Origin: an uncultured delta proteobacterium
Lineage (GTDB): Bacteria > Myxococcota_A > Polyangia > Polyangiales > Polyangiaceae
NCBI GenBank assembly: GCA_903870415.1
Contig: CAIQDA010000046.1
Span: 1-37,729 of the forward strand
Length of the DNA stretch: 37,729 bases
Direction of reading: 5' to 3'
Shown: positions 1 through 37,729 of the stretch, piece after piece
How the letters are laid out: each line of letters starts with the position of its first letter
Position numbering within the stretch: position 1 is the first letter of the stretch
Notes under the pieces: model-generated
The model's input: the letters and a program-made list of their open reading frames with translations, nothing else
The model's database searches: none
What the model was told of the DNA's origin: nothing
Program-made: the position numbers and the translations under genes

Positions 1-140
1 CGCGTGGACGGGCCAAGGCGGCAAACGCAGGGGAAGAAAGAAGCGATGACACGTGCTGGCGGGGATTACCCTCTTGGCGAGCCCTTGGCGATGCGGCTAG
101 AGGACTTCTTCCGCTTCGGGCCGTTGCCCGCGAGGTTCCT

Positions 141-476
141 ATGTCCGACACGAAGTTTGCTCAGCTCATCGCCGCCAAGAAAATCGACCCCCGCCGCCTC
201 GTTGCGGTGTCGCGCTCTCTCGAGTCGCTGACGGTCGAAGACCGCACGATTCGCCTCACGAAGCGCATCGCGCGCAAGTCCGAGGGCGGCGACAAGAACA
301 AGGGGAAGACCAAGCAGGTGCACTCGGGTCGCCCGCTTACGCCCCGCGCTCTCACCGCGGCCATCACCGGTGTCGAGAAGCTCTCCGGACCAACGAAGAC
401 CCGCTTTCTCAAGGCCGTGAACACGATTCTCGAGGCGAAGAAGGAGACCGTGGTCTCCCTCAAGGACCTCTTCTGA
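141..476 (+). CDS. Small basic hypothetical protein (111 aa)
   Basis: I do not recognise a named family. The protein is 111 residues, basic and predicted soluble: no signal peptide and no membrane segment. A Lys/Arg-rich low-complexity middle (about residues 44-64, with GGDKNKGKTK) separates two helical-looking parts. The frame is supported by a GAGGT ribosome-binding site 5-6 bases before the ATG and by a strong intrinsic terminator about 150 bases after the stop. The 140 bases upstream hold no gene I can support. It converges on cysS. A small nucleic-acid-binding role would fit the charge, but that is only a guess. Confidence 0.7.
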   Translation: MSDTKFAQLIAAKKIDPRRLVAVSRSLESLTVEDRTIRLTKRIARKSEGGDKNKGKTKQVHSGRPLTPRALTAAITGVEKLSGPTKTRFLKAVNTILEAKKETVVSLKDLF

Positions 477-529
477 AACGACCGCGATGAAGCGGGCCTG
501 AGCGCTCCGAATCGCCTGCGTCTTTCGTC

Positions 530-616
530 AAATACACGACGTATTTCTTCGTAAGACGTTCGCTTCGCTAGCCTTCGATACAGCTTCAACGCGTTGTCTC
601 TCAGCCTTCGGGCTGA
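530..616 (+). other. Hairpins in the gap between the small ORF and cysS
   Basis: The 337-base gap 477-813 has no gene. It contains a perfect hairpin AAATAC/GTATTT with a five-base loop (530-546) and a second perfect hairpin TCAGCC-TTCG-GGCTGA with a UUCG tetraloop (601-616). Four bases later the main terminator begins. On the plus strand this would be a structured 3' untranslated region of the small upstream gene. Confidence 0.5.
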
Positions 617-620
617 CGCA

Positions 621-652
621 AAACCCCGGCCCAAACGGACCGGGGTTTTTTG
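621..652. terminator. Bidirectional intrinsic terminator
   Basis: A nine-base-pair stem, AAACCCCGG (621-629) with CCGGGGTTT (640-648), has a ten-base loop. It is followed by a run of T on the plus strand (646-651). The complementary A-run in front of the stem gives a T-run on the minus strand. It can end both the upstream plus-strand gene and the minus-strand cysS. Confidence 0.85.
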
Positions 653-813
653 TTGCTGAAATTTGGCCGCGAGGCCCGGTGCGCGATGTGGTCGCGCCAT
701 GGGTTATCTCGCGCTCGTCGCCCTCGTGGGCCTTCTCGGAACCGAAGCCATCGACCGCCTGCGCGGCACGCCAAAGCGATCGATCTGAAGCGGCCGCGTG
801 CGTGCCCTTCGGG

Positions 814-2340
814 TTACGGGCTGACGCGCCAGCGCGTGCCTTCGGGGCTGTCGGTGAGTTCGATTCCCGCGGCCACGAGTTCCCCGCGGAGCACGTCGGC
901 GGTCGCGAAGTCTTTCGCGGTTTTTGCTGCGGCGCGCGCCTGAACCTTCGCCTCAATCGCGGCTTCGTCGAGGCCACGCAGGCCGAGGCGCCGCGCCCGT
1001 GTTCTGGCGGCGTACTCGGGAAACGCTGCCTGAAACAAACCCACGTGGACCACGCACGCCGACCACTCGGTGAGCGCGAGTTTTGCGAGCGCCAGCAGCT
1101 GCGGCTCCGGACATGGGGCCTTCTTGGGCTTGGCGAGCCAGCCCGCAAGTTCGTTCATGGCCTTCGCGTGATCGCCGAGGAGCGCAAGGACCACGGGCGT
1201 ATTCAAGTCGCGATCGAGAGCCTCTTGCACCTTCGGATGGGTGCTCTCAAAAAGCGTGCGCATTGCATGTTTCGGCAAATCGCCGGCACCCTCTTTGGCG
1301 GCGAGTCCTTCGAGGAGATCGAGCGTCGTGTAGAAGTAGTCGGCACGCTTCTCCGCCTCGTCGATTGATGGAAACCGCACACGACCGTCGTCGTCCTTGA
1401 CCACGTCGAAGGCGAGGGGCCCGCGGTACTGGGTGCCGAGGAGAAAGAGGCGAAAGGCCTCCGCATCGTTGCGCGAGAGCACGTCCTCGACGGTCACGAA
1501 GTTGCCGAGCGACTTGCTCATCTTCTCTTGGTCCGCCGTCACGAAGCCGCCGTGAACCCAGTGCGAGGAAAACGGTTCACCCGTCGCCGCCTCGCTCTGA
1601 GCGATCTCGTTCTCGTGATGCGGAAAGATGAGGTCGATGGCGCCGCCGTGAATGTCGAGGCGGTTGCCGAGGTACTTCTGAGCCATCGCCGAGCACTCGA
1701 TGTGCCAGCCGGGTCGGCCTTTTCCGAACGAACTCGGCCATCCCCAATCGCTTTCGCCGCAGCCCTTCCACAAGGCGAAATCCATGGGGTCGCGCTTCTG
1801 CTCGACGACCGCCACGCGAGCGCCGGCCTGCGCCTCGTCGAGCTTGCGATGGGAGAGTTTTCCGTAAGCGCCGAACGACTTGACATCGTAATACACATCA
1901 CGACCGACGGCTGTGTCGACCACGTACGCGAAACCTTTCGCGACCAGGGTCTCGACGAGCGCGATGATTTCGACGATGTGCCCGCTCACCGTGGGCTCAT
2001 GGTCGGGGTTCGCGCAGCCGCACGACCGAAGATCGTTCTTGGCGAGTTCCGCCATGCGCGCGCTAAACGCGAGGGGCTCTTCGCCGCGCTCCTTCGACTT
2101 GAGAAGAATCTTGTCGTCGACGTCGGTGACGTTGCGGACGAAGACCACGCGATGGCCGCTCGCGCGAAGATGCCGGACGAGTACGTCGAAGGTCGTGAAC
2201 GTGCGCGCATGGCCCACGTGCACCCGATCCTGAGGGGTCACACCGCACACGTAGAGCCGCACCACCCCTTCCTCGACGGTGTCGACGGGTTCAAGGCGTT
2301 GGGTCATCGTGTTGTAGAGGGTCGTTGTAAGCGCAGGCAT
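814..2340 (-). CDS. cysS: Cysteine--tRNA ligase (CysRS)
   Basis: Class I aminoacyl-tRNA synthetase that charges tRNA-Cys in the cytoplasm. It is 508 aa, close to the usual length. The first zinc ligand and HIGH motif appear near residue 28 as CGVTPQDRVHVGHAR. The other zinc-site residues are in HIECSAM and HHENEIAQSE. The KMSKS loop is EKMSKSLGNF. The C-terminal helical domain ends with the typical YAARTRARRLGLRGLDEAAIEAKVQARA-like region. I chose the ATG at 2340 (MPALTTTLYNTM). An in-frame ATG at 2376 adds 12 residues with no similarity to the family. The motif CGVTPQD departs from the more usual CGPTVYD. It converges with the 141-476 gene and is divergent from the lipoprotein at 2416. Confidence 0.95.
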   Translation of the reverse strand: MPALTTTLYNTMTQRLEPVDTVEEGVVRLYVCGVTPQDRVHVGHARTFTTFDVLVRHLRASGHRVVFVRNVTDVDDKILLKSKERGEEPLAFSARMAELAKNDLRSCGCANPDHEPTVSGHIVEIIALVETLVAKGFAYVVDTAVGRDVYYDVKSFGAYGKLSHRKLDEAQAGARVAVVEQKRDPMDFALWKGCGESDWGWPSSFGKGRPGWHIECSAMAQKYLGNRLDIHGGAIDLIFPHHENEIAQSEAATGEPFSSHWVHGGFVTADQEKMSKSLGNFVTVEDVLSRNDAEAFRLFLLGTQYRGPLAFDVVKDDDGRVRFPSIDEAEKRADYFYTTLDLLEGLAAKEGAGDLPKHAMRTLFESTHPKVQEALDRDLNTPVVLALLGDHAKAMNELAGWLAKPKKAPCPEPQLLALAKLALTEWSACVVHVGLFQAAFPEYAARTRARRLGLRGLDEAAIEAKVQARAAAKTAKDFATADVLRGELVAAGIELTDSPEGTRWRVSP

Positions 2341-2415
2341 GCCCGTGGAAATAGCGTTCTCCGCGCGTTCCGTCACCGGGCCCGTGCCCTCGACGTCGTG
2401 CTAGGTGCTCGTGCC

Positions 2416-2955
2416 ATGCAGCGCGTGCAGCGAACGGCTCTTGCCGTGGCGTGGTCGTTCTCCGTGGGCTTTCTCTCGGTGGGGTGCCGTTCTGCACCGG
2501 AAACACGTTGGCGCGACGGTGTCGTCGAGCGCGGGCCCTTCGTGGCGGCTCTCCCGACCATCCCTCCCGCGTGGCGTCTTCTCGCCATGGAGGGCGCCAT
2601 GCTCACCTTCGCGCCACCGGAAGAACGTCAGCTCGTTCTCATCAACTCGCGTTGTGGGCTTTCGAACGACGACGTTCCGCTCGTCTCGCTCGCGCAGCAG
2701 CTTCTCATCGGCACGACGGCGCGAGCCACGCTTCGAGACGAGCGCGTGGAGTTCGACGGGCGCGAGGGTCTACGCACCTTCATCGTGGCCAAGCTCGACG
2801 GCGTTCCGCGCTTCTTCGACATCCTCATCGCCAAGAAGAATGGCTGCGTCGTTGACTTCGTGCGCACCGGTCCGCCCGGCGATGAACACAACGGTCAGGG
2901 CGCTTTCGACGGGGTAATCGCTGGCTTTCACATGCGCGCGCCTGAGGTGCCATGA
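2416..2955 (+). CDS. Probable lipoprotein of unknown function, coupled to MlaE
   Basis: 179 aa. The N-terminus MQRVQRTALAVAWSFSVGFLSVGC is a basic n-region, a hydrophobic core and a lipobox-like SVGC, so a lipid-anchored envelope protein is likely. The remainder is a small mixed alpha/beta domain (VLINSRCGLSNDDVPLVSLAQQLLI; DGREGLRTFIVAKLDGVPRFFDILIAKKNGC) of a kind often seen in uncharacterised deltaproteobacterial lipoproteins. The stop overlaps the next start as ATGA, so it is translationally coupled to the MlaE-type permease. That suggests a shared envelope or lipid-transport role (inference). Confidence 0.75.
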   Translation: MQRVQRTALAVAWSFSVGFLSVGCRSAPETRWRDGVVERGPFVAALPTIPPAWRLLAMEGAMLTFAPPEERQLVLINSRCGLSNDDVPLVSLAQQLLIGTTARATLRDERVEFDGREGLRTFIVAKLDGVPRFFDILIAKKNGCVVDFVRTGPPGDEHNGQGAFDGVIAGFHMRAPEVP

Positions 2956-3740
2956 GCGAAGACACGAGGCCGCAGCTCCTTCGGGACGCCGATCGCTTGT
3001 TCGAAAATGTGGGCGAGGCGTCGCAGCTTTTTGTGAGCGCGATGAGGTCGCTGGGGCGTCGTCCCTTCGAATGGAAGGCCATCGTCGAACAAATCGATTC
3101 GCTCGGCGTCGCCTCGATGGGCATCGTGTTCGTGACGTCGGTCTTCATCGGCATGGTCATGACGATGCAGTTCGCGTTCGGTCTTCAGCGCTTCGGCGGC
3201 CTTGAATACATTCCTCGCGTCGTCAGCCTCTCGTTCGCGCGCGAGCTTGCGCCGTCGCTCACGTCCGTCATCGTGGGCGGTCGCATCGGCAGCGGCATGG
3301 CCGCGGAGGTGGGGTCGATGAACGTCACCGAGCAGGTCGACGCGATCCGGGCGCTTGGCGCAGACCCTGCGAAAAAGCTCGTCATGCCGCGCCTCGTCGC
3401 GAGCATCATCGTGATGCCGCTCCTCAGCATCTTTGCGTTCGTTCTTGGACTTGGCGGAGCGATCATCGTCTCGGCCACGCAGTTCAACGTCACGCCCACG
3501 AACTTCATTCGAAGCGCCCTCGAAAGCGTCACCCTCATCGACTTCCTGAGCGGCTTTCTCAAGACGCCTTTCTTCGGCGCGATCATCGCCATCGTGGGCT
3601 GCCACTTCGGCCTCACGACCCGCGGAGGCACTGCCGGCGTCGGCCAGTCCACCACGCGAACGGTCGTCGTCGTTTCGATTTCGATCCTCACCGCCGACCT
3701 GCTCCTGACGAAGCTCTTCGTGCTGCTGTTTGGCTCCTAG
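2952..3740 (+). CDS. MlaE-family ABC transporter permease
   Basis: 262 aa, the normal length for the MlaE/YrbE permease family that moves phospholipids or other lipids between the inner and outer membranes. Visible hallmarks are a cytoplasmic N-terminal helix, the transmembrane stretch SMGIVFVTSVFIGMVMTMQ, the conserved FARELAPSLTSVIVGGRIGSGMAAEVGSM block, and EQVDAIRALGADPAKKLVMPRL, which docks the ATPase. Further membrane helices lie at about residues 145-175, 195-220 and 238-260. The ATPase (MlaF) and MCE protein (MlaD) genes normally found next door are absent here. The only partner is the coupled lipoprotein upstream. Confidence 0.9.
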   Translation: MSEDTRPQLLRDADRLFENVGEASQLFVSAMRSLGRRPFEWKAIVEQIDSLGVASMGIVFVTSVFIGMVMTMQFAFGLQRFGGLEYIPRVVSLSFARELAPSLTSVIVGGRIGSGMAAEVGSMNVTEQVDAIRALGADPAKKLVMPRLVASIIVMPLLSIFAFVLGLGGAIIVSATQFNVTPTNFIRSALESVTLIDFLSGFLKTPFFGAIIAIVGCHFGLTTRGGTAGVGQSTTRTVVVVSISILTADLLLTKLFVLLFGS

Positions 3741-3765
3741 TCGCCGCGGTGCCTGCTGAGCGCAC

Positions 3766-3821
3766 GCTCATTCGCTCATTCGCTCATTCGCGCATGCGTG
3801 CATGCGTGCATGCGTGCATTC
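3766..3821. repeat. 8-bp tandem repeat at a convergent gene junction
   Basis: Seven octamers lie in register: GCTCATTC three times (3766-3789), GCGCATGC, GTGCATGC twice, and GTGCATTC (3814-3821). They fill most of the 80-base gap between the convergent MlaE and barrel genes and end at the stop codon of the barrel gene. No T-tract terminator is present. Each GCATGC is self-complementary, so single strands could fold. Confidence 0.9.
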
Positions 3822-4786
3822 TACATCATCGATCCGATGTCGCCTTCGCTCCGGCTCGGAGCTCCCATGAGGGCGCGAAATCCGACCGAGATGAACGTGG
3901 CCGGAAATGGCCCGGAGAGGTCCCGACGAACCCCAGCGTCAAGGGCACCGGAACGGTCGAGGATGGCGATGCCAAACCCCATCGCGTGGGTGCGGCGCTC
4001 TTCGTCGTAGCGGTAGCCGAAGCGCAACGCGTACCGCTCGGAGGCCGACCATTCGAGGCCCGTGGCACTTCGCCAGCGCGGCACATCGGACGTGGTCAGG
4101 TTGAGGAGCGCGGTGCTCTCGATCGACAGCCCGTCGACGCCTACGCCGACGCCTCCCGCCACGATTCGCGGCAGGTCGAAGCTCGGATCGACGAAGAGAT
4201 TTCGCGCGAGAAGACCCACGCGGAAGAGCGGTGTCGGCTGAAACACGAGGCCTGCGTCGAAGGCGATGCGCGTTCGCTCGTCGCCCCCGCGTGACACGAT
4301 CTCGCCACCGGCCACGCCGCTGCCAAGGCGATCGGTCGTGCGCAGGTAGTGGCCCGCGACCCCAACGGAGAATGCGTCGCCCAGGGGGTACGCAATGCTG
4401 CCGCGCAGATCGATGGCGCTGCGCTGAAGACGGTCCGTGTCGAACGAGGTCCACTGAGCCGCAAGGGCACCGGCAACGCGGCTCGTGACCGAGTCGGCGA
4501 CCGCTCCGCCGTATTGCGCGTACCCGGCCTCCGGCGCCCACGCTCCCATCAATTCGAGCTCGTACCCTCTTGACACCGTCAGGGCTGCGGGGTTCCCGAG
4601 CGCGGCCGACGTGCCCCCTCCCGCGGCGAAATCAGCCCCCGCGAGACCGAGTGACCGAGGATTGAGTGCGGCACCGAGGTCCCAAGCCTGAGTGGAACTC
4701 GTGGAATTGTCCGCGCGAGCGATACGCTCTCGAAAAGCAAGCGCTTCCATCGAGAGAGCGAGGAAGATGGGGAGCGAGCGTTTCAT
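3821..4786 (-). CDS. Outer-membrane beta-barrel protein (PorV/UPF0164-like)
   Basis: 321 aa, predicted exported. It opens with MKRSLPIFLALSMEALA followed by a likely cleavage near ARADN. It continues with LGAALNPRSLGLAGADFAAGGGTSAALGNPAAL, the PorV/FadL-like pattern of an early loop plus an N-P-A motif. The rest is alternating amphipathic strands with repeated aromatic and glycine positions (GYRYDEERRTHAMGFGIAI, FISVGFRALMG). I chose the ATG at 4786 because AGGGAAAAG lies 5-6 bases upstream and an export signal follows; the longer open frame to 4975 is not export-like. The substrate is unknown. It converges with the MlaE gene. Confidence 0.75.
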   Translation of the reverse strand: MKRSLPIFLALSMEALAFRERIARADNSTSSTQAWDLGAALNPRSLGLAGADFAAGGGTSAALGNPAALTVSRGYELELMGAWAPEAGYAQYGGAVADSVTSRVAGALAAQWTSFDTDRLQRSAIDLRGSIAYPLGDAFSVGVAGHYLRTTDRLGSGVAGGEIVSRGGDERTRIAFDAGLVFQPTPLFRVGLLARNLFVDPSFDLPRIVAGGVGVGVDGLSIESTALLNLTTSDVPRWRSATGLEWSASERYALRFGYRYDEERRTHAMGFGIAILDRSGALDAGVRRDLSGPFPATFISVGFRALMGAPSRSEGDIGSMM

Positions 4787-5313
4787 AAGTCTTTTCCCTA
4801 CACCTGTGACGACGTTCAGGCGAGTAAACGGTTCCCTGGAAATCACCGAGCGAACGGCCGTGCATCCTGCACGTGAAATCTTCTGGACACGGGTGTCGGG
4901 GGTGGCCGGGCGTTGTCCGGAATTTCCGGCGCGTGCGTCAAACGTCACGAACCCATGCATCACACACACAACCACCGAAACACCTTCGCTCTACACGCAA
5001 AATAGCCCCATGATTTTAGCTAGTTAGAACGTTATTTGGTTTTCAGCGTTGTCCCCTGTGACAGGCCGGTGATAGCCCTTCTTTCGTTGGGAGCGATGAC
5101 GCGGCTCGGTCCAAATCGAGCGGCCCTCTCCTCACTATTTTCTTTTGCTCGCGTGCTTTTTTCCTGACCCCCAGAATCATGTTGGGGCCTGACTGCGACG
5201 CTATGCGTCAATACCGCACTCCGTCGCGCCTCTCGTCTGTCCGCGGATTCAAGCACCGCTCTTTCGGGGGTTTTCCACAGCCTGTGGATAACCCGTGGAT
5301 TCGTTGTCCCCCT
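4787..5313 (+). other. dnaA upstream region, possible replication-origin DNA
   Basis: These 527 bases carry no gene. They hold the promoters of the divergent barrel gene and dnaA. A conspicuous A+T-rich segment lies at about 4999-5045 (ATGATTTTAGCTAGTTAG and flanks), in a genome of about two thirds G+C. A second T-rich stretch lies near 5140-5164. DnaA boxes follow at 5271-5291. A perfect inverted repeat CCGGAA-T-TTCCGG (4917-4929), a smaller TTCC-CT-GGAA (4832-4841) and one TGCA-N3-TGCA site (4861-4871) lie on the barrel-gene side. It could serve as oriC, but only two good DnaA boxes are visible, so autoregulation of dnaA is an equal explanation. Confidence 0.5.
5271..5302. promoter_or_regulatory. 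Pair of inverted DnaA boxes upstream of dnaA
   Basis: TTTTCCACA (5271-5279, plus strand) and TGTGGATAA (5283-5291, the complement of the consensus TTATCCACA) face each other across three bases. A degraded third copy, CGTGGATTC, follows at 5294-5302. They lie 12-43 bases before the dnaA ATG. DnaA boxes at this position are known in many bacteria as autoregulatory sites or origin elements. Confidence 0.8.
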
Positions 5314-6726
5314 ATGCATCACGCCCCCTCCCTTCCTGAGCCCCCCGCCGCGTGGTCCGACGCCATTGCGCGTCTCCGCGGTCGCACGCCCGGAACGTTC
5401 GACGCCTGGTTTGGCGGCGTGCAGCTCGACGACTTCACGGACGGCGTTCTTTCGCTTCGTGCGCGTGACGCCTGGGTTCAGTCCTGGGTGACCACCCACT
5501 TCCTTCCGACGCTCGTGTCGTCGCTGTCGGAGCTCACCGGTCTTTCCGTGGTTCCGCGCTGGACGGTCGGCACCGTCGATCGGCCGATCGCGCCGCCCGA
5601 AGCCGCTCCCGATGTGAGCCTGGTCCGTGCGACGACGTTGCCGCCTTCTCCGCCGCCGGCCCCTTTTGCCGCCGCCGCCGCCGCCGCCGCGCCGGAGTCA
5701 TTTGCGGAACCGCAGTTTCGCCAGTCGTTTGGCGACTTCGTCGTGGGCCCCTCGAACCAGCTCGCGCATGCGGCGTGCCTTGCGGTCGCAGGCGACGTGG
5801 GCACGCGCCACAACCCGCTCTTCATTTGCGGCGGCACCGGCCTTGGCAAGACGCACTTGCTCGGCGCTGTCGGCAACCGCGTTCGCGAAATGCGCCCACA
5901 AGCGCGCGTCGTCTACGTGTCCGCCGAAGCCTTCATGAACCAGTTCATCGAAGCGCTTCAAGCGAACGCGATGGCGGCATTTCGCGCACGCTACCGCGAC
6001 CGTTGCGACGTGCTGCTGTTGGACGACGTGCAGTTTTTGGCAGGCAAAACGCAGACGCAGGAAGAGTTCTTCCACGTCTTCAATGCGCTGCACCAAGCGG
6101 GCAAGCAGATTGTCCTCACGAGCGACAAGTACCCGCAGCAGCTCGACCGCATGGAGGAGCGACTCGTCTCGCGCTTCCATTGGGGCCTCATCGCCGACGT
6201 TCAAGCGCCGGAGCTTGAAACGCGCATCGCCATCGTGCGGCGCAAGGCACGCCTCGAAAACCTTGTCATCGACGACACGGTCGCGCTCGCCATCGCGCAG
6301 GGCGTTCGGTCGAACGTTCGTGAGCTCGAGGGGCTCCTTGTGCGCCTGGCCGCGAAGGCGTCGCTGCTTCATCGTTCCATCGACCTCGACTTCGTCAAGC
6401 AGGAGCTCGCGCTCACCGGGTCCTCACGGCCAATGGAAGCGGGCATCGACGACGTGCAACGTCTCGTGGGGCACCACTTTCGCGTGACGCACACCGAGCT
6501 CGTGGGCAAGGAGCGTCATCGGCGCATCGCCCTCGCTCGCCACGTCGCCATGTACCTGTGCAAGCACCAGCTTCGCTGCAGTTACCCCGAGATTGGGCGC
6601 GCATTCGGTGGCCGCGATCACACCACCGTGATGAGTGGCGTGCGTCGCATCGACGAGCTGCGTGAGAACGACGCGGAGGTGCGGGCCCACATCGAGGCGC
6701 TGCGCCGAAAACTCGGCGACGAGTAG
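5314..6726 (+). CDS. dnaA: Chromosomal replication initiator DnaA
   Basis: 470 aa AAA+ ATPase that binds DnaA boxes and opens oriC. Domain I is residues 1-85. It is followed by a short Pro/Ala-rich domain II with an eight-alanine run. The AAA+ module carries Walker A GGTGLGKT (about 173-180), Walker B LLLDDVQF (about 233), the sensor I region VLTSDKYP, the arginine-finger region ERLVSRFHWG and sensor II NVRELEG. Domain IV ends with the helix-turn-helix signature YPEIGRAFGGRDHTTVMSGV. I chose the ATG at 5314 because it starts domain I; the open frame upstream runs through the DnaA boxes. dnaN is not adjacent. A 19-bp tandem repeat starts within the last codons. Confidence 0.97.
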   Translation: MHHAPSLPEPPAAWSDAIARLRGRTPGTFDAWFGGVQLDDFTDGVLSLRARDAWVQSWVTTHFLPTLVSSLSELTGLSVVPRWTVGTVDRPIAPPEAAPDVSLVRATTLPPSPPPAPFAAAAAAAAPESFAEPQFRQSFGDFVVGPSNQLAHAACLAVAGDVGTRHNPLFICGGTGLGKTHLLGAVGNRVREMRPQARVVYVSAEAFMNQFIEALQANAMAAFRARYRDRCDVLLLDDVQFLAGKTQTQEEFFHVFNALHQAGKQIVLTSDKYPQQLDRMEERLVSRFHWGLIADVQAPELETRIAIVRRKARLENLVIDDTVALAIAQGVRSNVRELEGLLVRLAAKASLLHRSIDLDFVKQELALTGSSRPMEAGIDDVQRLVGHHFRVTHTELVGKERHRRIALARHVAMYLCKHQLRCSYPEIGRAFGGRDHTTVMSGVRRIDELRENDAEVRAHIEALRRKLGDE

Positions 6727-6767
6727 GCGACGACCAGACGAGTAGGCGACGACCAGACGAGTAGGCG
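6718..6767. repeat. 19-bp tandem repeat over the dnaA stop codon
   Basis: The unit GACGAGTAGGCGACGACCA occurs at 6718-6736 and 6737-6755 and in part at 6756-6767. Each copy contains the GAGTAG that forms the dnaA stop, so the stop has been duplicated with the unit. It occupies most of the 64-base gap to the convergent sensor gene. Confidence 0.95.
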
Positions 6768-6790
6768 CCCAAACGAGCGAGCGCGGACCT

Positions 6791-9700
6791 TTACGCGCGC
6801 AGGTCGATGACGAGAACGGTGACGTCGTCTGCGAGTTCGTCTCGCGCGGCGTAGGTCTTCACAGCCTCGCCAAGGTCGTCGGCGAGCTCTTGCGCCGAAC
6901 CCCTGTGCGCCTTCACGAACGCTTCGATGCGCTCGTGGCCGAAGGAACCGATCGGCCCCTCTTGCTCGAAGAGACCGTCGGTGAAGATCACGAGGCGGGC
7001 GCCGACGGGAAGCATCTGCCGCTTCATGGTGAAGGTCGCGCCGAGCATCATCGCGAGAAATGGACCCGGCTGGTAAATCTCCACGAGGTCGGGCCCCGTG
7101 AGCAGAAAAAGTTCTGGCGCCGCGGCGTTCGCGACGCGGAGCTCCCAACCGCCATTCGTCATGCGGACGAGGTCGAAGCACACCGCGGTGGAGCGCAACT
7201 CAAGGTCCGGGAAGTTCGCCGCGAGCACGTCGTTCAACGAAGCGACGAGTGCGTGCGGCCACTCTTGCTGCCACTTGATTGCCTCGTACTCGGTCTTGAG
7301 AACCATCGTCCGAAGCGCCGCCTGCACACCGTGGCCCGTCGTGTCGGCCATGAGGAAACGAAAGTGCCCTTCGGAAAGTTCGAAGGCATCGACCAAGTCG
7401 CCGCCAACAAATGAAGCGGGGAGCGACTTCAGGCCGAGGCCGAGGCTGTCGGTCTCAAGGCCCATGCGAAGCGCGATGGCCTGAAAACGGGCTGCCTCTT
7501 CGATGTCCGCATGAAGCATGCGGTCTTTGACCTCGACCGCATGGATTGCTGCGCGCAGCTCGACGGTGCGCTCGTCCACCCGGGACTCAAGCTCGCGCGC
7601 GCGTCGATGAAGGCCTCGAATCCGCGCGCGGGCCGCAGCCCAACTGCCAACGACCGCCGCGGCCGCAAAGAAACCCCAAACGATGCGACGCTCAAACCAC
7701 CGCGGCTCGACGACGATGTCGAGAAGGGACGACGCCTCACCGCACGCGCCGTCGATGGAACACGCGCGCAGAAGAAATCGGTAGTGACCCGGTCGAAGGT
7801 CCGTGTAGTTTGCATCCCTCTTTCGCCCGTCGTCGATCCACTCGCTGTCGAGCCCCTCGAGGCGGTGGGCGAAGGTGACAGCTTCGGGCGCGGCGTAGTC
7901 GAAGGCCGTGAAGCCGAGCGACAGGTCGTGGCGGCCGGACGTAAACCGAATCGAACCGCGTGCATCCTGCACAAGCCTGTCGAGCGTGACGTCTTCAAGA
8001 CGGGTGACGGGAGGCTCCGAGGAGCGGGTGACCTTGCCCGGCTCGATGCGCGTGAGGCCGTGCGTCGTCCCGAACCAAACCGCCCCGAACGGGTCCACGA
8101 AAACACTCGGGTCTCCCGCGTTCGACTCCAACGTGCGAAACCCGTCCGCAAGACCAAACGCGCGTGCGGGAACGACGCTCAGTGACCCGCGCGCAAAGGC
8201 CTCGAGATCCGTCCTCATCAGGCGCAGGACGCCGCGGTTCGTCGCCACCCACACCGTGCCCGCGGGCTGCTCCACCGTGGCGTAGATTTGCTCGTCGAGG
8301 AGACCTGCGCGAGCGTCGATGAGCGTGTACGCGCCTCCGTGCCGCCACACGATGCCCGACGAGGTTCCGAGCCACTCGTCACCGTTCGCGTCGACACGAC
8401 GATGAAGGACCGTCGCGTCGTTCGGAATCGGCAAGGCCACGCGCTCGGCCTTCGCATCGGTCACATGAAAGAACCCGGAGCGCGTTCCAACGAGCACGCC
8501 ATCGGCTGCGCGTTGCACGAAGAAGACAACGAGGCCCGGTGAAATCACCTCGGGAAACATCGTCTTAAACGAGGCCCCCTCCCGGTGCATGACGCCGCTC
8601 CCATGCGTACCAAGCCAGTCGGGCGAACCGTCGGCACCAAGCACAAGCGAGCGCACGCGGAGCTCGTCCGTACCCTCGAGCGACGTGACCGCCCCGTGCT
8701 TGCTCGCCGGCACCACGAGAACCCCGGCCTCCCGGGACATGACGTAAACCGTGCCGCGATCGTTTTCCGCGAACCCGTAGATGGTGCGCGCCATGATGCG
8801 TGCATCCTGCACAAACGTGTTTCCCTCTTTCCGAAAGAGGCCGCCGCCCTCGGTGCCCACGAGGAACTCACCGGAGCGCGTTCCGAACACCGCGCGCACG
8901 TCGGGGGTCATAAGCCCGTTCACGGCCCCGAAGGTCACCGCCGGGCCTGAAAACGCCCGCTGAAGTCCACCACCGGACGTGCCGATCCACAGGCCGCCGC
9001 GGTCGTCGTCGAAGAGCGCGCGCACGTGGTCGTCTGCCATGCCATCGCGCGTCGTGAAGCGAGCGACAGCCCGCCCCGACAAGCGCACAAGGCCGCCTCC
9101 GTCTGTCCCGATCCAAAGCGTCCCCTGCCCGTCTTCGATGAACGACGTGACGGGTTCCGGCGGCATTCCCTCAAGGGCACCGACGACGATTCGCTGCGCG
9201 CCAAGGCGCGTAAACTGGCCCCGACCACCCACGACCACGTCGCCATCCTGCAACACCGCGAGCGCACGCACGTCGCGAAAAGGCATACCGACTTGCGCCG
9301 TGATGTCGCGCACGACCGCGCCCTCGACGGCGAAGAGCCCATTGGGCGTGCCCACGAAGACCTGCCCGCCCGAGAGCGCCACGGCCGACACCTGCTGGTC
9401 GGCGAGTCCGGGCAGCACGAGTTTCGTGCCCTGTCCGTTTCGAACGCGAAAGAGGCCGCCGTCCGTGCCCACGAACACGTCATCGCCCGCGAAGGCGATG
9501 GCCGTCACGCCTGTGCTGCGTGAAGGATTGGCCTCGAGAGGCACCGGCTCAAGGTTTCCGCCAACGAAGCGATGTAGTCCGCCCGTCGTTCCGACCCAGA
9601 GCGTTCCTTTCGCATCGACACCGAGTGCGAGAATATTTGTAGACTGCAGGTTTCTCTGGTTGCGTCGATCGAACGTCGTGAGCTTCACGCCATCGAACCG

Positions 9701-9919
9701 CACAAGCCCGCCCTCGGTGGCGAGCCAGAGGTAACCGTCCGGCGTGCGCGCAATGGCCAGCACCGAGGTCTGCGGCAACCCGTCGGCCTGGGCCCACTGG
9801 CGCGTCGCATACTGATCGAACGAGCGCGTCGCGTCGACCGCTTGAGCCTGCGACGCGACCACGAGGAACGCCGCGACCCAAGAACCTCGCCGACGTTGGT
9901 TGCGCCCCTGCCCTTGCAC
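6791..9919 (-). CDS. Two-component-type propeller sensor with SpoIIE/PP2C phosphatase output
   Basis: About 1042 aa. A signal or anchor segment (SWVAAFLVVASQAQA) comes first. Next are many propeller repeats of the Reg_prop type (residues about 40-650), with recurring LWIGTDGGGLVRL and VWVATNRGVLRL forms. A Y_Y_Y domain follows (about 660-720, HRLEGLDSEWIDDG...LRPGHYRFLLRA), then a membrane helix (about 743-762), a short coiled coil, and a SpoIIE-like phosphatase domain (about 830-1042; GGDLVDAF, ADTTGHG, FTDGLFE, DELADDVTVLVI). It probably senses a periplasmic ligand and dephosphorylates a cytoplasmic target such as an anti-sigma antagonist. The start is uncertain: I prefer GTG at 9919, because an upstream start beyond 9987 would run into the next gene. 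Four TGCA-N3-TRCA sites lie inside it. Confidence 0.85.
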   Translation of the reverse strand: MQGQGRNQRRRGSWVAAFLVVASQAQAVDATRSFDQYATRQWAQADGLPQTSVLAIARTPDGYLWLATEGGLVRFDGVKLTTFDRRNQRNLQSTNILALGVDAKGTLWVGTTGGLHRFVGGNLEPVPLEANPSRSTGVTAIAFAGDDVFVGTDGGLFRVRNGQGTKLVLPGLADQQVSAVALSGGQVFVGTPNGLFAVEGAVVRDITAQVGMPFRDVRALAVLQDGDVVVGGRGQFTRLGAQRIVVGALEGMPPEPVTSFIEDGQGTLWIGTDGGGLVRLSGRAVARFTTRDGMADDHVRALFDDDRGGLWIGTSGGGLQRAFSGPAVTFGAVNGLMTPDVRAVFGTRSGEFLVGTEGGGLFRKEGNTFVQDARIMARTIYGFAENDRGTVYVMSREAGVLVVPASKHGAVTSLEGTDELRVRSLVLGADGSPDWLGTHGSGVMHREGASFKTMFPEVISPGLVVFFVQRAADGVLVGTRSGFFHVTDAKAERVALPIPNDATVLHRRVDANGDEWLGTSSGIVWRHGGAYTLIDARAGLLDEQIYATVEQPAGTVWVATNRGVLRLMRTDLEAFARGSLSVVPARAFGLADGFRTLESNAGDPSVFVDPFGAVWFGTTHGLTRIEPGKVTRSSEPPVTRLEDVTLDRLVQDARGSIRFTSGRHDLSLGFTAFDYAAPEAVTFAHRLEGLDSEWIDDGRKRDANYTDLRPGHYRFLLRACSIDGACGEASSLLDIVVEPRWFERRIVWGFFAAAAVVGSWAAARARIRGLHRRARELESRVDERTVELRAAIHAVEVKDRMLHADIEEAARFQAIALRMGLETDSLGLGLKSLPASFVGGDLVDAFELSEGHFRFLMADTTGHGVQAALRTMVLKTEYEAIKWQQEWPHALVASLNDVLAANFPDLELRSTAVCFDLVRMTNGGWELRVANAAAPELFLLTGPDLVEIYQPGPFLAMMLGATFTMKRQMLPVGARLVIFTDGLFEQEGPIGSFGHERIEAFVKAHRGSAQELADDLGEAVKTYAARDELADDVTVLVIDLRA

Positions 9920-9987
9920 GGCCTCACACCGTAACAGAATCCCTCGCCCGCCACGTTCAAGTTCACGGGCGTGGCGAAGGTCGCGAT

Positions 9988-11127
9988 TCAGGGAACGATG
10001 GGCCGATTCGATGGAGGCGAACCCGCGGCGATGCGCTTCTCCGAGTCCATGGGCGCGATGCCCAAGCCCAGTCGCTCGCCTTGCCAACCCGACTGCTCGA
10101 CGATGTGTTGCGACCACGGCTGGTTTTGCAGCACCCAACGAACACTCTTGGTGATGGACTCCTCAAGCGACTTCTGCGGGCGCCAACCGAGCTCGTCGCG
10201 AGCCGCGCTCGACACCGTGCGATACGCCGCGTCGTGCCCAGGGCGATCGTCGACGTCGGTCACGAGCTGCACGTAGTCCGTGTATCCTGCAAGTTGCATC
10301 GCCTCGTTCTTCGCCGCGGGCTTCTCGGCTTCGACCGCTGCGAGCACCTTCGCGACCACCTCGCGGCTGCTCAGAGGTTCACCACGACCAAGCTCATACA
10401 CGGCACCGTAACGGCCGCGCTTCGCCGCAGCGAGGAGGCCCGAGCAATAGTCGTCGACGAACAGCCAATCGCGCCGCGCCGAACCGTCTCCGTAGAGCGG
10501 AATCGTCGTGCCCGTGAGCGCGCGGGCAACCACGAGCGGAAGGAGCCGCTCCGGCGATTGCCAAGGACCCATGAGGTTCGTCGAACGGACGACAAGGTAA
10601 GGCAGTTTATAGGTCCGGTAATACGAGAGGATAATGCTCTCCGCCGCGAGGGCCGAAGCTGCGCCCGGCGACGTCGGTCCGAGGGCTTCGCCATTCGCGT
10701 CCACGGGACCGGCCGCACGCATGGTCGATGCATGAACAAACGAGAAGCGCGCCAGCTTGTCGTCGTCGTACGTCGAGAGGACTTGCCTGCATTGCTGAGC
10801 AACCTCGAACGCGCCGCCCACGTTCGTCTTCATGAAGATTCGCGCTTCGTCGATGCTGCGGTCGACGCTCGTTTCCCCGGCGAGATGCACAACCTTCGTG
10901 GGTTTGGCGGTACGCAGGATGGCCCGCAGCGCACGCCCGTCGGCCGTGTCGACCTCGAAGAACGAGAAGCGCGGGTCCTTCTCGCACGCCGCGATGTTTT
11001 CCCACGACCCCGTGCGCACGAACTTGTCGACGACGACGACCCGCGCGGCCGTGTTCTTGAGCAGATACCGAACGAAGTTCGATCCAACGAAGCCTGCACC
11101 ACCGGTGACGAAGTATGTCTCGCTCAT
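9988..11127 (-). CDS. dTDP-glucose 4,6-dehydratase homologue, catalytic residues lost
   Basis: 379 aa extended-SDR protein of the RmlB/RfbB type. The NAD-binding motif TGGAGFVGSN is at the N-terminus. The fold is well conserved (VVHLAGETSVDRSI; GPWQSPERLLPLVVARAL; YGDGSARRDWLFVDDY). The active site is not: where RmlB has S-T-D-E it has STMR (Thr135-Met136-Arg137), and the YxxxK dyad is replaced by Gly155...Ala159 (SPGAASALAAES). It is therefore unlikely to catalyse 4,6-dehydration and may bind nucleotide sugar or NAD, or scaffold a partner. The ATG at 11127 is preceded by GGAG at six bases. It is divergent from the glycosyltransferase gene, suggesting a glycan-modification locus. Confidence 0.85.
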   Translation of the reverse strand: MSETYFVTGGAGFVGSNFVRYLLKNTAARVVVVDKFVRTGSWENIAACEKDPRFSFFEVDTADGRALRAILRTAKPTKVVHLAGETSVDRSIDEARIFMKTNVGGAFEVAQQCRQVLSTYDDDKLARFSFVHASTMRAAGPVDANGEALGPTSPGAASALAAESIILSYYRTYKLPYLVVRSTNLMGPWQSPERLLPLVVARALTGTTIPLYGDGSARRDWLFVDDYCSGLLAAAKRGRYGAVYELGRGEPLSSREVVAKVLAAVEAEKPAAKNEAMQLAGYTDYVQLVTDVDDRPGHDAAYRTVSSAARDELGWRPQKSLEESITKSVRWVLQNQPWSQHIVEQSGWQGERLGLGIAPMDSEKRIAAGSPPSNRPIVP

Positions 11128-11220
11128 GATCACTCCGCGGATCATCGTACCGGACTCGCGTCGCGGAATGGAACTTCAGCGCCCTCGACGGACCGTGAAA
11201 AGCGTGGTGCGGTACGCGAA

Positions 11221-12717
11221 ATGGATGCGCTCTCCGTCCTCTTCCTTGCGGCCCTCAGCGATCTTTCGAGCGATGCGGCGTTCTACCGCGTGTCTCAGCC
11301 CGCGCGCCATCTGGCGGAGCGTCCCGACGTTCGCTCGGTTCACGTGACCTCAAACCTCGATCCCAACATCGACGCGCTCATCGAGGCCGCCGACGTCATC
11401 ATTCTCCACGAGCTTGCGGACCCGGATCTCTTTCCGAAGGTCACGGCGGCACGCGAGCGCGGCTCACTCGTCATCTACGATTTGGCCCACGACATCACGT
11501 CGCTCCCGACGCTGCATCCGCTGCAAAGCTACTGGGTCGAAGAGCAGGCGCAGCGGCACGCGTTCAAACTCGCGAAGCTCGCCACGATGTTCACGGCCTC
11601 GAATGTTCGCCTGCTTTCGCATTGGGCCGCCATCAACCCACGCGGGAACCTCGTGGCCAACGCGTGGCCCTTCGAGGTTCACGCCACCCGCGAGCCCTCG
11701 CCGCGTTTTCACATCGCGATGGTCGTCGATCTGCATGAATACGCAGGCGCGCGCGACGTCATCGGATCGCTGCTCGCGTGGATGAGCGTCACGAAGCACG
11801 CCACCCTCGAGGTGCTCGCGCCCGAACTCGTCCATCAAGCCTTCGCGCGCGGACCTGCCGATCGCATGGTCCTTTCGACCGCACGTGAGCAGAGCGATCG
11901 CCTCGCGGCGTTTCGTCGCGCCGACGTCGCCTTGCTCGCCCTCGAGAATTCAAACAACGCGATGCGCCTCGCCGACGTGCGCTGGCTTGAGGCTGCGGCG
12001 TCCGGTGCCGTCGTGCTTGCCCCGAACCTCGGAGCTTACGCCGAGCGCATCACGCCGGGCGCGAACGGCATTCTTTACAACGAAGCCGACGAGGCCATCC
12101 CGGCCCTCGATCGCCTGTCGACGGACCCGGACCTCCTCGCCCATGTGCGCGCGACAGCCGCATTGCAAGTGACCGACGAGCGACAGCTCCGCGCAAGCCT
12201 CGACGAGCAAGTGGCCTACTGGCGCAAGTTCGTGAAACGCGCGCCGGACGCAAGCCGCGCCGAGCTTCCGCCCCGTCTTCCAGGAACGACGCTGCCGCAC
12301 GAGCACGAACTTTTCGAAGGCTTGCTCTACGCCGGGCCGCTCAACGATCGCGCGATCGCTCGCAAGCATTTCGAGCGCGCCGCCGAGCTCCTTCCGACGA
12401 GCCCGGAGCCCTACCTTCTCTTGGCTCGCGTGGTGCCGAACCCCATCGAGGTCGTCCTCAAGGCTGTCCAGCTCGCGCCCAAAAGCCTTCGCGCCAACTT
12501 GCTTCTTGGGGACGCGCTCTCCGACGCGGGCCAGCACCAGGACGCGCTCGCCATCTACCAGCGCACGGCGGAGTTCTACCCGGCTTGGGAGCTGCCTTAC
12601 CTGCGCGTGGCCATGCTCCTCGAAGGCATGGGCATGAAGGCCGAATCGGAGCAGTTCGTGCACATGGCCGCTGGCGTAGCGACGTTCCTCGAAGAAGCTA
12701 TCGAGGCCCGCGGCTAG
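11221..12717 (+). CDS. Glycosyltransferase with C-terminal TPR domain
   Basis: 498 aa, no signal peptide. Residues 1-340 look like a GT-B-fold glycosyltransferase: an N-terminal half with DVIILHELADPDLFPK, and a C-terminal donor-binding part with RLADVRWLEAAASGAVVLAPNLGAYAERI and NGILYNEADEAI, typical of GT1/GT4-like enzymes. Residues about 365-480 carry TPR-like helices (AIARKHFERAAELLPTSPEPYLLLARV; LGDALSDAGQHQDALAIYQRTAEFYPAW). Sugar donor and acceptor cannot be read from sequence. The methyltransferase follows after five bases, so the two form an operon. The promoter must lie in the 93-base gap shared with the divergent RmlB-like gene. Confidence 0.8.
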   Translation: MDALSVLFLAALSDLSSDAAFYRVSQPARHLAERPDVRSVHVTSNLDPNIDALIEAADVIILHELADPDLFPKVTAARERGSLVIYDLAHDITSLPTLHPLQSYWVEEQAQRHAFKLAKLATMFTASNVRLLSHWAAINPRGNLVANAWPFEVHATREPSPRFHIAMVVDLHEYAGARDVIGSLLAWMSVTKHATLEVLAPELVHQAFARGPADRMVLSTAREQSDRLAAFRRADVALLALENSNNAMRLADVRWLEAAASGAVVLAPNLGAYAERITPGANGILYNEADEAIPALDRLSTDPDLLAHVRATAALQVTDERQLRASLDEQVAYWRKFVKRAPDASRAELPPRLPGTTLPHEHELFEGLLYAGPLNDRAIARKHFERAAELLPTSPEPYLLLARVVPNPIEVVLKAVQLAPKSLRANLLLGDALSDAGQHQDALAIYQRTAEFYPAWELPYLRVAMLLEGMGMKAESEQFVHMAAGVATFLEEAIEARG

Positions 12718-12722
12718 TTTCC

Positions 12723-14153
12723 ATGGGGGGATCCATCGCCGATCGCGTGCGTGCGCAGTACGAGCGGCATCCGTATCCGCCCGTCTCGGCGCTCGCGTTG
12801 CCTCGCCGAAAACCCGAAGCGGAACTCGCGCTAGACACCGGATTAACTCTCGCTCCAGCGCGCGTTTTTCCTGAGCACCCGCGCATTCTGGTGGCCGGTT
12901 GCGGCAGCCTTGAGGCCCTCGTTGTCGCCCGAGCCAATCCGCGAGCGGAGCGTGTTGTGGCCGTCGACTTGAGCGAGCACTCGCTTCAAACGCTCACGCG
13001 GCGCATACAGCTCGCCCGCGTCGTTCAGCCCTTCACACCGCAGGCCCCCATCGAAACACGTCAGTGCAATCTACATGCACTTAACGACGGCCCCTTCGAT
13101 GCCATCTTCCTCTCCAATGTCCTTCAGCATGTGGCCTCTCCTGAGGCCCTCGTCGCGCATCTCGCAGGCCTGCTCGCACCCCATGGCCTCATGCGCCTCG
13201 TCGTGTACCCGAGAGAGAGTCGCCTCTGGATGCGCGCACTTCAGCGGTATCTCGAGGCACGCGGACTCGACGCGCACACGCAAGCTCCTCGAAGGACGGT
13301 CACGCGACACCTGCGCGTGTTGCCCGAGACGAGTCCCCTGCGATCGACGTTCTTCGTCAACCCCGAGTCCTCATCGGATGCCGGCGTGGTGGATGCCTTT
13401 CTCCATGAGCACGACGACCCGCTGCCACTTGCACAACTTGCATCCTGCATGCATCGAGCGGGGCTCGTGCTCGTCGGTGAGAGGCAGACACCCTCGTCCC
13501 AGAGCGCCTTCGTGGGCGAGGTCAATGCGCAGGTTGCAGCGTCCATCACGGACCCGTGGTCACGTCTCGAACTCCTCGACGAGTCGCTGGAGCTGTGCGC
13601 GAACCCAGTCTTTTGGCTCGCGCGAGGCGAATCAGCACCCGCGCCTCACACCGCCTCGACAACGCGTCATGTCGCGGGAACCGTGCAGGTCGTCGACCAA
13701 GCGCTTCACGTCTCCGGGCCGCTCGGGTCGCTCGCAAACGTGCCCGCGGCGAGCACGCTCACGTCGGTCGTCGTGCCGAATCCAATAGGGGCCTCGCTTG
13801 CGTGTCGCGTGAGGAGGCTCGACGATCTTCTCGCACGCGTCGGCATCTCCTCGGACGCGTGGATCGCCTCCCTTGCGCGCGAAGTGGGGCCTCGCGTGAC
13901 GCCGCCGCCACACTCACGCGAGCTGCCAGGGCTCGCGCTGAGCGACTATGATCCGCACGCGCTACGGAGGCTTTCACCGCCTGTGGCCGACGCGGACCTC
14001 GACGCCCTCGAAGCGTGGCTTTTGTCAGTGCACGGCCTCGTTCCGTCGCGGCCCGGAGAAGGCGCGTCTCTCTCCTTGCGCCACGCCGTTCACCTCGCGT
14101 CGGCGCAGGGGTCGGTGCTCGCCGATTCGCGTGTACTCCTCACGCGTTCGTGA
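12723..14153 (+). CDS. Class I SAM-dependent methyltransferase
   Basis: 476 aa. The opening ADRVRAQYERHPYPP is the short N-terminal motif common in a group of Rossmann methyltransferases. SAM-binding motif I is ILVAGCGSLEALVVA, the acidic motif II is VVAVDLSEHSL, and motif IV is FDAIFLSNVLQHV. The post-catalytic part (residues about 200-476) is long and has no domain I recognise. The substrate is unknown; the glycosyltransferase directly upstream suggests a glycan or glycoconjugate. It contains two TGCA-N3-TRCA sites (13065, 13439). It converges on the lipoprotein at 14176 with only 22 bases between. Confidence 0.8.
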   Translation: MGGSIADRVRAQYERHPYPPVSALALPRRKPEAELALDTGLTLAPARVFPEHPRILVAGCGSLEALVVARANPRAERVVAVDLSEHSLQTLTRRIQLARVVQPFTPQAPIETRQCNLHALNDGPFDAIFLSNVLQHVASPEALVAHLAGLLAPHGLMRLVVYPRESRLWMRALQRYLEARGLDAHTQAPRRTVTRHLRVLPETSPLRSTFFVNPESSSDAGVVDAFLHEHDDPLPLAQLASCMHRAGLVLVGERQTPSSQSAFVGEVNAQVAASITDPWSRLELLDESLELCANPVFWLARGESAPAPHTASTTRHVAGTVQVVDQALHVSGPLGSLANVPAASTLTSVVVPNPIGASLACRVRRLDDLLARVGISSDAWIASLAREVGPRVTPPPHSRELPGLALSDYDPHALRRLSPPVADADLDALEAWLLSVHGLVPSRPGEGASLSLRHAVHLASAQGSVLADSRVLLTRS

Positions 14154-14162
14154 TGCGTGACG
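14149..14162. repeat. Short 7-bp tandem duplication at a convergent junction
   Basis: CGTGATG is followed directly by CGTGACG across the stop of the methyltransferase gene, in the 22-base gap to the convergent lipoprotein gene. It is only two imperfect copies and is listed because every other close convergent junction here also carries a tandem repeat. Confidence 0.45.
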
Positions 14163-14175
14163 CGTAAGGCAAACC

Positions 14176-14646
14176 TCACGGCGTGACGAGACGGACGCCT
14201 GCCAAGTCGCAACGGCAACCGTCGACCATCGCCACACCGCTCACGGGCAGTTGCTTCAGCGGAGCCAACACCCACTGCCGCGTGAAGGCCTCTGCGCGGG
14301 TGCGCGGACCACGCTGCAGGTCCTCGCCGCACGACGCCGACGAGCTCGCCTTGGACAAAAAGCACGCGACGGGAGCCCCGACCACGAGGTCTTCGGCAAA
14401 GGCTGGACGCGAACGCCACGCGTACTTGGTGAAGAGCTCCACCGCGTCGCCGATGGCGTAATAGCCGCCGCCGTCGGTGCTGCGTTTGTAGCTCCCCAGA
14501 GGCGCCTCCACGGGCTTGTCGCGAAGCGCGTCGTCTCCCACAAAGAAGTCGTTTGCGTCGAGCAGGTCCTTGCCGCCGGGGCTTGCGGGGCCTCGGCACG
14601 CCACGACGGTCAACGCGAGCAAGGAGACGACGTGCGTGCGATTCAC
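14176..14646 (-). CDS. Lipoprotein of unknown function, coupled to gcvP
   Basis: 156 aa. The start is GTG at 14646, which overlaps the gcvP stop as GTGA. From there the sequence reads [16 protein letters not shown], a good lipoprotein signal with lipobox VVAC. The mature part has two further pairs of cysteines ([21 protein letters not shown]) that could form disulfides in the periplasm. I do not recognise the family. Coupling to glycine decarboxylase is probably positional and need not mean a shared pathway. Confidence 0.75.
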
Positions 14647-17510
14647 GAAGCGTAGTCTTCCATCGGCGGGCACGTGCACACCAGGTTTCGATCACCGAAG
14701 GCGTTGTTCACGCGCGCCACGTGGGGCCAGAACTTTCGCGCACGGACCCATGGGGCTGGAAACGCCGCGGTTTGCCTATCGTAGCTGTGCTTCCACTCGG
14801 AGGCCGTCACGTGCTCGGCGGTGTGCGGCGCGTTCTTGAGCGGGTTGTCGTCCTTCGGAAGGCGACCCTCTTCGACCGCGCGAATTTCTTCGCGGATGGC
14901 GATCATGGCCTCGCAGAAGCGATCGAGTTCCGCCTTCGATTCGCTCTCGGTGGGTTCGACCATGAGCGTGCCGGCGATGGGCCACGACATGGTTGGCGCG
15001 TGGAATCCGTAATCCATGAGGCGCTTGGCGACGTCCTCGACCTCAACGCTCGCGGTCTTCTTGAACGCGCGAAGATCGAGGATGCACTCGTGGGCAACGC
15101 GACCGTTCGTGCCCGTGTAGACGATGGGGAAATGCGCCGCGAGTCGCGTGGCCACGTAGTTCGCGTTGAGGATCGCCAGCTCCGTGGCCGCCTTGAGACC
15201 GTCGCCGCCCATGAGTCGCGCGTAGACCCAGGAAATCAGCAGGATACTCGCGCTGCCCCAAGGGGCTTGGCTCACAGGACCGAGCGCCTGCGCGCCGCCG
15301 ACCTTCACCTCCGGATGACCGGGGAGAAACGGCGTGAGGTGCGAGGCCACGCCGATGGGACCCATGCCAGGGCCGCCGCCGCCGTGCGGAATGCAGAAGG
15401 TTTTGTGCAAGTTCAAATGGCACACGTCCGCGCCGAAATCGCCTGGGCGGCACAAGCCGACTTGCGCGTTCATGTTCGCGCCGTCCATGTAAACCTGGCC
15501 GCCGTTCTCGTGAACGATGGAGCAGATGCGGCGAATCTCTTCCTCGAACACGCCATGCGTCGAAGGGTACGTGACCATGAGCGCCGCGAGATTGTGCGCG
15601 TTCGCCTTCGCCTTCGCTTCGAGATCGGCAATGTCGATGTTGCCCTTTGCGTCGCAGCCAACGACGACGACGTTGAAGCCAGCCATGACCGCCGATGCCG
15701 GGTTCGTGCCGTGGGCGCTTGACGGAATGAGGCACACGTTGCGGGTCACGTCGCCACGCGAGCGATGGTACGCGCGGATGACGAGAAGGCCGGCGTACTC
15801 GCCCTGCGAACCGGCGTTTGGTTGAAGCGAGATGCCTGCAAAGCCTGTGACTTCGCGGAGTATGGCCTCAAGCTCGTGAATGACGACCTGGTACCCCTGC
15901 GCCTGCTCAAGCGGCACGTATGGGTGGATGCCGTTCCAGTGCGCGTCGGTGATCGGCATCATCTCGGCGGTCGCATTCAGCTTCATGGTGCATGAGCCGA
16001 GCGGAATCATCGAGTGGCAAAGCGAGAGGTCGCGGCCTTCGAGGAGACGCAAGTACCGGAGCATTTCGTGCTCGCTGCGATGCGCATGAAACACGGGATG
16101 CGTTAGGTATTTCGACGTACGACGAAGCGCAGCCGGAATCATGCTCGATGCGCGCAACGCAAGCTCGGTCGCCTTCGACGCCGTAGCTCCGAGAAACACG
16201 TAAAGCAGATCGTCGAGGTCTGCGGCCGACACGGTTTCGTCGAGAGCAACGGCGAAGGTGGTGGCTCCAAAGCGCCGAAGATTGATGCGTTTTTCCGTAC
16301 AACGCGCGGCAACCTTGGACGCGTGATCGGCGCTCGTCTCGACACGCACAGTGTCGAAGAACGCCGTGTCCGCGACCGCGAGTCCGCCTTCGCGAAGACC
16401 GAGCGCGAGGGTGGCGGCAGCTCCGTGAACGCGCTCCGCGATGGCCTTAAGGCCCTCAGGGCCATGGTAAACGGCATACATGCTCGCGGTGACCGCAAGG
16501 AGCGCCTGGGCCGTGCAGATGTTGCTCGTCGCCTTCTCGCGCCGAATGTGTTGCTCGCGGGTTTGCAGCGCCATGCGAAGCGCGCGGTTGCCGTGAACGT
16601 CTTGCGACACGCCGATGATTCGCCCTGGCAGCTTGCGCACGTAGTCGTTTTTGCACGCGAAGTACGCGGCGTGCGGCCCGCCGTAACCAAGCGGAACGCC
16701 GAGTCGTTGCGTGCTTCCGACCGCGATGTCCGCGCCGAGTTCACCCGGAGGCGTGAGTACGGTGAGCGCGAGAATGTCGGCGGCCACGATGGCCAGTGCG
16801 CCGTGCTCTTTGCTCTTCGCAAGGAACGCGCGCGGGTCGTCGAGGCGACCGTCGGTTTCCGGATACTGAACGACCGTCGCAAAAACCTTCGTCGCGAAGT
16901 CGAACGTCGACGCGTCGCCAACGATGACGCCAATGGCGAGGGCGTCTGCGCGCGTGCGAATGACTTCGATGGTCGCCGGGTGACATGCGCTCGAGACGAA
17001 GATCGTGTTGCGCTCGTCGGAGCCGGTGAACCCGTATGCGAGGCTCATCGCTTCGGCGGCCGCGGTGGCTTCGTCGAGAAGCGAAGCGTTGGCGATCTCG
17101 AGGCCGGTGAGGTCCGATACGAGCGTCTGGTAATTGAGAAGGGCCTCAAGGCGACCCTGGGAAATTTCAGCCTGATAGGGCGTGTACTGCGTGTACCAGC
17201 CCGGATTCTGAATCACGTTGCGGAGAATGACCGGGGGCGTGATGGTGCCGTTGAAACCGTTGCCGATGTAGCTGCGCCAAACGTCGTTCATCGCGCCAAG
17301 CTTGTTCGCCAGCGCGAGAACCTCGGCTTCACCAATGGGCGCGGGAATGTCGAGAGCCGCGTGCAGGCGAATCGTGCTGGGCACGGTTTCGTCGACGAGA
17401 CTCGCAAGGGTCGTCGCGCCAATGGCATCGAGCATCTCGCGCGTTGCGACGGAGGAAGAGCCCAGGTGCCGAGCGGAAAACACATCCGGATGCGCAAGCG
17501 AGACGGCCAT
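14643..17510 (-). CDS. gcvP: Glycine dehydrogenase (decarboxylating), P-protein
   Basis: 955 aa, the full-length single-chain form of the PLP enzyme that decarboxylates glycine and passes the aminomethyl group to lipoyl H-protein. The N-terminal half has [10 protein letters not shown] and [26 protein letters not shown]. The C-terminal half has the PLP lysine in [17 protein letters not shown] (Lys703) and the glycine-rich loop. I chose the ATG at 17510 with GAGG six bases upstream; the open frame runs on for 95 more residues without similarity. gcvT, gcvH and lpd are not nearby. No glycine riboswitch signature is visible in the 508-base leader. Confidence 0.97.
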
Positions 17511-17680
17511 GACGAACCTCAATGATTCAGCAGTTCGGCGCCTCGCTAGCCCATGGGCACGGGGATTCAAGCGCGGTGACGCTCGACCCCAAGCGCGGGT
17601 TAAGCGCTCTTTCGCGAGCGCAACGATTTCGCAATTGAGCAATTTTGCATGGAAAAATCGCGTTTGTGCCCCAAGAGCGC

Positions 17681-17709
17681 TTGCATCCGAAACTCGAGCG
17701 ACGCATAAC
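17681..17709 (+). promoter_or_regulatory. Weak candidate sigma-70-like promoter for the sRNA
   Basis: TTGCAT (17681-17686) and CATAAC (17704-17709) are separated by exactly 17 bases. The -35 box matches only three of six consensus bases and the -10 box four of six. It would start transcription near 17716, just ahead of the first hairpin of the candidate sRNA. Spacing and position, rather than box quality, make it worth noting. Confidence 0.3.
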
Positions 17710-17715
17710 TTCATC

Positions 17716-17845
17716 GTGGGCCGGCGTTTTGGAAATCCCCCCATTTCCATACGCACTGGGCCGCGAGTCGGTTCGCTCCCCTCCCCCCTCCCCAAAGCGG
17801 GCCGACTCCCTGAACCCGGTTGAAAGACCGGGTTCAGCCTTTTTG
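17716..17845 (+). ncRNA. Candidate three-hairpin sRNA with C-rich loops
   Basis: Three consecutive hairpins are visible. Hairpin 1: TGGAAAT (17730-17736), loop CCCCCC, ATTTCCA (17743-17749). Hairpin 2: a 12-bp stem, GAGTCGGTTCGC (17765-17776) with GCGGGCCGACTC (17797-17808), including two G-U pairs; its 20-base loop (17777-17796) is almost only C and U. Hairpin 3: an 11-bp stem, CTGAACCCGGT (17810-17820) with ACCGGGTTCAG (17827-17837), followed by CCTTTTT. The T-tract exists only on the plus strand, which sets the direction. Exposed C-rich loops are the known way several sRNAs (RsaE, cuckoo-type RNAs) pair with Shine-Dalgarno sequences. The 5' end is inferred. Confidence 0.6.
17810..17844 (+). 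terminator. Strong intrinsic terminator of the candidate sRNA
   Basis: An 11-bp perfect stem with a six-base loop TGAAAG is followed by CC and five T. The gene to its left on the plus strand is absent, and both flanking genes run on the minus strand, so this terminator has no conventional client. Confidence 0.85.
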
Positions 17846-17985
17846 GGGACGCTCAAGGACGTTTAAGAACGCCGAGGGCGACGAACTGAGGCGTGCCGAC
17901 GCCGAGAGCCCGCAGGCCTTCGCGCTGAAGTGTCCCCCCGGAAACAACGCGGGGCAGGACGCTCAAACGCCCCGCCCCGTTTTTA
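17846..17985 (+). ncRNA. Possible second, tandem sRNA
   Basis: Directly after the first terminator comes another plus-strand structured stretch. It has hairpin GGCGT-GCCG-ACGCC (17890-17903), hairpin CTTC-GCGCT-GAAG (17918-17930), an unpaired run of six C (17934-17939) and a final terminator-like hairpin (17949-17985). GGACGCTCAA occurs both at its start (17847-17856) and in the last loop (17957-17966). No promoter is obvious. It may instead be only the 3' region of the minus-strand sigma-factor gene. Confidence 0.3.
17949..17985. terminator. G+C-rich terminator, best on the plus strand
   Basis: CGGGGC (17950-17955) pairs with GCCCCG (17974-17979), followed by six T on the plus strand. An alternative register pairs GCGGGGC with GCCCCGC (17969-17975). 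On the minus strand the following bases are only weakly T-rich, so it could end the sigma-factor transcript less efficiently. Confidence 0.6.
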
Positions 17986-18018
17986 GTGACGCATTTGGAG
18001 CATGCGCCGCCGCGCTCG

Positions 18019-18678
18019 TCAGGCCACGTAGCGGTCGCGCTCAAGCGCCGTGCGAAGCATCTGCATCGCGCGGCCGTGAAGCTGCGAGATGCGTGGCTCG
18101 CTCACCGCGAGATGCTTGGCGATGAGCTTGAACGGAACGGCCTGAAAGTAGTGCATGCGCACAATGTGGCGCTCGCGCTCGGGCAATTGCTCGATTCCGC
18201 GCTCAATCATTTGACGGACGGAGCGCTCTTCGGCCTCGTCGCCGGGCCGTGCGCCGTCGTGGTCTTCGAGCAAGCGCGAGAGCATGTCCGGCGGAAGGTC
18301 GTCGAACCCGACCACGTGTGCACGCTGGGACGCCGCAACCTCGCTGCGACCTTGCTCCTGGGTCACACGGGTGCGGGCGCGCCGCGAGAGCCAGTCTTGC
18401 GAACGGAGCTCGTCAAGAATCGCGCCGCGGATGCGAATGCGCGCGTACCACTCGAACGTGGGGCCCGTGGCCATTGGGCTCTTCTGCACGGCGTCGATAA
18501 GCCCGATCGTCCCCGCGGCGACAAGGTCGTCCCGCAGCACGTTCGGCGGGAGGCGCTTCAGGAACCGCGCGACGACCTGATGAACGAGCCCCATGTGCAC
18601 GGTCAGTGTCTCCGCGCGAAGAGTCCGCACAGGCGGCTTCGCGACGACCTTGGGCTTTTCCTCACGAACCTTCTTCAT
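18019..18678 (-). CDS. RNA polymerase sigma factor, FliA/WhiG type
   Basis: 219 aa sigma-70-family protein. Region 2 is HMGLVHQVVARFLKRLPPNVLRDDLVAAGTIGLIDAV and WYARIRIRGAILDELRSQDW, the FliA/WhiG form of the core-binding and -10-recognition region. Region 3 follows (RRARTRVTQ...). Region 4 is LPERERHIVRMHYFQAVPFKLIAKHLAVSEPRISQLHGRAM, with the helix-turn-helix for -35 recognition. The N-terminus is Lys/Pro-rich. No flagellar genes or anti-sigma gene are adjacent; the nearest clear process is the type IV pilus operon 1.4 kb away. Its regulon cannot be read from this window. Confidence 0.9.
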   Translation of the reverse strand: MKKVREEKPKVVAKPPVRTLRAETLTVHMGLVHQVVARFLKRLPPNVLRDDLVAAGTIGLIDAVQKSPMATGPTFEWYARIRIRGAILDELRSQDWLSRRARTRVTQEQGRSEVAASQRAHVVGFDDLPPDMLSRLLEDHDGARPGDEAEERSVRQMIERGIEQLPERERHIVRMHYFQAVPFKLIAKHLAVSEPRISQLHGRAMQMLRTALERDRYVA

Positions 18679-19054
18679 GCGCCGAATGCTCCCCGAGATC
18701 GGAGTCCGTCAAACCGCACGGATGTTCGCCGACCTGCGATCGCCGTGCCACCACAATCTGCCACGGGAATCTGCAAGCCAACCCGGTGCACGGGAGCGAT
18801 ACGCCCCCCCCGTGTGGTCATTTTGGACCCACACCACCCGAATACCCCGAGAATTTGACGCCGGCTCGTTGCCGCGCTTGGCTTTTGCCCCCCGCCATGG
18901 GTCGGGCTTGACCTGGCACGACGCCCCGCTAACGCCTCAACGGGCGGACAAGCGGCGTGACGAAGAGGCCGATGGAGCCGATGTAACCCTTTGGAAGATG
19001 CGCGGCACCCGGGTCACTTTCGACCCCGTGTCGCGGCCAAAGGCGGCACAAGCC
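18679..19054. other. 376-base gap upstream of the sigma-factor gene
   Basis: I find no gene on either strand and no convincing terminator. It contains a run of C (about 18813-18820) and a weak inverted GTGGT/ACCAC flanking TCATTTTGGACCC-type sequence near 18811-18838. The promoter of the sigma-factor gene should be here, but I cannot point to boxes. A TGGCACG near 18914 looks like half a sigma-54 site, but the -12 element is missing. Confidence 0.6.
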
Positions 19055-20011
19055 TTAATTCGGAGGCGGTTCGGCCGTAGGGCCTGCGTCTGCGGGCTGC
19101 CCCGTGGATTCGCTGGGCTCCGGCGCATTTTCGGGCACGCTTGGCGCTTGCGGCACGGAGACCTTCGCGGGCTCTTCCTCGCGCGGCGCCTCGTTGTTGA
19201 GGCGGTTCACGAGGGGAAAGTCATCGGAAACGTCCGACGCACCCTCGTCCGGGTCAACGCCGCCCTCGCCGTAGCGCGGGGCTTCGCCTGGTTTCGAATA
19301 ATCGATCCAGTACGCGGGCGCGTCACGAACGTCGAGGTGTACGAAAACGCTGTTTGGGTAATACCCTACACCTACGTTTCGCAACGTGCGGCAATAATCG
19401 CGCACGACCTCGTTCGGCACACCCACGACACGGAAGTCCATCGCGTGGCCAATGTTGTGGTTCGAGTGCGGCGTATGCTGTTTCGGCGAGTACGGCCGGA
19501 ATCCGCTCACGACTTCAAGACGTCGGCCAGCGAAGTGATCCGACACGATGCCGACGAGGGTGATGAGCCGCGCATCGATCGCGTGCGTCGCGGAACTCTT
19601 GGCGCGGAGAAGTTTTGCGAACGTCGGAAAAACGCTCTTGGGAATGCGCCCCGCACGGTCGCGCACCGTCGCGATGGCGTCTTCCATCGTCGCCAGTCGC
19701 GTCAGATGGACAACACCGGGATGCCGGGGTTTTCCCGTCCAGCGCGTAGGCCTCTCGGTCGACGCTTTGACCGCTCCCGCATGCTTCGGGTCCGCGTCGT
19801 CGTGACCCGGGATGACGATGGTCTGGCCCGAACGAAGCGCGTGTTTCTTCAGGCGCGGGTTCGCTGCGATGAGTTCACGAACCGTCGTGCGAAATTCCAG
19901 GGCAATGCCCCCAAGCGTCTGCCCGTGGCGCACGACGTGGGTCGAGCGGGCGTGAGCGCCTGTCGAAACGAGGAGCGCGCCGAGCAGGAAAGCACCAAAC
20001 CGGACATGCAT
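19055..20011 (-). CDS. Secreted LysM protein with M15/DUF882-type peptidase domain
   Basis: 318 aa. A signal peptide (MHVRFGAFLLGALLVSTGAHA) precedes one LysM domain for peptidoglycan binding (about 24-68; THVVRHGQTLGGIALEFRTTVRELIAANPRL). A DUF882/peptidase-M15-like domain follows (about 110-235). Putative zinc ligands are in the HNIGHAMDF and VFVHLDVRD motifs, after SGFRPYSPKQH. The C-terminal 75 residues are Pro/Glu/Ala-rich and probably disordered. It likely cuts or binds cell-wall peptide cross-links in the periplasm. It is divergent from pilM; a wall-remodelling protein beside a pilus operon is sensible but not proof of a link. Confidence 0.85.
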   Translation of the reverse strand: MHVRFGAFLLGALLVSTGAHARSTHVVRHGQTLGGIALEFRTTVRELIAANPRLKKHALRSGQTIVIPGHDDADPKHAGAVKASTERPTRWTGKPRHPGVVHLTRLATMEDAIATVRDRAGRIPKSVFPTFAKLLRAKSSATHAIDARLITLVGIVSDHFAGRRLEVVSGFRPYSPKQHTPHSNHNIGHAMDFRVVGVPNEVVRDYCRTLRNVGVGYYPNSVFVHLDVRDAPAYWIDYSKPGEAPRYGEGGVDPDEGASDVSDDFPLVNRLNNEAPREEEPAKVSVPQAPSVPENAPEPSESTGQPADAGPTAEPPPN

Positions 20012-20121
20012 GAGGCGGGGGGCTTAGCAGCCAGAAGCGAGAAGCGTGGGGAAGTTTTGACCAGAGGGCCCGTACGATGCGAGACTGGCCCCGGGGGACC
20101 TCATCCCCGAGGGCCGGACAG

Positions 20122-21174
20122 ATGGCGGAAGGTAAGTTGCTCGTCGGCGTCGACATCGGCGCGAGCTCGATCAAAGTCGTGCAGCTCAAAGAGAGCAGGC
20201 GCGCACTTTCGATCGTTCGTTTTGGCCACGTGGACTTGCCACGCGACACAATCATCGACGGCCACGTGATGAATCCATCCGTCGTCACCGAGGCGCTTCA
20301 GCACCTCTTCGCATCGTCGAAGATCAGCCAAAAAGAGGTCGCCATCGGCGTCTACGGTCAGTCGGTCATCGTGCGAAAAATCGCGATGCCGCTCATGACA
20401 AAAGACGAGCTCGCCGAGTCGATCGGCTGGGAGGCTGAGCAGCACATTCCGTTCGACATCAAGCAGATGTCGTACGATTACGAGGTGCTCGCGCGGTTCC
20501 CGGAAGAGCAGCGCATGGACGTGCTTCTCGTGGCGGCAAAGCGCGATGAAGTGAGCGACGTGGCGACCATCGTGCGCGACGCGAAGCTCAAGCCCCTCGT
20601 CGTCGACATCAACGCCTTCGCGATGCAGAACGCCCTCGAAAAATCCCTCGGGTCTCTTCCGGTCGATCGCACCATCGCCGTCGTCGACGTCGGAGCTGCG
20701 AACACGACGATCAACGTGCTCTCCAAAGGCACGTCGGCGTTCACGCGCGAGATTCAAACGGCGGGCTCGTCGATCACCGAAGAGGTGCGCAAGCGCTGCA
20801 ACCTCGGTTGGGAGCAGTCGGAAGCCTACAAGTGCGGCGCGCAAGGCGGCCTTGTCCCGCAAGACGTGAACGCGGCCATCGACCTCGCATGCGGAAACCT
20901 CGCGGGCGAAGTGCATCGCTCGCTTGATTTTTACCTGGCAACGAGCGGCGAGGCAGACATCACGCGCATCTACGTGTGCGGTGGCGGAGCAGCCCTCGCT
21001 CCGCTCTGCCGCGCCATCGAAGAGAAGTCCCGCAGACCGGTCGAGATCTTCGATCCGGTGTTGGCATTCACCGTCGACCCCAAGGTCGATGAAGCCGCGT
21101 TGCGCGCTCGCGGGCCGCAGTTCGCCGTTGCGCTCGGGCTTTCGCTTCGTCGCATCCGCGAGGTGCGCGCATGA
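20122..21174 (+). CDS. pilM: Type IV pilus assembly protein PilM
   Basis: 350 aa actin-like ATPase-fold protein on the cytoplasmic face of the inner membrane that binds the N-terminus of PilN. Residues LLVGVDIGASSIKVVQL form the phosphate-1 loop. FDIKQMSYDYEVL, DVLLVAAKR and VDVGAANTTINVL (phosphate 2) follow, with ITRIYVCGGGAALAPL (adenosine loop) near the C-terminus. I chose the ATG at 20122 with GAGGG about ten bases upstream; the longer frame from 20077 lacks family similarity. A small hairpin GGGGA/TCCCC (20094-20108) sits before the ribosome-binding site. First gene of the pilMNOPQ operon; its stop overlaps pilN (ATGA). Confidence 0.97.
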   Translation: MAEGKLLVGVDIGASSIKVVQLKESRRALSIVRFGHVDLPRDTIIDGHVMNPSVVTEALQHLFASSKISQKEVAIGVYGQSVIVRKIAMPLMTKDELAESIGWEAEQHIPFDIKQMSYDYEVLARFPEEQRMDVLLVAAKRDEVSDVATIVRDAKLKPLVVDINAFAMQNALEKSLGSLPVDRTIAVVDVGAANTTINVLSKGTSAFTREIQTAGSSITEEVRKRCNLGWEQSEAYKCGAQGGLVPQDVNAAIDLACGNLAGEVHRSLDFYLATSGEADITRIYVCGGGAALAPLCRAIEEKSRRPVEIFDPVLAFTVDPKVDEAALRARGPQFAVALGLSLRRIREVRA

Positions 21175-21806
21175 TTCGCGTCAACCTACTTCCGCAAAAA
21201 CAACAAGCGTCCTCGAGCGACGGCAACTCGCTCCAGACCGCGGTGCTCGTGGTCTTCATGCTTGAGCTCGCGGCACTCTTTTTCGTTCAGCGAGCGAAGG
21301 AGCGGGAGCTCGAAGGTGTGCGCGCCGAGTCCGCAGCCGTGCGCGGTCAGATCGATCAGATCGGCCGCGAGATCGCCAACCACAAAGCGATCCAAGAGCA
21401 GCTCAAGGCCCTCCGCGACCGCGAGACCGCCATCGAGAAGCTTCAGACGGGACGCATCGGCCCCACCGCCGTGCTGCTCGAACTCTCGCGCGTTCTCACC
21501 GCCGACAAAGGACCATCGGTCGACCGTGCACGCCTCGAGCAACTGCGCCGCGACTCGCCGCAACTCGTGCCGAACCCCTCGTGGGATTCGCGCCGCCTTT
21601 GGCTCACGGCCTACACCGAGAAAGATCGCGTCACCACGATCGCCGGCTTTGCACGCGATGGCGAAGACGTGTCGGAGTTGCTCCGCCGACTCTCGCTCAG
21701 CCAGTACTTCGAGGACGTGAAGTTGCTGCCCGCTGAGAAGGTTCTCGATCCGCAAACACGGGAACAGCTCGTGCGTTTCCAGTTCAGCGCGAAGGTGAAG
21801 TTCTGA
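21171..21806 (+). CDS. pilN: Type IV pilus assembly protein PilN
   Basis: 211 aa bitopic inner-membrane protein. The cytoplasmic tail begins MIRVNLLPQKQQ, the conserved INLLP-type motif that PilM binds. A transmembrane helix (TAVLVVFMLELAALFFV, about 24-40) and a periplasmic coiled coil (REIANHKAIQEQLKALRDRETAIEKL) come next, then the ferredoxin-like domain that pairs with PilO. Translation is coupled to both neighbours. Confidence 0.95.
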   Translation: MIRVNLLPQKQQASSSDGNSLQTAVLVVFMLELAALFFVQRAKERELEGVRAESAAVRGQIDQIGREIANHKAIQEQLKALRDRETAIEKLQTGRIGPTAVLLELSRVLTADKGPSVDRARLEQLRRDSPQLVPNPSWDSRRLWLTAYTEKDRVTTIAGFARDGEDVSELLRRLSLSQYFEDVKLLPAEKVLDPQTREQLVRFQFSAKVKF

Positions 21807-22405
21807 TGGCCGCCAAGAAGCCCGATGGTCTCTTTGCGTCGCTCACACCGGGCGCGCGAGGTGGACTCGTTGTCCTCTCGATGCTCCTCGTCAGTGCGCT
21901 GTATTACGTCGTCTATTTTCAGGAAACTGAGACGAAGATTTCGAAAGAGCAAGACGTGAAGACCGGACTCTTGGCGGACCTCGAAAGCCAGAAGCGCGCT
22001 CAGGCGACGTTCTTGAGCGACCGCGACGAGCTCGTCCTCCGCCAGCAACGTCAACGCGAGCTGAACAAGATTCTTCCCGAGGCCACGGAGGTGGCGCCAT
22101 TCCTTTCCTCGCTTCAGCAGGTTTCGAATCTGTCGGGCGTCGAGCTGTCCGCTTGGCAGCCCCTCGAAGAGCGCGTGGAGTCGTTCTACGCAAAGACCCC
22201 CATGCGCCTCGAACTTCGCGGCCGCTTTCATCAGATCGCCAAGTTCGTGCACGAAGTCGGACGCCTCGATCGCATCATCAACGTCGAGAACATCGAGCTC
22301 TTCGATCCGAAGGACACGGGGACCGACATGGTTCTTCGCGCACGATGCCTCGCGACCGCGCTGCACCAAGTGCCCGCTCCAAAGGCACCGGGAGCCACCC
22401 CATGA
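21806..22405 (+). CDS. pilO: Type IV pilus assembly protein PilO
   Basis: 199 aa inner-membrane protein, PilN's partner in the alignment complex. Short cytoplasmic N-terminus, one membrane helix (GLVVLSMLLVSALYYVVYF), a periplasmic coiled coil and a C-terminal ferredoxin-like domain (RLELRGRFHQIAKFVHEVGRLDRIINVENIEL). Its start overlaps the pilN stop by one base (TGATG) and its stop overlaps pilP (ATGA). Confidence 0.95.
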   Translation: MAAKKPDGLFASLTPGARGGLVVLSMLLVSALYYVVYFQETETKISKEQDVKTGLLADLESQKRAQATFLSDRDELVLRQQRQRELNKILPEATEVAPFLSSLQQVSNLSGVELSAWQPLEERVESFYAKTPMRLELRGRFHQIAKFVHEVGRLDRIINVENIELFDPKDTGTDMVLRARCLATALHQVPAPKAPGATP

Positions 22406-23001
22406 TGCGCGCGATCCTCGCCGTTTTCGCCGCAGCGGCCCTCTCCGGTTGCGGCAACGACAAACCCGTTGCGGGTGCCGACTGGGTCACCGCAAGCGGT
22501 AAGCAGGTGCCAGCTCCGCCACCGGCGCCTGTGGTTCCGAAAACGGCTGCTCCCGCGAACATCGCGTCCATCGAGTTCAACGAAACAGACTTCGCTGAAG
22601 GCGAACGGAGTCGCGACCCATTCCGCGGATTCTCGTCCGGTGGAGCCGTCAACACGCGCGCCGTCATCAACCAGCGGAACGTACTCGTTGCAGACTACAC
22701 GCTTGACGATCTGAAGCTCATCGCCATCGTTCAGGGCGGCGAGCAACCCATGGCCATGCTCATGGACCCGAAGAACAAAGGCACCACCGTGCGCCGCGGC
22801 GACTTCATCGGACGCTCGGAAATCGCGCGCACCGGCGGCGTCGGCTCGACCGAATACCAAGTCAATTGGCGCGTCGATCGCATTCGCCCTGGCGATGTGG
22901 TCTTCGTCCGCGAAGACCCCGCTCAGCCCACGGCAACCCCCGTGACGCGCGTTCTCACCATTCGTCCGGAGTCCGAAGAGCTCCCCGCCTCGTCCAAATG
23001 A
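22402..23001 (+). CDS. pilP: Type IV pilus lipoprotein PilP
   Basis: 199 aa inner-membrane lipoprotein that links PilNO to the secretin. Lipoprotein signal MRAILAVFAAAALSGC with lipobox LSGC. A Pro-rich linker (PAPPPAPVVPKTAAP) precedes the SRDPFRGF motif typical of PilP and the beta-sandwich domain (LDDLKLIAIVQGGEQPMAMLMDP; VRRGDFIG). Two ATG codons in a row (22402, 22405); the first makes the four-base overlap with pilO. A TGCA-N3-TACA site lies at 22689-22699. Confidence 0.95.
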   Translation: MMRAILAVFAAAALSGCGNDKPVAGADWVTASGKQVPAPPPAPVVPKTAAPANIASIEFNETDFAEGERSRDPFRGFSSGGAVNTRAVINQRNVLVADYTLDDLKLIAIVQGGEQPMAMLMDPKNKGTTVRRGDFIGRSEIARTGGVGSTEYQVNWRVDRIRPGDVVFVREDPAQPTATPVTRVLTIRPESEELPASSK

Positions 23002-24557
23002 CCAGTGAGCCCAGGATGATGACATCCCCTCTCCGTTCCGCCTTCGCATCGTCGGCGGCTTTTGTTCTCGCGCTTCTCGCGGTGCCGCCTCTCGCGCGTG
23101 CTGCCGAGCCCGCACGTCGCCACACGGTCACCGTGGCACGCGACAAGGCTCCGCAAATCGTGGTGCACGACGACGACGTCGAGACCACCGCCGAGCACGT
23201 GAGCCCGTCGGCGCAATCGTCTGTCCTCGCGCAGGTTGCCGCAAAGGGTGGCGTGCAACCGGGCCGTCGCATCGACCTCGACCTGAAGGATGCGGACATT
23301 CACAACATCCTGCGTCTGCTCGCGGACGTGGGAAAGGTGAACATCATCACGACCGACGAGGTGAGCGGAACGGTGACGATTCGCTTGCGAAACGTGCCGT
23401 GGGAGCAAGCACTCGACGTCGTCTTGCAGGCGAAGTCGCTCGGGATGGTTCGTCAGGGGAACCTCATCCGCGTGGCGCCGTCCGCAACGCTTCAGAAGGA
23501 GCGCGAACTTCGCCTCGCCGCTCAGAAGCAAGAGTTCGAGCTCGCGCCGCTCGAGACGCGCCTCATTCCGGTGAGCTACGCGCAAGCGAACGAGCTGCAA
23601 AACCGCGCGAAGGAACTTCTCTCGCCGCGCGGCTCCATCGCCGTCGACGATCGAACGAACGTCCTCGTCACGCGCGACATCGCAGGCAACCTCGATCACA
23701 TCGAGGAGCTCGTTCACTCGCTCGACACGCAGACCCCGCAGGTGCTCGTCGAGGCTCGCATCGTCGAGGCCACGAGCCGTTACTTGCGCGACATGGGCAT
23801 TCAATGGGGCGGCGACGCGTCCATGACGGCCACGCAGGGAAATCCCACCGGAGTCGCATTCCCGTCGAACCTCACGCTCGCCGGCGGCGCATCGGACTCG
23901 AACACCGTCACCGCGGGCTTGAACCCCATTCAGAGTCAGGTCACGAACCCGAACTTCGCGGTGAACCTTCCCGCCACCGTGGGTCAGGGCCAGGGCGGCG
24001 CCATCGGCTTCAACCTCGGGTCCATCGACAACAACTTCAACCTCGGCATTCGCCTTTCGGCCGCCGAGGCCAGTGGCATGGTTCGCATCGTGTCGAGTCC
24101 TCGCGTGCTCACGCTCGACAACAGCGAAGCGCGCATCAACCAAGGCACGCTCATCCCGTTCAGCCAGGTCAGTGCGCAAGGCGTTCAGACGACGTTTCAG
24201 GAAGCGAAATTGCAGCTTCTCGTGAAGCCTCACGTCACCGCCGACGGCGCCATTGCGATGCACGTGAAGATCAACCGCGACGAGCCCGACTTCAACCAAA
24301 CGTCCGCCCGCGGCGACCCGACGATCTTGAAGCGCGAAGCCGAAACGGACCTGCTCGTGGCCGACGGTCACACGGCGGTCATCGGCGGAATCTACACGCG
24401 CAACACGGGACGCAACCTCGACCAAGTTCCGTTCTTCGGCGACATCCCCGTCCTCGGCTGGCTCTTCCAACGTCGACGCGCAAGCGACACGCGCAACGAG
24501 CTCGTCATCTTCCTCACGCCTCGCATCGTCAATCGCGCCGAAGCTCTCGGACGCTGA
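22998..24557 (+). CDS. pilQ: Type IV pilus secretin PilQ (short form)
   Basis: 519 aa outer-membrane secretin. After the signal peptide (cleavage near PLARA-AEPARR) come an STN-like N0 domain (IDLDLKDADIHNILRLLADVGKVNII), an N1 domain (AQANELQNRAKELLSPRGSIAVDDRTNVLVTRD) and the secretin core, with PQVLVEARIVEA, SSPRVLTLDNSEARI, and the C-terminal VPFFGDIPVLGWLFQ and NELVIFLTPRIV. It is short: the N-terminal AMIN peptidoglycan-binding repeats common in myxobacterial and gammaproteobacterial PilQ are not visible. I chose the ATG at 22998 for its ATGA overlap with pilP; 23016 is an alternative. Last gene of the operon. Confidence 0.95.
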   Translation: MTSEPRMMTSPLRSAFASSAAFVLALLAVPPLARAAEPARRHTVTVARDKAPQIVVHDDDVETTAEHVSPSAQSSVLAQVAAKGGVQPGRRIDLDLKDADIHNILRLLADVGKVNIITTDEVSGTVTIRLRNVPWEQALDVVLQAKSLGMVRQGNLIRVAPSATLQKERELRLAAQKQEFELAPLETRLIPVSYAQANELQNRAKELLSPRGSIAVDDRTNVLVTRDIAGNLDHIEELVHSLDTQTPQVLVEARIVEATSRYLRDMGIQWGGDASMTATQGNPTGVAFPSNLTLAGGASDSNTVTAGLNPIQSQVTNPNFAVNLPATVGQGQGGAIGFNLGSIDNNFNLGIRLSAAEASGMVRIVSSPRVLTLDNSEARINQGTLIPFSQVSAQGVQTTFQEAKLQLLVKPHVTADGAIAMHVKINRDEPDFNQTSARGDPTILKREAETDLLVADGHTAVIGGIYTRNTGRNLDQVPFFGDIPVLGWLFQRRRASDTRNELVIFLTPRIVNRAEALGR

Positions 24558-24580
24558 GAAACGCCTAGCAAAGCGGCTGC

Positions 24581-24608
24581 AAAGGGCTCCTCTCACGAGG
24601 GGCCTTTT
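24581..24608 (+). terminator. Intrinsic terminator of the pilMNOPQ operon
   Basis: A 12-bp stem, AAAGGGCTCCTC (24581-24592) with GAGGGGCCTTTT (24597-24608), includes two G-U pairs. The loop is TCAC, and the T-rich arm itself ends the structure. It lies 24 bases after the pilQ stop. Confidence 0.8.
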
Positions 24609-24683
24609 CCGTTCGTGCCCTCCCGACTTCGCCGCGATGGACGCGGGCTTCTCGTCACGGCTCGTGCAGGCTACACGGAGTGC

Positions 24684-25478
24684 ATGAGCGCCCACGACGA
24701 CTTCCCGGTTCGCGTCGATCAACACGGCACCCTTGAGGTGTGGACCATCGATCGCGAGGCCCGCTCGAACTCGCTCTCGCGGCCTGCCCTGTTCGCGATC
24801 GGCAAGCTTGCGCGCGCGGCTGCGGAAAACCCGTCCGTGCGCGGCGTCATCGTCCGCGGCGCCGGAGACAAAGTTTTCTGCGCGGGCGCCGACTTGAAGG
24901 AACGCGCGGGCATGAGCGACGACGACGTTCGCATGCAAATACGCCTCTACCGAAGCGAGCTCGGCGCCCTCGACGCGCTCGGAAAACCGGTGGTCGCGCT
25001 CATGAATGGACATGCGTTCGGAGGCGGTCTCGAGCTCGCCCTCATGTGCGATCTCCGCATCGCCGCACGTCACGCGGAGTTCGCTCTGCCTGAGACCACG
25101 CTCGGAATCATTCCAGCGGCGGGCGGAACGCAGAAGCTTCCGCGCGTGGTGGGCGAGGCGCGGGCGAAAGAGATGATCCTCCTCGGACGACGCATCACCG
25201 CGGAAACGGCGCACGCATGGGGACTCGTCCAAGCCCTCGTGCCCGAAGGACAAGACGCTCTCGCCTTTGCCCTTGAGTACCTGGCCCCCATCGCGAACGG
25301 CGCGCCTCTCGCCTTGAGCGCGGCGCTCGAAGCCATCGACAGGTCCTTCGACGAAGACCTGCGCACAGGCCTCGACGTGGAGGCCCTCATTTACGATCGC
25401 CTCATCCCCACGCGCGACAGGCGCGAAGCCCTCGCGGCGTTTGGGGAGAAGCGAAAGCCCGTGTTCGAAGGGCGCTAA
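24684..25478 (+). CDS. Enoyl-CoA hydratase/isomerase family protein
   Basis: 264 aa crotonase-fold enzyme acting on a CoA thioester. The oxyanion-hole region is KVFCAGADLKERAG and NGHAFGGGLELALMCDLRIA. Both catalytic glutamates of true hydratases are present: in GGGLELA, and in FALPETTLGIIPAAGGTQKLPR. The GADLKERA signature resembles methylglutaconyl-CoA hydratase (leucine breakdown), but an ordinary short-chain enoyl-CoA hydratase is also possible. The ATG at 24684 has GGAG four bases upstream. It is a single gene between the pil terminator and a convergent rsfS; a TGCA-N3-TACA site (24665-24675) overlaps its leader. Confidence 0.9.
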   Translation: MSAHDDFPVRVDQHGTLEVWTIDREARSNSLSRPALFAIGKLARAAAENPSVRGVIVRGAGDKVFCAGADLKERAGMSDDDVRMQIRLYRSELGALDALGKPVVALMNGHAFGGGLELALMCDLRIAARHAEFALPETTLGIIPAAGGTQKLPRVVGEARAKEMILLGRRITAETAHAWGLVQALVPEGQDALAFALEYLAPIANGAPLALSAALEAIDRSFDEDLRTGLDVEALIYDRLIPTRDRREALAAFGEKRKPVFEGR

Positions 25479-25480
25479 AC

Positions 25481-25510
25481 GCGACGCTCAGCGACGCTCA
25501 GCGAAGCTCA
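25481..25510. repeat. 10-bp tandem repeat at a convergent junction
   Basis: GCGACGCTCA occurs twice (25481-25500) and once as GCGAAGCTCA (25501-25510). The block fills the whole 29-base gap between the stops of the enoyl-CoA hydratase gene and rsfS, and the last unit contains the rsfS stop codon. Confidence 0.95.
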
Positions 25511-26344
25511 GACGGGGATTTTTTCCGCGTCTTCGAACAAGCCGTCGAGGTCGTAGAGGTGCCGCGCTTCTTCGGTGAAGACGTGGGCCACGACGTCGCC
25601 GAAGTCGAGGAGGATCCACTGGCCGACTTGCGTGCCTTCGACGGAGATCGTGCGGCGCGAGAGCTTCACCTTCGCGTCGTCTTCCATCGCTTGGGCGATG
25701 GCGAGCGCTTGGCGATCGCTTCGTCCGCTCGCGAGCACGACCACGTCCGCGTAATCGAGGCGTCCGCGCACATCGATCACCTCGACGTGTTGCGCCTTCT
25801 TGTCGAGGGCCGCGAGGGCGATCACCTTGCCGAGGGCCGCAGCTTCGTCGACCGCTGTTTCGCCTTTGGCTTTGCGCACGCGGGCAGGCAGCGGAAGTTC
25901 CGCCGAGCCCTTTACGGACGCCTTCGCCGCGCTCTTCTTCGGAGCGACCTCGGCCACGTCTTCGAGCACCTCGTCGAACTCGTCTTCGGCGCGGGCCTCA
26001 AACGTCACTTCCGCGACCTTCTTGGCTTTGACCGCGCCTTTCGGCGCAACCTTCGGCGTGGCTTTCGCGGCGCTCTTGGCACCGGCTTTTGCAGGCTTCG
26101 CTTTCGAAGCGGCACCCGCACTCTTCACCGACGTCGCCGTCGTCGAGCTCTTGCGATGCGACGACGCGAGCGTGGGCCGCGAGTTCTCAGGGGTTGGAAC
26201 CGCACGCGCCACAGCACGCTTTTTAGCGGGGGTGCTGCTCTCCGCAGCGGCGGTCTTCTTGGGTGCGCGCAGGGCGGACGTCTTCTTCGGGGCTGCCACA
26301 GCGGATGCCGTAGCACGGCTTGGTGCTCGCGGTATCCCTTGCAT
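25508..26344 (-). CDS. rsfS: Ribosomal silencing factor RsfS with long basic N-terminal extension
   Basis: 278 aa. The C-terminal 110 residues are a normal RsfS/Iojap domain, which binds ribosomal protein L14 and blocks subunit joining (VIDVRGRLDYADVVVLASGRSDRQALAIAQAMED; TQVGQWILLDFGDVVAHVFTEEARHLYDLDGLF). The first 165 residues are a Lys/Ala/Pro/Ser-rich, histone-H1-like tail (AKSAAKATPKVAPKGAVKAKK) with an acidic patch (EDEFDEVLEDVAE) before the domain. Typical RsfS is only 105-130 aa. The ATG at 26344 lies eight bases past the proA stop. Last gene of the lipoprotein-proA-rsfS operon; the usual neighbour nadD is absent. Confidence 0.9.
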   Translation of the reverse strand: MQGIPRAPSRATASAVAAPKKTSALRAPKKTAAAESSTPAKKRAVARAVPTPENSRPTLASSHRKSSTTATSVKSAGAASKAKPAKAGAKSAAKATPKVAPKGAVKAKKVAEVTFEARAEDEFDEVLEDVAEVAPKKSAAKASVKGSAELPLPARVRKAKGETAVDEAAALGKVIALAALDKKAQHVEVIDVRGRLDYADVVVLASGRSDRQALAIAQAMEDDAKVKLSRRTISVEGTQVGQWILLDFGDVVAHVFTEEARHLYDLDGLFEDAEKIPV

Positions 26345-26352
26345 CGGGGAAT

Positions 26353-27648
26353 TCAGGCTCGAACGTGACCTTCGCCGTCGACGACCCACTTCATCGTCGT
26401 GAGCGCCTCAAGACCCATGGGCCCGCGCCAGTGAAGACGACTCGTTGCGATGCCCATCTCCGCGCCGAGTCCGAGCTCGCCGCCATCGTGGAAGCGCGTC
26501 GAGGCGTTGACCACCACGCATGCCGCATCAACCTCGTGCCGCCAGCGCTGAGCATGCGTTGCATGCGGAGTGCATATAGCCTCCGTATGACCCGACCCAT
26601 ACGTCGCAATATGAGCAAGCGCTCCGTCGAGTCCGTCAACGATGCGAACAGCCAGCGTGGGTGCGAGAAACTCGCGTCCCCAGTCGTCGTCGCTCGCTGG
26701 AAGCGCCGCAGGGAAAAGCTCCCGCGTCTTGCCGCATGCATGCAAAGTACAACCTGCGGCCGCGAGCGCATCAAGCACCGGCGGGACGAGGCGAGGTGCG
26801 TCGGCGGCGTCCACGAGCAGGCACTCTGTCGAATTGCACGTTCCCGGACGTTGAAGCTTGCCGTTGAGAACGAGGCGCGTGGCCATCTCGAGGTCGGCCC
26901 CGGCGTCCAAGTAGAGGTGGCAAACGCCCTTGTAATGCTGAACGACGGGCACACGAGCCTCGTCGACCACCGCCCGAATGAGCGCTTCGCCACCGCGCGG
27001 AATCGCGAGATCGACGAGCCCGTCGAGACGCACGAGCGCACGCACCGCCGCCCGATTCGTAAACGGCAAAAGAGTCACGGCGGACCTTGAGAACCCGTTC
27101 GCTTCGAGCGCGTCGCCCACGATCGCCGCGAGCTGCGTGCTCGTCGCCAAGGCTTCGCGCCCGCCCTTCAATACCGTTCCATTGCCGCTCTTGATGCAAA
27201 GGACTGCCGCGTCCACGGTCACGTTGGGGCGCGCTTCGTACACCATCGCGACGAGGCCGATGGGCACCGCGATGCGGCGAACAAGGAGCCCGTTCGGTCG
27301 CACGCGCTCTTCGATGACGCGTCCGCATGGGTCATCGAGCAAGACGATCTCGTCGACGCTCTTCGCGAGAGCCTCGATGCGCGCCCCGGTGAGCGTCAAC
27401 CGATCGATGAAGGCGGCGTCCGAACCTTTCGCGCGCGCTCCTTCAACGTCGACGAGGTTCGCCTCCTCAATGCCTTGCGCGCCGCGACGAATGCCCGCGG
27501 CCACGGAGGTAAGCACACGATTTTTCGCTTCCGTCGACGCGATCGAAAGTCCCCGCGCGCCGTTCTTTGCATTCTGCACCAATTGGCGAACAGCCTCGTC
27601 GAGGTCGGGCCCCGACAGCTCGGGCGACACGTCACTCAGGGCGCTCAA
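26353..27648 (-). CDS. proA: Gamma-glutamyl phosphate reductase
   Basis: 431 aa aldehyde-dehydrogenase-fold enzyme; second step of proline synthesis, reducing glutamyl-5-phosphate with NADPH. Visible are NVTVDAAVLCIKSGNGTVLKGG, the catalytic cysteine in RPGTCNSTECLLV (Cys271) and the C-terminal RFHDGGELGLGAEMGIATSRLHWRGPMGLEALTTMKW. The start is taken as TTG at 27648: a perfect GGAGG lies seven bases upstream and the TTG overlaps the stop of the preceding lipoprotein gene as TTGA. The ATG at 27669 would overlap that gene by 25 bases and place the ribosome-binding site inside the coding frame. proB is not in the window. Confidence 0.95.
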   Translation of the reverse strand: MSALSDVSPELSGPDLDEAVRQLVQNAKNGARGLSIASTEAKNRVLTSVAAGIRRGAQGIEEANLVDVEGARAKGSDAAFIDRLTLTGARIEALAKSVDEIVLLDDPCGRVIEERVRPNGLLVRRIAVPIGLVAMVYEARPNVTVDAAVLCIKSGNGTVLKGGREALATSTQLAAIVGDALEANGFSRSAVTLLPFTNRAAVRALVRLDGLVDLAIPRGGEALIRAVVDEARVPVVQHYKGVCHLYLDAGADLEMATRLVLNGKLQRPGTCNSTECLLVDAADAPRLVPPVLDALAAAGCTLHACGKTRELFPAALPASDDDWGREFLAPTLAVRIVDGLDGALAHIATYGSGHTEAICTPHATHAQRWRHEVDAACVVVNASTRFHDGGELGLGAEMGIATSRLHWRGPMGLEALTTMKWVVDGEGHVRA

Positions 27649-27905
27649 TTCGCGTCCTCCGGGACGCATCGCCCGAGTTCGTCGACCATTCCCGGGGCCC
27701 TCGGATCACGGGCGCTCGGCCACACGAGCGGCGCGCAACGAAGTCCGCTGTCGCAGATGATGCCCGCGATGCCTCCGCAGGGCTCGCCCGTCTTCGCAAG
27801 ATTCCGTGAAGGCGTTCCCGGCGTCTTGGACGACGACGTTTGCTCATCGACACAACCGGCGAGCGCCGTAGCGATCGAGAGGACGGCAAGAAGGGGAGCG
27901 CGCAT
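27645..27905 (-). CDS. Small lipoprotein upstream of proA
   Basis: 86 aa. The signal MRAPLLAVLSIATALAGC has lipobox LAGC. The mature part is short and Cys-containing (GEPCGGIAGIICDSGLRCAP and a C-terminal LGRCVPE), resembling a fragment of the Cys-rich dickkopf-like proteins common in myxobacteria. No function is recognised. Its stop overlaps the proA TTG start, so it is translationally coupled to a biosynthetic gene it probably does not serve. Confidence 0.7.
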   Translation of the reverse strand: MRAPLLAVLSIATALAGCVDEQTSSSKTPGTPSRNLAKTGEPCGGIAGIICDSGLRCAPLVWPSARDPRAPGMVDELGRCVPEDAN

Positions 27906-28034
27906 GCCGCGTGGTGTAGCGCGCCTCCTGAAAAGGGAAAAGCGAGCGATGGACTCCGCGTGCCGATGCGCCGGTCTCGTCGGCCTCGTCGACGGTGAGG
28001 ACCCTTCCCAAGGTCGACAGGACGCGGGAGACCC

Positions 28035-28802
28035 GTGGTAGACATGAGGGCGATGGGGCGATCGGCAACGAGCACGGCGAAGCGTTGGGGCGCGTTAGCC
28101 CTTGCGTGCGCCCTTCCTGCGGGCGCCGCGCCACCAACGCGAGCAGCCACCGCTTCTCCCGTTGTCGTCGATGAGACGGACGCCGGAAAGCTGCAAGCGC
28201 GCGCGCTCTTTGATCGCGCGCGAGAGCTCTACGCCGCGGGTCGCTACCGCGAGGCCGCCGAGCAGCTCGAACACGCGCTCAAGTTCGATCCGCAAGGAAA
28301 AGACCTCGTTTACAACCTCGCACTTGTTCGCGAACGCCTCGGCGAGCCCGACGAAGCGATGGTCTTCGTCGATAGGTACTTGGCGATGAAACTCGACCCC
28401 GCCGAAAGGCAGCGTGCGGAGGCTTTCCGACGACGGCTCGAGGGTGCCCGTGACGAGATCGCGGAGAAGCGTCGCAAGGTCGTCGTGGTCCCCGTTGAGG
28501 TGGAACGTGAACGCGCGTTCGATGCATGGGTCTGGGGTCCTCTTGCGGGCGCGGGGGTTGCAGCGCTTTCGGGCGCCATCTTCGGTTCGCTCGCGCTCTC
28601 GACGCGTCCGTCGGGTTTCGTCACGGGGCGCGATGGCACGTACGACGATCTTGTCGCGCGCTCGAACGACGCCCACGCGTATGCGATGGGCGCTGACGCA
28701 AGCTGGGTCCTCGCGGCACTCGGTGTGGCGGGTTCGGCTATTGTGTATTTTGCACGCGATTCGGTGCCGGTCGCGACCCACGCTGCGGAGGCTTCGCGAT
28801 GA
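28035..28802 (+). CDS. TPR-containing exported protein with two C-terminal membrane helices
   Basis: 255 aa. A signal peptide (WGALALACALPAGAAPPTRA) is followed by TPR-like helices (about 45-125; ALFDRARELYAAGRYREAAEQLEHALKFDPQGKDLVYNLALVRERLGEPDEAMVFVDRYL). Next is a charged coil (RRKVVVVPVEVERERAF). Two hydrophobic helices come last: WGPLAGAGVAALSGAIFGSLALS and ASWVLAALGVAGSAIVYFA. This is a common layout in Polyangia, of unknown function. The start is uncertain between GTG 28035 (GGGAG five bases upstream), ATG 28044 and ATG 28053. The stop overlaps the next gene (ATGA). Confidence 0.75.
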   Translation: MVDMRAMGRSATSTAKRWGALALACALPAGAAPPTRAATASPVVVDETDAGKLQARALFDRARELYAAGRYREAAEQLEHALKFDPQGKDLVYNLALVRERLGEPDEAMVFVDRYLAMKLDPAERQRAEAFRRRLEGARDEIAEKRRKVVVVPVEVERERAFDAWVWGPLAGAGVAALSGAIFGSLALSTRPSGFVTGRDGTYDDLVARSNDAHAYAMGADASWVLAALGVAGSAIVYFARDSVPVATHAAEASR

Positions 28803-30028
28803 TTCGTCGGGCCCTTTTCACGCTCGTCGCGGCGCTCACCATCGCCGCGTGCACGGCCATCGTTCCGGCGGAGCTTCCCTCGTTCGCCTGCACACCGCAG
28901 GGCGAGAATGTTTGCGCGGCGGGGTCCTACTGCACCGCTGCGGCTTCGTGCGCCACGTGCCAGGCGTCAGAGCTCGCGTGCGACGGTGTCGATGAAGACT
29001 GCAACGGCGTCGTCGACGACGGGTCACTCTGCGGCAATGGCGCGTGCATCAACGGGCGCTGCGAAGTCACTGACGGCGGCGAGGTCATCGACAGTGGGCC
29101 TGCGCCAGACGTGTACAGGTGCTCGCCACAGAATTGCCCCGCGCCGAGCGTTTGCGACGACAAGAGAAACCGCTGCGTCGCGGGCGCGAGTATCGCCGAG
29201 GGCGGAGCGTGCACCGGTGACTCGGCGTGCGCCGGAGGCCTTTGCGCCGGGGCGGGAGTCGTCCCTGCGGCTTGGATAGAATCCGAGCGTTTTTGCACGC
29301 GCACGTGCTGTTCATCGACCGACTGCGCCGCGGGCCTCGTGTGCGCGTCTGCAGGCACCGGCGGCCGCTACTGCGTGAAGGCGTCCGTCCTCGGAATCCC
29401 GTCCGTTGGAACAGAGAGCGTCGGCGAGAGCTGCTCGAGTCCCGCCGCGTGCCGAAGCGGCCGTTGCGACGGGGGCGCGTGTACCGATGCATGTTGCACG
29501 GACTCGTCTTGTGGAAGCGGCCGTCGCTGCGCCGTTTCAGCGGTCACCGCCGGGTCGTCGCAGGAAGACGGCCTTCACTGCCAAGCGACGAGCAGCACCG
29601 CGAGCACGTCGCCGGGCCACACGTGTGCAACGTCGAGCGATTGCGCGAGCGGCGTTTGCCGAAAGGTGGGGCCCTCGCTCATCGACCCCGAGCTCTGCAT
29701 GGCCCCGTGCTGTTCTTCGAGCGCGTGCGGCACCGCGACGGTGCTTCTGATTTCGGTCTACCGCCTGCGCTGCAGCTACGAGCGCCCCGACGGTTCATCG
29801 TCGGTGGTCGCGAGCTGCCGCGAAGGAGCGAACGCGACGGGCAAGCGCATCGGTGAGGCCTGCACCGTCGACGGAGACTGCTTCTCGAATCAGTGCGACT
29901 CCGTTCTCGGAAAGTGCACGGACGTTTGCTGCTCGAACGACGACTGCTCACGCGAAGCGGCGGGATGGCGCTGCATTCCGTCGTCACACGCAAGTCCAAA
30001 CGCGCCGCGCTGCCAACCGCCCGTCTGA
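28799..30028 (+). CDS. Cysteine-rich lipoprotein with MopE-like metal-binding motif
   Basis: 409 aa. Lipoprotein signal MIRRALFTLVAALTIAAC with lipobox IAAC. The mature protein holds about forty cysteines in repeating modules such as GGACTGDSACAGGLC, CCSSTDCAAGLVC, CCTDSSCGSGRRC and CCSNDDCSREAAGWRC, each about 50-60 residues apart: disulfide-stabilised surface domains. Near residue 60, CDGVDEDCNGVVDD matches the putative metal-binding motif found many times in myxobacterial surface proteins. Probably exposed on the cell surface. It is translationally coupled to the TPR protein upstream. Confidence 0.8.
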   Translation: MIRRALFTLVAALTIAACTAIVPAELPSFACTPQGENVCAAGSYCTAAASCATCQASELACDGVDEDCNGVVDDGSLCGNGACINGRCEVTDGGEVIDSGPAPDVYRCSPQNCPAPSVCDDKRNRCVAGASIAEGGACTGDSACAGGLCAGAGVVPAAWIESERFCTRTCCSSTDCAAGLVCASAGTGGRYCVKASVLGIPSVGTESVGESCSSPAACRSGRCDGGACTDACCTDSSCGSGRRCAVSAVTAGSSQEDGLHCQATSSTASTSPGHTCATSSDCASGVCRKVGPSLIDPELCMAPCCSSSACGTATVLLISVYRLRCSYERPDGSSSVVASCREGANATGKRIGEACTVDGDCFSNQCDSVLGKCTDVCCSNDDCSREAAGWRCIPSSHASPNAPRCQPPV

Positions 30029-30103
30029 CGCGCTCAGCGAAAAAGACGCGTGGCGGAGCCCGAGGAGCAAGCTAGGGTGCGGGCCGTTTCGCGGAGTTCG
30101 TCC

Positions 30104-31423
30104 ATGCCCCACTACAGCGCCAAGTTTCAGTGTTTCGCCGGCTGCGAAGGGTCTTACCCTGTCACGAAGGCCCTCTACCGTTGCCCCACGTGCGGAGGCC
30201 TCCTCGAGGTGAAGCACGACATGAACGCGCTGCGCGATCGCAGTGCTGCCGCGTGGATGCGCACGTTCGAAGAACGCTACATGCGCACGTCTTGGCCCTA
30301 CGGCAGCGGCGTTTGGGGCAAGCGCGAGTGGGTCATGCCCGAGGTCACCGACGACGCAATCGTCTCGACGGGCGAAGGCGGAACGAACCTCTTTTGGGCC
30401 GAGCGCCTCGGCAAAGAGATCGGCCTGCCCGACCTGTGGATCAAGCAATGCGGCAACGCCCACACCGGGTCGTTCAAAGATCTCGGCATGACGGTGCTCG
30501 TGTCCGTCGTGCGACACGCGATGAAGATCGGCGACCTGGCCCCCCGCGCCATCGCTTGCGCGTCCACCGGCGACACGTCCGCGGCCCTCGCGGCCTATGG
30601 CGCTGCTGCGGGCCTTCCGGTCGTCGTGCTGCTCCCCAAGGGCAAAGTTTCGACCGCGCAGCTCGTGCAGCCACTCGCGCACGGCGCCAAGGTTCTTGAA
30701 CTCGAGACCGACTTCGACGGCTGCATGGAGATCATCCAGAAGCTCGCCGCCGAGGGACTCATCTACCTCGCCAACTCGATGAACCCGCTCCGCATCGAGG
30801 GCCAGAAGACCGTCGCCATCGAGATGACCCAGCAGTTTGACTGGCAAGTTCCCGACTGGGTCGTGATTCCCTCGGGCAACCTTGGCAACGCATCGGCGCT
30901 CCACGCGGGCTTTGAAATGATGCGCGAGCTTGGGGTCATTCAGCGCATGCCGCGGCTGCTCGTCGCTCAGGCCGCAAACGCGAACCCCATGTACCGGGCC
31001 TTCGTCGCGGGCACCGAAGAGGTCAGCCCCATCGCCGCGCAGAAGAGCCACGCGAGCGCCATCCAGATTGGCAATCCCGTCAGCGCCCCGCGTGCGATGC
31101 GAGCGCTCAAGGCCATGAACGGCGTCGTTGAACAGGCCTCGGAGCAAGAGCTCGCGGACGCGTGTGCCCGCGCCGATCGCACCGGGCTTTACACGTGCCC
31201 CCACACCGGCGTCGCCCTCGCCTGCGTCTTCAAAGCCCGCGAAAAGGGCATCATCAAAGCGAACGAGCGGGTCATCGTCGTGTCGACGGCAAACGGACTC
31301 AAGTTCACCGAGTTCAAGCTCGGGTACCACGAGAAGGCGTTCCCCGAACTCGACTCGCGCCTGCGCAACCAGCCCATCGTTCTTCCCGCGAACGTCGACG
31401 CGGTCAAAGAAGCCCTCGGCTGA
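30104..31423 (+). CDS. thrC: Threonine synthase
   Basis: 439 aa PLP enzyme converting O-phosphohomoserine to threonine. An N-terminal zinc-ribbon-like segment has two Cys pairs (CFAGCEG...YRCPTCGG). The PLP lysine is in [10 protein letters not shown] (Lys125), and the phosphate-binding and substrate loops are [19 protein letters not shown] and [15 protein letters not shown]. The ATG at 30104 has GGAG nine bases upstream; the open frame starting at 30050 lacks similarity. No hom or thrB is adjacent. It converges with the CarD-like gene; a run of ten G lies just after the stop (31438-31447). Confidence 0.95.
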
Positions 31424-31466
31424 TCTGCGCGCGGCTCGGGGGGGGGGCTTCGCGGCCCACGCCCAC

Positions 31467-31503
31467 CACAAAAAGACAAACGGGCCGAGCCTGCAAAGGC
31501 CCG
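31467..31503 (-). terminator. Intrinsic terminator of the CarD-like gene
   Basis: Stem CGGGCC (31481-31486) with GGCCCG (31498-31503), loop of 11 bases. On the minus strand the stem is followed by TTTGTCTTTTTG (31469-31480). It sits 29 bases past the stop of the CarD-like gene. Confidence 0.8.
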
Positions 31504-31531
31504 ACCCGGGTGTCGACGTGTGGCGCCGAAG

Positions 31532-32686
31532 TTAGGACGCGAGCGCCGCTTCGAGCTGACCTTCGAGGTCCGACTCCGACACGCGCTTGGCGAGCGACAG
31601 TTCGCGAAGGAGCAGCCCCTTCGCCTTGTCGAGCAGGTTTTGTTCGCCGAAGGAGAGGTTCTTTGAACCACGCAGCCGGTGCATGTCACGCATGACCTTG
31701 GCCACTTCGTGGAGCGACTTGCTCTTCACCATCTCTTGGTAGATGCGGAAGCGTCGCGACCAAGGCTCGACCTTCACGGCGACTTCTTTGCTGCGAATGG
31801 TGTCGAGGATCGCGTCGGCTTCGTCGGCCGTCATCACTTGGCGGAGTCCGAGCGCTTGCGCCGACCTCACCGGAACGATGACCTTCGAGCCGCCCTGAAC
31901 GAGGAGCACGTAGAACTCGGTCGAAGGACCGCCGCCGATGGCCTTTTGCTCGATGGCCACGACCTCGCCTACGCCGTGGCTCGGGTGCACGGCCAAGTCG
32001 TGAACCTTGAACGTCACAGGTTCGGGCTTGGCGGCAGCCGAGGACGACGACACGAGGCTTCGCAGCGTCGGCAGGCGCGAAACGGACTTGCGGCTTGGGG
32101 GCACCGCAGGAACGGACTTTCGCGACTTCTTCGCGACCGGCACCGACGCGAGCGCAGGCTTCGCGGACCTGCTCGGGGCAGGCGCGGGCAACTCCTTCGC
32201 GGGCTTCACCGCCGGAGCAACCTTCATCGGCTTCGCGGACATAGGCTTCGCGGACGGGACGGCCTTCGGGGCCTTCATAGGCTTCGCGGACGGGGCGGCC
32301 TTGGGAGCCTCCGCTTTCTTGGGCTTTCCAGCGACCTTCGCCGGTGCGGCCTTCACGGGCTTCGCCACGGCCTTGCTGGCTTTCGAGGTGCCCTTCGCAG
32401 GCGCCTTCGCGGGCTTCACAGCCTTCGCCGGCTTCGCAGCAGGCTTCACAGCCTTTGCGGGTTTCGCGGCAGGCTTCACAGCCTTTGCGGGTTTCGCGGC
32501 AGGCTTCGCAGCCTTTGCAGGTTTCGCGGCAGGCTTCACAGCCTTCGCGGGTTTCGCAGCTTTCTTCCCGGCTTTCGCGGGAGCCGCTTTGGACACGACT
32601 TTGCTCTTCGGCGTTTCCGCCTTGGCCTTGTCCTTCGCCTTCGAGCCCGCGCTCGCTGCGGACGCCTTCTTTTTTGCCGTCGCCAT
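31532..32686 (-). CDS. CarD/CdnL-type RNA-polymerase-binding regulator with H1-like N-terminal tail
   Basis: 384 aa. Residues about 225-384 are a full CarD/CdnL/TRCF-type module: the RNA-polymerase-beta-binding Tudor-like part (FKVHDLAVHPSHGVGEVVAIEQKAI...VLLVQGGSKVIVPV) and the helical C-terminal part (PWSRRFRIYQEMVKSKSLHEVAKVMRDMHRL...SFGEQNLLDKAKGLLLRELSLAK). CdnL alone is about 164 aa and stabilises open complexes. Here 220 residues of Lys/Ala/Pro-rich, histone-H1-like sequence precede it, with a decapeptide repeat of the AKPAAKPAKAV type at residues 43-92. In Myxococcus CarD the basic DNA-binding tail is C-terminal, so this is the opposite order. Confidence 0.9.
   Translation of the reverse strand: MATAKKKASAASAGSKAKDKAKAETPKSKVVSKAAPAKAGKKAAKPAKAVKPAAKPAKAAKPAAKPAKAVKPAAKPAKAVKPAAKPAKAVKPAKAPAKGTSKASKAVAKPVKAAPAKVAGKPKKAEAPKAAPSAKPMKAPKAVPSAKPMSAKPMKVAPAVKPAKELPAPAPSRSAKPALASVPVAKKSRKSVPAVPPSRKSVSRLPTLRSLVSSSSAAAKPEPVTFKVHDLAVHPSHGVGEVVAIEQKAIGGGPSTEFYVLLVQGGSKVIVPVRSAQALGLRQVMTADEADAILDTIRSKEVAVKVEPWSRRFRIYQEMVKSKSLHEVAKVMRDMHRLRGSKNLSFGEQNLLDKAKGLLLRELSLAKRVSESDLEGQLEAALAS
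32411..32560. repeat. Five 30-bp coding repeats in the CarD-like tail
   Basis: Units of 30 bases start at 32411, 32441, 32471, 32501 and 32531. The units at 32441 and 32471 are identical; the others differ at one to five bases. Each encodes ten residues of the Lys-Pro-Ala repeat. The near identity at DNA level suggests recent expansion by slippage or recombination, so copy number may vary between strains. Confidence 0.95.
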
Positions 32687-32786
32687 CGGTCCTCGCGTTC
32701 GAGGGAACGCCGGTCAGCCGGCACACCCCCGTCAGGCGATAAACACCGCCCACTACCCGAAGATTAGCACGCGCCGTAGCGGGTCG

Positions 32787-33338
32787 TCAATCGTGCCTCT
32801 CGGCCCCCCCGCGGGCATGCGCCGCGAGGGTTGCGGCAAGCGAGTTCACGTTCCGCAAGCGGCGACTCAGGTCGCGCGCGATGTTCAAGACCACCATCGT
32901 GTAGCTGCGAAGGTCCTCGCGGTAGAGCTGCGTCATCGCACGGCACGAGAGGCGCAAAAGCACAACGGGGGTGGCTGCCCGCGCGGTGGCGAGACGTCCC
33001 TGCATGTCGATGACCGACGAGCCTCCGAGGATGCTCTTGGCGTGGATCATGTTGATGCGCTCGCCGCGCTCCTTCGATTCGTCCTCGTCTGCGGAGCGCT
33101 TCCACAGCTCCACTTCGCCATCGACGACGAGGTACAGCTCCCGCGCCGGGTCGCCCTCGTGAAAGATGATTCCGCCTTCGGGAAGTTCGATGCGCTCCAT
33201 GTGCTCGGCGAGCCAGAGCAACGCGGGTTCATCGAGGCCACCGCACAACGCACACTCGCGAAGCTCTTCGACGCTGGCGACAGGCCCGAGCATCGACGAC
33301 GGAACAGGCGTTTCGACGCATTCGATCATGCGGGTCAC
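32787..33338 (-). CDS. Cyclic-nucleotide-binding domain protein without DNA-binding domain
   Basis: 183 aa. A single cNMP-binding beta-roll occupies about residues 25-150 (MERIELPEGGIIFHEGDPARELYLVVDGEVELWKR; KSILGGSSVIDMQGRLATARAATPVVLLRL), followed by a C-terminal helix. There is no helix-turn-helix, so it is not a Crp-type transcription factor. The phosphate-binding cassette is atypical (GGSSVIDMQGRLATARA, close to the FGExxL...RxAT/S pattern but without the usual FGE). The GTG start at 33338 overlaps the stop of the acetyltransferase gene (GTGA); an ATG three codons later is an alternative. Probably acts with that acetyltransferase. Confidence 0.8.
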   Translation of the reverse strand: MTRMIECVETPVPSSMLGPVASVEELRECALCGGLDEPALLWLAEHMERIELPEGGIIFHEGDPARELYLVVDGEVELWKRSADEDESKERGERINMIHAKSILGGSSVIDMQGRLATARAATPVVLLRLSCRAMTQLYREDLRSYTMVVLNIARDLSRRLRNVNSLAATLAAHARGGAERHD

Positions 33339-33802
33339 GATCCAACTGTCAGCGGCGTAAGCGCCTTGGTGAACACGACGCGGCGACGCCCCGGACCTGC
33401 GTAGGCGTCGAGCACGTCCACGCTCCAGCCGAGGGCCGCGTGAAAGGAAATCGATGGCTCGTTGCCCGGTGTGGTGATGGCCTTCATTCGCACGCAGCCC
33501 CCTTGTTCGCAGTCGCGCGTGAACTCTTGGTAAAGCGTGCGCGCCACGCCCTGCCGCCGATGCTCGGGATTGATTCCGACGAGATGCACGTACCCGGTGA
33601 GCTCGGATTCTTCCGCCACGAACCCGAGAAGGAAGCCAACGAGCTCATCGCTTTCGTCCACGACCACGCGCGCGAAGCGGCCCAGTTCGTAGAAGAAAAT
33701 CGGGTGCGCCAGCGTGCTGATAGGGCCGCCCCACCAGTGGTCAATGACCATCACGATGCGATCGAAGTCGTCCTTGGTGATGCGCCTGGTCGCGTAACCC
33801 AC
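33335..33802 (-). CDS. GNAT-family N-acetyltransferase
   Basis: 155 aa, a single GNAT domain that uses acetyl-CoA. Motif A is visible as LVGINPEHRRQGVARTLYQEF, with the Q/R-x-x-G-x-A pyrophosphate loop (RRQGVA). Motif B is FHAALGWSVD. The N-terminal RRITKDDFDRIVMVIDHWWGG is typical of a subgroup that includes putative protein acetyltransferases. Translationally coupled to the cyclic-nucleotide-binding protein downstream; divergent from rpe. Confidence 0.88.
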   Translation of the reverse strand: MGYATRRITKDDFDRIVMVIDHWWGGPISTLAHPIFFYELGRFARVVVDESDELVGFLLGFVAEESELTGYVHLVGINPEHRRQGVARTLYQEFTRDCEQGGCVRMKAITTPGNEPSISFHAALGWSVDVLDAYAGPGRRRVVFTKALTPLTVGS

Positions 33803-33906
33803 GAGAAGAATCGTAGCACTGCGAACACGCGGTTGGCATCCCTGAGAACGCGAACCTCTTGCGCTATTTTCTTGCGCACCGCGCCGTCGTGAACGAGCGA
33901 GGGGCC

Positions 33907-34578
33907 ATGAAGCGACCCGTGCTCGTTGCTCCGTCCATCCTGTCCTCCGACTTCGGTCGCCTCGCCGACGACGTGCGCGCCGTCGACGAAGCAGGCGCCG
34001 ACTGGATCCACGTCGATGTCATGGACGGTCGTTTCGTCCCGAACATCACGCTCGGACCCATCATCGTCGAAGCGGTACGCAAAGCGACGTCGAAGCCGCT
34101 CGACGTGCACCTGATGATCGTCGAGCCCGAAAAGTACGTCGAGGCGTTTGCGAAGGCCGGCGCCGACCTCATCACGGTTCACGCGGAAGCCTGCCCACAC
34201 TTGCACCGCAACCTCGAACAGATTCGCTCACTCGGCAAGAAGGCGGGCCTCGTCCTCAATCCGGGCACGCACGAGAGCACCATCGAGCACCTTCTTCCGC
34301 TCTGCGATCTCGTCCTGCTGATGAGTGTGAACCCAGGCTTCGGCGGACAAAAGTTCATCGCGCAGACGGTCCATAAAGTTCGCCGACTCCGCGCGCAGAT
34401 CGATCGGCTCGGGCTTCCTACGCTCATCGAGATCGACGGCGGCATCGTCCCCGATACGGCTGCACAAGTCGCAGCGGCGGGCGCAGACGTTCTCGTGGCG
34501 GGCAACGCTATCTTTCGTGCGCCGAGCTACAAAGACGCCATCGATGGCATCAAGAACGCGTGCGCCGAGGTGATGTGA
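33907..34578 (+). CDS. rpe: Ribulose-phosphate 3-epimerase
   Basis: 223 aa TIM-barrel metalloenzyme interconverting ribulose-5-phosphate and xylulose-5-phosphate. It has the first catalytic and metal residues in VAPSILSSDFGRL and DWIHVDVMDGRFVPNITLGP, the metal histidine in PLDVHLMIVEP, the flexible loop MSVNPGFGGQKF, and the second catalytic Asp in LIEIDGGI. The phosphate is held by GADVLVAGNAIF. The ATG at 33907 has GAGGGG three bases upstream. The stop overlaps the next GTG start (GTGA). Confidence 0.97.
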   Translation: MKRPVLVAPSILSSDFGRLADDVRAVDEAGADWIHVDVMDGRFVPNITLGPIIVEAVRKATSKPLDVHLMIVEPEKYVEAFAKAGADLITVHAEACPHLHRNLEQIRSLGKKAGLVLNPGTHESTIEHLLPLCDLVLLMSVNPGFGGQKFIAQTVHKVRRLRAQIDRLGLPTLIEIDGGIVPDTAAQVAAAGADVLVAGNAIFRAPSYKDAIDGIKNACAEVM

Positions 34579-35951
34579 TTCGACCGACGGCACCCATCGC
34601 CTTGGCCCTGGCCGGGGCGTTTTTGGGCGCATGTGCAGTCCCCGCCCCACGCGCGATTGACGTCGCCGAACGAGCCACCCTCGTTGAGCCGTTGCAGCCA
34701 ATTGCCTCGTCTCCCGCTCGCATCGCGCCTGCGCCCACGCCACGCAGCCGTCATCTCGCACGCGCCGTAGCCTCGGCTGTCGACGCTCGCGGACTCACCT
34801 CGAATGGCACGTTCGAGTCGCGGCACGTGGACCGCGCGGAAATGGAGCGCGTCGTTCGCGAGCAGGTCGCGCGCGAGCTTCCCGCGGAGGTGCTGGCACA
34901 CGAGGAGAGCGCACAAAAACTTCTCTCGGTCATCGACCCAGACGAGAACTACCTCGACCTTGTATTCGGCATGCTTGGCTCGCAAGTCGCGGGCCTCTAC
35001 GTCCCTCGCGAAAAGGCGCTCTACGTCGTCGACGATGGCGTTTCGTCCGAGGGCTCCGCCGATGAACACACCGTTCTCGTGCATGAGATCGTGCACGCGA
35101 TCCAGGACGAGCATTTTGACTTGGGGCGCCGGGTCGAATGGCGACCCGATGGTGGCGATGAGACCGCGGCGATTCACGCGCTTGGCGAAGGCGATGCGAC
35201 GCTGGCAATGCTCCTCGACACGAGTCGCGGCGAGGGGCTTCCGAGCACGTTCGTCGAGGACTTCACGTCGCTCATGCGCGAAACCAACCGGCGACAGGTC
35301 GGGGCGCGCGTACCGAGCGCGGTGGCCGACGCGCTCGTAGACCCGTATGTGGAAGGGCTTCGTTTCGTATGGTCGCTGTATAGTGTCGGTGGCTGGCCTG
35401 CGGTGAACGCAGCTTGGGCATCGCCGCCACGAAGCACCGAGCAGTTGCTGCACGTCGAGAAGTTCGCGTCACGGGAAGCGCCCGTCTCGTTGTCCACGCA
35501 ACCTGTCGCGCCCGCCGGCTTCGACTTGCTTGAAGCGTCGGTCGCCGGTGAGCTCGACGTCCGCGATTGGTTCTCGGCCTTCGTCGAGTTCGAGGTGGCG
35601 CGCTCCTTTGCGCGAGGCTGGGGAAACGGTCGCACCGAGCTCTTTGGTCGCGGGAGCGAGCGCGCACTTCGGCTGCGCATTCGCTGGGACGAAGACGCGT
35701 CCGCGCAGGCCGAACGGGCAGGGAACCGGATGACCCGTGAACTCGTCGCGCGCTTCGGTCGCGCACGAGCCGTGGGCGCATTTCGATGCGTCGAGAGACC
35801 GCGCGCCGGGCCCCTCGCCTGGGCCTCGTCTCGCCGCGATCTGGTCGTCTTGGCAGGACCGGCGACGTTTGAAAACGGGCACGCCGCGTCGACGAGTTCC
35901 TGCGCATCGCTCGCCGCATGGGCCGCGAAGACGCCGCCTGGCCACCGCTGA
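34575..35951 (+). CDS. Lipoprotein zinc metallopeptidase (HExxH)
   Basis: 458 aa. The start is GTG 34575, overlapping the rpe stop, with GAGGT six bases upstream. It then reads IRPTAPIALALAGAFLGAC, a lipoprotein signal with lipobox LGAC. The catalytic motif is VLVHEIVHAIQDEHFDL (His170, Glu171, His174), followed by GDETAAIHALGEGDATLAML, where a glutamate is the probable third zinc ligand. This resembles an uncharacterised HEIVHAIQDQHF family frequent in myxobacteria. The C-terminal 200 residues show no clear domain. Probably works in the periplasm or at the outer membrane; the coupling to rpe does not suggest a substrate. Confidence 0.8.
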   Translation: MIRPTAPIALALAGAFLGACAVPAPRAIDVAERATLVEPLQPIASSPARIAPAPTPRSRHLARAVASAVDARGLTSNGTFESRHVDRAEMERVVREQVARELPAEVLAHEESAQKLLSVIDPDENYLDLVFGMLGSQVAGLYVPREKALYVVDDGVSSEGSADEHTVLVHEIVHAIQDEHFDLGRRVEWRPDGGDETAAIHALGEGDATLAMLLDTSRGEGLPSTFVEDFTSLMRETNRRQVGARVPSAVADALVDPYVEGLRFVWSLYSVGGWPAVNAAWASPPRSTEQLLHVEKFASREAPVSLSTQPVAPAGFDLLEASVAGELDVRDWFSAFVEFEVARSFARGWGNGRTELFGRGSERALRLRIRWDEDASAQAERAGNRMTRELVARFGRARAVGAFRCVERPRAGPLAWASSRRDLVVLAGPATFENGHAASTSSCASLAAWAAKTPPGHR

Positions 35952-35952
35952 C

Positions 35953-35984
35953 CATCGTCGCATCGTCGCATCGCCGCATCGCGC
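35953..35984. repeat. 8-bp tandem repeat at a convergent junction
   Basis: CATCGTCG twice, CATCGCCG and CATCGCGC, in register (35953-35984). The block fills most of the 39-base gap between the stops of the metallopeptidase and prepilin-peptidase genes. Confidence 0.9.
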
Positions 35985-35990
35985 GCTACA

Positions 35991-36917
35991 TCACCGCGGC
36001 ATGAGCCACGCGAGAATCCACTCTTCCGCGAAGAGCCACTCGAGAAACGCGACGCAAAGAAACGGTCCGAACGCGATGCGCGCGTGGCGAAGACCTTCTT
36101 CGGGCTCGTCCGCCAGCGGGTCGAGACGCAGAGCCTCTTTCGCTTCTTCGTCTCCCGCCGCCGCCATCGCACGCAGCTCCTCACGCTCGCGCACGACCGC
36201 CTCGGGCTCCGCGATTCGTCCTGCGGCCACAAATGTGCATAGTGCAACGATTGTTCCCTGGACCGCCGCAAGCACGAGGGCGAAGAGCGCGCCAATCCAG
36301 CCGAACCAAAGGCCGATGGCCGCGAGCAATTTGGCGTCGCCGAGGCCCATTCCAGGGAATCCGCGCAGCCGCTCGTAGAGCCAGATAAACGGCACGTAGA
36401 CGACGGCGTAGCCAGCCACCGCACCGATCGCCGCCTCCTGCCACGGCACGGCACGCAGCGGCAGCGAGAGCACCCCAATCGCCGCAAGCGTGAGCACGCC
36501 GCCGTCGGGCAGGTAGAGGTAGTCGAGGTCGATGAACGTGAGCACCACGGCGGTGAGCGCGGCGGCGAAGGTGAGCGCCGCAAGCGCGAGATGCGCGGGC
36601 GTGACGCCGCCTTCGGTCGCGCGGGTAAACGCCAGGTACGCCATGGCCCCGCCGAGCGCCTCGACCACCGGAACACGCACCGGAATCGGCGCGCCGCAGC
36701 ACGATGCTCGCCCGCGAAGAAGAATCCACGCGAGCACAGGCACGTTCTTCCACGCTGGAATGGGCGCTCCGCAGGCGTCGCACCGTGACCCGGGCACGAC
36801 GACGCTCTGGCCTTCCGGAATGCGTGCAATGGCCACCGTCGCGAAGCTTCCCCAGGCAAGACCGAAGAGCACCGCGACGACACGAAGAAACGGGAGCGGC
36901 AAGTCGTCGAGCGGCAT
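35991..36917 (-). CDS. pilD: Prepilin peptidase (PilD/GspO type)
   Basis: 308 aa multi-pass inner-membrane aspartyl protease that cleaves and N-methylates type IV prepilins and type II pseudopilins. The N-terminal methylase-associated domain has a Cys cluster (SRCDACGAPIPAWKNVPVLAW...ASCCGAPI). The third cysteine is displaced relative to the usual CxxC...CxxC pattern. The catalytic aspartates are in FIDLDYLYLPD (Asp130/132/138) and GMGLGDAKLL (Asp194). A cytoplasmic insert of about 50 acidic residues sits near the C-terminus (EAVVREREELRAMAAAGDEEAKEAL), unusual for the family. It lies 11 kb from pilMNOPQ, on the other strand. Confidence 0.92.
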   Translation of the reverse strand: MPLDDLPLPFLRVVAVLFGLAWGSFATVAIARIPEGQSVVVPGSRCDACGAPIPAWKNVPVLAWILLRGRASCCGAPIPVRVPVVEALGGAMAYLAFTRATEGGVTPAHLALAALTFAAALTAVVLTFIDLDYLYLPDGGVLTLAAIGVLSLPLRAVPWQEAAIGAVAGYAVVYVPFIWLYERLRGFPGMGLGDAKLLAAIGLWFGWIGALFALVLAAVQGTIVALCTFVAAGRIAEPEAVVREREELRAMAAAGDEEAKEALRLDPLADEPEEGLRHARIAFGPFLCVAFLEWLFAEEWILAWLMPR

Positions 36918-37044
36918 GGCGGTGCCACCTTACCGCGGATGCCACGTCCCAACGAAGTCGCGCAAGCATGGGCGGCGCGCGGCAAGCCGGTCTCCCGCTG
37001 CAACGAGCGACGGCCGGAGGAAAAGGCGCTAGTCGCCCGCGGCG

Positions 37045-37656
37045 ATGCAAGTTGCGATCAACGGCCAAAACCCAGAGCCCCGCGTGATTCGTCGCGCGGT
37101 CGATGCGCTGGAGCGCGATGGCGTGATCGCATACCCAACCGATACGGCGTATGCGCTCGGCTGCGACATCTCAAGCCGCAAGGGTTTCGAGAAGCTTTGT
37201 GCCCTTCGCAACCTCGACAAGAAGCACCTCTTCACGTTTCTCTGCCCCGACCTCGGCGACATCGCGCGCTACGCGGTCGTTGAGAATCAGCACTACCGCG
37301 TGCTCCGTCGCTTCTTGCCTGGGCCCTATGTTTTCGTGTTGCAGGCCACGCGCGAGATTCCGAAGATTGCGCAGACCAAGCGTCAAACCGTTGGGATTCG
37401 CGTGCCAAACCACGCGGTGCCCTTGGCCATCGCGCGCGAACTTGGGCGCCCACTCATCACGGCGACGGCCATCGATGAGTCAGGCGACCCCATGGTCGAC
37501 GCAGGCGAAGTGGACGCGCGCTACCCCGGGCTCACCCTCGTGCTCGACGGCGGCGATGTGCAGAAGGTGCAAACGAGCGTCATCGACCTCACCTGCGCAC
37601 CGGCGGTGGTGCTTCGCGCGGGCATCGGCGACGTGAGCGAATTCGCCGACGATTGA
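37045..37656 (+). CDS. yciO: YciO/Sua5/YrdC-family protein (YciO subgroup)
   Basis: 203 aa. The YrdC fold is clear: VIAYPTDTAYALGCDISSRKGFEKLCALRNLDKKHLFTFLCPDL and FLPGPYVFVLQATREIP, KRQTVGIRVPNH, then TSVIDLT and VVLRAGIGDVSEF near the C-terminus. These last motifs fit the YciO subgroup better than TsaC/TsaC2, which make threonylcarbamoyl-AMP for tRNA t6A. Whether it has that activity cannot be decided here. Divergent from the prepilin peptidase, sharing a 127-base gap. Confidence 0.85.
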   Translation: MQVAINGQNPEPRVIRRAVDALERDGVIAYPTDTAYALGCDISSRKGFEKLCALRNLDKKHLFTFLCPDLGDIARYAVVENQHYRVLRRFLPGPYVFVLQATREIPKIAQTKRQTVGIRVPNHAVPLAIARELGRPLITATAIDESGDPMVDAGEVDARYPGLTLVLDGGDVQKVQTSVIDLTCAPAVVLRAGIGDVSEFADD

Positions 37657-37687
37657 CGGCTCTCCCCGAAGCGCGAATGATGGGCCC

Positions 37688-37729
37688 ATGGTGGTGCAGG
37701 GGTCGATTCCGTCGCCGCTCGCTCTCGAG
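37688..37729 (+). CDS. Possible start of a further gene, cut by the window end
   Basis: An ATG 31 bases after the yciO-type stop opens a frame (MVVQGSIPSPLALE) that runs out of the window. A second frame from ATG 37677 or 37680 is also open. Fourteen codons are too few to judge; the ribosome-binding site is poor. Confidence 0.25.
   Translation, partial: MVVQGSIPSPLALE

Follow-up and report, generated by a model that had tools for sequence, protein, structure and literature searches.

The window, by which we mean the whole 37,729-nucleotide stretch of DNA that was analyzed, contains a minus-strand gene for a protein of the dTDP-glucose 4,6-dehydratase (RmlB) type and, reading away from it, a plus-strand gene for a GT4-like glycosyltransferase-TPR (GT-TPR) protein (Table 1). 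The RmlB-like gene starts at the ATG at position 11127, has a second in-frame ATG at 11145, and contains no internal stop codons. Among NCBIfam models, the RmlB type, TIGR01181, is the best fit for its product; the match is far above chance (272.1 bits, E 5.5e-81) and lies under the curated score of 365.1 bits. Pfam assigns PF16363 and PF01370, with an E of 2.6e-52 for GDP_Man_Dehyd, and the closest solved structures by sequence, identified using phmmer, are the dTDP-glucose 4,6-dehydratases of E. coli and Salmonella (1bxk, 239 bits; 1g1a, 206 bits). The residue register between the window protein and RmlB was taken from the phmmer alignments to these two structures.

The genus sample comprises three genomes, two of which are metagenome assemblies: that of the window (G000; 4.69 Mb in 511 contigs), G001 and G002. 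A codon comparison of this trio gave 0.10-0.12 non-synonymous versus 0.49-0.69 synonymous differences per site in the minus-strand frame. The reverse pattern was obtained in both shifted frames and in two of the three antisense frames; the remaining antisense frame is interrupted by 9-11 stops. The codon-level change thus favors the minus-strand frame. A plus-strand open reading frame over the gene (10081-12717) is an antisense extension of the GT-TPR gene, whose ATG is at 11221, and antisense coding of the locus is opposed both by the codon-level change and by the minus-strand homology.

Table 1. Positions of the genes, motifs and residues discussed in the text
Feature	Coordinates	Strand	Evidence or remark
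Two-component-type propeller, Y_Y_Y and SpoIIE phosphatase protein	6794-9922	-	downstream of the RmlB-like gene, same strand
RmlB-like gene, presumed pseudoenzyme, 379 aa	9988..11127, stop included	-	family matches; orthologs in 3/3 genus genomes
C-terminal tail, residues 357-379	9991..10059	-	18/23 identical in trio; pLDDT <50
R219, S. enterica Arg231 equivalent	10471..10473	-	1bxk/1g1a register; kept in trio
N184, S. enterica Asn196 equivalent	10576..10578	-	1bxk/1g1a register; kept in trio
G155..A159 in place of YxxxK	10651..10665	-	alignment; A..A in both orthologs
STMR (S134-T135-M136-R137) in place of RmlB STDE	10717..10728	-	alignment; SSLR in both orthologs
Retained GGAGFVG (glycine-rich NAD motif), residues 9-15	11083..11103	-	sequence and alignment to RmlB-like rows
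Spacer separating the ATGs of the two divergent genes	11128..11220	.	93 bp in window, 93 bp in G001, 91 bp in G002
GT4-like glycosyltransferase-TPR gene, 498 aa	11221..12717	+	PF13524 and TPR matches; paired with the RmlB-like gene in 3/3 genus genomes
GT residues 165-176 (IAMVVDLHEYAG) in place of GWGGSxGHxxD	11713..11748	+	motif in 10/11 homologs
GT residues 246-258 (NAMRLADVRWLEA) in place of FNRxRSDVK	11956..11994	+	motif in 9/11 homologs

In a promoter and terminator scan of positions 9850-11300, nothing matched between the two genes; a single promoter-like match lies within the RmlB-like gene, and a single terminator-like one falls shortly after the start of the GT-TPR gene. Approximately 17 bases just upstream of the GT-TPR ATG (11204-11220, plus strand) are identical in the three genomes; this segment could belong to upstream coding sequence, serve as a ribosome site or have a regulatory function.

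Elsewhere in the window, dnaA lies at 5179-6726 on the plus strand (TIGR00362, 468 bits), roughly 3.3 kb from the stop codon of the RmlB-like gene. Type IV pilus genes occupy 20077-24557 (plus strand) and include PilM, a secretin, and two small open reading frames, putatively PilN and PilO, at the places expected for these; a prepilin peptidase of the set is found further on (35991-36917, minus strand). CarD-domain proteins are encoded at 31532-32686 of the window (minus strand) and at L044:6469-7872 (plus strand). The CarD protein of G002 has a long repeat rich in Lys, Pro, Ala and Val before its CarD part, and its gene stands beside the GT-TPR gene in that genome. No matches to RmlA or RmlD were found in the window or at loci L043 and L044.

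Catalytic and ligand-contact residues

The initial annotation had proposed that the RmlB motif STDE is changed to STMR and that the Tyr and Lys of YxxxK are replaced by Gly155 and Ala159, and the alignments to 1bxk and 1g1a bear this out. T135, M136 and R137 align with Thr133, Asp134 and Glu135 of Salmonella RmlB, and G155 and A159 align with Tyr167 and Lys171; the Salmonella residues at these positions are described in the available text of three papers as catalytic or in contact with the substrate (PMC12136496, PMC9415975, PMC8987622). At the two catalytic motifs, both orthologs from the genus have SSLRAAG and SPAAASALAAES. We compared these proteins with 30 RmlB-like rows (27 loci of the family plus L002, L008 and L042), which define 94 near-invariant columns, and found both the Asp-Glu and the Tyr and Lys in 30/30 rows. 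The window protein retains 59 of the 94 columns, 57 of which are retained in all three orthologs. Those retained include the glycine motif, D34, D60, E85, D89-R90-S91, N102, H132, S134, N184, R219 and D294-R295-G297-H298-D299, where G297 is Ala in G002. Those lost, given as the RmlB residue with the position in the window protein, include Y38, A39, A84, S86, H87, D136, E137, V138, Y155, K159, N185, Y186, R301 and D305. Residue 254, the equivalent of Asn266, another dTDP contact of RmlB, is Ser in the window protein and Asn in G001 and G002. In a further alignment (A3), D136, E137, Y155, K159, N184, R219 and N254 are each present in all 43 rows outside the trio (42 viral-contig loci plus L042), a count biased toward intact proteins because the fetch patterns contained part of YxxxK or of a motif next to it.

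The replacements themselves are shared to a considerable extent, R137, A138, E163, L185 and M186 being common to the trio. Positions at which an RmlB-invariant residue has been replaced are identical in the trio in 22 of 33 cases, compared with 209 of 287 positions in the rest of the protein (Fisher p 0.54). The replaced positions are therefore as conserved as the remainder, indicating that the new state is being kept.

An AF2 model of the window protein, built from a 46-row alignment, has a pLDDT of 85.5 and a pTM of 0.86, and its top match by Foldseek and VIA-align is Salmonella RmlB 1keu (Z 44.5, rmsd 2.3, 345 residues aligned). Since the alignment is dominated by RmlBs and favors their fold, the model tests compatibility with that fold and is not a proof of it. 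With this qualification, the earlier claim that the fold and the NAD motif are kept stands, as GGAGFVG is present and the predicted fold matches 1keu. Residues 351-379 of the model have a pLDDT below 50. The tail formed by residues 357-379 has no counterpart in the RmlB ends compared, from which three rows that overrun or diverge there (L029, L032 and L037) were left out; it is a conserved, gained segment that is probably disordered.

Asn196 and Arg231 of S. enterica RmlB touch a phosphoryl oxygen of dTDP-glucose, and the dyad Lys bonds the cofactor ribose, according to the available text of PMC9415975. Judged by the residues kept and lost, the nucleotide-phosphate side of the site looks preserved and the sugar-chemistry side looks erased. 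The window protein very probably carries out no dehydratase turnover. With its phosphate contacts still in place but no acid, base, Tyr or Lys left, we infer binding without conversion, and we lean slightly toward dTDP-sugar binding having been retained, although the Ser at the Asn266 equivalent of the window protein counts against it. Binding of NAD is doubtful: it may be weak or may not occur at all, since the equivalents of Lys159, Tyr38 and His87 have been lost, the dyad Lys and the cofactor-loop Tyr-Ala being among the losses. The retained residues would permit a role as a nucleotide-sugar sensor or as a scaffold.

If the cofactor side is emphasized instead, the protein could be a redox or NAD sensor that has nothing to do with sugars, namely an SDR-derived regulator of the NmrA or HSCARG kind, which would sense NAD(P)(H) with its Rossmann fold and control a partner. 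Such NAD(P)-sensing SDR regulators are known from the available text of PMC3793261, and the retention of the glycine motif, D34, D60, T101 and N102 would suit one. We nevertheless consider this reading unlikely. Neither the dyad Lys nor the cofactor-loop Tyr and Ala survive, in contrast to N184 and R219, which are contacts for the nucleotide sugar, and the conserved neighboring gene comes from a glycosyltransferase family with some dTDP-sugar neighbors. About as improbable is a site rebuilt with new residues (R137, E163 and H132, for example) for a reaction other than dehydration. The five replacements common to all three proteins would fit such an enzyme, and WbpM and PglF can do without the Tyr by itself, as reported in the available text of PMC8987622. 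In the window protein, however, both the dyad Lys and the acid/base pair are absent, and there is not a single Tyr or Lys within residues 149-168 of any of the three genus proteins, whereas all ten enzyme rows in Table 1 of that paper keep Yx3K or Mx3K and none lacks the Lys.

Orthologs, selection and distribution

A full-length ortholog is present in each of the three genus genomes, with 80-84% identity and the same catalytic losses. In a phylogenetic tree, the trio is a single clade (100/100) separate from the genus's intact RmlB; its branch measures 3.62 changes per site and its tips 0.02-0.15. The branch of L042, an intact distant row, is equally long at 3.58 changes per site, so branch length alone is no proof of functional loss.

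The intact RmlB is a second gene in G000 (L002), with the motifs STDEVFG and YSATK and a TIGR01181 score of 459.4 bits, above the cut-off of 365.1. Its identity to the presumed pseudoenzyme is 30-34%. In both G000 and G002, rmlD immediately precedes it and an rmlA-like gene follows, the latter being cut by the contig end in G000; in G001, which is 83% complete, no intact RmlB was found among the matches listed. This arrangement of intact RmlB with rmlD and an rmlA-like gene suggests that the pathway is seemingly independent of the odd gene. It also bears on the idea that the window protein is an inactive subunit that forms a heterodimer with the intact RmlB and tunes it. Model helices 95-117 and 154-173, which by analogy with RmlB presumably form the dimer interface, are strongly conserved in the trio, and residues 77-114 contain no non-synonymous differences at all. 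This would be expected of a conserved contact surface, but the would-be partner is distant in sequence and encoded elsewhere, beside rmlD, and we regard a heterodimer as still somewhat less likely than the sensor of redox state or the rebuilt enzyme.

For the three genome pairs, the dN/dS values of the gene are 0.136, 0.072 and 0.077 (0.072 for G000 versus G002); in two of the pairs dS exceeds 1.5 and is a rough value. The intact RmlB has a dN/dS of 0.148 for G000 versus G002. It is thus well supported by the sequence comparisons that the gene is under strong purifying selection, its catalytic set having been lost and remaining lost. This agrees with the initial annotation, which had argued against simple decay and had called for a look at orthologs: the three copies are full length and free of frameshifts, with dN/dS of 0.07-0.14, all have the same losses under purifying selection, and none has YxxxK. 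That the gene lost its function recently and is turning into a pseudogene, as the disappearance of four of four catalytic residues might suggest, is extremely improbable in view of this selection, the full-length copies in three species, the shared substitutions, and a constraint tighter than that on the GT-TPR neighbor.

Searches of the family (108 genomes), order (183), class (317) and a phylum sample (377) revealed no ortholog outside the genus among the matches listed; E limits were 1e-60 for the order, 1e-85 for the class and 1e-78 for the phylum sample, and the best few candidates per genome were scored. Among those matches, a profile of the trio scores at least 840 bits within the genus versus at most 334 elsewhere, and the single-protein search of the family gave at least 702 bits versus at most 262. 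[ST]DE and YxxxK are intact in 46/46 of the RmlB-like genes examined outside the trio, which consist of 27 family loci, L002, L008 and L042, 8 new order loci (the other 10 of the 18 order loci had been counted already) and 8 phylum loci; seven further loci (L003-L005 and L009-L012), which are other or partial SDRs, stand outside this count. From viral contigs came L099-L102, four distant proteins in which STDE and YxxxK are present, and L103, an SDR that is more distant still. A plasmid search returned 1138 records, all below 60% identity.

The GT-TPR neighbor and a possible joint role

The motifs GWGGSxGHxxD and FNRxRSDVK, which we take to be donor-binding from their position and from knowledge of GT-B enzymes, are both absent from all three GT-TPR proteins of the genus. 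Among the homologs, L203, from outside the genus, deviates in both motifs and L202 in FNRxRSDVK. The homologs on which the comparison rests are at 23-26% identity, and one of the 11 (L110) comes from G001 itself. Of 39 columns invariant in these homologs, the window GT-TPR protein retains 17 and has lost 22; 20 of the latter are lost throughout the trio, 13 with an identical replacement. The protein is evolving faster than the presumed pseudoenzyme (dN/dS 0.20-0.33), and in a tree of the family the three proteins group together as a clade with a long branch. The GT-TPR neighbor is thus apparently a degenerate enzyme, possibly a pseudo-glycosyltransferase, a claim that we hold less firmly than the one made for the pseudoenzyme. 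A structure model of the protein (pLDDT 59) is too poor for claims, and its Foldseek list mixes TPR proteins with GT4-type enzymes. The single match from a viral scan with the protein is short and weak and was set aside.

GT-TPR proteins of this family are rare: they were found in 9/108 genomes of the bacterial family at E 1e-10, counting the trio, and in 9/377 genomes of the phylum sample at E 1e-30 with a profile of the homologs, counting two of the trio. Of three homologs whose domains were assigned, L113 and L116 have PF13524 and TPR, and L111 has PF13524 only. We searched 11 GT homolog loci for RmlA, RmlB and RmlD (L110-L116, L201, which spans only 3 kb, and L206-L208) and found rml genes near the homolog in three, with none seen in the other eight. 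At L111 and L112 (G032 and G033, of one genus), rmlD adjoins the glycosyltransferase gene and rmlA is close by, as family models agree; at L207 (G393, from another family of the phylum), an rmlA-like stretch adjoins it. The presence of rml genes at three of 11 loci ties the family loosely to dTDP-sugars.

Two partners had been suggested for the window protein by the initial annotation, and they fared differently. The glycosyltransferase is supported by its position, as the pair is found in all three genomes. The phosphatase receptor is not supported: in G002, a Ser/Thr kinase gene faces the RmlB-like gene where the receptor stands in the window, and the receptor's homolog is approximately 7.4 kb away. 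Adjacency was judged in the window and G002, the G001 contig ending first, and coupling with the SpoIIE phosphatase was rejected on this ground. A methyltransferase gene that follows the GT-TPR gene in the window is in the same place in G001 and not in G002.

Our preferred reading, in which our confidence is about even, is that the window protein is a genus-specific, RmlB-derived pseudoenzyme that binds a dTDP-sugar without converting it and serves as a sensor or scaffold together with the GT-TPR protein. The pseudoenzyme would bind the dTDP-sugar, possibly with NAD, and its ligand occupancy would be relayed to a protein partner, the likeliest being the divergent GT-TPR protein. That protein would read the occupied pseudoenzyme, perhaps through the conserved tail lying in its TPR groove, and together they would serve a surface-glycan step as a sensor or scaffold that responds to dTDP-sugars. 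For the partnership itself, which gene adjacency in all three genomes suggests, we see the chances as evenly balanced. TPR grooves commonly hold short peptides, and the tail is therefore a candidate docking peptide; tail-TPR docking is nonetheless a tentative and rather unlikely proposal. We would place at the same low level the broader conjecture that two inactive dTDP-sugar enzymes, a dehydratase and a glycosyltransferase, were recruited jointly, with the tail signaling into the TPR part to form a two-part sensor private to the genus.

Should dTDP-sugars be bound, the protein would be well suited as a natural sensor and would allow a clean test of what the SDR fold does after catalysis is lost. 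Since its glycosyltransferase-like neighbor is apparently motif-less too, the locus is a possible case of the joint repurposing of two enzymes. It is also a warning, as naming by homology alone would label the window protein RmlB.

Comparison with known systems

Kinases and phosphatases include well-known pseudoenzymes. The class as such is known, and within the literature searched a parent of the RmlB type is apparently undescribed; no description of a conserved dead nucleotide-sugar dehydratase was found in the searchable literature, which leaves most subscription papers and bioRxiv out of reach. The window protein resembles RmlB/RffG (1keu, 1g1a, 1bxk; TIGR01181) in its predicted fold, glycine motif, D34/D60, N184/R219 and the ending ...GERLGL. 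It differs from them in lacking the Asp-Glu, Tyr and Lys, in falling under the TIGR01181 cut-off, and in having an extra conserved tail. The neighboring protein shares PF13524 and TPR with GT4-like glycosyltransferases that have TPR, and differs from these in missing GWGGSxGHxxD and FNRxRSDVK.

The dehydratases WbpM and PglF have, in the available text of PMC8987622, a Met for the Tyr and keep both Asp-Lys (TDK) and the dyad Lys (Mx3K). Replacement of the dyad Tyr is what the window protein has in common with them, but it has Met/Leu-Arg and no Lys, so that TDK and Mx3K, like Yx3K, are both absent from it. Among SDR-fold regulators, the available text of PMC3793261 describes NmrA and HSCARG, for which NAD(P) sensing is known, and MAT2B, which is related to RmlD and keeps YxxxK. 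The likeness to these three lies in a Rossmann protein with a regulatory rather than a metabolic role, a role that for the window protein is putative. Unlike MAT2B, it has lost the dyad, and its parent is RmlB rather than RmlD. None of WbpM, PglF, NmrA, HSCARG and MAT2B is an RmlB from which all four residues have gone.

Follow-up and report, generated by a model that had tools for sequence, protein, structure and literature searches.

Bacterial small RNAs (sRNAs) of the RsaE/RoxS and cuckoo/CcsR kinds cover ribosome-binding sites with C-rich single-stranded motifs, that of CcsR/cuckoo being CCUCCUCCC, and the 6C RNA (RF01066), described from Actinobacteria, has two adjacent hairpins with at least six C in each loop. 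In the mycobacterial 6C RNA called B11, either C loop represses a reporter with the eccB4 5′ UTR, which carries a G6 tract, and repression is lost only when both loops are mutated (PMC10470900). The only myxobacterial sRNA with a studied function in the literature searched is Pxr of Myxococcus, in which one C-to-A change in the loop of stem-loop SL1 is reported to abolish developmental control (PMC5684412). Here we compare with these RNAs a candidate sRNA gene from a presumably freshwater relative of Polyangium (Myxococcota), found in a stretch of 37,729 nucleotides (the window), which an earlier sequence-only reading had likened to RsaE and cuckoo. The gene and its parts are the following:

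17681-17709, plus strand: promoter-like element TTGCAT-17-CATAAC, inferred from conservation
17714-17845, plus strand: sRNA gene as modelled by covariance model R1 from homologs and covariation, expected 5′ end ~17714-17716, 3′ end 17844
17716-17764, plus strand: hairpin 1 with extended basal stem (17716-17726 pairs with 17752-17764 in the fold)
17737-17742, plus strand: C6 loop CCCCCC of hairpin 1
17765-17808, plus strand: hairpin 2, 12 bp, or 13 bp with an 18-base loop if a T-A pair is closed
17777-17796, plus strand: C/U-rich loop UCCCCUCCCCCCUCCCCAAA of hairpin 2, presumed target-binding site, nearly invariant in the genus
17810-17844, plus strand: intrinsic terminator, a 12-bp stem (17810-17837) with a GAAA loop, then CCTTTTT to 17844

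The sequence-only reading had described a plus-strand series of three hairpins between two minus-strand genes (gcvP, starting near 17510, and a sigma-70-family gene at 18019-18678), and the series lies at the positions it gave. The 7-bp apical stem of hairpin 1 (TGGAAAT/ATTTCCA, 17730-17749) does carry six C in its loop, and the 12-bp stem of hairpin 2 with its 20-base C/U loop, which holds three C blocks, is exactly as described. The terminator ends in CCTTTTT as claimed, but on a stem of 12 bp instead of 11. That the T-tract orients the element to the plus strand agrees with the folding energies, as the plus strand reaches z = -4.0, with none of 200 shuffles as stable, vs -1.2 for the minus strand. 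Beyond the gene, at 17948-17984, lies a G+C-rich stem that is probably a two-way terminator of the sigma gene, as it has TTTTT on its plus-strand side and, less marked, a T-tract on the other strand as well.

A consensus scan upstream of the sRNA found no canonical sigma-70 site. What the three species of the genus have in common there is TTGC, a 17-base spacer and CAT, at a nearly equal distance to hairpin 1, the counterparts of the window's element being TTGCGA-17-CATACA in G001 and TTGCAT-17-CATGTT in G002. Since the scan leaves this element unscored, we call it promoter-like by its conservation, and not a demonstrated promoter; from its position, transcription is expected to start near 17714-17716 and to give a transcript of ~130 nt. 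The locus thereby shows what is generally expected of an intergenic trans-acting sRNA, namely a promoter (by conservation only), an intrinsic terminator and a conserved non-coding structure. A 10-base inverted repeat, AAGCGCTCTT/AAGAGCGCTT, at 17602-17611 and 17673-17682, spans the divergent region between gcvP and the sRNA and touches the -35-like element; the aligned portions of G001 and G002 do not show it.

Strong DNA matches to the locus occur in only 2 of 59 related genomes, G001 (81% identity over the aligned parts) and G002 (89%), which represent the other two species of the genus, and the sRNA is present in both, the three homologs scoring 156, 146 and 124 bits with R1. When the three species are aligned on the named structure, 98.4% of the cells are paired, and sliding the partners by 1-3 columns leaves 25-45% paired. 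Seven pairs are changed on both sides, a covariation limited by the small number of sequences that exist, three of them close and two distant. The terminator stem has five pairs altered on both sides, whilst the stem of hairpin 2 is almost invariant in the genus (13 of 13 pairs kept, one of the 13 varying). In hairpin 1, the apical stem of G001 shows an A-U to G-C pair change under a UCCCCC loop, and an 8-base deletion in G002 removes the old apical stem, where a new 5-bp stem with a CUCCCC-type loop is formed; G002 has also lost one base within loop 2. Deletions accompanied by a re-formed C-loop stem place the constraint on the hairpin with its C loop, not on a coding frame.

R1 was also searched against 108 genomes of the family, 184 of the order and 379 of the phylum. 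Beyond the genus only one match stood up, in G091, of another genus of the family, with 33.6 bits (E 0.004 for that genome), which is weak on its own among 108 genomes. It is strengthened by three independent observations. A second genome of that genus, G111, which the strict filters of the large searches missed and which scores 36.4 bits when R1 is applied directly, has the same element with compensation in the stem; loop core and arm are common to the second genus and the window; and CTTGC precedes the hairpin as it does in the first genus. G091 and G111 both have a hairpin of 11-13 bp with a terminator after it, in whose stem a T-A pair is compensatorily replaced by C-G. The loop contains the core CUCCCCCCUCCCCA, and the motif GGTTCGC-N4/5-CTCCCCCCTCCCCA is common to them and the window with nearly equal spacing. 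Hairpin 1 is absent from this second genus, which has a shorter form of the RNA. The 14-base core has 12 exact copies among the 108 family genomes, of which just the four belonging to the two genera form part of a hairpin of this kind followed by a terminator. In a third species of the second genus, G065, the contig breaks off at the promoter region and the hairpin itself cannot be seen; a 19-base match to the hairpin arm in its genome was dismissed as chance. Just downstream of the G091 RNA is a short dispersed, partly tandem repeat (L066, L158-L166, genus g62), which G091, G103 and G065 carry in dozens of copies.

Further away, G071 (22.4 bits, with a CCCCTCCCCAA loop and a terminator) may hold a third version of the sRNA, and the other weak R1 matches were set aside as strong hairpins without C loops. 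A search of 290 genomes of the class with the loop-and-arm pattern returned only the five known copies and three sequences that do not fold that way, and the searches of the order, class and phylum, whose strict filters are those that missed G111, gave no further copy. In these searches no convincing copy of the sRNA came to light outside the two genera.

The same evidence bears on what else the locus could be. A small plus-strand protein gene, or an unannotated mRNA of that strand whose 3′ end falls here, is suggested by a mechanical ORF (17302-17823, plus) overlapping the sRNA, but the upstream part of this ORF is antisense to gcvP, no ATG lies inside the sRNA, and the GTG frame from 17716 stops after 16 codons in G001. 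This early stop, with the indels of 8 and 1 bases in G002, excludes a conserved reading frame, and we find such coding scarcely credible. The element could also belong to the minus strand, as a riboswitch-like or G-quadruplex 5′ leader of gcvP, given the GGGGAGGGGGGAGGGG on that strand upstream of the gene and the adjoining gcvP in G001, where the sRNA is divergent from it as in the window and converges on its other side with a PALP-family gene (a homolog of window 30050-31423). In G002, however, this PALP-family neighbour is kept and gcvP was not found beside the sRNA in the contig stretch examined; as the RNA persists there, it is not part of gcvP. The T-tract, the weaker minus-strand fold and the lack of an Rfam match also speak against such a leader, and we hold it to be very improbable. 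Neither gcvP nor the sigma gene is thus a fixed partner, which makes the sRNA its own gene, and the conserved context is not the gcvP-sigma neighbourhood in which the sequence-only reading had suggested comparing homologs.

A lone terminator next to C-rich hairpins arising by chance might be expected in a G+C-rich genome where terminators are common (5 found, 3.2 expected). Against this, 24 Mb of simulated sequence with the dinucleotide make-up of the window gives an expectation, per window strand, of 0.006 for a hairpin whose loop holds a C6 run and whose stem has at least 12 bp, and of 0.0016 if the stem has 13 bp, so that hairpin 2 alone would appear at a rate below 0.01, and none of the simulated hairpins (stem of at least 12 bp) was followed by T5 within 70 nt. 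In 1.2 Mb of the related complete genome G033 there was no C6-loop hairpin with a stem of at least 9 bp and a T-tract within 70 nt, and the idea that C-loop terminators are abundant in the family found no support there. Since chance would also have to produce conservation with compensatory changes, we give it almost no weight. A real sRNA could still act otherwise than by pairing with mRNAs, if its C-rich loops titrated a protein that binds C-rich RNA (e.g., Rho, or one of the cold-shock or KH-domain kind); like a protein site, the core CUCCCCCCUCCCCA persists from one genus to the other. Studied C-loop RNAs of like shape (B11/6C), however, pair with G tracts, and loop 1 varies (CCCCCC, UCCCCC, CUCCCC) in a way that suits G-tract pairing; titration is on balance improbable.

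As far as genome comparison can tell, then, the compensatory changes, the promoter-like element, the terminator, the lost reading frame and the changed neighbours give good support to an sRNA gene on the plus strand, and on these grounds the candidate of the sequence-only reading is borne out. That the gene at 17714-17845 is real and new we consider nearly certain. The aligned sequences themselves show on which strand it lies, how it folds and where it terminates, that the promoter-like element and the loops are conserved, and that no reading frame is.

Such a gene would be free-standing and trans-acting, ~130 nt long, with a putative promoter of its own near 17681-17709 on the plus strand and its end at the terminator at 17844. 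Its two stable hairpins would keep the C-rich loops open, and the likeliest partners of these loops are G-rich Shine-Dalgarno regions (GGGGAGG, GGAGGGG, G6) in several mRNAs, where pairing would keep the ribosome from binding. Each loop could partly stand in for the other, as in 6C/B11. We infer that the RNA is expressed, that it pairs with ribosome-binding sites and thereby represses, and that it has several targets, and the pairing seems soundly argued by analogy with RNAs of like shape such as B11; taken jointly, a free-standing sRNA acting through its C loops on G-rich ribosome-binding sites is in our judgement probable. The weakest step of the earlier interpretation is that of a broad translational regulator, because a strict search for complements of the loops gave few real gene starts and none that is conserved. 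The pattern GGGGAGGG-N3..12-ATG occurs at 33 places in three genomes vs 8 for the reversed pattern, an excess that could come from ordinary Shine-Dalgarno bias, and only a few of these sites head convincing genes (named by eye), such as an nhaA-like gene in G000 and a cheW-like gene in G001. The strict pattern gave no target common between species in the three genomes: at the best candidate in G000, the nhaA-like gene, GGGGAGGGGA has ten bases complementary to loop 2, but this site is not kept in the G001 relative, and the gene was not found in G002.

How far the sRNA belongs to a described family can be judged from Rfam. At gathering thresholds, a scan of the window gave no match, RsaE/RoxS included, and the best match of the sRNA is 6C, over its full length, at 28.2 bits (E 0.095), where the gathering cut-off is 47. 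Run over 98 genomes of the family, the 6C model gave one match above the cut-off, with weak ones no more numerous than expected by chance, and none above it in the genus of the sRNA. In the same family, L031 (G092:C301, 1432-1509) scores 48.4 bits, above the 6C cut-off, and has two C-loop hairpins with TTTCTCATTTT after the second, contamination being possible. In L032 (G106:C40, 22-115) a 15-bp hairpin with a ACCCCCCC-type loop is repeated in tandem, the two copies being nearly identical and each having a T-rich stretch after it. A further sRNA-like C-loop element, L036, lies in a complete genome of the family (G033:C1 near 11324653), where a hairpin with loop CGTCCCCCCCC precedes two others and a terminator.

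For Pxr, SL1 was taken from the published primers and probe (PMC5568312), of which the printed 3′ end of the probe disagrees with the printed primer beyond the SL1 hairpin, for which reason only SL1 was used. This stretch, GCTGAAGGTGGTTCCCCCCACCCCTTCAGC, folds into a strong hairpin with a UCCCCCC loop, and the Pxr literature text searched contains no description of the loop as C-rich. On this folding, the loop critical to Pxr function consists of six C at the tip of a strong hairpin and so resembles 6C RNA. Nothing in common between the sRNA and Pxr was found in sequence beyond the C run, and the Pxr probe pattern is absent from the sRNA's own genome (up to 3 mismatches) and from the 379 phylum genomes (up to 1 mismatch), among which none of those searched provided a positive control.

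The kind of RNA is thus already known, and what is new is the family, the lineage and the parallel with Pxr. That C-loop RNAs of the 6C kind form an old, recurrent layer of translational control in Myxococcota, comprising the window's sRNA, the shorter form of the second genus and Pxr, is an unlikely proposition; if true, the developmental switch of Pxr would cover G-rich ribosome-binding sites by means of its six-C loop. In any case the phylum would have, besides Pxr, another C-loop sRNA unrelated to it. Its mycobacterial analogue has been studied by experiment, and the analogy offers a concrete, testable mechanism, a C loop set against a G-rich ribosome-binding site, with the critical loop of Pxr apparently of the same kind.

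Compared with the described systems, the sRNA resembles 6C in its two adjacent hairpins with at least six C in each loop (17737-17742 and 17777-17796), and differs from it in the 20-base, three-block loop 2, in the extended stem of hairpin 1 and in its myxobacterial host. With Pxr of Myxococcus xanthus (~110 nt) it has in common the phylum, three stem-loops and a C6 loop in a stable hairpin, whereas Pxr has nla19/pxrR for a neighbour and a promoter of the sigma-54 type, and the sRNA lies beside gcvP and a sigma-70-family gene, or a PALP-family gene (G001, G002). RsaE and cuckoo, which the sequence-only reading took for its models, are more distant, given the absence of an Rfam match over threshold and of the CCUCCUCCC motif from the loops, and the closest analogues are 6C/B11 and Pxr, 6C/B11 being the best one for the mechanism. 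Being below the 6C cut-off, without the sequence or location of Pxr and without an Rfam match, the sRNA is best filed as a new family of C-rich-loop sRNAs, which would work like 6C/B11, and perhaps like Pxr, whilst belonging to neither.
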